From Defluviicoccus sp. (GTDB lineage: Bacteria; Pseudomonadota; Alphaproteobacteria; MPNO01): 47,893 nucleotides of DNA. Of this stretch, positions 1 to 47,893 are shown piece by piece. The translations under genes were made by a program, and so were the position numbers. The stretch is from contig JAPPIT010000227.1 of the NCBI GenBank assembly GCA_028820505.1, positions 13,920-61,812 of the forward strand, read 5' to 3'. The stretch's first letter is position 1. Every line of letters begins with the position of its first letter. The notes beneath the pieces were generated by a model. That model was not told the DNA's origin and did no database searches. It saw only the letters and a program-made list of their open reading frames with translations.

Positions 1-1
1 T

Positions 2-412
2 CTCTTGGCGGGGTGGGGCGGCAGCGGGGTTTGGTCGGTTCTGATCGTCCCTATTCGGCTGGGGTCGGTCCGCTTCGGGCTGCGGGTTCGGGGGCGCCAG
101 CGCTGGCCCAACGCCAAGCTGGCGATCGCGATCGACGCCGACGTCGATATCGGTTCGTCCGAGGACCTCGTCTGGTCGATCTCGACGCGGGTCGATCCGG
201 AGCGCGACCTGTTCGTCGTGCCGGAGGCGAAGGGCCACCCGATCGACCCCACGGCGCGTCCGGCCGCGGGCGGACCGCGCGATACCGTCACGGGGAAATG
301 GGGCATCGACGCGACAAAGCCGCCGGTGAACCGTCCGGACGCCCGGGCCGTGTTCGAACGCACGCTGGCCCCGCACATCGGCGAGGTCCGCCTGGAGGAT
401 TTCCTCGACTGA
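2..412 (+). CDS. UbiD family decarboxylase, C-terminal fragment
   Basis: This is the 3' end of a gene that is cut by the left edge of the window. The last ~100 residues carry the typical C-terminal block of UbiD-type (prenylated-FMN-dependent) decarboxylases: KLAIAIDADVDI, then a WSISTRVDPERDL segment, a late proline/glycine-rich loop and GKWGIDATKP. Such enzymes carry out reversible decarboxylation of aromatic or unsaturated acids. The reading frame stays open to base 2, but the first ~33 residues are glycine/arginine-rich and do not look like the family, so the frame or the sequence near the edge may be disturbed. The substrate cannot be predicted. The adjacent amidohydrolase and acyl-CoA genes fit a catabolic setting. 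Confidence 0.7.
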   Translation, partial: LLAGWGGSGVWSVLIVPIRLGSVRFGLRVRGRQRWPNAKLAIAIDADVDIGSSEDLVWSISTRVDPERDLFVVPEAKGHPIDPTARPAAGGPRDTVTGKWGIDATKPPVNRPDARAVFERTLAPHIGEVRLEDFLD

Positions 413-491
413 CGCCGCCCTCGGGCCCGTGACCCCGGCGCGAAATCCGGGATAGGCTGGCCTTCCCATGAACCACGACGGAGCGCATGCC

Positions 492-1865
492 ATGCCGAAG
501 CTGCTGATCAAGGGAGGCAGCGTGGTCACGATGGACGCCGGGATCGGCGACCTGGAACGGGGCGACGTGGCGGTCGACGGCACCGAGATCGCCGCGGTGG
601 GGGTCGATCTCGCGGCCGGCGACGATGCCGAGATCATCGACGCCAGCGGCATGATCGTCATGCCGGGCCTCGTCAACGGCCACATCCACACCTGGCAGAC
701 CGGGCTGCGCGGCCTCGCCGGGGACTGGACGGCGACCAACTACTTTCGCGCGATGCACGCCGGGCTGGCGACCTTCTTCCGGCCCGAGGACATCCACATC
801 GCCAATCTGGTGGGAGCGCTCAACCAGATCGATTGCGGCGTCACGACGATAGTCGACTGGCACCACAACAATCCCACGCCCGAGCATTCCGACGCGGCGG
901 TCGACGGGCTCGCCGACGCCGGCATCCGGGCGCTGTTCCTGCACGGATCCGCGAAGCCCGATCCCGGCCCCGGCCAGAAGCCCTACGGCGAGATACCGAT
1001 GCCGCGGGGCGAGGTCGAGCGGCTGCGCAAGGGGCGATTCGCCTCGGACGACGGGCTGTTGTCGCTGGGGCTCGCGGTGCTCGGCCCGCAAATGTCGGTG
1101 CACGATGTCGTGCTGCAGGATTTCCGCCTCGCCCGCGAGTTCGACATCGTCGCCAGCCTGCATCATTCCGGCTCGGCGATGTCGGCCCCGGACGGCTACG
1201 CGGCGGCCGCGGCGGAAGGGCTGATCGGCGACAGGGTAAGCGTCGTCCACGGCAACGAGCTGACGGACGCCGATTTCGACCTGCTGGTCGAGCACGGCGC
1301 GACATTCGTGGTGACGGCGGAAGTCGAGATGCAGATGGCCTACGGACCGCCGCTCACCGGCCGGCTCCGCGCGCGCGGCCTGCCGGTGGCGATCGGCACC
1401 GACGTGGAATGCGTCTACGCCGCGGACATGTTCGCGGTCATGCGGACGACGCTTCAGCTGGAGCGCCACGCGCATTCGATGGAGAGCTTCGCCGCCACCG
1501 GCGAAAAGCCGCACCCGATTCCAGTCACGACGGCCGAGGCGCTGCGCTGGGCGACGCTCGACAGCGCGCGTATGGCGCGTCTCGACTCGCGCATCGGCTC
1601 GCTCACCCCGGGCAAGCAGGCGGATGTCGTCTGCGTGCGCAAGACCGACCTGAACCTCCTCGGCGCCGGCGACGCGGCCAACGCCATCGTGCTGTACGCC
1701 AATCCGGGAAACGTCGATACCGTCCTGGTGGCCGGCACGGTGCGCAAGAGGGACGGCCGGATCGTGGGCGCCGACCTCGAGGCCAGGAAGGCCGCGCTGG
1801 TCGCCTCCGGCGAGCGAATTCTCGCCGACTTCAAGTCGGCCGGCGCGACGGCGGAATATCTTTAG
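492..1865 (+). CDS. Metal-dependent amidohydrolase, cytosine deaminase / TrzN-like
   Basis: 457-residue cytosolic amidohydrolase of the superfamily that deaminates or dechlorinates N-heterocycles (AtzB, TrzN, guanine deaminase). Visible features are the N-terminal beta-sandwich start (KLLIKGGSVVTMD), the first metal-binding H-x-H in VNGHIHTWQ (H64, H66), histidines in SLHHSGS and VVHGNEL, the late aspartate in IGTDVEC, and the C-terminal GSLTPGKQADVV that closes the small domain. I chose ATG 492 because GGAG at 480-483 lies 8 bases upstream. An in-frame ATG at 468 has no ribosome site and would add only eight residues. The natural substrate is unknown. It follows the UbiD fragment by 79 bases on the same strand. 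Confidence 0.85.
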   Translation: MPKLLIKGGSVVTMDAGIGDLERGDVAVDGTEIAAVGVDLAAGDDAEIIDASGMIVMPGLVNGHIHTWQTGLRGLAGDWTATNYFRAMHAGLATFFRPEDIHIANLVGALNQIDCGVTTIVDWHHNNPTPEHSDAAVDGLADAGIRALFLHGSAKPDPGPGQKPYGEIPMPRGEVERLRKGRFASDDGLLSLGLAVLGPQMSVHDVVLQDFRLAREFDIVASLHHSGSAMSAPDGYAAAAAEGLIGDRVSVVHGNELTDADFDLLVEHGATFVVTAEVEMQMAYGPPLTGRLRARGLPVAIGTDVECVYAADMFAVMRTTLQLERHAHSMESFAATGEKPHPIPVTTAEALRWATLDSARMARLDSRIGSLTPGKQADVVCVRKTDLNLLGAGDAANAIVLYANPGNVDTVLVAGTVRKRDGRIVGADLEARKAALVASGERILADFKSAGATAEYL

Positions 1866-1958
1866 CGCAGCCGTCGGGAGGCGCTCATTTCGACCATCGG
1901 CGCGGAGCTCGGCCGCTGCTTTCCCGGCCGTTTCAGGGTCCTGATCCTCGACAACGAG

Positions 1959-2447
1959 GTGACGGTCGACGCGTTCGTGACGGACCCGCCGCTTCCCTGG
2001 GCGCGGCTCACGGCGGACGGCGGCATTTACCGGATCGGCGAAGCCTACCCCCGGCTCCTCACCGCCTCCGAAGCCGACCGGGAGGAGCTCAACTGGGACC
2101 GGGTTTCGACGGCGGCGATCCGCGACGCGTTGAGCCGGCTCGACGAAACCGTCGACCTTGTGGTGTTCGGCAACAACGCGGGACAGGGATTGCCGCTCGC
2201 CGAGGCCCTGCCGGCGCCGCTGCGCGCCGCGCGCGGCATCGTCGCCTATGGCGACTCGCTGCCCGAGCGCGGATCGTACGCGGAATTGGGCTACCGCTAT
2301 TTCGTCCCGCGCCGGGACGTCGTGGCGCACGTCCTGCCGGCCGCCGAAGCCGCGGAGCGCCCGCCGGCGCTCGGCTTCGTCAACACCATCGAGCACAACG
2401 AGCGGAATTACCATACGCCGTGGCGCGGGCGCACGACCCTGGAATGA
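1959..2447 (+). CDS. Hypothetical protein, unknown family
   Basis: About 162 residues with strong coding bias; I do not recognise the family. Features are a VDLVVFGNNAGQGLPLAEAL stretch, which resembles a Rossmann-like strand-turn-helix, IVAYGDSLPE, and a conserved-looking C-terminus rich in aromatic and histidine residues (FVNTIEHNERNYHTPW). There is no signal peptide or membrane segment. The first conventional start is GTG 1959, which has no ribosome site. The frame is open back to the amidohydrolase stop at 1863-1865. A strong GGGAGG at 1876-1881 sits five bases before an ATT codon at 1887, which would add 24 plausible residues (ISTIGAELGRCF...RVLILDNEV). The true start may be that ATT. 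It is probably cotranscribed with the amidohydrolase. Confidence 0.7.
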   Translation: MTVDAFVTDPPLPWARLTADGGIYRIGEAYPRLLTASEADREELNWDRVSTAAIRDALSRLDETVDLVVFGNNAGQGLPLAEALPAPLRAARGIVAYGDSLPERGSYAELGYRYFVPRRDVVAHVLPAAEAAERPPALGFVNTIEHNERNYHTPWRGRTTLE

Positions 2448-2494
2448 ACCGGACGTGACTCCATGAGCTATTCGGCGTGGAAGGCGCGAAAGGG

Positions 2495-3292
2495 ATGACC
2501 GGCAACGTCGCGGGGAAAACGGTCTGGATTACCGGCGCGTCGGGCGGGCTGGGCGAGGCGCTCGCGCATGCCTTCGGCGCGGCCGGCGCCCGGCTGGTCC
2601 TGTCCGCCCGGCGCGAGGCCGAGCTCGAACGGGTGGCGGCGGCGGTCGCCGATGCCGGCGGGACGGCGCGCGCGGTGCCGATGGACCTCGCCGACTCCGG
2701 CTCCATCGCGGCGGCGGCGGCGGGCGTCGCGCGCGTCGAGGGACGCATCGACGTGCTGGTGCACAACGCCGGCCAGACCCAGCGGGCGCTGATCGCGGAC
2801 GCCGGCATCGACGTCTACCGGCGCCTCTTCGAGGTCAACTTCTTCGGCCCGCTGGCGCTCACCAAGGCGGCATTGCCGGCGATGGAAGGGGGCGGGCGGA
2901 TCGTCGTCGTCTCCAGCATCGCGGCCTATTACTCCTCGCCCTACCGGTCGGGCTACAACGCGTCCAAGAAGGCGCTGCACGGGCTGTTCGACGCGCTGAG
3001 GGCGGAGGCGCACCGTGACGGGATCGGGGTGCTGCTCGTCGTGCTGGGAAGCGTCAGGACGAAGGTCTCAATCAACGCGCTGCGCGGCGACGGGAGCTTC
3101 TACGGCCGGATGGACCCGGCGATGGCGGCCGGCATGGACCCCGGCGCGGTCGCCCGGAAGATCGTGAGGGCGACAGTGGCGGGGAGGGAGGAGATAACCG
3201 CCGCGCCGCTTCGCCAGCGCTGGCTGATGTGGCGCAAGGCATGGTTCCCGCGGCTCGCCTCCCGCGCCGTCCGGCTGCGCCCGCGGGGTTGA
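2495..3292 (+). CDS. Short-chain dehydrogenase/reductase (SDR)
   Basis: 265-residue classical SDR. It has the NAD(P)-binding glycine motif TGASGGLG (residues 13-20), the NAG motif (91-93), the catalytic serine region VVVSSIAAYYS (about 140) and the catalytic Y154-x3-K158 in SGYNASKKA. The ARR after the second beta-strand favours NADP(H). The C-terminus (RQRWLMWRKAWFPRL, then arginine-rich) resembles DHRS7-like SDRs, where this part is amphipathic. I chose ATG 2495 because GGAAGG lies at 2479-2484 about 10 bases upstream; GTG 2477 is the longer alternative. An 11-codon frame (ATG 2463) overlaps this start but looks accidental. The substrate is unknown. Confidence 0.88.
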   Translation: MTGNVAGKTVWITGASGGLGEALAHAFGAAGARLVLSARREAELERVAAAVADAGGTARAVPMDLADSGSIAAAAAGVARVEGRIDVLVHNAGQTQRALIADAGIDVYRRLFEVNFFGPLALTKAALPAMEGGGRIVVVSSIAAYYSSPYRSGYNASKKALHGLFDALRAEAHRDGIGVLLVVLGSVRTKVSINALRGDGSFYGRMDPAMAAGMDPGAVARKIVRATVAGREEITAAPLRQRWLMWRKAWFPRLASRAVRLRPRG

Positions 3293-3347
3293 CGCCGAAG
3301 GTCCGACCGCGCGAGATAGCCGCGCCCCCGAGAGGAGGTGAAACGCC

Positions 3348-5300
3348 TTGACCGAGCCGCTTTGGACGCCCTCGCCCGACCGGATCCGGGACGCGAACCT
3401 TACCCGCTACCTGACGGCCCTCGGGGACCGGCACGGGCTGGAATTCGCCGATTACGCGGCGCTGCACCGCTGGTCGGTGGAGAACCGCGAGGCATTCTGG
3501 GTCTCGGTGTGGGATTTCTGCGGGATCGTCGCGGAGACGCGCGGCGAGACCGTCTTGGCGGACGGGGAGAAGATGCCGGGCGCGCGCTGGTTCCCCGACG
3601 CGCGGCTCAACTTCGCGGAGAACCTGCTGCGCCATCGCGACGGCGGGCCGGCGATATTCTTCCGCGGCGAGGACCGGGTGCGCGGCACGGTGAGCCGCGC
3701 CGAGCTTTACGACCTCGTGTCGCATCTCGCCCGGGCGTTCGAGGCGGCGGGCGTCGCGGAAGGCGACCGGGTGGCGGGCTACCTGCCGAACGTTCCCGAA
3801 GCCATCGCCGCCATGCTCGCGGCCGCCAGCATCGGCGCCGTCTGGTCGTCCTGCTCGCCCGATTTCGGCGTCAACGGCATGCTCGACCGGTTCGGCCAGA
3901 TCGAGCCGAAGCTGCTGATAACGACAGATGGCTACACCTACAACGGCAAGCCGATCGATTCGCTCGGCCGCGTGCGCGAGGCGCTGGAGCGCCTGCCCTC
4001 GGTCGAATCGGCGATCGTCGTCCCCTATCTCGACGACGATCCCGACCTGGACGGACTGCCGATCGCGAAGACGCTGCGAGACGCGATCGCCCCCTACCCC
4101 GCCGGCGAGATCGAATTCCGGCAGCTCCCCTTCGCGCACCCGCTCTACATCCTGTTCTCGTCCGGAACGACGGGCACCCCCAAATGCATCGTCCACGGCG
4201 CCGGCGGCACGCTGCTCCAGCATTTGAAGGAGCACATCCTCCACACCGACGTCAGGCCCGGAGACCGCGTCTTCTACGCCACCACGCTGGGCTGGATGAT
4301 GTGGAACTGGCTGGCGTCGACACTCGCCGCGGGCGCGACGGCGCTGCTTTACGAGGGCTCGGTGTCGCATCCCGGCATGGACGCCCTGTTCGACTTCGCC
4401 GACGAATCCGGCATGACGCATTTCGGCACCTCGGCGAAATACATCGACGCGGTCAAGAAATCCGGGCTAGCGCCGCGGGAAAGCCATGACCTCGGCCCGC
4501 TCCGCGCGATGATGTCGACCGGCTCCCCGCTAGTGCCGGAGAGCTTCGACTTCGTCTATTCGTCGATCAAGCGCGACCTCTGCCTGTCCTCGATCTCCGG
4601 CGGGACCGACATCGTCTCCTGCTTCGTCCTCGGCAACCCGACCGCGCCGGTGAGGCGGGGCGAGATCCAGGCCTTCGGGCTCGGCATGGACGTCCGCGTG
4701 TACGACGACGGGGGGCGCCCCGTCACCGGCGAGAAGGGCGAGCTGGTCTGCGCCCGCCCCTTCCCCGCCATGCCGGTGAAGTTCTGGAACGACCCGGACG
4801 GCGCGCGCTACCGGGGGGCCTATTTCGAGCGGTTCCCGGACGTCTGGTGCCACGGCGACTATGCGGAGATCACCGAACACGGGGGCACGGTCATCTACGG
4901 CCGGTCGGACGCGGTGCTCAACCCGGGCGGGGTCAGGATCGGCACCGCCGAGATCTACCGCCAGGTCGAGCAGTTGGACGAGATCGAGGAAGGACTCGCC
5001 ATCGGCCAGGACTGGGACGGCGACGTGCGCGTCGTGCTGTTCGTCCGGCTGGCTCCGGGGTGCGAGCTGGACGGCGCGCTCGAGGACCGGATCAGGGACC
5101 GGGTCCGCAGGGGCGCCTCGCCGCGCCACGTGCCCGCGCGCATCGTCGCGGTCCCCGACATTCCGCGCACCAAGAGCGGCAAGATCGTCGAGCTCGCCGT
5201 GCGCTCGATCGTCCACGGCGAGGCGGTCAGGAACATCGAGGCGCTCGCCAACCCCGAGGCGCTGGACCATTTCCGCGCCCGGGAAGAGCTGGCGGAGTAG
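3348..5300 (+). CDS. aacS: Acetoacetyl-CoA synthetase (acetoacetate-CoA ligase)
   Basis: 650-residue ANL-superfamily adenylate-forming enzyme that activates acetoacetate to acetoacetyl-CoA with ATP, linking ketone-body or PHB metabolism to acetyl-CoA. The N-terminus ([10 protein letters not shown]...NLTRYL) and a [10 protein letters not shown] segment match the acetyl/acetoacetyl-CoA synthetase cap. The phosphate-binding loop is SSGTTGTPK (271-279), followed by an acetoacetyl-CoA-synthetase-like GWMMWNW. The C-terminal lysine of [10 protein letters not shown] (near 612) is the conserved catalytic lysine. The length matches the family. The start is TTG 3348, chosen because a perfect GAGGAGGTG lies at 3332-3340; no ATG or GTG fits. 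The weak start codon with a strong ribosome site may moderate expression. Confidence 0.93.
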
Positions 5301-5382
5301 CGGAGGTCCGGTTCGCGTGGAACGGCCCCGCCCTTCGTTCTCTGCCGTCATGGTCGGCGGGGGTTCGGGAAAGGAGAACGAG

Positions 5383-5727
5383 ATGAGCAAGGACTACAAG
5401 GCGCTGGCCGGCGAGGTCGACGCCAGGGCCGGCAACCTGTTCCGCGCCGCGCCCAACCAGATGCGCGCCTTCCGCGATCTGATGGGGGCGGCGTCGAAGG
5501 ACGGGGCGCTCGACGCGAAGACCAAGGAGCTGATGGCCATCGCGATCGCCGTCGCCACCCGCTGCGAGGGCTGCATCGTCTTCCACGTGCGCTCGGCGAT
5601 CAAGCACGGGGCCAGCCGAGAGGAGCTCGCCGATACGATCGGCGTCGCGATCGAGATGGGCGGCGGCCCGGCGGCGGTGTACGGCGCGGACGCGCTGGCC
5701 GCGTTCGACCAGTTCCAGGCCGGCTGA
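5383..5727 (+). CDS. Carboxymuconolactone decarboxylase family protein (AhpD-like)
   Basis: 114-residue all-helical protein of the CMD/AhpD family. The redox-type motif is present as CEGCIVFH (C-x2-C-x3-H), followed by the typical helix AIKHGASREELADTIGVAIEMGGGPA. Proteins with this motif often act as small peroxidatic or disulfide reductases; those without it decarboxylate lactones. I infer the redox type here. AAGGAG at 5371-5376 fixes ATG 5383. It lies 82 bases after acetoacetyl-CoA synthetase, and its stop is separated from the sirtuin start by one base, so the two are probably translated from the same message. Confidence 0.88.
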   Translation: MSKDYKALAGEVDARAGNLFRAAPNQMRAFRDLMGAASKDGALDAKTKELMAIAIAVATRCEGCIVFHVRSAIKHGASREELADTIGVAIEMGGGPAAVYGADALAAFDQFQAG

Positions 5728-5728
5728 G

Positions 5729-6487
5729 ATGGAGGACGCCCGCGCCGACATCGAGCGCCTCGCCGGGCTGATCGCGGACGCCCGCCGGGCGGTCGTCTTC
5801 ACCGGCGCCGGGATCTCGACCGAATCGGGCATCCCGGACTTCCGCAGCCCGACCGGCATCTGGTCGCAGACCACGCCGATCTACTACGAAGAATTCCTGG
5901 CGTCGGAAGAGGCGCGGATCGAGGCGTGGCGGCGCAAGTTCCTGGTCGACCGCGACATCGTGGACGCGACGCCCAACCGGGGCCACCGCGCGGTCGCCAA
6001 GCTGGTCCGGACCGGCAAGGTGGCCAGCGTGATCACCCAGAACATCGACAATTTGCACCAGGATTCGGGCGTGCCGGCGGAGAAGGTGATCGAACTCCAC
6101 GGCAACGGCTCCTACGCGAAATGCGTGTCGTGCCAGGAGCGTTACGAGCTCGGTCCGATCAAGGAGGCGTTCGAGAAGGACGGAATGCCGCCCGCCTGCA
6201 CGCTGTGCGGCGCGCCGGTCAAGACGGCGACGATATCCTTCGGCCAGGCGATGCCGGACGCAGAGATGAAGCGCGCCCGGCGCGAGACGCTCGCCTGCGA
6301 CCTGTTCCTCGCCATCGGCTCGTCGCTCGTCGTCTATCCCGCCGCCGGCTTCCCCGTGCTCGCCAAGGAATCGGGCTCGACACTGGTGATCCTCAACCGG
6401 GAAGCGACCGACCTCGACGGGATCGCCGACCTCGTCATCAACCGCGAGATCGGCCCCACGCTGGGCGAGGCGGCGAACGTCAATTGA
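5729..6487 (+). CDS. cobB: NAD-dependent protein deacylase, sirtuin (Sir2/CobB family)
   Basis: 252-residue sirtuin that removes acyl groups from lysines using NAD+, giving nicotinamide and O-acyl-ADP-ribose. Motifs are GAGIST (26-31) and GIPDFRSP (NAD binding), TQNIDNLH (103-110), the catalytic histidine H124 in ELHGN, and a four-cysteine zinc site C132-x2-C135 ... C157-x2-C160. GSSLVVYPA binds the dinucleotide. Length is normal. The start overlaps the upstream CMD stop region (TGAGATG), so translation is coupled. Bacterial sirtuins commonly reactivate acyl-CoA synthetases; the acetoacetyl-CoA synthetase gene upstream, with a conserved C-terminal lysine, is an attractive but unproven target. 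Confidence 0.93.
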   Translation: MEDARADIERLAGLIADARRAVVFTGAGISTESGIPDFRSPTGIWSQTTPIYYEEFLASEEARIEAWRRKFLVDRDIVDATPNRGHRAVAKLVRTGKVASVITQNIDNLHQDSGVPAEKVIELHGNGSYAKCVSCQERYELGPIKEAFEKDGMPPACTLCGAPVKTATISFGQAMPDAEMKRARRETLACDLFLAIGSSLVVYPAAGFPVLAKESGSTLVILNREATDLDGIADLVINREIGPTLGEAANVN

Positions 6488-6525
6488 GCGAGCGTGCATT
6501 CTCCGGCACTCCTCTCCCTCCTTCC

Positions 6526-6554
6526 GTCATACCCGGAACAAGTCCGGGCATCAC
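6526..6554. repeat. Imperfect palindrome of an intergenic-repeat type
   Basis: Two 12-base arms, GTCATACCCGGA and TCCGGGCATCAC, separated by five bases, with two mismatches. Similar CCCGGA...TCCGGG elements are scattered between genes in many alphaproteobacteria. It lies in the 262-base spacer between the sirtuin and universal stress protein genes and may act as a transcript-end hairpin, though no T-run follows. Confidence 0.6.
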
Positions 6555-6665
6555 GTGGTGGGGGACGGCGGCGGGGGAGACGCGGGCGGTCCCTTCGTTC
6601 CGTCCCCGGGAGCCCTCCCCGAGCCTTGCGGGGCCGGCGGCGCGTCACCATGTGAATCCTATCCC

Positions 6666-6693
6666 AGGGGCGCCGCGGGACGTCCGCGCCCCT
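6666..6693. repeat. Inverted repeat upstream of the universal stress protein gene
   Basis: Perfect 8-base arms AGGGGCGC (6666-6673) and GCGCCCCT (6686-6693) with a 12-base loop that contains the small palindrome GGACGTCC. It sits about 57 bases before the universal stress protein start, so it would probably be in or just before the 5' leader. Function is not known. The rest of the 6488-6749 spacer holds no gene that I can support. Confidence 0.45.
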
Positions 6694-6749
6694 CCCCGAC
6701 CGCCGCCCGATCCACTGGCGTCGACAGGGACAACACGGGAGACATGACC

Positions 6750-7571
6750 ATGGCATATCGGGACATCGTCGTTTGTCTGGCCGAGGACAAACGGTCTTCA
6801 TCGCGTCTGGATGCGGCGATCGGGTTGGCGGAACGGCACGAGGGCAAGGTGACGGGGGTGTATGTGCAGCCGCCGCTCGCCGTTCCCGGTTACGCCGGCG
6901 CCAATTTTCCACCGGAGTTCCTGGAACGCCTGGACACGGAGCAGCGCGAGCGCGCGGAAGAGGCCGAGCATGAGTTCAGGGAACGGACGGCGAAGGCGGC
7001 CGTCTCCTCGGAATGGCGCCCGGTCGCGGGCGATCCCGTCGAAGCGGTCACGACCAGCGCGCATTACGCCGACATCGCCATCGTCGGTCAGACCGATCCC
7101 GGCGACGGCAGGAGCATCGAGGGGTTCGCCGACAGCGTCGTGCTCGGGGCGGGCGGTCCGGTGCTGGTCTGGCCCTATGCCGGCTCGTTCGACCTCGATC
7201 CCGCCACGGTGATGATCGCCTGGAACGGCACCCGAGAAGCGAAGCGCGCGGTCTCCGACGCGCTGCCCTTCCTGCAGCGGGCGAACAAGGCGATCGTGCT
7301 CGGCATCGATACCGGAGACGGCACGCATACGCCCGGGACCGACATTTGCGCACACCTGGCGCGACACGGCGTCAAGGCGGAAGCGCGGCAAGGTTTCACC
7401 TCGGTGAATGTCGACGCGAGCAACGCCCTGTTGAACGCGATCGCCGACGAGGGCGCCCGCCTCCTCGTCATGGGCGCTTACGGCCACCATCGCATGCGGG
7501 AGCTGTTGCTGGGCGGCATGACGCGCGACGTGCTCAGGCACATGACGGTGCCGGCCCTGATGTCGCACTAG
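6750..7571 (+). CDS. Universal stress protein (tandem UspA domains)
   Basis: 273-residue cytosolic protein with two UspA-like halves. The first starts YRDIVVCLAEDKRSSSRLDAAI; the second, from about residue 150 (ATVMIAWNGTREAKRAV), ends in MGAYGHHRMRELLLGGMTRDVL, which carries the G-x2-G-x9-G ATP-binding spacing and the GGMTRDVL variant common in alphaproteobacteria. The first half lacks that C-terminal motif. I chose ATG 6750 because GGGAG at 6737-6741 is 8 bases upstream; ATG 6744 would be only two bases away. Such proteins are typically induced by starvation, low oxygen or redox stress. It heads a tight group with a small unknown and an ion-channel gene. Confidence 0.88.
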   Translation: MAYRDIVVCLAEDKRSSSRLDAAIGLAERHEGKVTGVYVQPPLAVPGYAGANFPPEFLERLDTEQRERAEEAEHEFRERTAKAAVSSEWRPVAGDPVEAVTTSAHYADIAIVGQTDPGDGRSIEGFADSVVLGAGGPVLVWPYAGSFDLDPATVMIAWNGTREAKRAVSDALPFLQRANKAIVLGIDTGDGTHTPGTDICAHLARHGVKAEARQGFTSVNVDASNALLNAIADEGARLLVMGAYGHHRMRELLLGGMTRDVLRHMTVPALMSH

Positions 7572-7608
7572 GGCGCCGGCAGCGACAACCCAACCGAAAG
7601 GCGAAGCG

Positions 7609-7866
7609 ATGTCGGAAGTCCTCTACGTCGTCGCGCCTTATTGGGCGCAGGCTCCCGTGTCGGTGCATCGCGACCCCGACCGGGCGATTCGCGCGGCAAC
7701 CGGATTGTCCGAGGGTTGCCGGGCGGTGGCGATCGATCCGGTTACCGCGGAATGGAGAACGACCGACGCGCCTCATCTCATCCATCCGGACGATCCGCAC
7801 CATGTGCGGGAACGCCTGGCCCGGGAGTTGCGCAAGATCGGGGACGACCTCCTGGCCGATGACTGA
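7609..7866 (+). CDS. Small hypothetical protein (85 aa)
   Basis: 85 residues, acidic at the C-terminus, no membrane segment. The sequence SEVLYVVAPYWAQAPVSVHRD, DPDRAIRAATGLSEGCRAVAIDP and HLIHPDDPHHVRERLARELRKIGDDL shows normal protein composition. I do not recognise the family. AAAGG at about 7597-7601 supports ATG 7609. It lies 37 bases after the universal stress protein gene and 18 bases before the ion-channel gene, so it probably belongs to their operon and may be a soluble stress or regulatory partner; this is inference from position only. Confidence 0.7.
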   Translation: MSEVLYVVAPYWAQAPVSVHRDPDRAIRAATGLSEGCRAVAIDPVTAEWRTTDAPHLIHPDDPHHVRERLARELRKIGDDLLADD

Positions 7867-7884
7867 AGCGCGGGGAGCCGCGAC

Positions 7885-8322
7885 GTGATCGGCCAGATCG
7901 CCGTGGGGTCGGCGCTGATCGTCCTCAGCGTCGCCGTGCATGCCGGGTTCATGGCTCTTGCCGCCCGCGCGGTGCGTCGCCGCGAGGCCTGGCTGCGCCG
8001 GCCGCCCGCGCTGATCAAGCTGGCCGGGGCGCTCTCGGCGGTGTCGCTCTGGCTGATCGCGGGCATGAGCGTCACGGTCTGGATCTGGGCGCTCTATTTC
8101 CTGTGGTCCGGCGCGCTGGGCGACCTGGAAACGGCAGTCTATTTCTCCCTGGTCTCCTTCACCACGCTGGGCTTCGGCGACATCGTGCTCGCCCAGCCGC
8201 ATCGCCTGCTCTCCGGCATGCTGGCCGCCAACGGGCTGGTGCTGTTCGGCCTGACCACGGCGGTGCTGATCGACCTGATCCGCAGCCTGCACGGCGCACG
8301 GACCGGGCAGGAGAGCGCGTGA
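7885..8322 (+). CDS. Small potassium-channel-like membrane protein (Ion_trans_2 fold)
   Basis: 145 residues with three predicted membrane segments (about 5-28, 44-72 and 103-125) and a pore loop between the last two. The selectivity-filter sequence is TTLGFGD (93-99) in VSFTTLGFGDIVL, a variant of the classic TVGYGD. There is no cytosolic regulatory (RCK) domain. It should form a tetrameric cation channel in the inner membrane; potassium selectivity is likely but the L/F substitutions make it uncertain. GTG 7885 is preceded by GGGGAG at 7872-7877. It overlaps the following 42-codon gene by four bases and follows the stress-protein genes closely. Confidence 0.8.
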   Translation: MIGQIAVGSALIVLSVAVHAGFMALAARAVRRREAWLRRPPALIKLAGALSAVSLWLIAGMSVTVWIWALYFLWSGALGDLETAVYFSLVSFTTLGFGDIVLAQPHRLLSGMLAANGLVLFGLTTAVLIDLIRSLHGARTGQESA

Positions 8323-8447
8323 CCCTCTTCGCCGTCGTGGCTGCCGTCTCCTCGACGCTGGTCCTCGGGGCCCTGTGGGGCCTTTACGGGGGTCTGGGCG
8401 ACCGCGCGGAGGGCCTGGCGGCGATCGGAGAAACGGCGGGCGGATGA
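8319..8447 (+). CDS. 42-residue single-pass membrane peptide
   Basis: Small open frame starting at GTG 8319 inside the stop of the ion-channel gene (GTGA overlap), with GGAGAG just upstream. The first ~25 residues (TLFAVVAAVSSTLVLGALWG, then LYGG) form one hydrophobic helix and the rest is a short, mildly acidic tail. No family is recognised. The overlap and the clean membrane segment suggest a real product, perhaps an accessory subunit of the channel. It is short enough to be missed by ordinary annotation. Confidence 0.5.
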   Translation: MTLFAVVAAVSSTLVLGALWGLYGGLGDRAEGLAAIGETAGG

Positions 8448-8512
8448 CCGGTCCCGTAATTTCGCGCCGGCGAGGGCTTGGCATCCCCCTTCCCGTTTCA
8501 TAGATATTTTTC

Positions 8513-9067
8513 ATGCGGGGTTATTTCGGTATCGGAGCCGAAGGCGTGAGCAAGGCGATGAACGTGGGCAACCTGTTCCGGTCGGCCCACGCTTTCTCGG
8601 CGAGCTTCACGTTCACGGTGGCCGCCGCCTATTCGACCGCCGAGGGCGGGCAGGCCGATACCTCCAACGCGCCGAACGAGGTCCCCTTCTACAGCTTCGA
8701 TTCGGTCGAAACCCTTATGCTGCCGAAGGGGTGCGCCCTGGTCGGCGTGGAGCTCGACGACCGCGCGGTCGACCTGCCGAGCTTCCGCCACCCGCGCCGG
8801 GCGGCTTACGTGCTCGGCATGGAGCGCGGCAGCCTGTCGGAGGAGATGATGTCCTGCTGCGATTTCGCGGTGCGGATCCCGACCCGGTTCTCGCTCAACC
8901 TTGCCGCGGCGGGCGCGGTGGTGATGTACGACCGGCTGATCTCTCTCAGGCGGTTCGGCGCCCGCCCGGTGGTGCCGGGCGGGCCGGTGGAGGCCCTCCC
9001 GCCGCATGTCTTCGGGGAACCGGTATGGAAGAAGAAGCAGGCCCGCCGCAAAGGAGTGTCGGCATGA
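8513..9067 (+). CDS. RNA methyltransferase, SpoU/TrmH family
   Basis: 184-residue SPOUT-class enzyme expected to methylate ribose 2'-OH in tRNA or rRNA using S-adenosylmethionine. The N-terminal GVSKAMNVGNLFRSAHAF is the conserved SpoU motif 1 (N-x-G-N-x-x-R-x-A). Motif 2 and 3 regions appear as LGMERGSLSEEMM and VRIPTRFSLNLAAAGAVVMYDRL, the latter (R-I-P...SLN-x-x-x-A) forming part of the SAM-binding knot. There is no N-terminal RNA-binding extension, as in small TrmL-like members. Its stop overlaps the start of the next gene (ATGA). Confidence 0.88.
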   Translation: MRGYFGIGAEGVSKAMNVGNLFRSAHAFSASFTFTVAAAYSTAEGGQADTSNAPNEVPFYSFDSVETLMLPKGCALVGVELDDRAVDLPSFRHPRRAAYVLGMERGSLSEEMMSCCDFAVRIPTRFSLNLAAAGAVVMYDRLISLRRFGARPVVPGGPVEALPPHVFGEPVWKKKQARRKGVSA

Positions 9068-9603
9068 GAATCGAGCGCGGCACTGCCGCCGCGCCGCTGG
9101 CCGCCCTGTGCGCCGCCGCCCTCGCGCTCGCCGCGGGCGCCGCGCCGGCCCAGGAGGCGAAGCGCGTCGGGGGTTCGGGTGCGTGGGACGCCTACCAGGC
9201 GGGAAGCGGCAAGAAGCGGGTCTGCTTCGTGCACGGCGCGCCCAAGGAGAGCCGGGGCAAGTACAAGCGGCGCGGCAAGACCTATCTCCAGGTCACCCAC
9301 CGCCCCGGCGAGAAGGTGCGGCACGTGGCGAGCATCACCGCCGGTTACATCTACAAGAAGAGCAGCCGGGTCGACGTCACCATCGACAAGCGCAAGTACA
9401 GCCTGTTCACCCATGGCGACACCGCCTGGGCGGAGGACGGCAAGACCGACCGCGCGATCGTCAGGGCGCTCATCAAGGGCCGCAGGATGACCGTCAAGGG
9501 ACGGTCCACCCGGAACACCCTGACCACCGATACCTACTCGCTCAACGGGTTCACGGCGGCCTACAAGGCGGCGAGCAAGGCCTGCAAGGTCAAGCCGCTC
9601 TGA
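9064..9603 (+). CDS. Invasion-associated locus B (IalB) family periplasmic protein
   Basis: 179 residues. Residues 1-30 form a signal peptide (two arginines, a long alanine/leucine core, cleavage likely after AAPAQ or APA). The mature part WDAYQAGSGKKRVCFVHGAPKES and the following lysine-rich strand pairs (KKSSRVDVTIDKRKYSLFTHGDTAW, RAIVRALIKGRRMTVKG) match the IalB family common in alphaproteobacteria, named after a Bartonella protein linked to erythrocyte invasion; most members are of unknown role. Two cysteines (VCF and ACK) could form a disulfide. ATG 9064 overlaps the methyltransferase stop by four bases. Confidence 0.82.
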   Translation: MRIERGTAAAPLAALCAAALALAAGAAPAQEAKRVGGSGAWDAYQAGSGKKRVCFVHGAPKESRGKYKRRGKTYLQVTHRPGEKVRHVASITAGYIYKKSSRVDVTIDKRKYSLFTHGDTAWAEDGKTDRAIVRALIKGRRMTVKGRSTRNTLTTDTYSLNGFTAAYKAASKACKVKPL

Positions 9604-9688
9604 ATCCCGGTTGCCGGCCGCGGCCCGCACCTCCAAGATGGTCCCCGTCCCTGGCGGACCGTAGTGTCAACGAGAGGAGGAAACGTCG

Positions 9689-10201
9689 ATGAAATCGAAC
9701 CGCGTTACCGTCCTGTTGGCCAGCATCGCGTTCGCGGCCGCAACCCTCCAGACAGCGGGAGCGGCGGAACAGGCGATGGCGAAGCTGAAGAACCCGAAGG
9801 GGGAGAGCGTCGGCGAGGTCAAGCTGATGCAGACCCCGCACGGCACGCTTCTCCATGCCAGGTTCTCCAACCTGCCGCCGGGAGCGCACGCGTACCACGT
9901 GCACACCGTCGGCAAGTGCGAGCCGCCCTTCAAGTCCGCCGGCGGCCACTTCAACCCTGGCGGCAAGAAGCACGGCTTCCTCGCCGCCGATGGGCTCCAT
10001 GCGGGCGACATGCCGAACATCCACGTTCCGGCCTCGGGCAGCCTGGAGATCGAGGTGCTGAATACGCTGCTCAAGCTCGATTCGAGCCTGTTCGACGCCG
10101 ACGGTGCGGCGATCGTGCTGCACGCGGGGCCGGACGACTACAAGACGGACCCGGCGGGCGCGGCCGGCGCGCGCATCGCCTGCGGCGTGATCGCGAAGTA
10201 G
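9689..10201 (+). CDS. sodC: Cu/Zn superoxide dismutase, periplasmic
   Basis: 170 residues with a signal peptide (about 1-25, ending TAGAAE). It converts superoxide to oxygen and hydrogen peroxide. Copper and zinc ligands are visible: H-x-H in YHVHTVG, the bridging histidine in SAGGHFNPGG, zinc ligands in KKHGF and LHAGDMPN, and the late copper histidine in IVLHAGPDDY. The disulfide cysteines (GKCEPPF and RIACGVI) and the active-site arginine in GARIACGVI are present, so the enzyme should be active. A strong GAGGAGG precedes ATG 9689. The family usually protects the periplasm from external superoxide. Confidence 0.93.
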   Translation: MKSNRVTVLLASIAFAAATLQTAGAAEQAMAKLKNPKGESVGEVKLMQTPHGTLLHARFSNLPPGAHAYHVHTVGKCEPPFKSAGGHFNPGGKKHGFLAADGLHAGDMPNIHVPASGSLEIEVLNTLLKLDSSLFDADGAAIVLHAGPDDYKTDPAGAAGARIACGVIAK

Positions 10202-10265
10202 CGACGGGAGAGCCGATTGCGGGCGTTCCGCCGGCCGATTTCGTAGTTTGCTGACAGAGTCCGGG

Positions 10266-10850
10266 ATGCCCGCGATCGAGTCCGTCACCGTTTTCTGCGG
10301 CTCTTCCTCCGGCGCCTCGCCGCGCTACGAGGCGGCGGTGCGCGAGTTCGGGGAACGTCTGGCGCGCGCCGGCATCCGGGCGGTCTACGGCGGCGGCAGG
10401 AGCGGGCTCATGGGGGTCTTCGCGGACGCGGCGCTCGCCGCTGGAGGCGAGGTGGTGGGTGTCATCCCGTCCTTCCTGCACGGCCGCGAGGTCGCGCATG
10501 ACGGGCTGACCGACCTTCGCGTGGTGTCCAGCATGCACGAACGCAAGCAGCTGATGTTCGACCTCTCGGACACCGCCTGCGCGCTGCCGGGTGGGATAGG
10601 CACGCTCGACGAGACGATCGAGTTCGTCAGCTGGCGCCAACTCGGCCTGCACGACCGGACGATGGTGATCCTCGACACCGGCGGCTACTGGGAGGGGCTG
10701 CGGGCGCTCACCGCGCAGATTGTCGACGGGGGCTTCGCCGGGCCCGACGTGCACGGGTTCTTCGAATACACCGCAACCCCGGAAGAGGCGGTCGCCGCCC
10801 TCTCCCGCGCCGAGGCGCCGCCGCGCCGCGAGGACGGCGCGAGGCTTTAG
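10266..10850 (+). CDS. LOG family protein (TIGR00730 Rossmann-fold phosphoribohydrolase)
   Basis: 194 residues. The motifs GGGRSGLMG and PGGIGTLDE define the LOG / lysine-decarboxylase-like family, whose characterised members cleave cytokinin riboside 5'-monophosphates or other nucleoside monophosphates at the N-glycosidic bond. The start VTVFCGSSSGASPRYE is also typical. I chose ATG 10266; the upstream TTG 10248 would add six atypical residues, and neither has a strong ribosome site. The gene ends convergently with vapC, overlapping it by four bases, so the two transcripts run into each other. Confidence 0.88.
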   Translation: MPAIESVTVFCGSSSGASPRYEAAVREFGERLARAGIRAVYGGGRSGLMGVFADAALAAGGEVVGVIPSFLHGREVAHDGLTDLRVVSSMHERKQLMFDLSDTACALPGGIGTLDETIEFVSWRQLGLHDRTMVILDTGGYWEGLRALTAQIVDGGFAGPDVHGFFEYTATPEEAVAALSRAEAPPRREDGARL

Positions 10851-11275
10851 GGCATAGCCCCGACATGTTCGATCCTGTCCGAGAGGTAGGGATGGGCTCG
10901 GACCTTGTCATGGAAGCGGCGGTCGGCCGTCACGACGGGGTATTGCGTCTGAACGGAGAGCGCGAGATAGAAGCAGTCGTAAACCGGGTGGTCGAGATCG
11001 ACCGCGAGACGCGACGCGGCGGCGGTGAGTTGAGGCATGGCGACGGGAACCGCGACCGGCATCGCACGCAGGGTTTCCACCGCGTCCGCCATATCGTCCG
11101 CCGCGATGTCGCCGCGCCGGCGCATAACCCACAGCGCGCTGGCCGCCTCGGCAAAAACCAGCGCGGGAGCGACGAAGGTAGATCCGCTGTCGAGCAGAGC
11201 GGCCGCTTCTTCGGAGTACGCTTCCCGCACCAGCCACTTCACGACGACGCTGGCATCGACCACATAGCCGGTCAC
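10847..11275 (-). CDS. vapC: VapC-type toxin, PIN-domain ribonuclease
   Basis: 142-residue PIN-domain protein. Acidic catalytic positions are visible in YVVDASVVVKWLV (first Asp), FAEAASAL (Glu), and HPVYDCFYLALS plus VVTADRRFHDKV (C-terminal Asp residues), the standard set for Mg2+-dependent RNA cleavage. It starts at GTG 11275, overlapping the antitoxin stop by four bases (GTGA), the usual coupling in VapBC modules. Its 3' end overlaps the convergent LOG gene by four bases. The target RNA is unknown. Confidence 0.88.
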   Translation of the reverse strand: MTGYVVDASVVVKWLVREAYSEEAAALLDSGSTFVAPALVFAEAASALWVMRRRGDIAADDMADAVETLRAMPVAVPVAMPQLTAAASRLAVDLDHPVYDCFYLALSVQTQYPVVTADRRFHDKVRAHPYLSDRIEHVGAMP

Positions 11276-11508
11276 GCCGCGCCGTCCCGGTCCCGGTCGG
11301 CCCGGATCGTGTCGCTGCTGTCGACCGACGACCGCAACCGCTGGCGTAGCGCCCGGGCACGCGCGGCGAAGTCCTGCTCCGTGCCGAGCAACGACGCGCG
11401 CAGGATCTCCCGGTGCTCGGCTTCCGCGGACCGGCCGTTGGCGGCCGCCCTTCGCTTGAGCGCGCCGACCAGTTCCGGGCCTATTTTTCGCACCGTCAGT
11501 TGTGCCAT
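11272..11508 (-). CDS. vapB: VapB/FitA-type antitoxin (ribbon-helix-helix)
   Basis: 78 residues. The N-terminal [35 protein letters not shown] is a ribbon-helix-helix DNA-binding domain of the FitA/Arc type; the C-terminal tail should wrap the PIN toxin. ATG 11508 has GAAGG nine bases upstream on the minus strand. The complex probably represses its own promoter, which lies at about 11546-11574 and is divergent from icd. Confidence 0.87.
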
Positions 11509-11545
11509 CCGGATTGCCTTCAAAATAGCGCCTTCATTGACAGCA

Positions 11546-11574
11546 AATATAGTATGACGGCATCGCGCAGGCAA
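11546..11574 (-). promoter_or_regulatory. Promoter of the vapBC operon
   Basis: Minus strand: -35 TTGCCT (11569-11574), 17-base spacer, -10 TATATT (11546-11551), about 38 bases before the antitoxin start. Two near-identical direct repeats, TGACAGCA (11538-11545) and TGACGGCA (11555-11562, plus-strand reading), flank the -10 box and could be the VapB operator. Predicted from sequence only. Confidence 0.5.
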
Positions 11575-11587
11575 AAGGGCCGCCGTC

Positions 11588-11615
11588 TTGCGCAAGCGGC
11601 GCGCGATGCTATGTT
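11588..11615 (+). promoter_or_regulatory. Candidate promoter of icd
   Basis: Plus strand: -35-like TTGCGC (11588-11593), 16-base spacer, -10 TATGTT (11610-11615), leaving a leader of about 73 bases before icd. It is back to back with the vapBC promoter, the two -35 boxes being 13 bases apart. Confidence 0.4.
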
Positions 11616-11694
11616 TGCGCGCCATCCGGTACTTCCCAGGCGATGCGATCCGCGGCGGCGCGGAAGGCGCCGCACGGTCGAAAGGGTTGAATTC

Positions 11695-12909
11695 ATGAGC
11701 AAGATCAAGGTCGCCAACCCCATCGTCGAGATGGACGGCGACGAGATGACGCGCATCATCTGGCAGTTCATCAAGGACAAGCTGATCCTGCCCTATCTCG
11801 ATATCGAGCTGGTCTATTTCGACCTCGGGATCGAGGCGCGGGACGCGACCGACGACCGGATCACCGTCGATTCGGCGAACGCGACCAAGGAATACGGCGT
11901 CGCGGTCAAGTGCGCGACCATCACCCCGGACGAGCAGCGGGTCGAGGAGTTCGGGCTGAAGCGGATGTACCGCTCGCCCAACGGGACGATCCGCAACATC
12001 GTCGGCGGCACGATCTTCCGCGAGCCCATCGTAATCGGCAACATCCCGCGCCTGGTTCCGGGCTGGACCCAGCCCTTCGTGATCGGCCGCCACGCCTATG
12101 GCGACCAGTACCGCGCGACCGATTTCCTGGTGCCGGGGCCGGGCAGGCTCACCATGACCTTCGAGCCGGCCGACGGCGGCGATCCGGTCACCCGAGAGGT
12201 GATGGCGTTCGAGGATTCGGGCGTAGCCCTCGGCATGTACAACCTCGACGAGAGCATCCGGGGCTTCGCCCGGTCGAGCTTCAACTACGGGCTGACGCGC
12301 GGCTGGCCGGTGTACCTGTCCACCAAGAACACCATCCTCAAGGCCTATGACGGGCGCTTCAAGGACCTCTTCCAGGAGGTTTTCGACACCGAGTTCGCCG
12401 CGAGCTTCGCCGAGAGGGGAATCGCCTACGAGCACCGGCTGATCGACGACATGGTCGCCCAGGCGCTCAAATGGTCGGGCGGCTTCGTGTGGGCCTGCAA
12501 GAACTACGACGGCGACGTCCAGTCCGACACCGCCGCGCAGGGATTCGGCTCGCTCGGGCTGATGACCTCGGTGCTGATGACGCCCGACGGCCGGACCGTC
12601 GAGGCCGAGGCGGCGCACGGCACCGTGACCCGGCATTACCGCCAGCACCAGCAGGGGCTGGAGACCTCGACCAACCCGATCGCCTCGATCTTCGCCTGGA
12701 CGCGCGGGCTGTTCTATCGCGGCACCTTCGACGGCACGCCGGACGTGGTGCGGTTCGCGGAGACCCTGGAGGGAGTCTGCCGGAAGGCCGTGGAAGACGG
12801 GTTCATGACCAAGGACCTCGCGATCCTCATCGGCCCTGACCAGGAGTTCCAGACCACCAACCGGTTCCTCGACACGCTCGACGAGCGCCTCAGGGCGGCG
12901 ATGGCCTGA
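11695..12909 (+). CDS. icd: Isocitrate dehydrogenase, NADP-dependent (eukaryote-like type)
   Basis: 404-residue TCA-cycle enzyme converting isocitrate to 2-oxoglutarate and CO2 with NADP+. The start [21 protein letters not shown], the substrate loop [40 protein letters not shown], the metal-binding segment [19 protein letters not shown] and [17 protein letters not shown] are those of the homodimeric subfamily shared by alphaproteobacteria and eukaryotic cytosol/mitochondria. Length is standard. AAAGGG at 11681-11686 supports ATG 11695. It is divergent from vapBC. Confidence 0.96.
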
Positions 12910-12934
12910 CGCGTCCGGCCGTGACCCGACCGCC

Positions 12935-15250
12935 ATGAAAATCGCGGTGGTCGGCGGCGGGGCGGCGGGGCTCTACTTCGCGCTGCTGGCGAAGAAGATC
13001 TGGCCCGACTGGGAGATCGAGGTCCACGAGCGCAACCGGAGCGACGACACGTTCGGTTTCGGCGTCGTGTTCTCCGACGAGACGCTCGACAATTTCCGCG
13101 ACCACGACCCGGAGAGCTATGACGCGATCCGCGACGTCTTCGTCTATTGGGACGAGATCGACTTCGTCTTCCACGGCGAGACGATCCGCAGCGGCGGGCA
13201 CGGCTTCTGCGGCTGCTCGCGACGCGCGCTGCTCGACGTGTTGCAGCGCCGCTGCGCGGGGTTCGGTGTAAACCTCCGTTTCGAGAGCGAGATCGGCGAT
13301 CCCGCCGCGCTTCAAGGCTTCGACCTGATCGTCGGGGCCGACGGAATCAACTCCACCGTCCGCGAGCGGTACCGCGACCGGTTCCGGCCGCGGATCGAGC
13401 ACCGCCTCAACCGTTTCCTCTGGCTCGGCACGACGCGGCCCCACGACGCCTTCACCTTCGACTTCGCCGAGAACGAGCACGGGATCTGGGTGCTCGGCGC
13501 CTACAGCCACGGCGCGGGCGAAAGCACCTGGATCGTCGAGTCCCCTCCCCCGACCTGGGAGAGCGCGAAGGGAGATGTCGCCGGCCTCCGGGAACCGGAC
13601 CTGCTCGCCTACATGGAGCGCCTGTGGGCCGACCGGCTCGACGGCCACCGGCTGATCGCCAACCGCAGCATCTGGCGCACCTTCCCGATGGTCCGGAACG
13701 AGCGCTGGTGGCACGAAAACGTAGTGCTGTTGGGCGACGCGCTCCACTCCGCGCACTATTCGATCGGTTCCGGAACCAAGCTCGCGATGGAGGACGCGAT
13801 TGCGCTCTACGAGGCGTTCCGCGGCGGCGGTTCCCTGCCGGAAGTGCTGGCGCGGTTCGAGGAGAGTCGCCGGCCGGAGGTCGAGCGCACCCAGCACGCG
13901 TCCGACACCAGCGTCGTCTGGACCGAGAACCCGGCGCGATACTGGAACATGGAGCCGATCCAGGCGGCTTTCTCGATGCTCTCGCGTTCCAAGCAGGTGA
14001 CCTACGACAATCTGAGGCTCCGGGATCCCGGCTTCGTCGACCGGGTCGACGCCTGGTTTCGCCGCGGCGTCCGCGAAACGGGGCTCCCGGTCGAGACCGA
14101 CGGGCCGCCGATGTTTACCCCCTTCCGGCTGCGCGGCATGACGGTTCCCAACCGCGTCGTCGTCTCGCCGATGGACATGTACTCGGCGGCGGACGGCACG
14201 ATCGGCGACTTCCATTTCGTGCACATGGGAAGCCTCGCGCTCGGCGGCGCCGGGCTGGTCTTCACGGAAATGCTCTGCGTCGGCGCGGAAGGCCGCATCA
14301 CGCCGGGCTGTGCCGGGCTCTATGACGAGGCGCACACCGCCGCGTGGCGGCGGATCGTCGATTTCATCCATGCCGAATCGGATGCCATGGTCGCCATCCA
14401 GCTCGGCCATAGCGGGCGCAAGGGATCGACCCGGATGGGCTGGGAAGGGATGGACATGCCGCTGGAGGTCGGCAACTGGCCGCTGATCGCCCCATCGGCG
14501 ATCCCCTACTACCCGTTCAACCAGGTGCCGCGCGAGATGACGCACGACGACATGGAACGGGTCGGAGAGGATTTCGCCGCCGCCGCCGAAAGGGCGCGCG
14601 AGACCGGCGCGGACATGCTCGAGCTCCACATGGCGCATGGCTACCTCCTGTCGAGCTTCATCACCCCGGTGAGCAACCGGCGGACCGACGAATACGGAGG
14701 CTCGCTCGAGAACCGGATGCGCTTTCCGCTAAGGGTGTTCGACGCGGTGCGGGCGGTGTGGCCGGAGAAGAAGCCGGTTTCGGTGCGCATATCGGCGACC
14801 GACTGGGTCGGCGCGGAAGGGATCGAGGGCGCCGACGCGGTCCGTATCGCGGCGATGCTGAAGGACCGGGGCTGCGACCTGATCGACGTCTCGGCGGGTC
14901 AGACCACCCCCGCCGCGCAGCCGGTTTACGGCAGGATGTTCCAGACCTGGTTTTCCGAGCAGATACGCAACGAGGCGCGAATTCCAACGATCGCGGTCGG
15001 CAACATCACCACCGCCGACCAGGTCAACACGATCCTCGCCGCCGGGCGCGCCGACCTCGTGGCGCTGGCGCGCCCGCATCTCGCCAACCCCCACTTCACC
15101 CTCGACGCCGCCGCCCGCTACGGCGTCGAAGGGCAGCGCTGGCCGAACCCCTGGCTCACCGCAAAGGAACAAGCCTTCCGCCTCGCCGCCCGCGAACGCG
15201 CGGAGCTGGAAGCGCTGCACACGGCGCGCAAGCCGTCCTCGCATGGGTAG
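12935..15250 (+). CDS. Bifunctional flavin monooxygenase / OYE-type reductase (salicylyl-CoA 5-hydroxylase or 2-aminobenzoyl-CoA monooxygenase/reductase type)
   Basis: 771-residue fusion. Residues 1 to ~370 are a group-A FAD monooxygenase: [14 protein letters not shown] (6-18), [25 protein letters not shown] and [22 protein letters not shown] (FAD-binding GD motif). From ~390 there is an old-yellow-enzyme domain ([51 protein letters not shown]) that binds FMN. This architecture is known from 2-aminobenzoyl-CoA monooxygenase/reductase and salicylyl-CoA 5-hydroxylase, which dearomatise or hydroxylate aromatic CoA thioesters. No aromatic CoA ligase is adjacent, so the actual substrate is open. 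It follows icd by 25 bases. Confidence 0.87.
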
Positions 15251-15292
15251 CCTGTATTTCTCCACCCCACAATTTGAGGAGGGACACCGAAG

Positions 15293-16630
15293 ATGTCTTC
15301 GCTGGCACGCCGGACAATACTAGCCGCCTCAATTGCGATCGCAGTGCCGGTCCACGACGCGCACGCCCAGGGCGACGGTTCGCTCACCGCTTGCACGTCC
15401 CAGCGCTCCGGCGATGTCGAGATCGCCTCGATCGCCTACCGCAGCGACGGGCTGCGCATCGCGGGATACATTCTGAGCCCTGTCAGGGTGGATCGGAAGC
15501 TTCCCGCCATGATCTACAACCGCGGCGGAAACCGGCATTTCGGCGCGGTGGGGAACAGAATCCTCTCCTTCCTGGAGGAGTTCGCGCGGTCGGGATATGT
15601 CGTGCTCGCCAGCCAGTACCGGGGCGGGCCGGGATCGGAGGGACGGGACGAGCGCGGCGGGGCCGATGTCAACGATGTGCTGAACATTGTCAAGCTTGCG
15701 TCGTCGCTCGACCGGGTCGACGGTGGACGGCTGTTCATGTACGGCCAGTCCCGCGGCGGAATGATGACCTACATCGCGCTCAGGGGGCGCAGGGACATCA
15801 GGGCAGCGGTCGTGGCGGCGGGCGTTTCCGACGTTCGCATGAGCCTTCGGGACCGGCCCGACCTGCGCCCGCTGATCCGTCGTCTGTCGGGTGTGGACGA
15901 GCGTTCGCTCAGTGCGCGCTCGGCGGTCGACTGGGCGGACGAGATCGACGTTCCCCTGCTCCTGATGCATGGCGATCTCGACCGCAAGGTCAGCATCGAG
16001 CAGTCGAGGACAATGGCGGCGAAGCTGAAATCGGCAGGCAAGCGGGTGAAGCTGGAGGTTTTCCCGGGGGAGAACCACGGGTTCACCCGGAGCCGTGACG
16101 AGGTGAGGCGGTCGGCGATCGAATGGTTCGAAGAGCACGACCGCGCGCCGGCGACCGGCTCTCCCTTGCGCGCTGCGGGGTCGATTTGCGCCGGCCTTAC
16201 GGGCTCCGGACCGGTGACCCCGGACCAGGTCGCCCAAGCGACGATTTCGGGCGACGCCGACGAACTCGGCAAGCTCATCGCCCGCGGAGCCGATGTCAAT
16301 GCGCCGATCTCCTTCAGCCATCCGCGCTTCGCGCGCGGCAGGACGCTCTCCTATCCGCCGCTGATGGCCGCCGCCATATACGGGTCCACAGAAGTCGCCA
16401 GCCGCCTGCTCCAGAACGGCGCGAACGTCAGCGGGCGGATGAGAACGGCGATCTGCGCCGCGGTGGTCTTCGGACACGTGGAAATCGTGCATCTTCTGCT
16501 CCAGGCCGGTCTGGACGTCAGGGGATACAGTCGCTGCGGTCGTGGCAGAAACGCTTCGCCGCTGGAGAGGGCGGAACGTCTGGGACATGACGAGATCGCC
16601 CGGATGCTGAGAGAGGCGGGTGCGGAGTAG
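15293..16630 (+). CDS. Secreted alpha/beta hydrolase (prolyl-oligopeptidase-like) fused to ankyrin repeats
   Basis: 445 residues in two parts. Residues 1-25 are a signal peptide ending in AHA. Residues ~40-283 are a dienelactone-hydrolase / S9-like fold with nucleophile S153 in YGQSRGGMM, acid D228 or D230 in MHGDLDRKV and H262 in GENHGF; ASQYRGGPGSEG carries the oxyanion region. Residues ~310-445 hold about four ankyrin repeats (ELGKLIARGADVNAPI, PPLMAAAIYGSTEVASRLL, AAVVFGHVEIVHLLLQAG, LERAERLGHDEIARMLREAG). GAGGAGGG 8 bases upstream fixes ATG 15293. I know no established family with this exact order; the repeats may bind a partner or cap the active site. Composition matches its neighbours. 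Confidence 0.82.
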   Translation: MSSLARRTILAASIAIAVPVHDAHAQGDGSLTACTSQRSGDVEIASIAYRSDGLRIAGYILSPVRVDRKLPAMIYNRGGNRHFGAVGNRILSFLEEFARSGYVVLASQYRGGPGSEGRDERGGADVNDVLNIVKLASSLDRVDGGRLFMYGQSRGGMMTYIALRGRRDIRAAVVAAGVSDVRMSLRDRPDLRPLIRRLSGVDERSLSARSAVDWADEIDVPLLLMHGDLDRKVSIEQSRTMAAKLKSAGKRVKLEVFPGENHGFTRSRDEVRRSAIEWFEEHDRAPATGSPLRAAGSICAGLTGSGPVTPDQVAQATISGDADELGKLIARGADVNAPISFSHPRFARGRTLSYPPLMAAAIYGSTEVASRLLQNGANVSGRMRTAICAAVVFGHVEIVHLLLQAGLDVRGYSRCGRGRNASPLERAERLGHDEIARMLREAGAE

Positions 16631-16721
16631 CGGATTTCTTCGTCGTCCGCGAGGCTTGTCCAGAAAGACGGTGTAGAGTGGAGCCGGCCGAGCAATGGGG
16701 CGCAACCAGGGAAGAGGACGC

Positions 16722-17576
16722 ATGACCATCGGCAGCTACGAGACCGTCAAGGTCGAAAAGGACGACGGCATCGGCTGGCTCATCATGAACCGGCCGGAGA
16801 AGCGGAACGCGATGAACCCGCAGATGCATTTCGACATGGATGCGGTGCTGCCGGAGATCGAGGCGGACCCCGAGATCGCGGTGGTGATCCTCACCGGCGC
16901 GGGCGAGGCGTTCTGCGCGGGCCAGGATCTGCGCGAGTATTTCCGCGGCCTCGACGGCGATCCCGTCGGACGCCGGCGGGCGGGCGAGGCGAGCGAGCGC
17001 TGGCGCAACCGCCGGCTGATGAGCTTCAACAAGCCGACGATAGCCATGGTCAACGGCTACTGCATCGGCGGCGGTTTCACCCAGATGCTGTGCTGCGACT
17101 TCGCCATTGCCGCCGACGAGGCGGTCTTCGGGCTGTCGGAGGTCAACTGGGGCATCCTGCCGGGCGGGCTGGTCTCGAAGAAGCTCACCGACACGCTCCT
17201 GTTCCGGCACGCGATGTACTACGCCTGCACCGGGCGCACGCTCGACGGCAAGCGCGCGGCGGAGATCGGGCTGGTCAACGAATCCTGGCCGCGCGACCGG
17301 CTGAGGGACGAGACCGTGGCGCTCGCCCGTGAGCTGATGGAGAAGAACCAGGAGGTGCTGCGCGCCACCAAGCACGCGATCCGCGCGGTGCGGACGATGA
17401 ACGACGACCAGGCGTTCGACTACCTCGCCGCCAAGGGCGCCGAGATCAAGCAGCGCGACCGCGAGAACGCCTACGCCAACGGGATCAAGCAGTTCCTCGA
17501 CGACAAGAGCTACAAGCCGACCTTCGGCGCCTACGACCGCGACCGGGCGATCCGGGACAACCGGGCGCCGGAGTAG
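16722..17576 (+). CDS. p-Hydroxycinnamoyl-CoA hydratase/lyase-like enoyl-CoA hydratase
   Basis: 284-residue crotonase. The oxyanion-hole segment is LTGAGEAFCAGQDLREYF and the second is NKPTIAMVNGYCIGGGFTQMLCCDFAIAADEA; GLSEVNWGI carries the catalytic glutamate. The C-terminal QFLDDKSYKPTF is characteristic of feruloyl/p-coumaroyl-CoA hydratase-lyases, which convert hydroxycinnamoyl-CoA to benzaldehydes plus acetyl-CoA. No feruloyl-CoA synthetase or vanillin dehydrogenase is adjacent, so the assignment rests on similarity. GAAGAGGA at 16711-16718 favours ATG 16722 over ATG 16695. It is convergent with phhB. Confidence 0.83.
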   Translation: MTIGSYETVKVEKDDGIGWLIMNRPEKRNAMNPQMHFDMDAVLPEIEADPEIAVVILTGAGEAFCAGQDLREYFRGLDGDPVGRRRAGEASERWRNRRLMSFNKPTIAMVNGYCIGGGFTQMLCCDFAIAADEAVFGLSEVNWGILPGGLVSKKLTDTLLFRHAMYYACTGRTLDGKRAAEIGLVNESWPRDRLRDETVALARELMEKNQEVLRATKHAIRAVRTMNDDQAFDYLAAKGAEIKQRDRENAYANGIKQFLDDKSYKPTFGAYDRDRAIRDNRAPE

Positions 17577-17592
17577 CTCGGCGGGCCCTTGC

Positions 17593-17883
17593 CTACCCCG
17601 CGATCCCGTCGATGAACGTCGCCAGGTCGATGTCGCGCTGGCTGAGGCCGCCGGCGTCGTGGGTGGACAGCGTAATCTCGACCCGGTTGTAGACGTTGAA
17701 CCATTCGGGGTGGTGGTCTGCCTTCTCGGCGGCGAGCGCGATCCGGCCCATGAAGCCGAATGCTTCGTTGAAATCGGCGAAGGCGAAGGACTTCCGGATC
17801 GCGTCGCGCCCCTCGACCTCCTCCCACCCGTCGAGCGCGGCCAGCGCCGCCGCCCGTTCCGCACCCTCCAGCTTGTCTGCCAT
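17593..17883 (-). CDS. phhB: 4a-Hydroxytetrahydrobiopterin dehydratase (pterin-4a-carbinolamine dehydratase)
   Basis: 96 residues, the usual size. It recycles the pterin cofactor by dehydrating 4a-hydroxytetrahydrobiopterin. The signature [36 protein letters not shown] contains the paired histidines and the D-x-A helix of the active site. No phenylalanine hydroxylase is seen nearby; in some bacteria the protein serves molybdopterin-linked or other pterin functions. It is divergent from the metallopeptidase gene, with 72 bases between the two starts. Confidence 0.93.
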
Positions 17884-17955
17884 GCCGCCCTCCTGTCGCA
17901 AACCGGCAGGGTGCATCGGCTTGGCGGCGGGAGCAAGCCGCGTTATCACCGGGCC

Positions 17956-18360
17956 ATGACCGCCCCCGTCACCCGCGCGCCGCGCCTCGACGACATCGCC
18001 GCCATCGCGCGCGAAGCGCTCGAGTCCCTGCCCCAGACCTTCCGCCGCCTCGCCGGGGACGTGGTGATCCAGGTCGCCGAATTCCCCGACGCCGAGACCG
18101 AGCGGGACATGGAGCTCGACTCGCCGTTCGACCTGATGGGCCTCTATAGCGGCGTACCCATCGGCGAACGCGGCGCGGCCGGCACGCGGCAGGAGGTCGA
18201 CATGATCTTCCTCTACCGCCGGCCGATGCTCGACTACTGGTGCGAAACCGGGGAGGATTTGGCCCACGTGATCCGCCACGTGCTGATCCACGAGATCGGC
18301 CACCATTTCGGCCTGTCTGACGAGGACATGGAGCGGATCGAGGAAGAAGCCGGTCCCTGA
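17956..18360 (+). CDS. Small zincin-type metallopeptidase family protein
   Basis: 134 residues. The zinc motif is [18 protein letters not shown] (H-E-x-x-H with a further histidine and aspartate close by), preceded by the family-typical stretches [16 protein letters not shown] and [15 protein letters not shown]. This small cytosolic zincin family is widespread in proteobacteria, often near tRNA or cell-envelope genes, but no substrate is known. No strong ribosome site precedes ATG 17956; its position is supported by the start of the conserved region. Confidence 0.82.
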
Positions 18361-18363
18361 ACC

Positions 18364-19230
18364 TTACCTTTCGGCGCGGGCGCCGCGCGCGATCCAGTAG
18401 CCGCTGACGCAGATCACCGCCGCGCCGATCCAGGTCAGCGTGTCGGGAACCTCGCCGTAGAACGCATACGCCATCGCCGAGACCATCGGGAGCTGGGCGT
18501 AGTAGGCCGGGGTCAGCGCCGCCGCCGGCGCATGGACATAGGCCCGGGTTACGCAGTGGATGGACAGATAGCCGATGAGCAGGAAGAAACCGAGCAGCGG
18601 CAGGTCGGACAGGCCGGGCGTTGTCCAGTCGAGGACGGCCGGGCCGATCGAGAGCGGCAGCATCATCGCGAACATGTAGAAGACGACCGCGTTCTTGTCC
18701 TCGGTGGTCGACAGCGCGCGGGTCGCCGCGTTGGACGCGCCGTAGGCGAAGGCGGTGTAGACGATTCCGAGCATTGCCGGCACGACCACCTCGAACCCCG
18801 GACGCACGATCAGCAGCGCGCCGGCGAACCCGAAACAGATCGCGATCCAGCGGTCCAGCCCGACCCGTTCGCCAACGAAGATCTGCAGCAGGATCACCGT
18901 GAAGAAGGGCCCGGTGAACTGGATCGCGTTGGCGTCCGCAAGCTCGACCGTGCGGAGGCCGTAGAAGAACGTCACCATGCCGGTATAGGTCGTCACCGCG
19001 CGGATCGCGTAGATCTTCCAGCGCCGCGTCTTGAGGGCGCCGCCCCCGTTCCTGAGCAGCCACGGCACGAGTACCAGGATGCCGAAAACGCAACGGATGA
19101 AGACCAGCGTGAAGACCGACATGGACTGGGCGAGCTCGCGCACGGTGACGTAGGTGAGCGCGAAGAACGCCGATGCGCCGATCATCCACAGCGTGCCTGC
19201 GATCAGGCCGGAATATTTCGCCGGCGCCAC
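18364..19230 (-). CDS. EamA/DMT superfamily transporter
   Basis: 288-residue inner-membrane protein with about ten hydrophobic helices in two EamA repeats (for example [20 protein letters not shown] at the start and [20 protein letters not shown] near the end). It ends in positively charged GARAER. Such proteins export metabolites or amino acids, but the substrate cannot be read from sequence. It ends three bases after the convergent metallopeptidase gene, and its start lies six bases after the stop of the upstream glycosylase-like gene on the same strand, suggesting an operon. Confidence 0.87.
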
Positions 19231-19236
19231 GGGACC

Positions 19237-19851
19237 TCAGGCGGAGTCGAGCAGCGCGCGGACCCGGCGGCGCAGCTCGGGCAGAAGCTCGGCGTCGAAC
19301 CAGGGGTTCCTCGCCTGCCAGCCCCGCGTGCGCCAGCTCGGATGCGGGATCGGGAAGAAGCGCGGCAGGTAGGTGCGCCACGCGGCGACGGTCTCGGTGA
19401 GCGTGCGGCGCCTGCGTTCGCCGAGATACCAGGCGTGGGCGTATTGCCCGATCAGCACGGTCAGCGCGATCCTCGGCAGCGCGGCCGTGACCCGGGGATG
19501 CCAGAGCGGCGCGCATTCGGGCCGCGGCGGCTTGTCCCCGCCGCGCGGCAACACGCCGGGATAGCAGAACCCCATCGGCACGATGGCGACCCTGCTCTCG
19601 TCGTAGAAGGTTGCGGTATCGAGGTCGAGCCAATCGCGCAGCCTCTCGCCGCTCGCATCCGTCCACGGCATGCCGCTCGCATGCACCTTCGTGCCGGGCG
19701 CCTGGCCGATCAGCAGCAGCCGTGCCGTCGCGGACGCCCGAAGCACCGGGCGCGGCCCGAGCGGCAGTTCCTCCGCGCAGATGCGGCAGCCCCGCACTTC
19801 GGCAAGAAGGGCGTCGAGATCGTGGGGCTCGACTCGGTCGGGAATCGCCAT
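19237..19851 (-). CDS. Uracil-DNA glycosylase family protein
   Basis: 204 residues of the UDG superfamily. The N-terminal [21 protein letters not shown] carries C-x2-[20 protein letters not shown] is the uracil-binding motif 1 region (G-x-A-P-G), and [14 protein letters not shown] is motif 2. Unlike family 4 UDGs, only two of the four Fe-S-type cysteines are obvious, so this may be a member of the uncharacterised family found beside true UDGs. It presumably acts in base-excision repair. It is cotranscribed with the EamA gene. Confidence 0.82.
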
Positions 19852-19899
19852 CCGGCCCGCAGTATGGGGAGGCGATCGAAGCGCTGTCGAGGGTGGAGC

Positions 19900-19995
19900 G
19901 GTCCCTCGATACGGCGCCTGCGGCGCCTACTCGGGATGAGGAGTGAATTCAGGTCCCTCATTCTGAGTAGCGGGGAAGCCGGGTATCGAAGGACC
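19900..19995. repeat. Imperfect inverted repeat of ~41-base dispersed elements
   Basis: Two related elements face each other: 19900-19941 begins GGTCCCTCGATACG and ends TCGGGATGAGG; 19956-19995 is its near reverse complement, starting CCTCATTCTGAGTAGC and ending CGAAGGACC. They are separated by 14 bases. A third relative lies at 24087-24125. This is the form of a short dispersed palindromic (REP/BIME-like) element. It occupies most of the 210-base spacer between the glycosylase and cysE starts. Confidence 0.75.
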
Positions 19996-20061
19996 GCCTT
20001 GACCGGACGCGGCGCGCTTACCAGTTTTTCTCCACCCCTCGGCGTCCCGCGGGAGCCCGCC

Positions 20062-20793
20062 ATGTTCGGACTAGAGCGGCTGAAGGAAGACATCGACGCG
20101 ATCGCGGAGCGCGATCCGGCTTCGCGGTCGCGCCTGGAAATCGTGTTCTGCTATCCGGGGCTGCATGCGGTCCTGTTCCACCGCCTCGCGCATGCGGCGT
20201 GGCGGGCGCGGCTCCGCCTGATCGGGCGGATGATCTCCCATGTCGGGCGCGTGCTCACGGGTATCGAGATCCACCCCGCGGCGAAGCTCGGGCGGCGCGT
20301 CTTCATCGACCACGGGATGGGCTGCGTCATCGGCGAGACCGCGGAGATCGGCGATGACGTGACGCTTTATCACGGGGTGACCCTGGGCGGCGTCTCGCTG
20401 GCCAGGGAGAAGCGCCACCCGACGCTGGAGAAGGGGGTCATCGTGGGCTCGGGCGCCCAGGTGCTGGGCCCGGTCACGGTGGGCGAGAACGCGCGCATCG
20501 GCGCCAATGCGGTGGTGCTGAAGGACGTGCCTGAAGGCGTCACCATGGTCGGCATTCCGGCGAAGCAGGTGCTGCCCCGCCAGGTCGGCGAACCCGCCAC
20601 CGCGTTCCACGCCTACGGCACGCCGCAGGCCGACATTCCCGATCCGACCGCCAAGGCGCTCGATGCGTTGTCGGGCGAGATCGCGGCGCTGCGCACGCGG
20701 CTGGAGGCGCTGGAGAGCGGCGACGACGCCGTGGAGGCGCCCCCCGCGGAAGACCGGCCGGACGCGCCATCGGCGGAAAGCCGGTCCAGCTGA
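20062..20793 (+). CDS. cysE: Serine O-acetyltransferase
   Basis: 243 residues. It makes O-acetylserine from serine and acetyl-CoA, the first step of cysteine synthesis. The left-handed beta-helix is built from hexapeptide repeats ([68 protein letters not shown]). The histidines in FIDHGMG and LYHGVTLGG match the catalytic region. It is the short (EpsC-like) form. The last ~60 residues are an unusual acidic/proline-rich tail after [13 protein letters not shown] at 20051-20055 supports ATG 20062. It lies 19 bases from cysK, so the pair can make the cysteine synthase complex. Confidence 0.94.
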
Positions 20794-20812
20794 AAAAAAC
20801 AGAGAGTCGGGT

Positions 20813-21844
20813 ATGGCGAATTTCGATTTCCGAATCATCGACGACGATCGCCGCGCGGGCTTCGCGGGCACGGTGGGGAACACCCCCCTGATCCGGCTCA
20901 ACAAGGCCTCGGAGGCGACCGGCTGCGAGATTCTCGGCAAAGCGGAATTCCTCAACCCTGGCGGGTCGGTGAAAGACCGCGCGGCCTATTTCATGATTCG
21001 CGACGCCGAGGAGCGCGGCGTGCTGAAGCCCGGCGGGGTGGTGGTCGAGGGCACCGCTGGAAATACCGGTATCGGGCTCGCGCTCGTCGGCAACGCGCGC
21101 GGCTATCGCACGGTAATCGTGATGCCGGAAACCCAGAGCCAGGAAAAGATCGACATGCTGAGGCTCTGCGGCGCGGAGGTGCGGCTGGTCCCGGCCAAGC
21201 CCTATCGCGATCCCGGCAACTATGTCCGGGTCTCGGAACGCGTCGCCGAGGAGCTGGCCGAGACCGAGCCCAACGGCGTGATCTGGGCCAACCAGTGGGA
21301 CAATCCGGCGAACTATCGCGGCCACATCGAATCGACCGGGCCGGAGATCTGGCGCCAGACCGCCGGCAAGGTGGACGGCTTCATCTGCGCGATCGGCACC
21401 GGCGGCACGCTGGCGGGCGTCAGCCAGTCGCTCAAGTCGTACAACGAGGACGTCACGATCGGGCTCGCCGATCCCGAGGGCGCGGCGATGTACAGCTATT
21501 TCAAGACCGGCGAGCTGGCGTCCGAAGGAAGCTCGATCACCGAGGGGATCGGCCAGGGGCGGATTACCGAAAACGTCGCCGCGGCGAAGATCGACATACC
21601 CTTCCGCATCCCCGACTCCGAAGCGCTGCCGGTTATCTTCGACCTGCTCTCCGAGGAGGGGTTGTGCCTCGGCGGGTCGAGCGGGATCAACGTCGCCGGC
21701 GCGATCCGCCTCGCCCGCGAGCTCGGCCCGGGCAAGACCGTCGTCACCGTGCTCTGCGACGGCGGCCAACGCTACCAGTCGAAGCTCTTCAACCCGGACT
21801 TCCTGCGCTCGAAGGACCTCCCCGTCCCGTCCTGGCTCGCCTAG
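20813..21844 (+). CDS. cysK: Cysteine synthase (O-acetylserine sulfhydrylase)
   Basis: 343-residue pyridoxal-phosphate enzyme that makes cysteine from O-acetylserine and sulfide. The PLP lysine is K54 in NPGGSVKDRAA; the phosphate/substrate loop is EGTAGNTG (79-86). GTGGTLAG binds the PLP phosphate. The WANQWDNPANYRGHIESTGPEIW region is that of the longer CysK type found in alphaproteobacteria. The final LPVPSWLA ends differently from enteric CysK. It is directly downstream of cysE and four bases before the next gene. Confidence 0.94.
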   Translation: MANFDFRIIDDDRRAGFAGTVGNTPLIRLNKASEATGCEILGKAEFLNPGGSVKDRAAYFMIRDAEERGVLKPGGVVVEGTAGNTGIGLALVGNARGYRTVIVMPETQSQEKIDMLRLCGAEVRLVPAKPYRDPGNYVRVSERVAEELAETEPNGVIWANQWDNPANYRGHIESTGPEIWRQTAGKVDGFICAIGTGGTLAGVSQSLKSYNEDVTIGLADPEGAAMYSYFKTGELASEGSSITEGIGQGRITENVAAAKIDIPFRIPDSEALPVIFDLLSEEGLCLGGSSGINVAGAIRLARELGPGKTVVTVLCDGGQRYQSKLFNPDFLRSKDLPVPSWLA

Positions 21845-21848
21845 GCCC

Positions 21849-24101
21849 GTGCGCAACGCCCTGATCGGCGCGCCGGTCCCGCGCCGGGAGGATTTCCGGT
21901 TCCTCACCGGGACCGGAACCTATGTCGACGACCTTCGCCGTCCCGGGATGCTGCACGCCGCGATCCTGCGGAGCCCCGTGGCGCACGGGCGGATCCGACG
22001 CATCGGGTCGGGAAGCGCGCTCCGGGTCCCCGGCGTTGCAGCGGTCCTGACCGCCCGCGATGTCGCGGACCGGCTGGGCCGGGTGCCGGTCACGCCGATC
22101 CGGCTCTGCCCGCTGCCGGAGCTCGAACCGTTCGCCCAGCCGACGATCGCCGCCGAAATCGTGCGTTTCGTCGGCGAGCCGGTCGCGGTGGTGCTCGCGG
22201 AAAGCCGCGCCGTTGCGGAAGACGCCGCGGACGCGGTGGAGCTCGATATAGAACCCGTCCGGAACGCGCCGCTTTTCGCCGCCGCGCCGGACGATGTCGC
22301 GATCGCCTACCGCGCGACAAAGGGCGACGCGGATGCGGCGTTCGCGGCCGCGCCCTATATGCGGCGCGAAAGCCTTTCCGTTCAGCGGCACTCGGCGGTG
22401 CCGATGGAGCCGCGCGGACTGCTCGCCGAATGGGACGACGCGCGTCTCACCGTCTCCGGCGCGGCCAAGGCGTCCTTTGCGGTGCGCCGCGCGCTCGCCG
22501 GTCAGCTGGGGCTCGCCGAGGACGCCATCGCGATGGTGGAGAACGATGTCGGCGGCGGGTTCGGACTGCGCGGCGAGGGTTTTCCCGAAGACTTCCTGAT
22601 CCCCTTCGCCACCTGGCATCTCGGCCGGCCGGTCAAGTGGATCGAGGATCGGCGCGAGCACCTGATCGCCGCGGCACACGCCCGCGAGGCGCGCTGCGAC
22701 ATCGAGATCGCGTGCGATGAGGACGGCGCGATCCTCGGGCTGCGGGGCGAGGCGGTGGCCGATATCGGCGCCTACGTGCGGACCAACGGCACCATCGGCC
22801 CGCGCAATATCGCCCAGTTCCTGAGCGGCCCCTACCGGATCGCGCATATCGACGCGACGGTGGCGCTGGCGCTCACGTCGAAATCGCCCATCGGCACCTA
22901 TCGCGGCCCCGGCCGCTTCGAGGCCGATTTCTTCCGCGAGCGCCTGCTCGACCTCGCCGCCGCCGATCTCGGAATCGACCGCGCGGAATTCCGCCGGCGC
23001 AACCTGCCCCGCGCCGCCGACATGCCGTACGAGCTCGCCCGCATCGCGCCATTTCCGCGCGAGGATTCGCTCGACAGCGGCGATCACGTCGAGACGCTCG
23101 ACCGCTGCCTGGCGGCGTTCGGCTGGCGCGAAAAGGCGGGTGTCTCGGGCACGGTCGTCGACGGGCGTCGTCGCGGCATCGCCGTCGGCCCGTTCATCGA
23201 GGGCGGCGCGGCGGGGCCGCGCGAGAACGCGCGCCTCGTCCTCGAACATGACGGGCGGGTGGCGGTCCATGTCGGCTCGTCCTCGATCGGCCAGGGGATC
23301 GAGACCGCCTTCGCGCAAATCGCGGCGGACGCGCTCGAACGACCGCTGGAGGCGATTTCGGGCGTCGATCACGGTTCGACCGCGGATGTCAGCGAGGGGT
23401 TCGGGTCCTACCACTCGCGCTCGACGGTGATGGCGGGCTCGGCGATCCTGCTCGCGGCGGAGAGCCTGCGCGGGAAGATGCGAGCCGAGGCGGCGCGGCG
23501 CCTGCGATGCGATCCGGCGGAAATCCGCATCGCGGACGGCGACCGGCTCGCAGGCCCGGGAGGAGCATCGCTGCCGCTCGGCGCGATCGCCGATGCCGGG
23601 ATCGAGGCCGAGGAAGGGTTCGACAACCATCGCCACACCTATGCCCACGGCGCCCATGCGGCCGAGGTCGCGGTCGATCCGGAAACCGGCGCGGTCGAAA
23701 TCCTCGACTACGTCGCGGTCGAGGATGTGGGGCGGATCGTCAACCCGGTTACAGTCGCCGGACAGGCGGTGGGCGCGGTCGTGCAGGGTATCGGCGGCGC
23801 GCTGTTCGAGGACATGCCCTACGACGCCTCGGGCCAGCCGCTCTCGGCGACGCTCGCCGACTACCTGCTGCCGGGCGCCTGCGAGGCGCCCCGGATCGCG
23901 GCCATCGCGACGGAGGACCACCCCTCCCCGATCAACCCGCTCGGCGTGAAGGGGGCCGGCGAAGGCGGGATTATCCCGGTGGGCGGTCTGATCGCCAACG
24001 CGGTCGCGGACGCCCTCGGCGTCGCCCCAAGCGCACTCCCCCTCTCCCCGCCCGAAATCCGGCGATTGATCGAGGCGTGCCCGAGCCCTCATCCCGAGTA
24101 G
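21849..24101 (+). CDS. Xanthine dehydrogenase family, molybdopterin-binding subunit (aldehyde oxidase / CoxL-like), orphan
   Basis: 750 residues. The N-terminal a/b hammerhead (RREDFRFLTGTGTYVDD, LRSPVAHGRI) and the molybdopterin domains (ENDVGGGFGLRGEG, SPIGTYRGPGRFE, VGSSSIGQGIETAFAQIAAD) match the large subunit of molybdenum hydroxylases. The catalytic glutamate is at about 705 in GVKGAGEGGIIP. The usual FAD and 2Fe-2S subunits are not encoded next to it, so either they are elsewhere or it works alone. It starts at GTG 21849, four bases after cysK. Its last residues and TAG stop lie inside a dispersed repeat (24087-24125). Confidence 0.88.
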   Translation: MRNALIGAPVPRREDFRFLTGTGTYVDDLRRPGMLHAAILRSPVAHGRIRRIGSGSALRVPGVAAVLTARDVADRLGRVPVTPIRLCPLPELEPFAQPTIAAEIVRFVGEPVAVVLAESRAVAEDAADAVELDIEPVRNAPLFAAAPDDVAIAYRATKGDADAAFAAAPYMRRESLSVQRHSAVPMEPRGLLAEWDDARLTVSGAAKASFAVRRALAGQLGLAEDAIAMVENDVGGGFGLRGEGFPEDFLIPFATWHLGRPVKWIEDRREHLIAAAHAREARCDIEIACDEDGAILGLRGEAVADIGAYVRTNGTIGPRNIAQFLSGPYRIAHIDATVALALTSKSPIGTYRGPGRFEADFFRERLLDLAAADLGIDRAEFRRRNLPRAADMPYELARIAPFPREDSLDSGDHVETLDRCLAAFGWREKAGVSGTVVDGRRRGIAVGPFIEGGAAGPRENARLVLEHDGRVAVHVGSSSIGQGIETAFAQIAADALERPLEAISGVDHGSTADVSEGFGSYHSRSTVMAGSAILLAAESLRGKMRAEAARRLRCDPAEIRIADGDRLAGPGGASLPLGAIADAGIEAEEGFDNHRHTYAHGAHAAEVAVDPETGAVEILDYVAVEDVGRIVNPVTVAGQAVGAVVQGIGGALFEDMPYDASGQPLSATLADYLLPGACEAPRIAAIATEDHPSPINPLGVKGAGEGGIIPVGGLIANAVADALGVAPSALPLSPPEIRRLIEACPSPHPE

Positions 24102-24125
24102 CCCCGAAGGGGCGTATAGAGGGAC
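24087..24125. repeat. Third copy of the dispersed repeat, overlapping a stop codon
   Basis: Begins CCTCATCCCGAGTAGC and ends GTATAGAGGGAC, matching the right-hand element at 19956-19995 at both ends with a variable GC-rich middle (CCCCGAAGGGG, itself a small hairpin). The GAGTAG shared by both copies supplies the last codon and the TAG stop of the molybdopterin subunit gene. Confidence 0.7.
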
Positions 24126-24189
24126 GCCGGTTTGCCGGCGCGGCGTCTCTCGTCTATGACAGGCGCGGATCGCACGACACCGTACCGAC

Positions 24190-24804
24190 ATGCCCGAACG
24201 ACCCTCCGACATCGATCCCGAGTCCGGGAGCCGGCTTCCCCTGCCGCGCCGCGAGGACCTGCCTGAGGCTGCGCGCGACATCTTCGATCAGCTCGCCGGG
24301 CCATCCAGCCGCTCGCTGGTCGGGCTCTACGGGCCGGGCGGGTTGCGGCTCCACAGCCCGGACCTCGCCGCGGTCACCCAGCCGGTCAACAGCTACCTAC
24401 GCTGGGGAACGAACCTCCCGGGCGCGATCCGCGAGACCGCCATCCTGGTCACCGCGCGGGCCCATGACTGCCAGTTCGAGTGGGCACAGCACGAGCCCGC
24501 CGCGCTGACAGAAGGCGTGTCTCGGGAGACCGTCGAGGTCATCCGGACGAACGCGCCGCTGGACGGGCTCGACGAAACCGAGGCGGCGACGATCGCGCTG
24601 GGCCGCGCCCTGTTCGAGGACCGCCGCGTGGACGCGGAAACCTATGCGCGGGCGCACGCGGTCTTCGGCACGCGGGACCTAGTCGACCTCGTCTCCCTGA
24701 TGGGTATGTACGCCGCCACCGCCGCGCTGCTGGCGACCTTCGACATCCAGCTCCGGCCGGGCCAGGAAGCCCGGCTTCCCAACCGTGAAGGAAAACAGGA
24801 ATGA
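24190..24804 (+). CDS. Carboxymuconolactone decarboxylase family protein
   Basis: 204 residues. The middle (AIRETAILVTARAHDCQFEWAQHEPAALTEGVSRETVEVI) is the CMD fold; the redox C-x2-C is absent, with a single cysteine in HDCQFEW and H in AQHEP, so it is more like the lactone-decarboxylase or unknown-function branch. LPRREDLPEAARDIFDQL at the N-terminus is typical of the longer members. It overlaps the following fumarylacetoacetase-fold gene by four bases (ATGA), which suggests that the two act in one ring-cleavage or degradation pathway. Confidence 0.85.
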   Translation: MPERPSDIDPESGSRLPLPRREDLPEAARDIFDQLAGPSSRSLVGLYGPGGLRLHSPDLAAVTQPVNSYLRWGTNLPGAIRETAILVTARAHDCQFEWAQHEPAALTEGVSRETVEVIRTNAPLDGLDETEAATIALGRALFEDRRVDAETYARAHAVFGTRDLVDLVSLMGMYAATAALLATFDIQLRPGQEARLPNREGKQE

Positions 24805-25727
24805 AGCTGCTCTACTTCGACGATTTTCGCCTCGGCGTGGCGGCCGGGGATTCGGTGGTCGACGTCACCGACCTCGTCTCCGACATCCCCCATATCGACC
24901 GGGGCGACCTGATCAACGGGCTGATCGAGCGGTTCGACGACTACCGGGGCAAGCTCGAGGCGGCGGCCGCGAACGGCGGCGGGGTGCCGCTCGCCGACGT
25001 GCGCATCCGCCCGCCGGCGCCGAAGCCGACCACCATCGACTGCATGGCGGTCAACTACATGGAGGACGGCACAAGGGACGCGCCCGCGCAGATCAATGCG
25101 TTCCACAAATCGCCCGGCGCCGTGATCGGCCATAACGACACGATGATGCTGCCGGACGTCCCGGCGGCCGTGTTCGAGGGCGAGGCCGAACTCGCGGCCA
25201 TTATCGGCAAGCCCGCCGACAACATCGGCGAGGCCGACGCGATGGACCACGTCTTCGGCTGGACCTGCTTCATCGACGGCTCGGCGCGCGCCCTGCCGCC
25301 GCCCGGCAACACCTTCTTCCAGGTCAAGTCGCGCAAGACCTTCGCGCCGATCGGGCCGTGGATCGTCACCAAAGACGAAATCGCCGACCCGCAGAACCTC
25401 CAGGTCAAGCTCTGGAACAACGGCGACCTGATGCAGAACTTCAACACCGACGACATGGCGCACAAGATCCCGCGCTGCATCGCCTGGCTGTCCTCGATCC
25501 ACCCGCTGGTGCCAGGCGACATCGTCGCCACCGGGACCAACCACCGCGGCCTTCACCCGTTCCAGGACGGCGACCGGGTGGAGCTCGAGATCGAGAGCGT
25601 CGGCCGGCTCGCGATCGACATTCGCGACGACCTCAAGCGCGGCTGGGACCGGGTGACGCGGCTGGAGCACGCGGAAAAGGGTCTCGAGGGCCCGCACACC
25701 ACGCAGGTCTCGGGCAAGTACGCCTGA
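24801..25727 (+). CDS. Fumarylacetoacetate hydrolase family protein
   Basis: 308 residues. The N-terminal KLLYFDDFRLGVAAGDSVVDVT and the C-terminal FAH domain with VFEGEAELAAIIGK (metal-binding E-x-E), FTCFIDGSAR-like core and VPGDIVATGTNHRG (substrate loop) are present. Family members hydrolyse or decarboxylate acylpyruvate-type ring-cleavage products. Other members isomerise or dehydrate sugar acids. Translation is coupled to the upstream CMD gene. It is convergent with another CMD gene, with a hairpin in the 37-base gap. Confidence 0.87.
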   Translation: MKLLYFDDFRLGVAAGDSVVDVTDLVSDIPHIDRGDLINGLIERFDDYRGKLEAAAANGGGVPLADVRIRPPAPKPTTIDCMAVNYMEDGTRDAPAQINAFHKSPGAVIGHNDTMMLPDVPAAVFEGEAELAAIIGKPADNIGEADAMDHVFGWTCFIDGSARALPPPGNTFFQVKSRKTFAPIGPWIVTKDEIADPQNLQVKLWNNGDLMQNFNTDDMAHKIPRCIAWLSSIHPLVPGDIVATGTNHRGLHPFQDGDRVELEIESVGRLAIDIRDDLKRGWDRVTRLEHAEKGLEGPHTTQVSGKYA

Positions 25728-25736
25728 TCGCTTCTC

Positions 25737-25763
25737 GCGGCCGGGCTTCTATGGTCCGGCCGC
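25737..25763. terminator. Hairpin between convergent genes (possible bidirectional terminator)
   Basis: Perfect 8-base stem GCGGCCGG (25737-25744) and CCGGCCGC (25756-25763) with an 11-base loop, filling the gap between the convergent fumarylacetoacetase-fold and CMD genes. There is no T-run on either side, so termination may depend on other factors. Confidence 0.45.
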
Positions 25764-25764
25764 C

Positions 25765-26316
25765 CTACCCCTCCAGATGCGACGGCCATTCGGCCGGGGG
25801 CTCGGCGCCGACCACGTTAGCCATCATCGCGGTCTTGCAGAAATGGCCGATGACGCCGACCAGGTCGGCGAGGCGGCGATAGCCGAGCGTTTCCTGAGCC
25901 GCCCCGAACCCGGCGTCGCCCAGCGTGCCTGTTTCCAGCAACTCCCGCGCCGCGTCATGGACGGCCGCGTCCTCGCGGCTGGCGAAGTCGGGCCGCTCGC
26001 GCGCGTTCACCGCATCGACGACCGAACGGTCGAGACCCGCCTCGAGCGCCATGCGCGCCTGCGCCGCCCAGGGATAGGCGGCATTCCAGCGGCGCGCGAC
26101 GAGGAGCGCCGCCAGGCGGAGCTGCGGCAGGGTCAGCGAGCAGCGGTTCTCGAAATAGTCGGTCGCAGCGTTGTTGGTCTCCCACATGCCGGGCGCGTAG
26201 GCATAGCCCACGGCCGGCCCCCGGCCGACACGGCCGGTCTGCGCCATGGTGGCGTCGTAGACCCGCTTCTGCTCCTCGTCCATCCGCTCCCGGTCGAGCG
26301 CGGGTATTCTGGTCAT
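25765..26316 (-). CDS. Carboxymuconolactone decarboxylase-like protein
   Basis: 183 residues. Start TRIPALDRERMDEEQKRVYDATMA is typical of CMD/AhpD-like proteins with a long N-terminal helix. The core is PQLRLAALLVARRWNAAYPWAAQARMALEAGLDRSVVDAV; the redox cysteines are replaced (WNAAYPWAAQ), so peroxidatic activity is unlikely. The C-terminal YRRLADLVGVIGHFCKTAMMANVVG is family-typical. It is downstream of the VOC gene by 32 bases on the same strand. It is the third CMD-like gene in the window. Confidence 0.83.
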   Translation of the reverse strand: MTRIPALDRERMDEEQKRVYDATMAQTGRVGRGPAVGYAYAPGMWETNNAATDYFENRCSLTLPQLRLAALLVARRWNAAYPWAAQARMALEAGLDRSVVDAVNARERPDFASREDAAVHDAARELLETGTLGDAGFGAAQETLGYRRLADLVGVIGHFCKTAMMANVVGAEPPAEWPSHLEG

Positions 26317-26348
26317 GGTTCCAACTCCCTTTCCCGGGGCGCGCGGCT

Positions 26349-26732
26349 TCAGACCGGCCGGCCCGATGTATGCGAGGACGTAATCTTGAGGCGGTAGCCG
26401 TCGGTGAACGGGATAGTGAACGAGCTGTGGATCGATCCCGAGGCAATCTCCGACGGGTCCAGCCCCATCCCGCGATAGCGCGCGTGGGTCTCCGCGACGT
26501 CGTCGACCATCAGGTCGATCGGCGCCATCCGGCCGGGCTCGACCTCATGCTCCCCGGCGCGGACGATCAGGTGCGTCCCGCCGCGCAGCTCCAGCACCGC
26601 GAAATTGTCGTGCCTGGTCACCGGCCGGAGGCCCAGCCGCTCCAGCAGGTCGCAGGCCGAATGCAGGTCGTTCACGTCCATTCTCACATGGCCGACCGCG
26701 ACCGGGGGTCTCGCATCGTCCGACTGCGTCAT
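26349..26732 (-). CDS. VOC (glyoxalase/dioxygenase fold) protein
   Basis: 127 residues with a vicinal-oxygen-chelate fold: VGHVRMDVNDLHSACDLLERLGLR, FAVLELRGGTHLIVRAG, PIDLMVDDVAETHARYRGMGL and FTIPFTDGYRLKITSS. Metal-ligand positions (H in GHVRM, E or H in the middle) are only partly evident, so catalysis is uncertain. GGGAG six bases before ATG 26732 on the minus strand favours this start over ATG 26747. It probably forms a two-gene unit with the CMD gene downstream and is divergent from the luciferase-like gene. Confidence 0.82.
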   Translation of the reverse strand: MTQSDDARPPVAVGHVRMDVNDLHSACDLLERLGLRPVTRHDNFAVLELRGGTHLIVRAGEHEVEPGRMAPIDLMVDDVAETHARYRGMGLDPSEIASGSIHSSFTIPFTDGYRLKITSSHTSGRPV

Positions 26733-26831
26733 ACCGCGCTCTCCCATAGCCTAGCCGGGGGTTCCCCGGGGCATTTTGCAACGCCCGCCCCGCCGATACC
26801 ATGACCCCGCCGGCGGACGGAGGTTCGAGGA

Positions 26832-27896
26832 ATGAAATTCGGCTATTTCACGTTGAGCGACAACCGCTATCCCGACAATCCCCGGACCCCGGAGACCTTC
26901 ATGACGGAGATCCGCGATCAGGCGGTCTTCGCCGAGTCGCTCGGCATGAGCTCGGCCTGGATCGGCGAGCATCACTTCAACCGGCGGGGCTGCGTACCCA
27001 TGCCCTCGCTGGTCCTAGCGTCGGTCGCCGCGGCGACGACCTGCATCCGGCTGGGCCCGGCGGTCGTGGTCCTGCCGATTCACCATCCGGTCCAGGTCGC
27101 GGAGGAATGGGCAACTCTCGACGTGCTGTCGGGCGGGCGCGTCGATTTCGCGCTCGGCCGCGGCTACGACAGTCACGAATACGCGCCGTTTGGCGCCGAT
27201 TTCCAGGCCTCCGCCGAGGTCTTCGCCGAAGGCGTCGAGCTCCTCTACCGCTGCTGGAACGACGACGGCCGAACGACTTTCGAGGGCAAGCACTACGCGG
27301 TGCACGACATCGAGGTCTGTCCCAAGCCGGTGCAAAAACCGTTCGTGCCCTATATGGGCTCGTTTTCGCGATACAGCATGGAGGTGGCGGCGCGCTATCG
27401 ATGGAACCTGATGCTCGCCCCCTTCGCCGCCGCGCTGGTGTTCGGCGGGCTGGACGAGGCGGTCGCCGCCTACCGGGAGGTCTGCGACGCGGCGGAGACC
27501 GAACCCGGGCGCGTCAAATGCAGCTATTTCGTCCAGATCGCCGACACGCCAGCGGAAGAATCGGCCGCAAAGGAACGGCTGCTCGACTACTTCACCATGT
27601 CGGGGACCAGGCACAAGGGAATCATGGGCGCGAAGCTACCGCCGACGATGGAATACTATCGCCGCATCGGCAAGGCGCTGGCGGATCTCCGCACCGAGGA
27701 TCTGGGGCCCAACTCGATCCTTCTGGGCCCGCCGCAGGCGATCGTCGACCGGCTGGGCGAGGTCGCGGAGACGGGGGTCGAAGAGGTGATTCTCTACTTC
27801 AACTACGGCCGGAAGCCGGATGCGATGGTCCGCGAGCAGATGGAGCGGTTCATGGCCGAGGTGGCGCCCGCCCTGGGCAACGGCCCCCGGTCGTAA
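26832..27896 (+). CDS. LLM class flavin-dependent monooxygenase (luciferase-like)
   Basis: 354 residues with the bacterial-luciferase-like TIM barrel. KFGYFTLSDNRYPDNP, AESLGMSSAWIGEHHFNRRG, IRLGPAVVVLPIHHPVQVAEEWATLDVLSGGRVDFALGRGYD are standard for this family. The last segment (LLGPPQAIVDRLGEVAETGVEEVILYFNYG) is the usual C-terminal signature. It needs reduced FMN supplied by a separate reductase, which I do not see here. The location next to CMD, VOC and FAH genes fits an oxidative degradation role. Confidence 0.9.
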   Translation: MKFGYFTLSDNRYPDNPRTPETFMTEIRDQAVFAESLGMSSAWIGEHHFNRRGCVPMPSLVLASVAAATTCIRLGPAVVVLPIHHPVQVAEEWATLDVLSGGRVDFALGRGYDSHEYAPFGADFQASAEVFAEGVELLYRCWNDDGRTTFEGKHYAVHDIEVCPKPVQKPFVPYMGSFSRYSMEVAARYRWNLMLAPFAAALVFGGLDEAVAAYREVCDAAETEPGRVKCSYFVQIADTPAEESAAKERLLDYFTMSGTRHKGIMGAKLPPTMEYYRRIGKALADLRTEDLGPNSILLGPPQAIVDRLGEVAETGVEEVILYFNYGRKPDAMVREQMERFMAEVAPALGNGPRS

Positions 27897-27959
27897 CGAC
27901 CTTCGCAGCCGCGCGGGACGGAGCGGGAAAACGCGTGCCCGTTTGGCCATTCCGCGGGC

Positions 27960-27986
27960 GGCGACCTATATAATCGTATAGTCGCC
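27960..27986 (+). promoter_or_regulatory. Inverted repeat enclosing a TATAAT box before the ABC exporter operon
   Basis: Arms GGCGAC (27960-27965) and GTCGCC (27981-27986), extended inward by TATA on each side with one extra base, enclose a perfect -10 box TATAAT (27969-27974). The -35 is unclear. The first start codon of the exporter operon is about 45 bases downstream. A repressor bound here could block the promoter. A second GC-rich near-palindrome (GGGCGCCC...GGGTGCCC) follows at 27987-28009. Confidence 0.5.
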
Positions 27987-28030
27987 GGGCGCCCGATCCA
28001 GGGTGCCCGGCGCGAGCGTTCCGGTTGGAA

Positions 28031-29938
28031 ATGAGTCCAGACAGCAGCCCCGCGCAAAGTATCGAACCTGACCGAGGCACACCGCCGGAGACCCGTCCCC
28101 GCGCCTATGCCCGCGCCTACGCCGGCATGGAGGACGGTTCCGGGCCGGCCGACCGGGAGATCGTCTGGCGGATCGTCAGGATCGTCCTGCGGTTCCGCGG
28201 GGGCGTCGCCGTGGCCCTGCTGGCGATGGTGGCCGCGTCCGCCTTCCAGCTCGCCATTCCGGGCCTCGTCGGCGATGCGGTCGACGGCGCGCGGCGACTG
28301 CTCCAGGACGGCGTCGCCACCCGGGAAGCCGCCCGTTCCGCGCTCTGGCACACGGCGTTCCTGCTGCTGGCGGTGTGGATCCTGCGCGGGCTGTTCACGC
28401 TCGCGCACAACTACAGCGGAGAAGCGGTAGGCCACCGGCTCGCGCACGATCTCAGGCTGACCTTCTACCAGAAGCTCCAGCGCCTCGGCTTCTCCTTCCA
28501 CGACCGGGTCCATACGGGCGAGCTGATCACCCGCGGCATGCTCGACCTCGAAGGGGTCCGGATGCTGATCAACCACGGGCTGCTGCGCGCGGTACAGATG
28601 GTCGTGCTGGTCGCCGCCGGCGCGTTCTTGCTTCTCTCGACCGACCTCGTCCTCGGGCTGCTGAGCCTCAGCTTCGTCCCCTATATCGCCTGGCGGTCGA
28701 CGACGACGCGGCTCAGGCTGCGTTACCTGTGGAACCTGTTCCAGGACCGGATGGCGGTGCTGGGCCGGATCATGGACGAGAACCTGACCGGCATCCGGGT
28801 GGTCCGCGCGTTCGGCGCGGAGCGGTTCGAGCTGGCGAAATACGACCGGTCGGCGGCCGAGGCGCTCAGGCTCTCGTCGCGACGCATCGACGTGCGCGTC
28901 GCCTCGACGACCGAGATGACCTTCGCCTATTTCGTCGCGATGGGGCTCGTGCTCTGGGTCGGCGGCGAGCGCGTGATCGCGGGGACCATGACGGTGGGAA
29001 CGCTGACCGAGTTCCTGACCTTCATCACCATCCTGCAACTCCCGGTGCGCTCGCTCGGGCTGGTGGTGAATTCGTTTGCGCGCGGCTCGTCCTGCGGCGC
29101 ACGGCTGTTCGCGGTGATCGACCTCGAGCCGGCCATACGGGATGCCGACGACGCGCGGGAGCTCGAAGTCGGCGACGGCACGGTCCGGTTCGAGAACGTG
29201 AGCTTCGCCTATGACGAGGACGGCCCGCTCGCGCTCGATCGCGTCTCCTTCGAGGTGAAGCGCGGCCGGACCCTCGGGATCGTCGGCCCGCCGGGAAGCG
29301 GCAAGTCGACCGTCGCGCATCTGCTGCCGCGCTATTACGACGTCACCGGCGGGCGCATCGCCATAGACGGGCAGGACATCCGCGACGTCACGCTCGACAG
29401 CCTGCGCCGCGCGGTTCGGATCGTGCAGCAGGATCCGTTTCTGTTCACCGCCTCGATCGACAACAACATCGCCTACGGCGATCCGTGGTCGGAGGAACGC
29501 CCGATCAGGGACGCTGCCGGTCTCGCCCAGATCGACGGCTTCATCGGGCAACTCGCCGAGGGCTACGAGACCCTGGTGGGCGAGCGCGGCGTGTCGCTGT
29601 CGGGAGGGCAGAAACAGCGCGTGGCGATCGCCCGGACCGCGCTGCTGGACCCGGCCGTGCTGGTGTTCGACGATTCGACCGCGGCGATCGACGCGGCGAC
29701 GGAGAGCCATATACGGGAGGCGCTGGCCGAACGCGCGGAGAGCACCGCCAGGATCGTCGTCTCCCACCGGCTCGCCGCGATCCGCGACGCGGACGAGATC
29801 CTCGTGCTGGAGGCCGGGCGAACGATCGAGCGCGGAACGCACGAATCGCTGATCGCGAAGGGCGGCCATTACGCGAAGATCTTCGCGATGCAAAGCCGGG
29901 AAGACATCGCCGGCGGGTTGCAGGGGGCGGCGGAATGA
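28031..29938 (+). CDS. ABC exporter subunit A (heterodimeric type, degenerate Walker B)
   Basis: 635 residues: a six-helix membrane domain (about 50-340) followed by an ATPase domain. Walker A is GPPGSGKST (419-427), the signature LSGGQKQR (523-530) is canonical, but Walker B is VLVFDDSTAAID, with D548 where the catalytic glutamate normally is. The H-loop (VVSHRL) is present. In known heterodimeric exporters (LmrCD, BmrCD, TM287/288, TmrAB) one half has exactly this substitution. I chose ATG 28031; TTG 28025 adds two residues. It overlaps the next gene by four bases, so the subunits are made together. Substrate is probably a lipid, drug or peptide. Confidence 0.92.
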   Translation: MSPDSSPAQSIEPDRGTPPETRPRAYARAYAGMEDGSGPADREIVWRIVRIVLRFRGGVAVALLAMVAASAFQLAIPGLVGDAVDGARRLLQDGVATREAARSALWHTAFLLLAVWILRGLFTLAHNYSGEAVGHRLAHDLRLTFYQKLQRLGFSFHDRVHTGELITRGMLDLEGVRMLINHGLLRAVQMVVLVAAGAFLLLSTDLVLGLLSLSFVPYIAWRSTTTRLRLRYLWNLFQDRMAVLGRIMDENLTGIRVVRAFGAERFELAKYDRSAAEALRLSSRRIDVRVASTTEMTFAYFVAMGLVLWVGGERVIAGTMTVGTLTEFLTFITILQLPVRSLGLVVNSFARGSSCGARLFAVIDLEPAIRDADDARELEVGDGTVRFENVSFAYDEDGPLALDRVSFEVKRGRTLGIVGPPGSGKSTVAHLLPRYYDVTGGRIAIDGQDIRDVTLDSLRRAVRIVQQDPFLFTASIDNNIAYGDPWSEERPIRDAAGLAQIDGFIGQLAEGYETLVGERGVSLSGGQKQRVAIARTALLDPAVLVFDDSTAAIDAATESHIREALAERAESTARIVVSHRLAAIRDADEILVLEAGRTIERGTHESLIAKGGHYAKIFAMQSREDIAGGLQGAAE

Positions 29939-31809
29939 ACGTCGGCGCCGAAACAGCCCGCCCGCCCCGCGCCGTCGTAGGCTCGCAGATCAGCCGCGAC
30001 GAGGAGATATTCGGCGCGGCCTACGACCGCCGCGTGGCGCGCCGTTTCGGTGCCTTCGTGCGGCCCTATCTGCGCTGGCTATTCTTCGCCATGGGCGCCG
30101 TCATGGTCTTTACCGGTGCCCAGCTCCTGATCCCGCTGGTCATCCGCCATGCGATCGACCACGCGATCCTGGCCGACGGCGGCGACGTCGTGGAATTGCA
30201 GCTTACCGCCGCGGTCTTCGGCGTGGTGATCCTGGTCAGTTATGGCGCCAATTACATGCAGGACCGGCTGGTCGGGCATATCGGCGAGCACGTGATCTTC
30301 GACCTTCGCCGCGCCATGTTCGCCCATCTCCAGGACGTTTCGCTCTCCTTCATGGACAAGACGGAGGTGGGGCGGATGATGTCCCGGCTCCAGGGCGACG
30401 TGAACTCGCTCCAGGAATTCCTCGAGAACTCGGTGACCGCCCTCGGCGATCTGCTGCTTCTGATCGGCATCGTCGTGATCATGCTGTCGCTCCATCTGGA
30501 GCTCGGCCTGCTTACCCTGGTGCTGGTCCCGACGCTCGCGCTGGTCCGGATGGTCTGGCTGCCGCGCGCGCGGGTCGCGTTCCGCCGGGCGCGCGAGACC
30601 AACTCCGTCGCCAACGGGGCGCTTGCCGAGGCGATCCATGCGGTCCGCACCGTGCAGGGCATGCGCCGCGAGAACGTGAACTTCGTGCTCTACGGCGACA
30701 AGGCGGCCGAGAACCTGAACGCCCATCTGCGCGCGGCGCGGTACGCCCAGGTGATGGTCCCCATCGTCGATACCCTGACCGGGGCGGCGCTCGCGATTGT
30801 CGTGGTGCTCGGAGGGTCGCTGGTGCTCGACGGCGCGCTGGAGATCGGGGTGATGGTCGCCTTCGTGTTCTACGTCCAGCGCTTCTTCGACCCGATCCGC
30901 TCGCTCACCATCCAGTACAGCATCATGCAGCGCGCGATGGCCTCGGGGCAGCGGATTTTCGAGGTGCTCGACGTCCCGCTCGCCATCGTCGACAAGCCGG
31001 GGGCGCTGTCTCCCAAGCGGATGCGGGGCGCGATCGCGCTGGAGGACGTGACCTTCGGCTACAACCCCGGCCAGCCGGTGCTGCACGGGGTGACCTTCAG
31101 CGTTTCGCCGGGCGAGACGGTGGCACTGGTCGGGCCGACCGGTTCGGGCAAGACCAGCATCACCGCCCTCCTCCACCGGTTCTACGACGTCTGGGAAGGG
31201 CGGGTGTCGATCGACGGGCGCGACGTGCGGGAATATGCACGGGCGGCGCTCGGCCGGCATATCGCGATGGTGCTGCAGGACCCCTATCTGTTCACCGGCA
31301 CGGTGCTCGACAACATCCGTTTCTCGACCGAGCACGCGACGCGGGAGGATATCGAGCGCGCGGCCCGAATCGTCGGGGCGCACGATTTCATCTCCCAGCT
31401 GGCGGACGGCTACGACACCGTGCTGGACCAGCAGGGGCGCAACCTGTCGCTCGGCCAGCGCCAGTTGCTGAGCTTCGCCCGCGCGCTGGTCGCCGACACG
31501 CCGATCCTGATCCTCGACGAGGCGACGGCGAATATCGACTCCTACACCGAGCGCCGGATCCAGGTCGCGCTCGAACGGCTGTTGGAGGGGCGCACCGGCA
31601 TCGTCATCGCGCACCGGCTGGCCACCGTGCGCGGCGCCGACCGGATCCTCGTCCTCAACGAGGGCCGGATCGTCGAGAGCGGGACCCACGACTCGCTGAT
31701 CGCGGCGCAGGGCCTCTATGCCCGGCTGCACGCGTTCAACTACGCCTCCTTCGACGACATCCCGGACGATCTCGCCGCGCAGGCGGCGGGCACGCCGGCG
31801 CGCACCTGA
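29935..31809 (+). CDS. ABC exporter subunit B (heterodimeric type, catalytic Walker B)
   Basis: 624 residues with the same architecture. Walker A is GPTGSGKTS (400-408), Walker B ILILDEATANID has the catalytic E529, and AHRLATV is the H-loop. Its signature is LSLGQRQ (504-510), a departure from LSGGQ. Pairing with subunit A gives one complete ATP site (its DE plus the partner's LSGGQ) and one degenerate site, as in characterised asymmetric exporters. The extra ~45-residue N-terminus before the first helix is usual for this group. ATG 29935 overlaps the upstream stop (ATGA). Confidence 0.92.
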   Translation: MNVGAETARPPRAVVGSQISRDEEIFGAAYDRRVARRFGAFVRPYLRWLFFAMGAVMVFTGAQLLIPLVIRHAIDHAILADGGDVVELQLTAAVFGVVILVSYGANYMQDRLVGHIGEHVIFDLRRAMFAHLQDVSLSFMDKTEVGRMMSRLQGDVNSLQEFLENSVTALGDLLLLIGIVVIMLSLHLELGLLTLVLVPTLALVRMVWLPRARVAFRRARETNSVANGALAEAIHAVRTVQGMRRENVNFVLYGDKAAENLNAHLRAARYAQVMVPIVDTLTGAALAIVVVLGGSLVLDGALEIGVMVAFVFYVQRFFDPIRSLTIQYSIMQRAMASGQRIFEVLDVPLAIVDKPGALSPKRMRGAIALEDVTFGYNPGQPVLHGVTFSVSPGETVALVGPTGSGKTSITALLHRFYDVWEGRVSIDGRDVREYARAALGRHIAMVLQDPYLFTGTVLDNIRFSTEHATREDIERAARIVGAHDFISQLADGYDTVLDQQGRNLSLGQRQLLSFARALVADTPILILDEATANIDSYTERRIQVALERLLEGRTGIVIAHRLATVRGADRILVLNEGRIVESGTHDSLIAAQGLYARLHAFNYASFDDIPDDLAAQAAGTPART

Positions 31810-31812
31810 TCC

Positions 31813-33072
31813 GTGACATCCTCCGACCGAACGGCGATCCGCCAAGGCTACGTCATCTACGCCGTCCTCTGCGCCGGGCTGGTGGCGAGCCAGTTCTTCC
31901 GGGTCTCGAACGCCGTCATCGCGCCGGAGCTGATGGCCGACCTCGCCATCGGCACCGAGACCATGGGCGTGGTCAACGGGACCTATTTCCTCGCCTTCGC
32001 CGCGATGCAGATCCCGGCCGGCATGTTGCTCGACCGGTACGGCGCGCGGCGGATGGTCCCCGGCCTGTTTGTCCTCGCCGTCGCCGGTTCGGTGCTCTAC
32101 GCCGCCGCGCAGAGCGGGCCGGAGCTGATCGCGGGCCGCGCCCTGATCGGCATCGGCTGCGCGCTCGGGCTGATGGGCCCGATGGTGGTGATCGCCCGCT
32201 GGTTCGAGCCGGAGCGCTACGCGAGGCTGATCTCGCTTCTGTTCACCGTCGGCGGGTTGGGCTCCCTGATGGCCTCGACTCCGCTCGCCGCGGTCTCGGA
32301 AGCGATCGGCTGGCGCGGCGCCTTCTACCTCATGGCGGTGCTGACGGGCGTCATCGCCGTCCTGATTTATCTGATCGTCCGCGACGCGCCGCCCGGGTCG
32401 TCCCACGAGGGACCCCGGAGGGAAACGATGGGCGAGATGTGGCGCGGCCTGCGCGAGGTCCTGGCGCTTCGCGAAATGTGGTGGATCTGCGCCGTCCAGT
32501 TCGTCAGCTACGGGACGATGCTCACCATCGTGGGGCTTTGGGCCGGCCCCTATCTCAACGACGTCCACGGGCTCCGCGGGGTGGATCGCGGCAATGCGCT
32601 GCTGGGCCTCAATATCCTGCTGTTCGCCGCCGTGATGCTGTTCTCCCAGACGGAGCGCTGGCTCGATTCGCGCAAGAAGGCGGTCATGGGCGGCGGCTGC
32701 GCCGCGGTCGCCGTCCTTCTCGTCCTCGCGTTCGTTCCGGGCCCCGGGCTGTGGGCCGCGCTCGCCCTCCTCGCACTCTTCACCATGGCCAGCGCGTTCT
32801 TCATGCTGATCCACGCGCACGCGAGGGCGATCCTGCCCGACCGTCTGATCGGGCGCGGGCTCACCCTTCAAAACCTCTCGGTGATGCTGGGCGTGTTCGT
32901 CATCCAGGCGCTGACCGGCGTGATCGTGGGCTCCTTCGGCCCGGAAGGGTCGGAGGCGCCGGAAATCGCCTATCGCGCGGCCTTCGGGTTCCTCGCCCTG
33001 AGCCTGGCGGCCGGACTCGCCTTCTACGCCAGGATCGCCGACGTCTCGCCGCGCGGGAGCGAAACCGGGTAA
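31813..33072 (+). CDS. MFS transporter
   Basis: 419 residues with about twelve hydrophobic helices. LDRYGARRMVPG after helix 2 is the MFS motif A (G-x-x-x-D-R-x-G-x-R-R), and a loop with HEGPRRETMGEMWRGL links the two halves. Substrate cannot be assigned. It begins with GTG 31813, three bases after the ABC exporter gene, so all three genes probably form one efflux operon. The stop lies seven bases from the convergent oxygenase-like gene. Confidence 0.88.
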   Translation: MTSSDRTAIRQGYVIYAVLCAGLVASQFFRVSNAVIAPELMADLAIGTETMGVVNGTYFLAFAAMQIPAGMLLDRYGARRMVPGLFVLAVAGSVLYAAAQSGPELIAGRALIGIGCALGLMGPMVVIARWFEPERYARLISLLFTVGGLGSLMASTPLAAVSEAIGWRGAFYLMAVLTGVIAVLIYLIVRDAPPGSSHEGPRRETMGEMWRGLREVLALREMWWICAVQFVSYGTMLTIVGLWAGPYLNDVHGLRGVDRGNALLGLNILLFAAVMLFSQTERWLDSRKKAVMGGGCAAVAVLLVLAFVPGPGLWAALALLALFTMASAFFMLIHAHARAILPDRLIGRGLTLQNLSVMLGVFVIQALTGVIVGSFGPEGSEAPEIAYRAAFGFLALSLAAGLAFYARIADVSPRGSETG

Positions 33073-33079
33073 TCCGCCG

Positions 33080-34042
33080 TCAAGCGATTCCGGCGGTGAT
33101 CGTCGTCACCTGGCGGCGCCGGTAGTCGCCGGCGCGGACGGGCGGATGGCGGGCTTTCTCGCCGGGACGCCTGCAGGTCTCGATGCACTCGATCGTCGCG
33201 TCGTAGTTGGGATGGGCGAAAAAGGCGATCGACAACCGGCCGGTGCCGCCGCCCGGCGCCGGGTTGGCGACGCGGTGCAGATTCGACAGCCACCGGTCGT
33301 TGGTCCAGGTCATCATCAGGTCGCCGATATTGACGATGAAGCTGTCGGCGGGCGGGATCACGTCGATCCATTCCCCGTCGCGGCCGCGCACCTGGAGCCC
33401 GCCCGGGCTGTCGTCGGCGAGCAAAATCGTGTGGCTGCCGAAATCGGTATGCGCGCCGCAGCGGAGCTGTCCCTCGTCCGGCGGTTCGGGCTGCGCCGGG
33501 TAATGCAGCAGCCTGACGGTGCTCGCGTGGCGGTCGAACTTGTCGAGAAAAAACTCTCCCGACAGCACCAGGGCATCCGCGAAGATCCGGAGGAGCTCCA
33601 CGTTGAGCGCCTCGACCGCGCGGTAATAGGCCTTGAGCGCGGCCACCGTATCGTCGGCGCCGGGCGGCCAGATATTGTCCTGATAGGCGAACCCGGCCTC
33701 GGGCGCGACGTAGTAGGGATCGTCGGGCAGGTCGAACGGCCCGAAGATGAAGCCCTCGCGGAGGTCGGCGGGCGCCCTGTCGGTCCGGGTCGAACCGTTG
33801 AACTCCGACTGGAAGGGTGTGTAGCCCCGGTTGAGCGTGCCCGCGGCGTCGGCGAACGCGGCCTTTTCCTTCTCCGGCCGGGAGAAGAGCGCACGGGCGG
33901 CGGTGCGCGTGGCCTCGATGGTCGCGGGCGGCACGCCGTGACCCGCGACGACGAGAAAGCCGATCTCCTCGACCGCGCACGCGACGTCCCGGGCGACTTC
34001 TTCACGGCCGCGGGAAATGTCGATGACGGGGACGGCGCTCAC
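33080..34042 (-). CDS. Isopenicillin N synthase-like 2-oxoglutarate/Fe(II) oxygenase
   Basis: 320 residues. The N-terminal domain begins VPVIDISRGREEVARDVACAVEEIGF, and GFLVVAGHGVP follows. The iron site is H198-x-D200 in GAHTDFGSHTILL and H256 in SNLHRVAN; R269-x-S271 (RLSIAFFAHP) binds 2-oxoglutarate, or the substrate carboxylate in the IPNS type. All key residues are present, so it should be active. Such enzymes oxidise small molecules, including antibiotics, plant hormones and amino acids. It is four bases downstream of an MFS gene and is the last gene of a ParDE-led operon. Confidence 0.9.
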   Translation of the reverse strand: MSAVPVIDISRGREEVARDVACAVEEIGFLVVAGHGVPPATIEATRTAARALFSRPEKEKAAFADAAGTLNRGYTPFQSEFNGSTRTDRAPADLREGFIFGPFDLPDDPYYVAPEAGFAYQDNIWPPGADDTVAALKAYYRAVEALNVELLRIFADALVLSGEFFLDKFDRHASTVRLLHYPAQPEPPDEGQLRCGAHTDFGSHTILLADDSPGGLQVRGRDGEWIDVIPPADSFIVNIGDLMMTWTNDRWLSNLHRVANPAPGGGTGRLSIAFFAHPNYDATIECIETCRRPGEKARHPPVRAGDYRRRQVTTITAGIA

Positions 34043-34046
34043 CGGG

Positions 34047-35258
34047 TCAGGCCTCGGCCGTCGCGGGGCGGCGCAGCGGCCGGTCGTCGATGGGGATGTG
34101 GAGCGCGGTCGCGGCGAGCCCCAGCACCACCCCGCCCCAGAAGATCGCGTCGTAATTGCCCATGGTGTCGTAGACGATACCGCCTAGCCATATCCCGAGA
34201 AAGCTCCCGATCTGGTGGCTGAAGAAGGTGATCCCGACCAGCGTTCCGATGAAGCGGGTGCCGAAGATCTGCGCGACGACACCGGTGGTGAGCGGCACCG
34301 TCGCGAGCCAGAGAAGTCCCATCAGGCAGGCGAAGACGATCACGCTGGCGGCCGAGATCGGCAGCATGATGAACACCGCCATGATCGCCGCACGAATCCC
34401 GTAGATCGCCGACAGCAGGTATTTCATCGACCGCGTGGCGCCGAGCTTGGCCCAGAAGATGCAACCGACGATGTTGAACCCGCCGATCAGCGCAAGCGCC
34501 GTCGCGCCAAGCCAGGCGGGCTGCTCAAGGTCGGTCAGGTAGGCGGGCAGATGGGCGCCGATGAACATCGTCTGGAACCCGCAGACGAAGTAGCCGGCGT
34601 TGAGCAGATGGTAGCCGCCATGACCGCCCGCCTCGCGCAACGCGGCGCCGATCCGCTGCGTGGACTGCTCGCCCGGAGGCTCTCGGTTGCCGCCGGCCAG
34701 AATGGCGGCGAGCGGCACAATCAGCGCGGCCATGCCGGCGATGATGATCAGCCCCGCCGACCAGCCGTTCTGGGTCAACAGCCACTGGCCGAGCGGCACC
34801 AGGATAAGCTGGCCCGAGGAGCCGCCGGCGCTCGCGATGCCGAGATAGATGCTGCGCTTGGCGGGCGGCGCGACCCGGCTGATGGTGGCCAGCACGATGG
34901 AGAAGCTGGTCATGCTCATGCCGAACCCGGTCATGAACCCGACGCCGATGGTGGCATCGATGGGCGCGGACGCCTCCGCCATCAGCCACAGCCCGCCGGC
35001 GTAGACCGCGCCCCCCGCGCCCACCACCTTGCCCGGCCCGAACCGGTCGGCGAGCCAACCCATGAACGGGGTCGAAACGCCCCAGACCAGGCTTTGCAGG
35101 GCGACCGCGAAGGCGAACACCTCCCGGTCCCAGCCCAGCCCGGTGCTGATCGGCGCCATGTAGAGCCCGAGATTCTGCCGCAGCCCGAAGGAGAGCAGCA
35201 GAATCAGGGTGCCGCCGAGGAGAACGACGAACGGCGTGCGCCAGCCGCGTGGGATCAT
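34047..35258 (-). CDS. MFS transporter (oxalate/formate antiporter-like)
   Basis: 403 residues, twelve membrane helices. FGPGKVVGAGG with the preceding LADR forms MFS motif A (GWLADRFGPGKVV); the loop NREPPGEQSTQRIGAALREAGG divides the halves, and the start FVVLLGGTLILLLSFGLRQNLGLYMAPIS resembles monocarboxylate or OFA-type carriers. The start codon ATG 35258 overlaps the ParE stop (ATGA), and the oxygenase gene follows after a four-base gap. The arrangement suggests uptake or export of the oxygenase's substrate or product. Confidence 0.88.
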   Translation of the reverse strand: MIPRGWRTPFVVLLGGTLILLLSFGLRQNLGLYMAPISTGLGWDREVFAFAVALQSLVWGVSTPFMGWLADRFGPGKVVGAGGAVYAGGLWLMAEASAPIDATIGVGFMTGFGMSMTSFSIVLATISRVAPPAKRSIYLGIASAGGSSGQLILVPLGQWLLTQNGWSAGLIIIAGMAALIVPLAAILAGGNREPPGEQSTQRIGAALREAGGHGGYHLLNAGYFVCGFQTMFIGAHLPAYLTDLEQPAWLGATALALIGGFNIVGCIFWAKLGATRSMKYLLSAIYGIRAAIMAVFIMLPISAASVIVFACLMGLLWLATVPLTTGVVAQIFGTRFIGTLVGITFFSHQIGSFLGIWLGGIVYDTMGNYDAIFWGGVVLGLAATALHIPIDDRPLRRPATAEA

Positions 35259-35626
35259 CGGTCTTCGCGCCTGCCGGTTTCGACGCGGCGCGAGAGGTCC
35301 ATGGAATCGTGCAATAGTCGGAGTACCTCGACGATGGGAGGATCGGCCGCCGGGGTGCCGGTTCGATACACGACCAGATGCCGGCCCGTCCGGCCCCGCC
35401 GCGCGACATGCAGCGTCATCAGTCCTTGGGAGATTTCATCGCGCCGCCGCGATCCCGGCACGTCCGGCCCTTCTTCCAGAGTTTGAATCGCCTCCACCAG
35501 AGTGCCGGCATAGCGTCGTGCCTGTGCCTCTCCGAACCGTTCGGAAGTCCAAAGGAGAACGTTCCGGATATCGTCCCGGGCCGCGGCGGTCAGACGGATT
35601 CGCCATCGACGGACTCCGGACGTCAC
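35255..35626 (-). CDS. parE: RelE/ParE family toxin
   Basis: 123 residues. WRIRLTAAARDDIRNVLLWTSERFGEAQARRYAGTLVEAIQTL is the two-helix start of ParE-type toxins and HLVVYRTG-x7-IVEVLRLLHDSMD the final strands. ParE toxins poison DNA gyrase. The GTG start at 35626 overlaps the antitoxin stop by four bases. The C-terminal SRRVETGRREDR is basic and longer than usual. Its stop overlaps the start codon of the MFS gene, so this toxin gene is coupled on both sides. Confidence 0.88.
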   Translation of the reverse strand: MTSGVRRWRIRLTAAARDDIRNVLLWTSERFGEAQARRYAGTLVEAIQTLEEGPDVPGSRRRDEISQGLMTLHVARRGRTGRHLVVYRTGTPAADPPIVEVLRLLHDSMDLSRRVETGRREDR

Positions 35627-35922
35627 GTCGAGTCTTCGATGGTGGCGCCGCCGAGCGCTTCGTCGACGATGGCAGACAGCCCTTGACGCAGCGCCTCCGT
35701 CGTATCGAACGTCCAATATCGGCCTGCGGCGATGTCCGAGATGCCGGCATCCACGGCATCGCGCATGGCCTTGAGGCGGATTTCCTCCTCTGCCTCCTGC
35801 CGCTCGACCAGCCGGAGACCCTCCCGCATCACTTCGCTGGCATTCTGGTAACGCCCGGACCCCACAAGCCTCGCGATCAGGGAAGCCTGATGATCGGAAA
35901 GCACGACGTTACGCGTGGGCAT
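35623..35922 (-). CDS. parD: ParD-type antitoxin (ribbon-helix-helix)
   Basis: 99 residues. The N-terminal RNVVLSDHQASLIARLVGSGRYQNASEVMREGLRLVERQEAEEE is the ParD ribbon-helix-helix domain; the acidic, flexible tail should bind ParE. ATG 35922 has GGAGGG (35931-35936) eight bases upstream. It is the first gene after a strong promoter that lies inside a palindrome, so it very likely autoregulates the whole four-gene operon. Confidence 0.92.
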   Translation of the reverse strand: MPTRNVVLSDHQASLIARLVGSGRYQNASEVMREGLRLVERQEAEEEIRLKAMRDAVDAGISDIAAGRYWTFDTTEALRQGLSAIVDEALGGATIEDST

Positions 35923-35947
35923 GACCGGTCCCCTCCAAGAGACATGT

Positions 35948-35982
35948 TAATGGCATTATATGCCATTACTCCCGTCCGACAA
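35948..35982 (-). promoter_or_regulatory. parDE promoter embedded in a palindromic operator
   Basis: Minus strand: -35 TTGTCG (35977-35982), 16-base spacer, and a perfect -10 TATAAT (35955-35960). The -10 lies inside an inverted repeat at 35948-35968 with perfect 9-base arms TAATGGCAT and ATGCCATTA around TAT. The palindrome is AT-rich against a GC-rich background and ends 26 bases before the ParD start. This is the standard place for a ParD operator. Confidence 0.75.
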
Positions 35983-36111
35983 CGGCAGTGGGGCCGGTTT
36001 TCGGGGGCCGCATTGCGGTCGGAAGCGCAATGGCGGATAGTCGACGCGAGGATTTTCCATGACCCGACCTGCAAGCGCGACGATCGGGCATCCGGCGCCG
36101 GCGGAGGCGTC

Positions 36112-36738
36112 GTGACGGCCGGGCTCCGCCTGGAGCGCGACGACGACCCCGCGCTGGTCGAGATCGGGGCGGTCAACACCGCGCTTGCGCCGTTCGGGGC
36201 CCGGGTCTGGCCGCTCGATCTCGGCGGGGTTGCGCCCGATATCCGAACCTTGCTGGTCCGGTCGACGCTCGATGCCGCGCAGGCGGAAGAAATCAAGACG
36301 GCGTTGCTGCTCTCCCGCGAGGCTCTATTGGAGAAGCTGGCGGAGGCCGGCCGGTCTCCCCATGTCCCGGGCGGCGGGGCACTGGAGACCGAGGTCGCAA
36401 ACCACGGCTATTCCTACCCCCAGCTCTTCGTCGTGGAAGAGGGCGCCGACTACAGCCGTTTCGACCGGTTCCACGTCAATGTCGCCGAGGACGGCACAGC
36501 GGTGGACGAGGTGATGCAGATCCTCTCGGGCGGCGGCGTGCGCATTCTCCAGCGGCTGCCGGGCGAGGAAGCGGTGACGCTCGCCCTGGATTGCCCGTCG
36601 GCAGGCACGGGCTGGACCGTCACCTATGACGGCGGGGTCTCCCATATCGGCAGCATGTCGGCGGCCGCGCCGGGGACCAAGGCGCTGATGCAGGTGTTCG
36701 GCCCCGCGCGCTGGACCATGCGCTACGACGACGGCTGA
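36112..36738 (+). CDS. Hypothetical protein, unknown family
   Basis: 208 residues. I do not recognise the family. The N-terminal part TAGLRLERDDDPALVEIGAVNTALAPFG resembles the start of a small cytosolic enzyme; the later part HGYSYPQLFVVEEGADYSRFDRFHVN, DEVMQILSGGGVRILQRL and YDGGVSHIGSMSAAAPGTKALMQVFGPARWTM has regular strand-turn patterns that could be a cupin-like barrel, but this is a guess. There is no signal peptide. GTG 36112 follows GGAGG (36103-36107). It is divergent from parD with 189 bases between their starts. Confidence 0.65.
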   Translation: MTAGLRLERDDDPALVEIGAVNTALAPFGARVWPLDLGGVAPDIRTLLVRSTLDAAQAEEIKTALLLSREALLEKLAEAGRSPHVPGGGALETEVANHGYSYPQLFVVEEGADYSRFDRFHVNVAEDGTAVDEVMQILSGGGVRILQRLPGEEAVTLALDCPSAGTGWTVTYDGGVSHIGSMSAAAPGTKALMQVFGPARWTMRYDDG

Positions 36739-36901
36739 GCGGACGGCCCCTCTCCAGGCGGATCGCGGTCACGGTTTCCTATCCGGGGCGCAAGAAATCG
36801 GTATTGGCGGCCGGACCGCGCCCGCCCCATGTCGGTTGGTGAACGCCCATGACGGACGGGAGCAAGCCGATGCAGGACAAGCCAGGCCGCCTGAGGACAC
36901 G

Positions 36902-37489
36902 ATGCAGGAACTGAACGCCGCAAGGGCCGAGACCGTAGCCGGCACGCCGTCTCCGGAAAAGGTCTGCCTGTTCGAGTCGGCCCTCTGGGGCCCGCGGAAG
37001 AACCCGGAGGCGATACTGCGCGACATGCGGCCCGCCTTCTCGACGGGCGGGTTTCCCCTGCCCCGCTATCGCCGCAAACACATGCTCATCGTCGACGCCG
37101 GCAAGTCGCTTCCCCCGTGCGGGGGGTATATGGAGAACGCCGGGCGCAACAGGTATATCGACGGCTGCTCGGCGTCGCTTCTGGTCATGCCGCCCCGCAA
37201 GGGCGATCCGTGCGTCAACCACCTGCATGTCGTGCCCGGCACGGTGCAGACCGAGCACCATCATCCGAGCGACCGGATGGGCATGGTGGTCAGGGGCCGC
37301 GGCCTCGCCCACCACGAGGCGGGCCCGCCGATGGTCCTGTACCCCGGCAGGGCCTGGAAGCTGTTCGCCGGCGAACGCCACCGTTTCGAGACCCGCGAGG
37401 ACTCGCTCGACGTGCTGGTCTTCCACCCGGACAGCGAATGGGGTCCGACGGACGATGCGCATCAGATGCTGGATGCGACTATTATATGA
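36902..37489 (+). CDS. Cupin-domain protein
   Basis: 195 residues. The core NHLHVVPGTVQTEHHHPSDRMGMVVRGRGLAHH is a cupin motif with closely spaced histidines (H in NHLH, EHHHPSDR) and a glutamate-free metal site; AWKLFAGERHRFETREDSLDVLVFHPD is the second half with a further histidine. A single-domain metal-dependent cupin is likely, of unknown reaction. The N-terminal extension (1-60) is not cupin. I chose ATG 36902 with GAGGA at about 36893-36897; GTG 36836 adds 22 unlikely residues. It overlaps the metallophosphoesterase gene (ATGA). Confidence 0.75.
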   Translation: MQELNAARAETVAGTPSPEKVCLFESALWGPRKNPEAILRDMRPAFSTGGFPLPRYRRKHMLIVDAGKSLPPCGGYMENAGRNRYIDGCSASLLVMPPRKGDPCVNHLHVVPGTVQTEHHHPSDRMGMVVRGRGLAHHEAGPPMVLYPGRAWKLFAGERHRFETREDSLDVLVFHPDSEWGPTDDAHQMLDATII

Positions 37490-38256
37490 ATCGCGCACGG
37501 GGCGCCGCGCCAGGGGAGACCGATCCTTTGAGCCGACCGGCCGGCCGGGACATCGCGATCGTCCACAGTTCGGACGTCCACGTGGACGACGGCTACACCG
37601 CGCGCGTCCATGGCGGCGACGGCGCGCGCGGGCTCAAATGCGTGCTCGATACCGCCGCCGCGCTATCCGCCGACGTCGTGCTGCTGGCGGGCGACGTGTT
37701 CGAGCACAACCGCCTGCCCGACCCTTTGCTGGAACGTTCCGCCGGGCTGCTCGCGGATTGCGGCGTCCCGGTCGTCATGCTGCCCGGCAACCACGACCCG
37801 CTGACCGCCGATTCGGTCTATCGCCGATGCGGCATGGGCGAGGCCGACAACGTCCATGTGCTGGGCCTTACCCACGACCGGGCGGTGCGGTTCCCCGAAC
37901 TCGACCTCGAGGTCTGGGGCATCGCCCACCGCGATTACGGCAACATGGCGCCGCTCGGCTCCGCGCGGCCGCGCACGACGCGCTGGCAGATCGCGATGGC
38001 GCACGGCCACTACGAAGGTGCCAAGGAGACGGGCGCGGCGCACCGCCCGTCCTGGATCGTTTCGGACGCGGAGATCGCGGCAACCGGCGCGGATTACGTC
38101 GCGCTCGGCCACTGGAACCGTCCGGTCCGGGTCGGCAACGGCGCGGTCCCCGCCTGGTATTCCGGCTCGCCCGACCTCGCGAAGACGGTCAACCGGGTGC
38201 AGCTCGCGGCCGACGGCACCGTGACGGTGACCCGCGAGAAGATCGTCTGGGATTAG
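37486..38256 (+). CDS. Metallophosphoesterase (SbcD-like)
   Basis: 256 residues in the calcineurin-like phosphoesterase fold. Dimetal motifs in order: SSDVHVDD (D30, H32), LAGDVFEHN (D70), LPGNHDP (N102, H103, D104), AMAHGHYEG, and ALGHWNRP, in which the usual GH-x-H is GHWN. The conservation of the rest suggests activity on a phosphodiester or nucleic acid, but the partner SbcC is not nearby. ATG 37486 overlaps the cupin stop; an in-frame TTG at 37528 has a better ribosome site (GGGGAG, 37513-37518) and would remove 14 residues that are not part of the fold. Confidence 0.85.
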   Translation: MNRARGAAPGETDPLSRPAGRDIAIVHSSDVHVDDGYTARVHGGDGARGLKCVLDTAAALSADVVLLAGDVFEHNRLPDPLLERSAGLLADCGVPVVMLPGNHDPLTADSVYRRCGMGEADNVHVLGLTHDRAVRFPELDLEVWGIAHRDYGNMAPLGSARPRTTRWQIAMAHGHYEGAKETGAAHRPSWIVSDAEIAATGADYVALGHWNRPVRVGNGAVPAWYSGSPDLAKTVNRVQLAADGTVTVTREKIVWD

Positions 38257-38269
38257 CGCGCCCCGCCTC

Positions 38270-38809
38270 TCAACCCTCCGGCGGGAACAGGCACTCCATC
38301 CTGTAGTTCGGGCCGGACCGCCCGAGCGTGCTGGAAAACAGGGCGAAGCTCGCCACCGTGAAGGGCACGGCGCGGAACAGGGTGTTGGCGGCGAGCCAGT
38401 CGCGCACCTCGCCGGGCCGGCCTTGGTTGAGCCGCGCCACGGTCACGTGAGGCCGGAACTTCCGTCCCTCGGGCGGCTGTCCGGCGCGCACCGCCGCGGC
38501 CTCGATCCGGTCGCGCAGCGCGGCGAGCGCCGGGTCGGGTTCGACGCCGAGCCAGACCGCGCTCACCCGCCCCCGGCGCTCGAAATGCCCGGCGCCCGAG
38601 AGCGTTACCGGAAAGGGCTCGAAGCGGATGGAAGCTGCCTCCCCGGCGAGGTCCTCCATCGCGGGTTCTTCCACCTCGCCGACGAAGCGGAGCGTGATGT
38701 GGAGGTTCTCCGGCGCCACCCAGCGCGCCCGGTCGATCCCGGACGCGAGCGCCGCGATTCGCATCCGGAGCTCGCCCGGCAGCTCCAGGCCGAAGAACAG
38801 GCGGATCAT
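38270..38809 (-). CDS. thpR: RNA 2',3'-cyclic phosphodiesterase (LigT family)
   Basis: 179 residues. The two-histidine 2H motifs are NLHITLRF (H37-x-T39) and RPHVTVARL (near 121). It opens 2',3'-cyclic phosphates in RNA and was first described as a tRNA-intron 2'-5' ligase. The N-terminal MIRLFFGLELPGEL is family-typical, and length is normal. It is convergent with the metallophosphoesterase gene. Confidence 0.92.
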   Translation of the reverse strand: MIRLFFGLELPGELRMRIAALASGIDRARWVAPENLHITLRFVGEVEEPAMEDLAGEAASIRFEPFPVTLSGAGHFERRGRVSAVWLGVEPDPALAALRDRIEAAAVRAGQPPEGRKFRPHVTVARLNQGRPGEVRDWLAANTLFRAVPFTVASFALFSSTLGRSGPNYRMECLFPPEG

Positions 38810-38820
38810 CGGGACGCCGT

Positions 38821-39948
38821 CTAGAGGATCAGCGCGAGCACGCCGGTATAGCCGTAAAGCCGGTTGTTGGAGATCTCGCCGTTCGCGTAGAAGCCGACGA
38901 CGGGAACCTCCTCGCCCACGGCCTCGGCGACGGCGGTCATCTCCTGGTCGTCGCGGGAGAACATGTTGGGCCCGCGCGCCACGCAGGAATAGTAGAGCCC
39001 CGCGCTCGCCGCCTCGCCGGCCCGGCCGGTCACGTCGCCCAGCATGCGTTCTAGGTCGACGAAAGCGCTCGGCCCGTCGCGGCGGACGAAGAGGATCTTG
39101 TCGCCGGCGTTCAGGCGTTCGCCGATGGAGAGCCAGCCGTTGTTGGGATCGATGCCCATCACGTTGCGCACGAGATAATCGGCCGTGTCGCTGCCGGCGA
39201 TGGGAAGCGCTGCATGGATATAGCCCCCGACGCGCTCCAGGTTGCGCGCCAGGACCTCGCCGATGTCCTCCTTGAACACGTCGAGCGCCGGCCGGCCGTT
39301 GAGCTCATAGAGCACGTTGTCCTGCGCCCTGGTTACGTCGTGCACCTCGCCGATGGGGGTGCAGCCCTGGCTCAGCCCGGTCGCGACGCCCACGTCTTCC
39401 GCCAGCAGCACGCCCGAGAGGCCGCCCTCGACGATGCCGCCCGCAACCTGGCTGAAGGCGCCCCTCGACGCGGTGAGCCCGCCCACCAGGAAGCACTCGG
39501 TATCGTCGCAGAGCGAGTCGATGATCGCCGGCAAATACTGGTTGCGCGGATCGCCGTGGACGACTCCGAGCACCGGACGCCGGCGTTCGGCCCAGGCGCG
39601 AATTTCCTCGGGCAGGGACTCGCCCGGCCGCACGATCGGGGGCAGGATGCGGTAGCTGTCCTCCGGGACCTCGCCCACCAGGACCGCCATCGCGGCGGTG
39701 TTGAAATACTCCTTGCCGCCGACGCAGACCCCGAAGCCGATCGTGCCGACCCAGTCCGCGATCCCGGTCGCGTCCTTCAGCTTTTCGACGATCCGGTCGA
39801 ACGAATCGGCGAGCAGGTCTGTCGCGTAGACGAAGCCGAGCGTCGCGTTCCCGGTCGGTCCGAGCTGCTCGATGCAGCGTGCGGCGATGCTTTCCCAGTC
39901 GCCGCCGCCGGCATGGCCGGCGCGGAAGCCCTGCTTCTGGATCGTCAT
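38821..39948 (-). CDS. FIST-domain signal-sensing protein (FIST_N + FIST_C)
   Basis: 375 residues. The first half (LGFVYATDLLADSFDRIVEKL, VVGTIGFGVCVGGKEYFNTAAMAVLVGEV) is FIST_N and the second (ALPIAGSDTADYLVRNVMGIDPNNGWLSIGERLNAGDKILFVRR) is FIST_C, ending YANGEISNNRLYGYTGVLALIL. FIST proteins bind small ligands such as amino acids and feed into signalling; here there is no fused kinase or transmembrane part. It is cotranscribed-looking with tesA and thpR on the minus strand, with an 11-base gap to thpR. Confidence 0.87.
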   Translation of the reverse strand: MTIQKQGFRAGHAGGGDWESIAARCIEQLGPTGNATLGFVYATDLLADSFDRIVEKLKDATGIADWVGTIGFGVCVGGKEYFNTAAMAVLVGEVPEDSYRILPPIVRPGESLPEEIRAWAERRRPVLGVVHGDPRNQYLPAIIDSLCDDTECFLVGGLTASRGAFSQVAGGIVEGGLSGVLLAEDVGVATGLSQGCTPIGEVHDVTRAQDNVLYELNGRPALDVFKEDIGEVLARNLERVGGYIHAALPIAGSDTADYLVRNVMGIDPNNGWLSIGERLNAGDKILFVRRDGPSAFVDLERMLGDVTGRAGEAASAGLYYSCVARGPNMFSRDDQEMTAVAEAVGEEVPVVGFYANGEISNNRLYGYTGVLALIL

Positions 39949-39961
39949 GGAACCCTCTCGA

Positions 39962-40576
39962 TCACGGCAACGTCTTCATAACATAGGGCAGGATGCGCTC
40001 GACGATAACGGCGACGCCCTTCTCGTTGGGATGTATCCCGTCCGGCTGGTTGAGATGCGGTTCGACCGCGACGCCATCGAGAAAGAAGGGGTAGAGGGAG
40101 ACGCCGTGGCGTTCCGCGAGCCGAGGATAGATGCCGTCGAATGCCTCGCCGTACTCGCGCCCCAGATTGGGCGGGGCGTACATCCCGGCCAGCAGCACCG
40201 GGATCTCTCGCCGTTTCAGTTCGGTCAGGATGGCGTCGAGATTGTCGTAGGTCGACGACGGATCGATGCCGCGCAGCCCGTCGTTCGCGCCGAGCTCGAC
40301 GATCGCGGCGTCCGGGCGGTCGGCGAGCGACCATGCGAGCCGGGCACGCCCGCCGGCCGAGGTGTCGCCGACGACCCCGGACGCGATCACCCGGACATCC
40401 TTGCGCCCGGCGGCATGGAGCGCCCGTTCGAGCTGGGCCGGGAAGGCGTCCCGGGCCGCGAGTCCCCAGCCGGAGGTGAGGCTGTCGCCGAACGCGAGCA
40501 GCCTGGTCTCCTTCGCGGCCGCCGCCGACACACCCATCGAGACAGCGAGCGAAAGGTGCAGGAGAGCCCGCGACAT
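39962..40576 (-). CDS. tesA: SGNH/GDSL arylesterase-thioesterase (TesA family)
   Basis: 204 residues. Residues 1-21 form a signal peptide ending AAAA. The mature enzyme begins ETRLLAFGDSLTSGWGL with nucleophile S32, then ELGANDGLRG (block III Asn) and DGIHPNEKG (catalytic Asp/His). It hydrolyses esters, thioesters and possibly lysophospholipids in the periplasm. Its divergent neighbour is ybbA-ybbP, as in Escherichia coli, which supports the identity. The start ATG 40576 lies at the beginning of the hydrophobic core. Confidence 0.92.
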   Translation of the reverse strand: MSRALLHLSLAVSMGVSAAAAKETRLLAFGDSLTSGWGLAARDAFPAQLERALHAAGRKDVRVIASGVVGDTSAGGRARLAWSLADRPDAAIVELGANDGLRGIDPSSTYDNLDAILTELKRREIPVLLAGMYAPPNLGREYGEAFDGIYPRLAERHGVSLYPFFLDGVAVEPHLNQPDGIHPNEKGVAVIVERILPYVMKTLP

Positions 40577-40580
40577 GAGC

Positions 40581-40610
40581 TTGATTCCGCGCGATAAACC
40601 GCCATATCGA
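40581..40610 (+). promoter_or_regulatory. Candidate promoter of ybbA-ybbP
   Basis: Plus strand: -35 TTGATT (40581-40586), 18-base spacer, -10 TATCGA (40605-40610), about 27 bases before the ybbA start. It lies in the 61-base divergent gap beside tesA. Confidence 0.45.
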
Positions 40611-40637
40611 GCCCTGTAACCCGAACCGTCGACGCAC

Positions 40638-41369
40638 ATGCCCCGCGAAGCCGCCTCCTTGCCCGACTCCGCCGCCGTCCCGCTCGTCCGGCTCGACGGC
40701 ATCGAGCTCAGTCTCGAAAGCGCGGCGGGCAGGGTGGACATCCTTCGCGGCATCGATCTCTCCGTCGGGCGTGGCGAAACGATCAGCGTGGTGGGTCCGT
40801 CCGGGTCGGGAAAAACCAGCCTGATGATGGTGATCGCCGGCCTCGAACGCCAGACCCGGGGCCGGGTGGAAATCGACGGGCGCGGTCTCCTGGCGCTGGA
40901 TGAGGACGCGCTCGCCCGCCTCCGCCTGGACTATATCGGGATCGTCTTCCAGAACTTCCACCTCGTGCCGACGATGACCGCGCTCGAGAACGTCGCCATT
41001 CCGCGCGAGCTTGCCGGCAGCACCGCCGCCTTCGACGAAGCCGCCGAGGCGCTCGAACGCGTCGGTCTCGGCCACCGGCTCGGCCACTATCCCGGTCAGC
41101 TTTCCGGCGGCGAGCAGCAACGCGTGGCGCTGGCCCGCGCCTTCGTCGCGAAGCCGGCGCTGCTGCTGGCCGACGAGCCGACCGGCAATCTCGACGGCGA
41201 CACCGGCAATCAGGTGATCGACCTCCTGTTCTCGCTTGTCGCGGACGCGAGGACGACGCTGCTCCTGGTCACCCACAACCCGGCGCTGGCCGGCCGCTGC
41301 ACACGCCGGCTGACGCTCTCGGACGGCCGGATCGCCGCCGACCGGATGACGGCGGACGCCGCTTCGTGA
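40638..41369 (+). CDS. ybbA: ABC transporter ATP-binding protein (YbbA/LolD-like)
   Basis: 243 residues. Walker [10 protein letters not shown] (53-61), signature [16 protein letters not shown], Walker [13 protein letters not shown] and H-loop VTHNPAL are complete. This MacB/LolD-type ATPase drives an FtsX-like permease that does not transport across the bilayer but uses mechanical motion. It overlaps the permease gene by four bases. Its genomic partner tesA suggests a role in envelope lipid or thioester metabolism. Confidence 0.93.
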
Positions 41370-43897
41370 ACGGCGCCTGCGTAGCATTCCGATTCGCGCT
41401 CCGCGAACTTCGCGGCGGGCTGCGGGGCTTCCGGATCTTCGTCGCCTGCCTCGCGGTCGGCGTCGCGGCAGTCGCGGCGGTAGGCTCCACCACGTCGGCG
41501 ATCCGCGACGGGATCGAGGCCGACGGCCGCAAGACCCTGGGCGGGGATATCTCGATCCGCAGCCTGCACCGGGACATCGGCGCCGAGCGGAAGGCATGGC
41601 TCGAAGCCTCGGGAACGGTGTCCCGGGCTCTGCGCATGCGGGCGATGGCGCGGACCGCGGACCGGCGCGCCCGGTCGCTGATCGAGCTCAAGGCGGTCGA
41701 CGGCGTCTACCCGCTCTACGGCGCGCTTGCACTGACTCCCGCGCAATCCGCCGACGGGGCGCTGGCCCGGGACGGAAACGGGGTGTGGGGCGCGGCGGTG
41801 GAAGAACGCCTTCTTCGCAAGCTCGGCGTAGCGCGGGGCGCGCGGATCCGCATCGGCGACGCCGATTTCGAGATCCGGGGCACCGTCGCGCACGAGCCCG
41901 ACCGGCTGGGCGACGGCGGGCTGATCGGGCTCGGCCCCAAGGTGATCGTCTCCGCCGACAGCATCGCCGAGACCGGGCTGGTCCGGCCGGGCAGCCTGGT
42001 GCGCTATTTCTACAAGATCCGGCTCGAACCGGGCGTGGACCTCGACGGCTGGCGCGAACGGCTCGACAACCGCTTCCCGGAGGCCGCCTGGCGGGTGCGC
42101 GACCGCACCAACGCCTCGCCCGCGGCGCAACGCTTCATCGACGGCACGCAGGTGTTCCTCACGCTGATCGGCCTGACCGCGCTTCTGGTCGGCGGGGTGG
42201 GCGTCGGCAACGCGGTCGGCAACTACCTCGCCGGGCGCATGGAGACCATCGCGACCCTCAAATGCGTCGGGGCCTCGGGCGGCACGATCTTCGGTGTCTA
42301 CCTGATCCAGATCCTCGCGATGGCGGCGGTCGGAATCGCCATCGGGCTGGTCCTGGGCGCCGCCGCCCCGCCGCTGGCGGGCGAACTGGTCAACGCCGCG
42401 CTCGGGGTGGAGGCGCGCTTCGGCGTCTACCCGGGCGTGCTGGGCCTCGCCGCCGCGTTCGGCCTCCTGGTCGCGCTGCTCTTTTCGATCTGGCCGGTGG
42501 CGCGCGCCTGCGAGGTGCCGGGCTCGGCACTGTTCCGGGCGGCGATCGTGGAAATCCGCGTCTGGCCGCGCCCCGCGGCGGTCGCTGCCACCGCCGCCGT
42601 CGCCGCGGTCCTGGCCGCGCTGGTCGTCGCGACGGCCGACAATCTCGGCACCGCGCTCTGGTTCGTTGGCGGGAGTGCGGCGGCCTTCGCGCTGTTCCGG
42701 GCGGCGGGCTACGGGCTGGAGCGCGGCGCCGCCCGGTTCCGCCGGGTGCGCGGCGCGTCGCTCCGCCTCGCGCTCGCCAATCTCCACCGCCCGGGCGCGC
42801 CGTCGGCCAAGGTGGTGCTGTCGCTGGGACTCGGCTTGGCCGTCCTCGTGGCCACGGTCTCGATCGAAGGCAATCTGCGCCACCAGGTGGCGAACAGCCT
42901 GCCGGCCAACGCGCCCGACTTCTACTTCGTCGACCTGCAGCCCGACCAGGTGGCGGCGTTCGAGCGCGTCGTCGAGACGGTTCCCGGAACGAACGGCCTC
43001 CGCCGGGTGCCGATGCTGCGCGGGCGGATCGTCGGGATTGCCGGAAAGCCCGCCTCGGAGGCCGCGGTCGATCCCTCCGAGCGCTGGCTCCTGCGCGGCG
43101 ATCGCGGAATCACCTGGTCGGCCGCCCCGTCGGTCGACATGGAGCTGGTGGAGGGGCGCTGGTGGCCCGCCGACTATGCCGGCCCGCCGCTGATATCGCT
43201 GTCTCGCGACGCGGCCCTCGGCCTCGGGATCGGCGTCGGCGACACGCTCACGGTCGACGTGCTGGGGCGCGCGATCACCGGGACGATCGCCAATCTCCGC
43301 GAGGTGCGCTGGCGGACGCTCCGGATCAATTTCGTCATGGTGTTCTCGCCCGGCGCGCTGGAAGACGCGCCGCAGACCCATCTCGCCACGCTGAAGGCGC
43401 CGGACGAGGCGCTCGCCGGGATCGAGGCCGCGGTGACCGACCGATTCCCCAACGTGACCGCGATCCGGGTGGGCGAGGTGCTCGGCCTGGTGCGGGAGGT
43501 CCTGGACCGCATCGCCGCCACGGTGCGGGTCGCCGCGGGCGTGACGCTGGTCGCGGGAATCCTGGTGCTGGCCGGCGCGGCAGCGGCGGGACACAGGCGC
43601 CGGGTCTACGACTCGGTGGTGCTCAAGGTGCTGGGCGCCACGCGGCGGCGCGTGCTCGTGGCCTACGCCATCGAATACGGCCTGCTGGGGGCGGCGACGG
43701 CGGCGGTCGCGGGTTTCGTCGGCACGGTGGCCGCCTGGGCCGCGGTGACCCAGATGATGGAGTTCGAGTGGCTGTTCCAGCCCTGGATCGCGCTTGCGAC
43801 GGTCGCGGGCTCCGCCGCGCTCACCCTCGCCTTCGGCTTCGTCGGGACCTGGCGCGCGCTCGGCGACAAGGCCGCCCCGCTGCTCAGGAACGAGTAG
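41366..43897 (+). CDS. ybbP: FtsX-like ABC permease (YbbP family)
   Basis: 843 residues with ten predicted helices: one near the N-terminus (IFVACLAVGVAAVAAVGSTT), three around 260-380, two near 390-450, one near 490, and three at the C-terminus (VRVAAGVTLVAGILVLAGAA, YGLLGAATAAVAGFVGTVAA, IALATVAGSAALTLAFGFVG). Two large periplasmic regions lie between. FtsX domain sequences LTALLVGGVGVGNAVGNYLAGRMETIATLKCVGASGG are clear. GTG 41366 overlaps ybbA's stop. Confidence 0.93.
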   Translation: MNGACVAFRFALRELRGGLRGFRIFVACLAVGVAAVAAVGSTTSAIRDGIEADGRKTLGGDISIRSLHRDIGAERKAWLEASGTVSRALRMRAMARTADRRARSLIELKAVDGVYPLYGALALTPAQSADGALARDGNGVWGAAVEERLLRKLGVARGARIRIGDADFEIRGTVAHEPDRLGDGGLIGLGPKVIVSADSIAETGLVRPGSLVRYFYKIRLEPGVDLDGWRERLDNRFPEAAWRVRDRTNASPAAQRFIDGTQVFLTLIGLTALLVGGVGVGNAVGNYLAGRMETIATLKCVGASGGTIFGVYLIQILAMAAVGIAIGLVLGAAAPPLAGELVNAALGVEARFGVYPGVLGLAAAFGLLVALLFSIWPVARACEVPGSALFRAAIVEIRVWPRPAAVAATAAVAAVLAALVVATADNLGTALWFVGGSAAAFALFRAAGYGLERGAARFRRVRGASLRLALANLHRPGAPSAKVVLSLGLGLAVLVATVSIEGNLRHQVANSLPANAPDFYFVDLQPDQVAAFERVVETVPGTNGLRRVPMLRGRIVGIAGKPASEAAVDPSERWLLRGDRGITWSAAPSVDMELVEGRWWPADYAGPPLISLSRDAALGLGIGVGDTLTVDVLGRAITGTIANLREVRWRTLRINFVMVFSPGALEDAPQTHLATLKAPDEALAGIEAAVTDRFPNVTAIRVGEVLGLVREVLDRIAATVRVAAGVTLVAGILVLAGAAAAGHRRRVYDSVVLKVLGATRRRVLVAYAIEYGLLGAATAAVAGFVGTVAAWAAVTQMMEFEWLFQPWIALATVAGSAALTLAFGFVGTWRALGDKAAPLLRNE

Positions 43898-43907
43898 GGC
43901 GAGACGC

Positions 43908-43937
43908 TTGATTTTGGGCCCCGCCGGCCCATATGGT
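43908..43937 (+). promoter_or_regulatory. Candidate promoter of the Bax-inhibitor-1 gene
   Basis: -35 TTGATT (43908-43913), 18-base spacer containing a small inverted repeat TGGGCC/GGCCCA, and -10 TATGGT (43932-43937). The start codon is 35 bases downstream of the -10. Confidence 0.5.
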
Positions 43938-43972
43938 AGCCACGTTCAACATCAGCTTCGGAGAGGATGCTC

Positions 43973-44683
43973 ATGGCGTTCGGAACGGAACGGACCGTGC
44001 TGCGCACGGGCCAGGCAACCGAGGTATTCGATGCCGGCCTGAGGGCGCACATGCTCCGGGTCTACAACTACATGGCTTCGGGCCTGGCGCTGACCGGGAT
44101 CGTCGCCTATGCGATGGCGTTTTCCGGGCTCTACGCCCAGATCGCGCAGACCGGGCTGATCTGGGTGGTGATGCTCGCGCCGCTCGGCTTCATCTTCTTC
44201 CTGAGCTTCAAGATCCAGACCATGCGGGCATCGACCGCACAAACCCTGTTCTGGGCCTTCGCCGGGATCATGGGGCTCTCGATGGCGAGCATCTTCCTGG
44301 TCTTCACCGGGGCCAGCATCGCGCGGGTGTTCTTCATCACCGCAGGCACTTTCGCCGCGATGAGCCTCTGGGGCTACACCACCAAGCGCGACCTGACGGG
44401 GATGGGATCGTTCCTGTTCATGGGGCTGATCGGCATCATCCTCGCGGCGATCGTCAACATGTTCATCGCCTCCAGCGCGCTGCATTTCGCGATCTCGGTC
44501 ATCGGGGTGATCGTCTTCGTCGGGCTCACCGCCTACGACACCCAGCGGATCAAGAACGAATATGCCGAGTGGCACGATTCCGAGACCTCGTCGAAGCTCG
44601 CCATCATGGGCGCGCTCCGGCTCTATCTCGACTTCATCAACCTGTTCATGCTGCTCCTGCATTTCTTCGGCGACCGCCGCTAG
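43973..44683 (+). CDS. Bax inhibitor-1 family membrane protein (YccA/YbhL-like)
   Basis: 236 residues with seven membrane helices. The family motif appears as LTAYDTQRIKNEYAEWH near the C-terminus, and the aspartates that set the pH-sensing calcium leak in BsYetJ have likely equivalents (AYDTQRI, LYLDFINLFM). Bacterial members modulate membrane protease FtsH or leak calcium; role here is unproven. GGAGAGGA at 43959-43966 favours ATG 43973 over ATG 43967. A strong terminator follows. Confidence 0.92.
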   Translation: MAFGTERTVLRTGQATEVFDAGLRAHMLRVYNYMASGLALTGIVAYAMAFSGLYAQIAQTGLIWVVMLAPLGFIFFLSFKIQTMRASTAQTLFWAFAGIMGLSMASIFLVFTGASIARVFFITAGTFAAMSLWGYTTKRDLTGMGSFLFMGLIGIILAAIVNMFIASSALHFAISVIGVIVFVGLTAYDTQRIKNEYAEWHDSETSSKLAIMGALRLYLDFINLFMLLLHFFGDRR

Positions 44684-44705
44684 GCGAACGCCATTCGGCA
44701 GTTCG

Positions 44706-44728
44706 GGGGCGCCTTCGGGCGCCCCTTT
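44706..44728 (+). terminator. Rho-independent terminator
   Basis: Perfect 8-base stem GGGGCGCC (44706-44713) and GGCGCCCC (44718-44725) closed by a TTCG tetraloop and followed by TTT. It ends the Bax-inhibitor-1 transcript. Confidence 0.75.
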
Positions 44729-44796
44729 CGATTCCGGGCTGGACGCGGCGCCCGGGCGGCGGGATCATCGCGCGGAGACGAATCGGGGAGGACGGG

Positions 44797-45858
44797 ATGT
44801 CGGGGACGGTCTATGCGGGCGTGGGACACTGGCAGGCGAGCGGTCCGAAGGTCCGCACGTGCGGCTTCTTCCGCCGGGGGCCGGGGGACGGCGGCTGGCG
44901 ATCGCTGACGCGGGGCCTCCCCCGGGATCCCGAGGTCCGCGCCATCGAGCTCCACCCCGGCGACCCCCGGACCGTCTTCGCGGGAACCCAGGACGGCGTC
45001 TACCGCAGCGACGACGGCGGCGACAGCTGGGCCTCGCTCGCCCTGCCGGGGGAGATGCGGACGGTCTGGTCGATCGCCTTCGACCCGTCCGACGCCGACA
45101 CGATGTTCGTCGGCGTCGAGGGGTTCGCGATCTGGCGCACCCGCGACGGCGGCGGCGCATGGGAACGGCTCGACGTGCCGGCGCCGGACGGCATTCCGGA
45201 ATGCCCGTTCGCGACCCGCGTCACCCGCATCGCCGTCGATCCCAACGATCCCGGCCGGATCTATGCCGGGCTCGAGGTGCTCGGCGTGGTGCGCAGCCTG
45301 GACGGCGGCGACAGCTGGGACGACGTGAGCGGCGACCTGCTCTCCCTCGCCGCGGCGAACGAGCATTTGCAGAGCGGCCTGCTGACCGGCGATCCGCACG
45401 AGGGGATGGTCGACATCCATGCGATCTCGGTCAGCCGGAGCGACCCCGGCAGGGTCTATCTCGCCAACCGCATGGGGCTGTTCCTGACCGAGGATTGCGG
45501 CGCGAGCTGGTCCGAGCTCGGCATCGGACGGTTCTCGCCGGTAACCTATGCGCGGGACGTCTGCGTGTCGTCGCACGATCCGGAGCGCATCTTCGCCGCG
45601 CTGAGCCCGGCGTCGGTGAGCGACGCGGGCGCGCTCTGGTGCTCGGACGACGGCGCGCGGACCTGGCGGCGCTTCGACGCCGACCTTCCCATCGGCGCGA
45701 CCCTGATGAAGGTGGCCGAGAGCCCGCGCGACCCGGCCATGATCTATTGCGGCGCGCGCAACGGACAGGTCTTCGGCACCGAGGACGCCGGCGCCACCTG
45801 GCGCGACATCCCGCTCCCCGACGGGGTGTCGGGCATCTACGCCATGGCGTGCGCGTAG
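44797..45858 (+). CDS. Beta-propeller protein with six Asp-box repeats (sialidase/VPS10-like fold)
   Basis: 353 residues. Asp boxes (S/T-x-D-x-G-x-x-W) lie at 71-78, 115-122, 167-174, 231-238, 283-290 and 328-335 (for example SDDGGDSW and TEDAGATW); a partial one is at 27-34. Each is followed by a DPxDPxxxYxG strand, giving a six- or seven-bladed propeller. There is no signal peptide or clear sialidase catalytic Arg/Tyr set, so an enzymatic role is doubtful; related cytosolic propellers act as scaffolds or bind ligands. GGGGAGGAC precedes ATG 44797. Confidence 0.8.
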   Translation: MSGTVYAGVGHWQASGPKVRTCGFFRRGPGDGGWRSLTRGLPRDPEVRAIELHPGDPRTVFAGTQDGVYRSDDGGDSWASLALPGEMRTVWSIAFDPSDADTMFVGVEGFAIWRTRDGGGAWERLDVPAPDGIPECPFATRVTRIAVDPNDPGRIYAGLEVLGVVRSLDGGDSWDDVSGDLLSLAAANEHLQSGLLTGDPHEGMVDIHAISVSRSDPGRVYLANRMGLFLTEDCGASWSELGIGRFSPVTYARDVCVSSHDPERIFAALSPASVSDAGALWCSDDGARTWRRFDADLPIGATLMKVAESPRDPAMIYCGARNGQVFGTEDAGATWRDIPLPDGVSGIYAMACA

Positions 45859-45897
45859 GGGGCGTGGCGCGACCGAGATAACGGCGGGAAGGAAGAA

Positions 45898-45972
45898 TGG
45901 TGGGCGCGGCTGGGATTGAACCAGCGACCCCTACGATGTCAACGTAGTGCTCTCCCGCTGAGCTACGCGCCC
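45898..45972 (-). tRNA. tRNA-Val (anticodon GAC)
   Basis: Minus strand, 75 bases including an encoded CCA. Acceptor stem GGGCGCG pairs with CGCGCCC; the anticodon stem CTACG/CGTAG encloses loop TTGACAT, so the anticodon is GAC (reads GUC/GUU). The T-arm is GGGTCGCTGGTTCAATCC-like with the conserved TTC. The gene is intact. Confidence 0.95.
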
Positions 45973-45988
45973 GGCCGCCGAAGGGACG

Positions 45989-46018
45989 GTTCTATCGCCT
46001 CGGGCGCGCGTTTGGCAA
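45989..46018 (-). promoter_or_regulatory. Candidate promoter of tRNA-Val
   Basis: Minus strand: -35 TTGCCA (46013-46018), 18-base spacer, -10 TAGAAC (45989-45994), 16 bases before the tRNA 5' end. Confidence 0.5.
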
Positions 46019-46068
46019 GTGCGGGCGCGGATGACAGGGCGGGAGCGATCCGCTACACCTTTCCGGCC

Positions 46069-46959
46069 ATGCAGAGTGCCAGCAAGCCGCGTATCGAGGT
46101 CTCCGACCAGCACGAAATCCTGTGGCCCGGCGAGCAGACGGCGCCGATCGTCCTCGCCTCGCCGCACAGCGGCGCCGCCTACCCGGAATCCTTCGTCGCC
46201 GCCTCGCCGCTCGATCCGCTCGACCTCCGCCGGTCGGAGGATTGCTTCGTCGACGAGCTCTGGCTCGGCGCCCAGGCGCTCGGCGTGCCGCTCTTGCGCG
46301 CGGCGTTCCCCCGCGCCTTCGTCGACGCCAACCGCGAGCCCTTCGAGCTCGATCCGGAGATGTTCGAGGACGAGCTTCCGCCATACGTGAACGCCAATTC
46401 GAACCGCGTGGCCGCCGGTCTCGGGACCCTCGCGCGGGTGGTCGCGAGCGGCAAGGAGATCTATGCCGGCAAGCTCCGGTTTTCGGACGCGCTGGAGCGG
46501 ATCGAGACCTGCTACCGGCCTTATCACGCGGCCCTCCGGCGGCTGATCGACGCCACCCGGGACCGGTTCGGCTACTGCATCCTGATCGACTGCCACTCGA
46601 TGCCGTCGGTCGGCGCGCCGATGGACCCCGATGCCGGGCGCGGACGGGCCGACTTCATCTTGGGCGACGGGTTCGGCACCGCCTGCGAAGGCGCGGTCGC
46701 GGACACCGTCGAACGGGCGCTGGAAGGCCACGGCTACCGCGTGACCCGCAACAAGCCCTTCGCCGGCGGCTACACCACGCGGCATTACGGATGCCCCGCG
46801 GAAGGCGTGCATGCGCTGCAGATCGAGGCCAACCGCGCGCTCTACATGGACGAGGATGCGATCGGGCGGCTTCCCGCGCTGGCCGACGTCGCCGGGCACA
46901 TGACATCCGTGGTGTTGGCGCTGATCCGCCTCAGCAGGGTCGACCTGGCCGCCGAATGA
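46069..46959 (+). CDS. N-formylglutamate amidohydrolase family protein
   Basis: 296 residues. It has PIVLASPHSGAAYPESF, RSEDCFVDELWLGA, ILIDCHSMPSVG and GGYTTRHYGCPAEGVHALQIEANRALYM, the metal and substrate motifs of N-formylglutamate amidohydrolases, which release glutamate and formate at the end of histidine degradation. No hut genes are adjacent; many such proteins act on other N-acyl amino acids. The frame is open to 45916, but that would cross the tRNA on the other strand, so I chose ATG 46069. It overlaps the acetyltransferase by four bases. Confidence 0.88.
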   Translation: MQSASKPRIEVSDQHEILWPGEQTAPIVLASPHSGAAYPESFVAASPLDPLDLRRSEDCFVDELWLGAQALGVPLLRAAFPRAFVDANREPFELDPEMFEDELPPYVNANSNRVAAGLGTLARVVASGKEIYAGKLRFSDALERIETCYRPYHAALRRLIDATRDRFGYCILIDCHSMPSVGAPMDPDAGRGRADFILGDGFGTACEGAVADTVERALEGHGYRVTRNKPFAGGYTTRHYGCPAEGVHALQIEANRALYMDEDAIGRLPALADVAGHMTSVVLALIRLSRVDLAAE

Positions 46960-47501
46960 CCGGCGCCGCGCTATCGACGTCCGGGATCGCCGTGCGCGAC
47001 GCCGCGGAAGACGATTTCGCCGCCATCGCCGAGATCTACGCCCGGCATGTCCGGTGCGGCACGGCCTCGTTCGAGATTGAGCCCCCCGGCGCCGATACGC
47101 TGATCGAGCGCTGGCAGAGCGTGCTCGCGGACGGTCTGCCCTACCTGGTGGCCGAGAGCGGCGGCGCGGTGGCGGGCTTCGCCTACGCGACCGTTTACCG
47201 CAGGCGCCTGGCCTACCGCTTCACTGTCGAGAACTCGATTTACGTGCGCCAGGGCGACACGCGGCAGGGGATCGGGGGCGCGCTGATCGAGCCGCTGATC
47301 GGACGCTGCGCGGGGCTGGGCTACCGCCAGATGCTCGCGGTGATCGGCGATTCGGCGAACGCGGCCTCGATCGGCTTCCACAGGCGCCACGGTTTTCGCC
47401 ACGCCGGGACCCTCCCCTCGGTCGGCTACAAGTTCGACCGCTGGGTGGACAGCGTGCTGATGATCCGCCCGCTCGGCGACGGCGACGCCTCGCCGCCCTG
47501 A
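46956..47501 (+). CDS. GNAT N-acetyltransferase (phosphinothricin-acetyltransferase-like)
   Basis: 181 residues. The acetyl-CoA loop is TRQGIGGALIEPLI (R/Q-x-x-G-x-G), preceded by the family marker NSIYVRQGDTRQGIG and followed by VIGDSANAASIGFHRRHGFRHAGTLPSVGYKFDRWVDSVLM. This matches the Pat/MddA type, which acetylates methionine sulfoximine, sulfone or phosphinothricin. The start begins with IAVRDAAEDDFAAIAEIYARHV. The ATG overlaps the upstream stop (ATGA). It probably forms a unit with the amidohydrolase. Confidence 0.9.
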   Translation: MTGAALSTSGIAVRDAAEDDFAAIAEIYARHVRCGTASFEIEPPGADTLIERWQSVLADGLPYLVAESGGAVAGFAYATVYRRRLAYRFTVENSIYVRQGDTRQGIGGALIEPLIGRCAGLGYRQMLAVIGDSANAASIGFHRRHGFRHAGTLPSVGYKFDRWVDSVLMIRPLGDGDASPP

Positions 47502-47530
47502 GCCGCGCGGCCGGGCTCCGCCGCACCCGG

Positions 47531-47561
47531 AAAAAAGGACGGCCGCCGGGAGGCGGCCGCC
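47531..47561 (-). terminator. Rho-independent terminator of the candidate sRNA
   Basis: Minus strand: stem GGCCGCC/GGCGGCC with loop TCCC, lengthened by three pairs including one G-U that is stable only on this strand, then a run of six T (plus-strand A run 47531-47536). It also lies just past the convergent acetyltransferase gene. Confidence 0.75.
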
Positions 47562-47631
47562 AAATTGGGAGGAAACGTCCAAGAACGAGAAGATGCATTC
47601 GGCCTCCTTGGACGACGAGACCGGATGCCGC
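47531..47631 (-). ncRNA. Candidate small regulatory RNA with anti-Shine-Dalgarno motif
   Basis: Minus-strand unit of about 100 bases bounded by a promoter (47638-47665) and a terminator (47531-47561). A first hairpin has the perfect stem GTCCAAG/CTTGGAC; next comes the unpaired stretch GTTTCCTCCCAATTT, containing CCTCCC complementary to ribosome-binding sites; then the terminator hairpin with a U6 tail. The same architecture occurs in alphaproteobacterial sRNAs with CCUCCC-type loops (CcsR and alpha-r14 types). An ATG with a perfect AAGGAGG lies inside (47598), but its frame runs through the terminator. I do not assign a known family. Confidence 0.6.
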
Positions 47632-47637
47632 GCGGGG

Positions 47638-47665
47638 AAATTACCCGTGCGGCTGGACGGGTCAA
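47638..47665 (-). promoter_or_regulatory. Sigma-70-like promoter of the candidate sRNA
   Basis: Minus strand: -35 TTGACC (47660-47665), 16-base spacer, -10 TAATTT (47638-47643). Transcription would start near 47631 and run to the terminator. Confidence 0.6.
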
Positions 47666-47893
47666 CGGACAAATTGTCGCGGGGCCCGCGAACGGGAATT
47701 GGGCCCTCCCGGAAGGGTCGGCCGAATCCCGTCCGATCCCTTACGCGTCCGGCGGGTGCGTGCTACAAGACGGCCGGCGCCCGGCCGCACGGCTCGCGGC
47801 GCCGGGCGCGTGATTGGATAATCTGAACGAAATCAACCAATTACCTGCTTATCCCTGAGATTCATCCAGCGATGAGTTTTCGGTACGGGATGG
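47666..47893. other. Non-coding end of the window
   Basis: I see no gene here. It contains an inverted repeat with 9-base arms GCGCCCGGC (47777-47785) and GCCGGGCGC (47801-47809), then an AT-rich stretch (about 47811-47880) that is unusual for this GC-rich genome and probably holds the promoter of a gene beyond the right edge. Confidence 0.4.

Follow-up and report, generated by a model that had tools for sequence, protein, structure and literature searches.

Does the short intergenic stretch near the right-hand end of this Defluviicoccus DNA encode a regulatory RNA and, if so, to which family does it belong and how is it folded? The original prediction for this sequence (47,893 nucleotides in all, here called the window) was a self-contained small RNA (sRNA) gene on the minus strand, carrying an exposed anti-Shine-Dalgarno stretch with which it would act on many mRNAs. 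The sRNA, at approximately 47631 to 47531 on the minus strand, is real at the position and on the strand first given, and its type is already known. The motif GTTTCCTCCC lies at 47576 to 47567 with a terminator behind it, the arrangement is conserved in homologues from the genus, and alphaR8 RNAs are known to act on many mRNAs in this way (PMC12559287). A literature search found no paper on Defluviicoccus sRNAs.

Family membership and gene neighborhood

The features of the locus on which the family assignment draws are as follows.

46063 to 46959, plus strand: N-formylglutamate amidohydrolase (FGase) gene, the usual alphaR8 neighbor (Pfam PF05013, 254.5 bits; synteny)
46956 to 47501, plus strand: GNAT acetyltransferase gene, convergent with the sRNA (Pfam PF00583, E = 2.2e-12)
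47531 to 47561, minus strand: Rho-independent terminator, a 10-bp stem with nine GC pairs (47561 to 47538) followed by T6 (47536 to 47531)
47567 to 47576, minus strand: anti-Shine-Dalgarno seed GUUUCCUCCC, the alphaR8 core (DNA GTTTCCTCCC), recognized by family comparison
47531 to 47631, minus strand: predicted transcript of about 100 nt, its start placed from the -10 element and its end from the terminator
47638 to 47643, minus strand: weak -10 element TAATTT, 3/6 of consensus, with a 16-bp spacer
47660 to 47665, minus strand: -35 element TTGACC, 5/6 of consensus (TTGACC, TTGATC or TTGCGC in genus copies)
47668 to 47678, minus strand: palindrome-like GACAATTTGTC, a candidate regulator site directly upstream of the -35 element, conserved in the genus

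An Rfam search, suggested along with the original prediction, did return an alphaproteobacterial family. When the last 494 bases of the window were searched permissively, the RF00519 (suhB/mmgR) model, whose members include MmgR of Sinorhizobium and SisA-D of Caulobacter, was spanned in full at 47596 to 47525 on the minus strand, with 35.0 bits and E = 1.4e-5. The gathering cut-off of RF00519 is 41 bits, which places the window copy six bits under it, and a scan of the window at gathering thresholds listed tRNA alone. This cut-off is a curator's naming threshold and not a biological trait. A copy from the same genus (G001) scored 40.2 bits, and three of four copies with the same layout from a second family of the order exceeded the cut-off at 43.0, 43.4, and 44.8 bits; the fourth (G016) sits at a contig end, where no RF00519 match was obtained. 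Because every testable biological feature of the family was found, we file the RNA as a divergent alphaR8 member despite its score of 35.0 against 41 bits. Judged from sequence, the curator's score threshold is all that it misses, and we regard its membership in alphaR8 as nearly certain.

Among these features, the family core is a single-stranded 10-mer, UUUCCUCCCU, that follows a weak hairpin (PMC12559287). Of this core, UUUCCUCCC is identical here; as the tenth base, the window has A, the genus has A or C, and the second family has U. A terminator follows directly after the core, as is typical of alphaR8. An FGase gene beside the main copy is a hallmark of the family (PMC12559287); in the window, one GNAT gene lies between FGase and the sRNA. 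By tblastn, the genus and the second family both have FGase close to the sRNA, as do 45 of 96 sampled alphaR8 loci, a count made within the retrieved DNA, in which some loci end early. A tRNA gene (45901 to 45972, minus strand) lies directly upstream of the FGase gene, and in the Defluviicoccus relative G002 a tRNA of the same score likewise adjoins FGase.

All five Defluviicoccus genomes carry the sRNA, for a total of seven copies, two of them in tandem, and four further copies occur in four genomes of the second family. These 11 sequences, which come from closely related groups, formed our comparison set; two other families of the order (f2 and f4), in which no recognizable alphaR8 core was found, lie outside it. 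The tandem copies are those of G002 (L188, G002:C14:29903-30160), where each has its own promoter block and terminator and a third copy stands on contig C31.

Other candidates were set aside. As families for the window RNA, alphar14, BjrC1505, and isrD scored far under their cut-offs in the permissive search, with the alphar14/cuckoo RNA (RF02344) at 12.6 bits against 58.8. Weaker suhB-like matches elsewhere in the genome were rejected as alphaR8 paralogues, since they appear to come from the 3' ends of ssb genes or from an element like BjrC1505. A further order-conserved anti-Shine-Dalgarno element (L170, G000:C220:19432-19512, minus strand; also L179, L180, L182, and L186) consists of ACGTCTCCCAGACGTGAAGCCTCCCTGTT followed by a terminator, or of CATCCTTTTGACGCCTCCCTGTT, and resembles BjrC1505 (RF02356) by eye. 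At L171, L172, L175, and L177, the gene products end like a single-strand-binding protein (acidic residues, then P-F), and behind the genes come TTCCTCC and a terminator, with weak suhB scores; these may possibly represent 3'UTR-derived sRNAs or chance.

The signals that delimit the transcript varied in strength. The terminator is as strong as had been claimed, and in the seven genus copies compensatory changes preserve its stem. A near-consensus promoter had also been proposed, a description that is too strong. The -35 element is close to consensus, and the layout and spacing of the two elements are kept in most relatives, but the -10 element is poor and the promoter was not listed by a promoter scan at its threshold. 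Upstream of the -35 element, six of the seven genus copies carry GCGACAATTTG(T/C)C and the seventh carries GCGTCGATTTGTC; a search for a regulon sharing this palindrome gave a single further exact copy in the genome, inside a coding-like region. The fold of 47643 to 47533 was more stable than that of dinucleotide shuffles (z = -2.7), with 2 of 200 shuffles as good.

Two predicted crossing helices upstream of the seed

Between the predicted start and the seed lie two predicted helices, S1 and S2, made up of the following segments.

47617 to 47628, minus strand: S1 5' strand GCAUCCGGUCUC, at or near the predicted 5' end, covarying with 47606 to 47595
47614 to 47616, minus strand: loop L1, 3 nt (2 to 3 nt in relatives)
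47607 to 47613, minus strand: S2 5' strand GUCCAAG, inside the S1 loop, invariant in all 11 copies of the order
47595 to 47606, minus strand: S1 3' strand GAGGCCGAAUGC, holding most of AAGGAGG, identified by covariation
47584 to 47594, minus strand: loop L3, 11 nt (9 to 12 nt in relatives)
47577 to 47583, minus strand: S2 3' strand CUUGGAC, conserved alphaR8 sequence just before the seed and the exact complement of GUCCAAG

S1 comprises 11 to 12 bp, and in a MAFFT alignment of the 11 copies 8 of 11 pairs changed on both sides, with pairing in 95.7% of cells. The covariation score of the whole structure was 0.402, compared with 0.223 ± 0.024 in shuffles, none of which (0 of 500) reached the observed value, and it dropped to 0.07 to 0.14 when the registers were slid. 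In the genus copies alone, three S1 pairs change on both sides, a number reached by 3 of 500 shuffles. The S1 sequence varies a great deal from one family to the other, yet every copy pairs its own two strands at 11 or 12 of 12 positions (or at 11 of 11), and pairing of S1 strands with their own partners is 94 to 100%, versus 28 to 41% across families. Since S1 begins 5 to 10 nt past the -10 element in the seven genus copies, we place it at or near the predicted 5' end. We hold with high confidence that the S1 stem is real.

S2 corresponds to a 7-bp hairpin in the original prediction (GTCCAAG, 47613 to 47607, with CTTGGAC, 47583 to 47577). The complementarity stands, but we prefer to see the pairing as one of the two helices in a predicted pseudoknot. 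Covariance across relatives had been named as one way to check that stem; compensatory changes were indeed found, but in S1, while S2 is paired in 100% of cells in 11 of 11 copies with an invariant sequence. S2 never varies, and therefore covariation gives no proof of its pairing.

Two further claims concerned AAGGAGG, most of which falls in the 3' strand of S1. It had been suggested that this sequence masks CCUCC to form a self-locking switch. Five base pairs can form in this genome, but most relatives cannot make them; in relatives, the position reads AAGGGGG, AAGGGAA, AAGGAAG, or AAGCGA, tracking the 5' strand of S1 rather than the invariant CCUCC. Over the 11 copies, this pairing was present in 67% of cells with zero compensatory change, and three of the five positions were often unpaired. 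With its bases mostly belonging to S1, such a lock is extremely improbable. An ATG after AAGGAGG also raised the idea of a small protein, either a leader peptide or an mRNA product. The Shine-Dalgarno spacing is good and the frame is open through the terminator, but the ATG is lost in most relatives, neither AAGGAGG nor the frame is conserved, conservation follows the RNA pairing, and the 125-amino-acid frame crosses the terminator to run antisense into the GNAT gene. We give this reading virtually no credence.

The central structural question is whether S1 and S2 form together. They cross each other, and in all 11 copies there is no gap between S2 and S1, L1 is 2 to 3 nt, and L3 is 9 to 12 nt, which we take to be the proportions of a classical H-type pseudoknot. 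By a crude estimate with a rough additive penalty, each of the 11 copies is more stable as the pseudoknot than in its best nested fold, the margin being about 1.3 to 5.3 kcal/mol. On balance, we favor the coexistence of both helices as a pseudoknot.

One alternative is a bistable alphaR8 RNA in which the S1 and S2 hairpins are mutually exclusive and Hfq, a sponge, or a target flips the RNA from one to the other. The two exclude each other in any nested fold, their nested folds in the window RNA are nearly equal (-19.0 and -18.5), the window RNA folded whole without knots favors S2, and S2 lacks covariation. However, the energies are unbalanced in several relatives (-24.7 versus -16.8 in G004 and -19.5 versus -14.6 in G003), and the spacing that permits both helices is kept in all 11 copies, so that we consider such a switch unlikely, though far from negligible.

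A second alternative follows from the wider family. Among 99 sampled alphaR8 copies sharing CTTGGACGTTTCCTCCC (mostly Acetobacteraceae, with other Rhodospirillales), a single one had GTCCAAG within 90 bases upstream. That carrier among the CTTGGACG copies is itself a Defluviicoccus (JAJDVM010000084.1, Defluviicoccus sp. isolate jk18x22bins.41). CUUGGAC is thus conserved without GUCCAAG in the 98 others and does not need this partner, as would be expected if the window RNA were an ordinary alphaR8 with the S1 hairpin alone, its loop GUCCAAG serving as an independent second target-pairing site and its complementarity to CUUGGAC being incidental. Yet a complement of seven out of seven bases that holds its position in all 11 copies, in both families, while the flanking stem has been rewritten, is hardly expected by chance, and we find this explanation distinctly improbable.

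Under the preferred pseudoknot, the knotted 5' part appears to be a structural variant that, in the genomes sampled, is confined to two families of the order. A search for its exact sequence pattern in 385 genomes of the class gave one genome, the window's own. No paper joining mmgR with a pseudoknot was found in the literature searched, although an earlier mention is possible.

Proposed action and candidate targets

Taken as a whole, we think it probable that this locus encodes a trans-acting alphaR8 sRNA of about 100 nt whose 5' part is an H-type pseudoknot. The computations show the family match, synteny, conservation, S1 covariation, and S2 invariance; that the gene is transcribed, that its RNA binds Hfq, that both helices exist together, what is targeted, and what the knot is for are inferences. 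In this model, S1 would form near the predicted 5' end, and its loop would pair as S2 (7 bp) with sequence just before the seed. The knot would probably shield the 5' end and, much as in RydC, keep the seed unpaired next to a stacked helix. The exposed GUUUCCUCCC would then pair with Shine-Dalgarno regions of the GGGAGGAAAC type, blocking translation of a regulon that may be rich in periplasmic solute-binding proteins. Repression would be Hfq-assisted, the sRNA probably being Hfq dependent, and the genome contains an hfq gene (E = 2e-32). The alphaR8 RNA SisA acts with Hfq to repress many mRNAs, to which its 10-mer pairs close to the start codon, and when carbon runs out CrfA titrates SisA (PMC12559287), while MmgR limits PHB granules (PMC7143759).

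The pattern GGGAGGAAA-N3-10-ATG occurred at 14 sites in the genome, compared with 0 for a reversed-pattern control. Ten of these sites start Pfam-annotated genes, six of which encode solute-binding proteins (three DctP and one each of Peripla_BP_6, Peripla_BP_4, and TctC). Where GGGAGG was followed by a base other than A, the fraction was 5 of 26 Pfam-annotated genes (one-sided p = 0.026), in a post hoc comparison made after the first list had been seen and with control genes taken in contig order. Several of these candidate genes keep the 10-mer in related genomes, including one DctP-type gene in four of five. Solute-binding-protein mRNAs may be the main targets, but the enrichment is weak and no more than suggestive.

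The invariant loop could also have a regulatory role. In this quite unlikely scenario, GUCCAAG mimics a target and pairs in cis with the CUUGGAC that is partnerless in other sampled lineages, creating a built-in gate. Long target matches would then have to open the pseudoknot, which would, just as tentatively, make the RNA a target- or signal-selective anti-Shine-Dalgarno regulator. One long match, GGGAGGAAACGUC, precedes the start of a Cu/Zn superoxide dismutase gene in two genus genomes.

In the two species studied, alphaR8 RNAs steer feast-to-famine and storage-polymer control: SisA and CrfA do so in Caulobacter, and MmgR, acting on PHB, in Sinorhizobium (PMC12559287, PMC7143759). In wastewater plants, Defluviicoccus makes its living from alternating anaerobic feed and aerobic famine, storing PHA (PMC9041414). 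If the pseudoknot is correct, a widespread sRNA family has kept its seed while the structure around it was rewired, and the contribution of a pseudoknot to an sRNA could be tested by simple mutation.

Relation to known RNAs

The closest likeness is to MmgR and the RF00519 family, with which the window RNA shares the core GUUUCCUCCC after UUCUUGG(A/G)C, the terminator, and the FGase neighborhood (PMC12559287). It differs in a score just under the cut-off and in having A instead of U after the seed. The RF00519 model, at 77 nt, has a short nested hairpin before the seed, whereas here the 5' partner of that position lies inside the loop of a further stem, as a predicted pseudoknot. SisA-D of Caulobacter crescentus, which are sponged by CrfA (PMC12559287), are similar in their anti-Shine-Dalgarno 10-mer type, in the FGase linkage of the main copy, and in the presence of an Hfq gene in the genome. 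In contrast, the weak hairpin of SisA is replaced here by the predicted S1/S2 arrangement, and the regulon is a predicted one. The alphar14/cuckoo RNAs (NfeR1, with CCUCCUCCC loops) also carry an anti-Shine-Dalgarno motif but, unlike the RNA described here, display it in hairpin loops (PMC3927594). For the knot itself, the nearest functional counterpart is RydC of Escherichia coli and Salmonella, a small Hfq-type sRNA in which a pseudoknot exposes the seed and stabilizes the RNA, and which is destabilized when its knot is broken (PMC4337610). The seed of RydC is at the 5' end, while in Defluviicoccus it lies 3' of the predicted knot, and we draw the likeness purely as an analogy.
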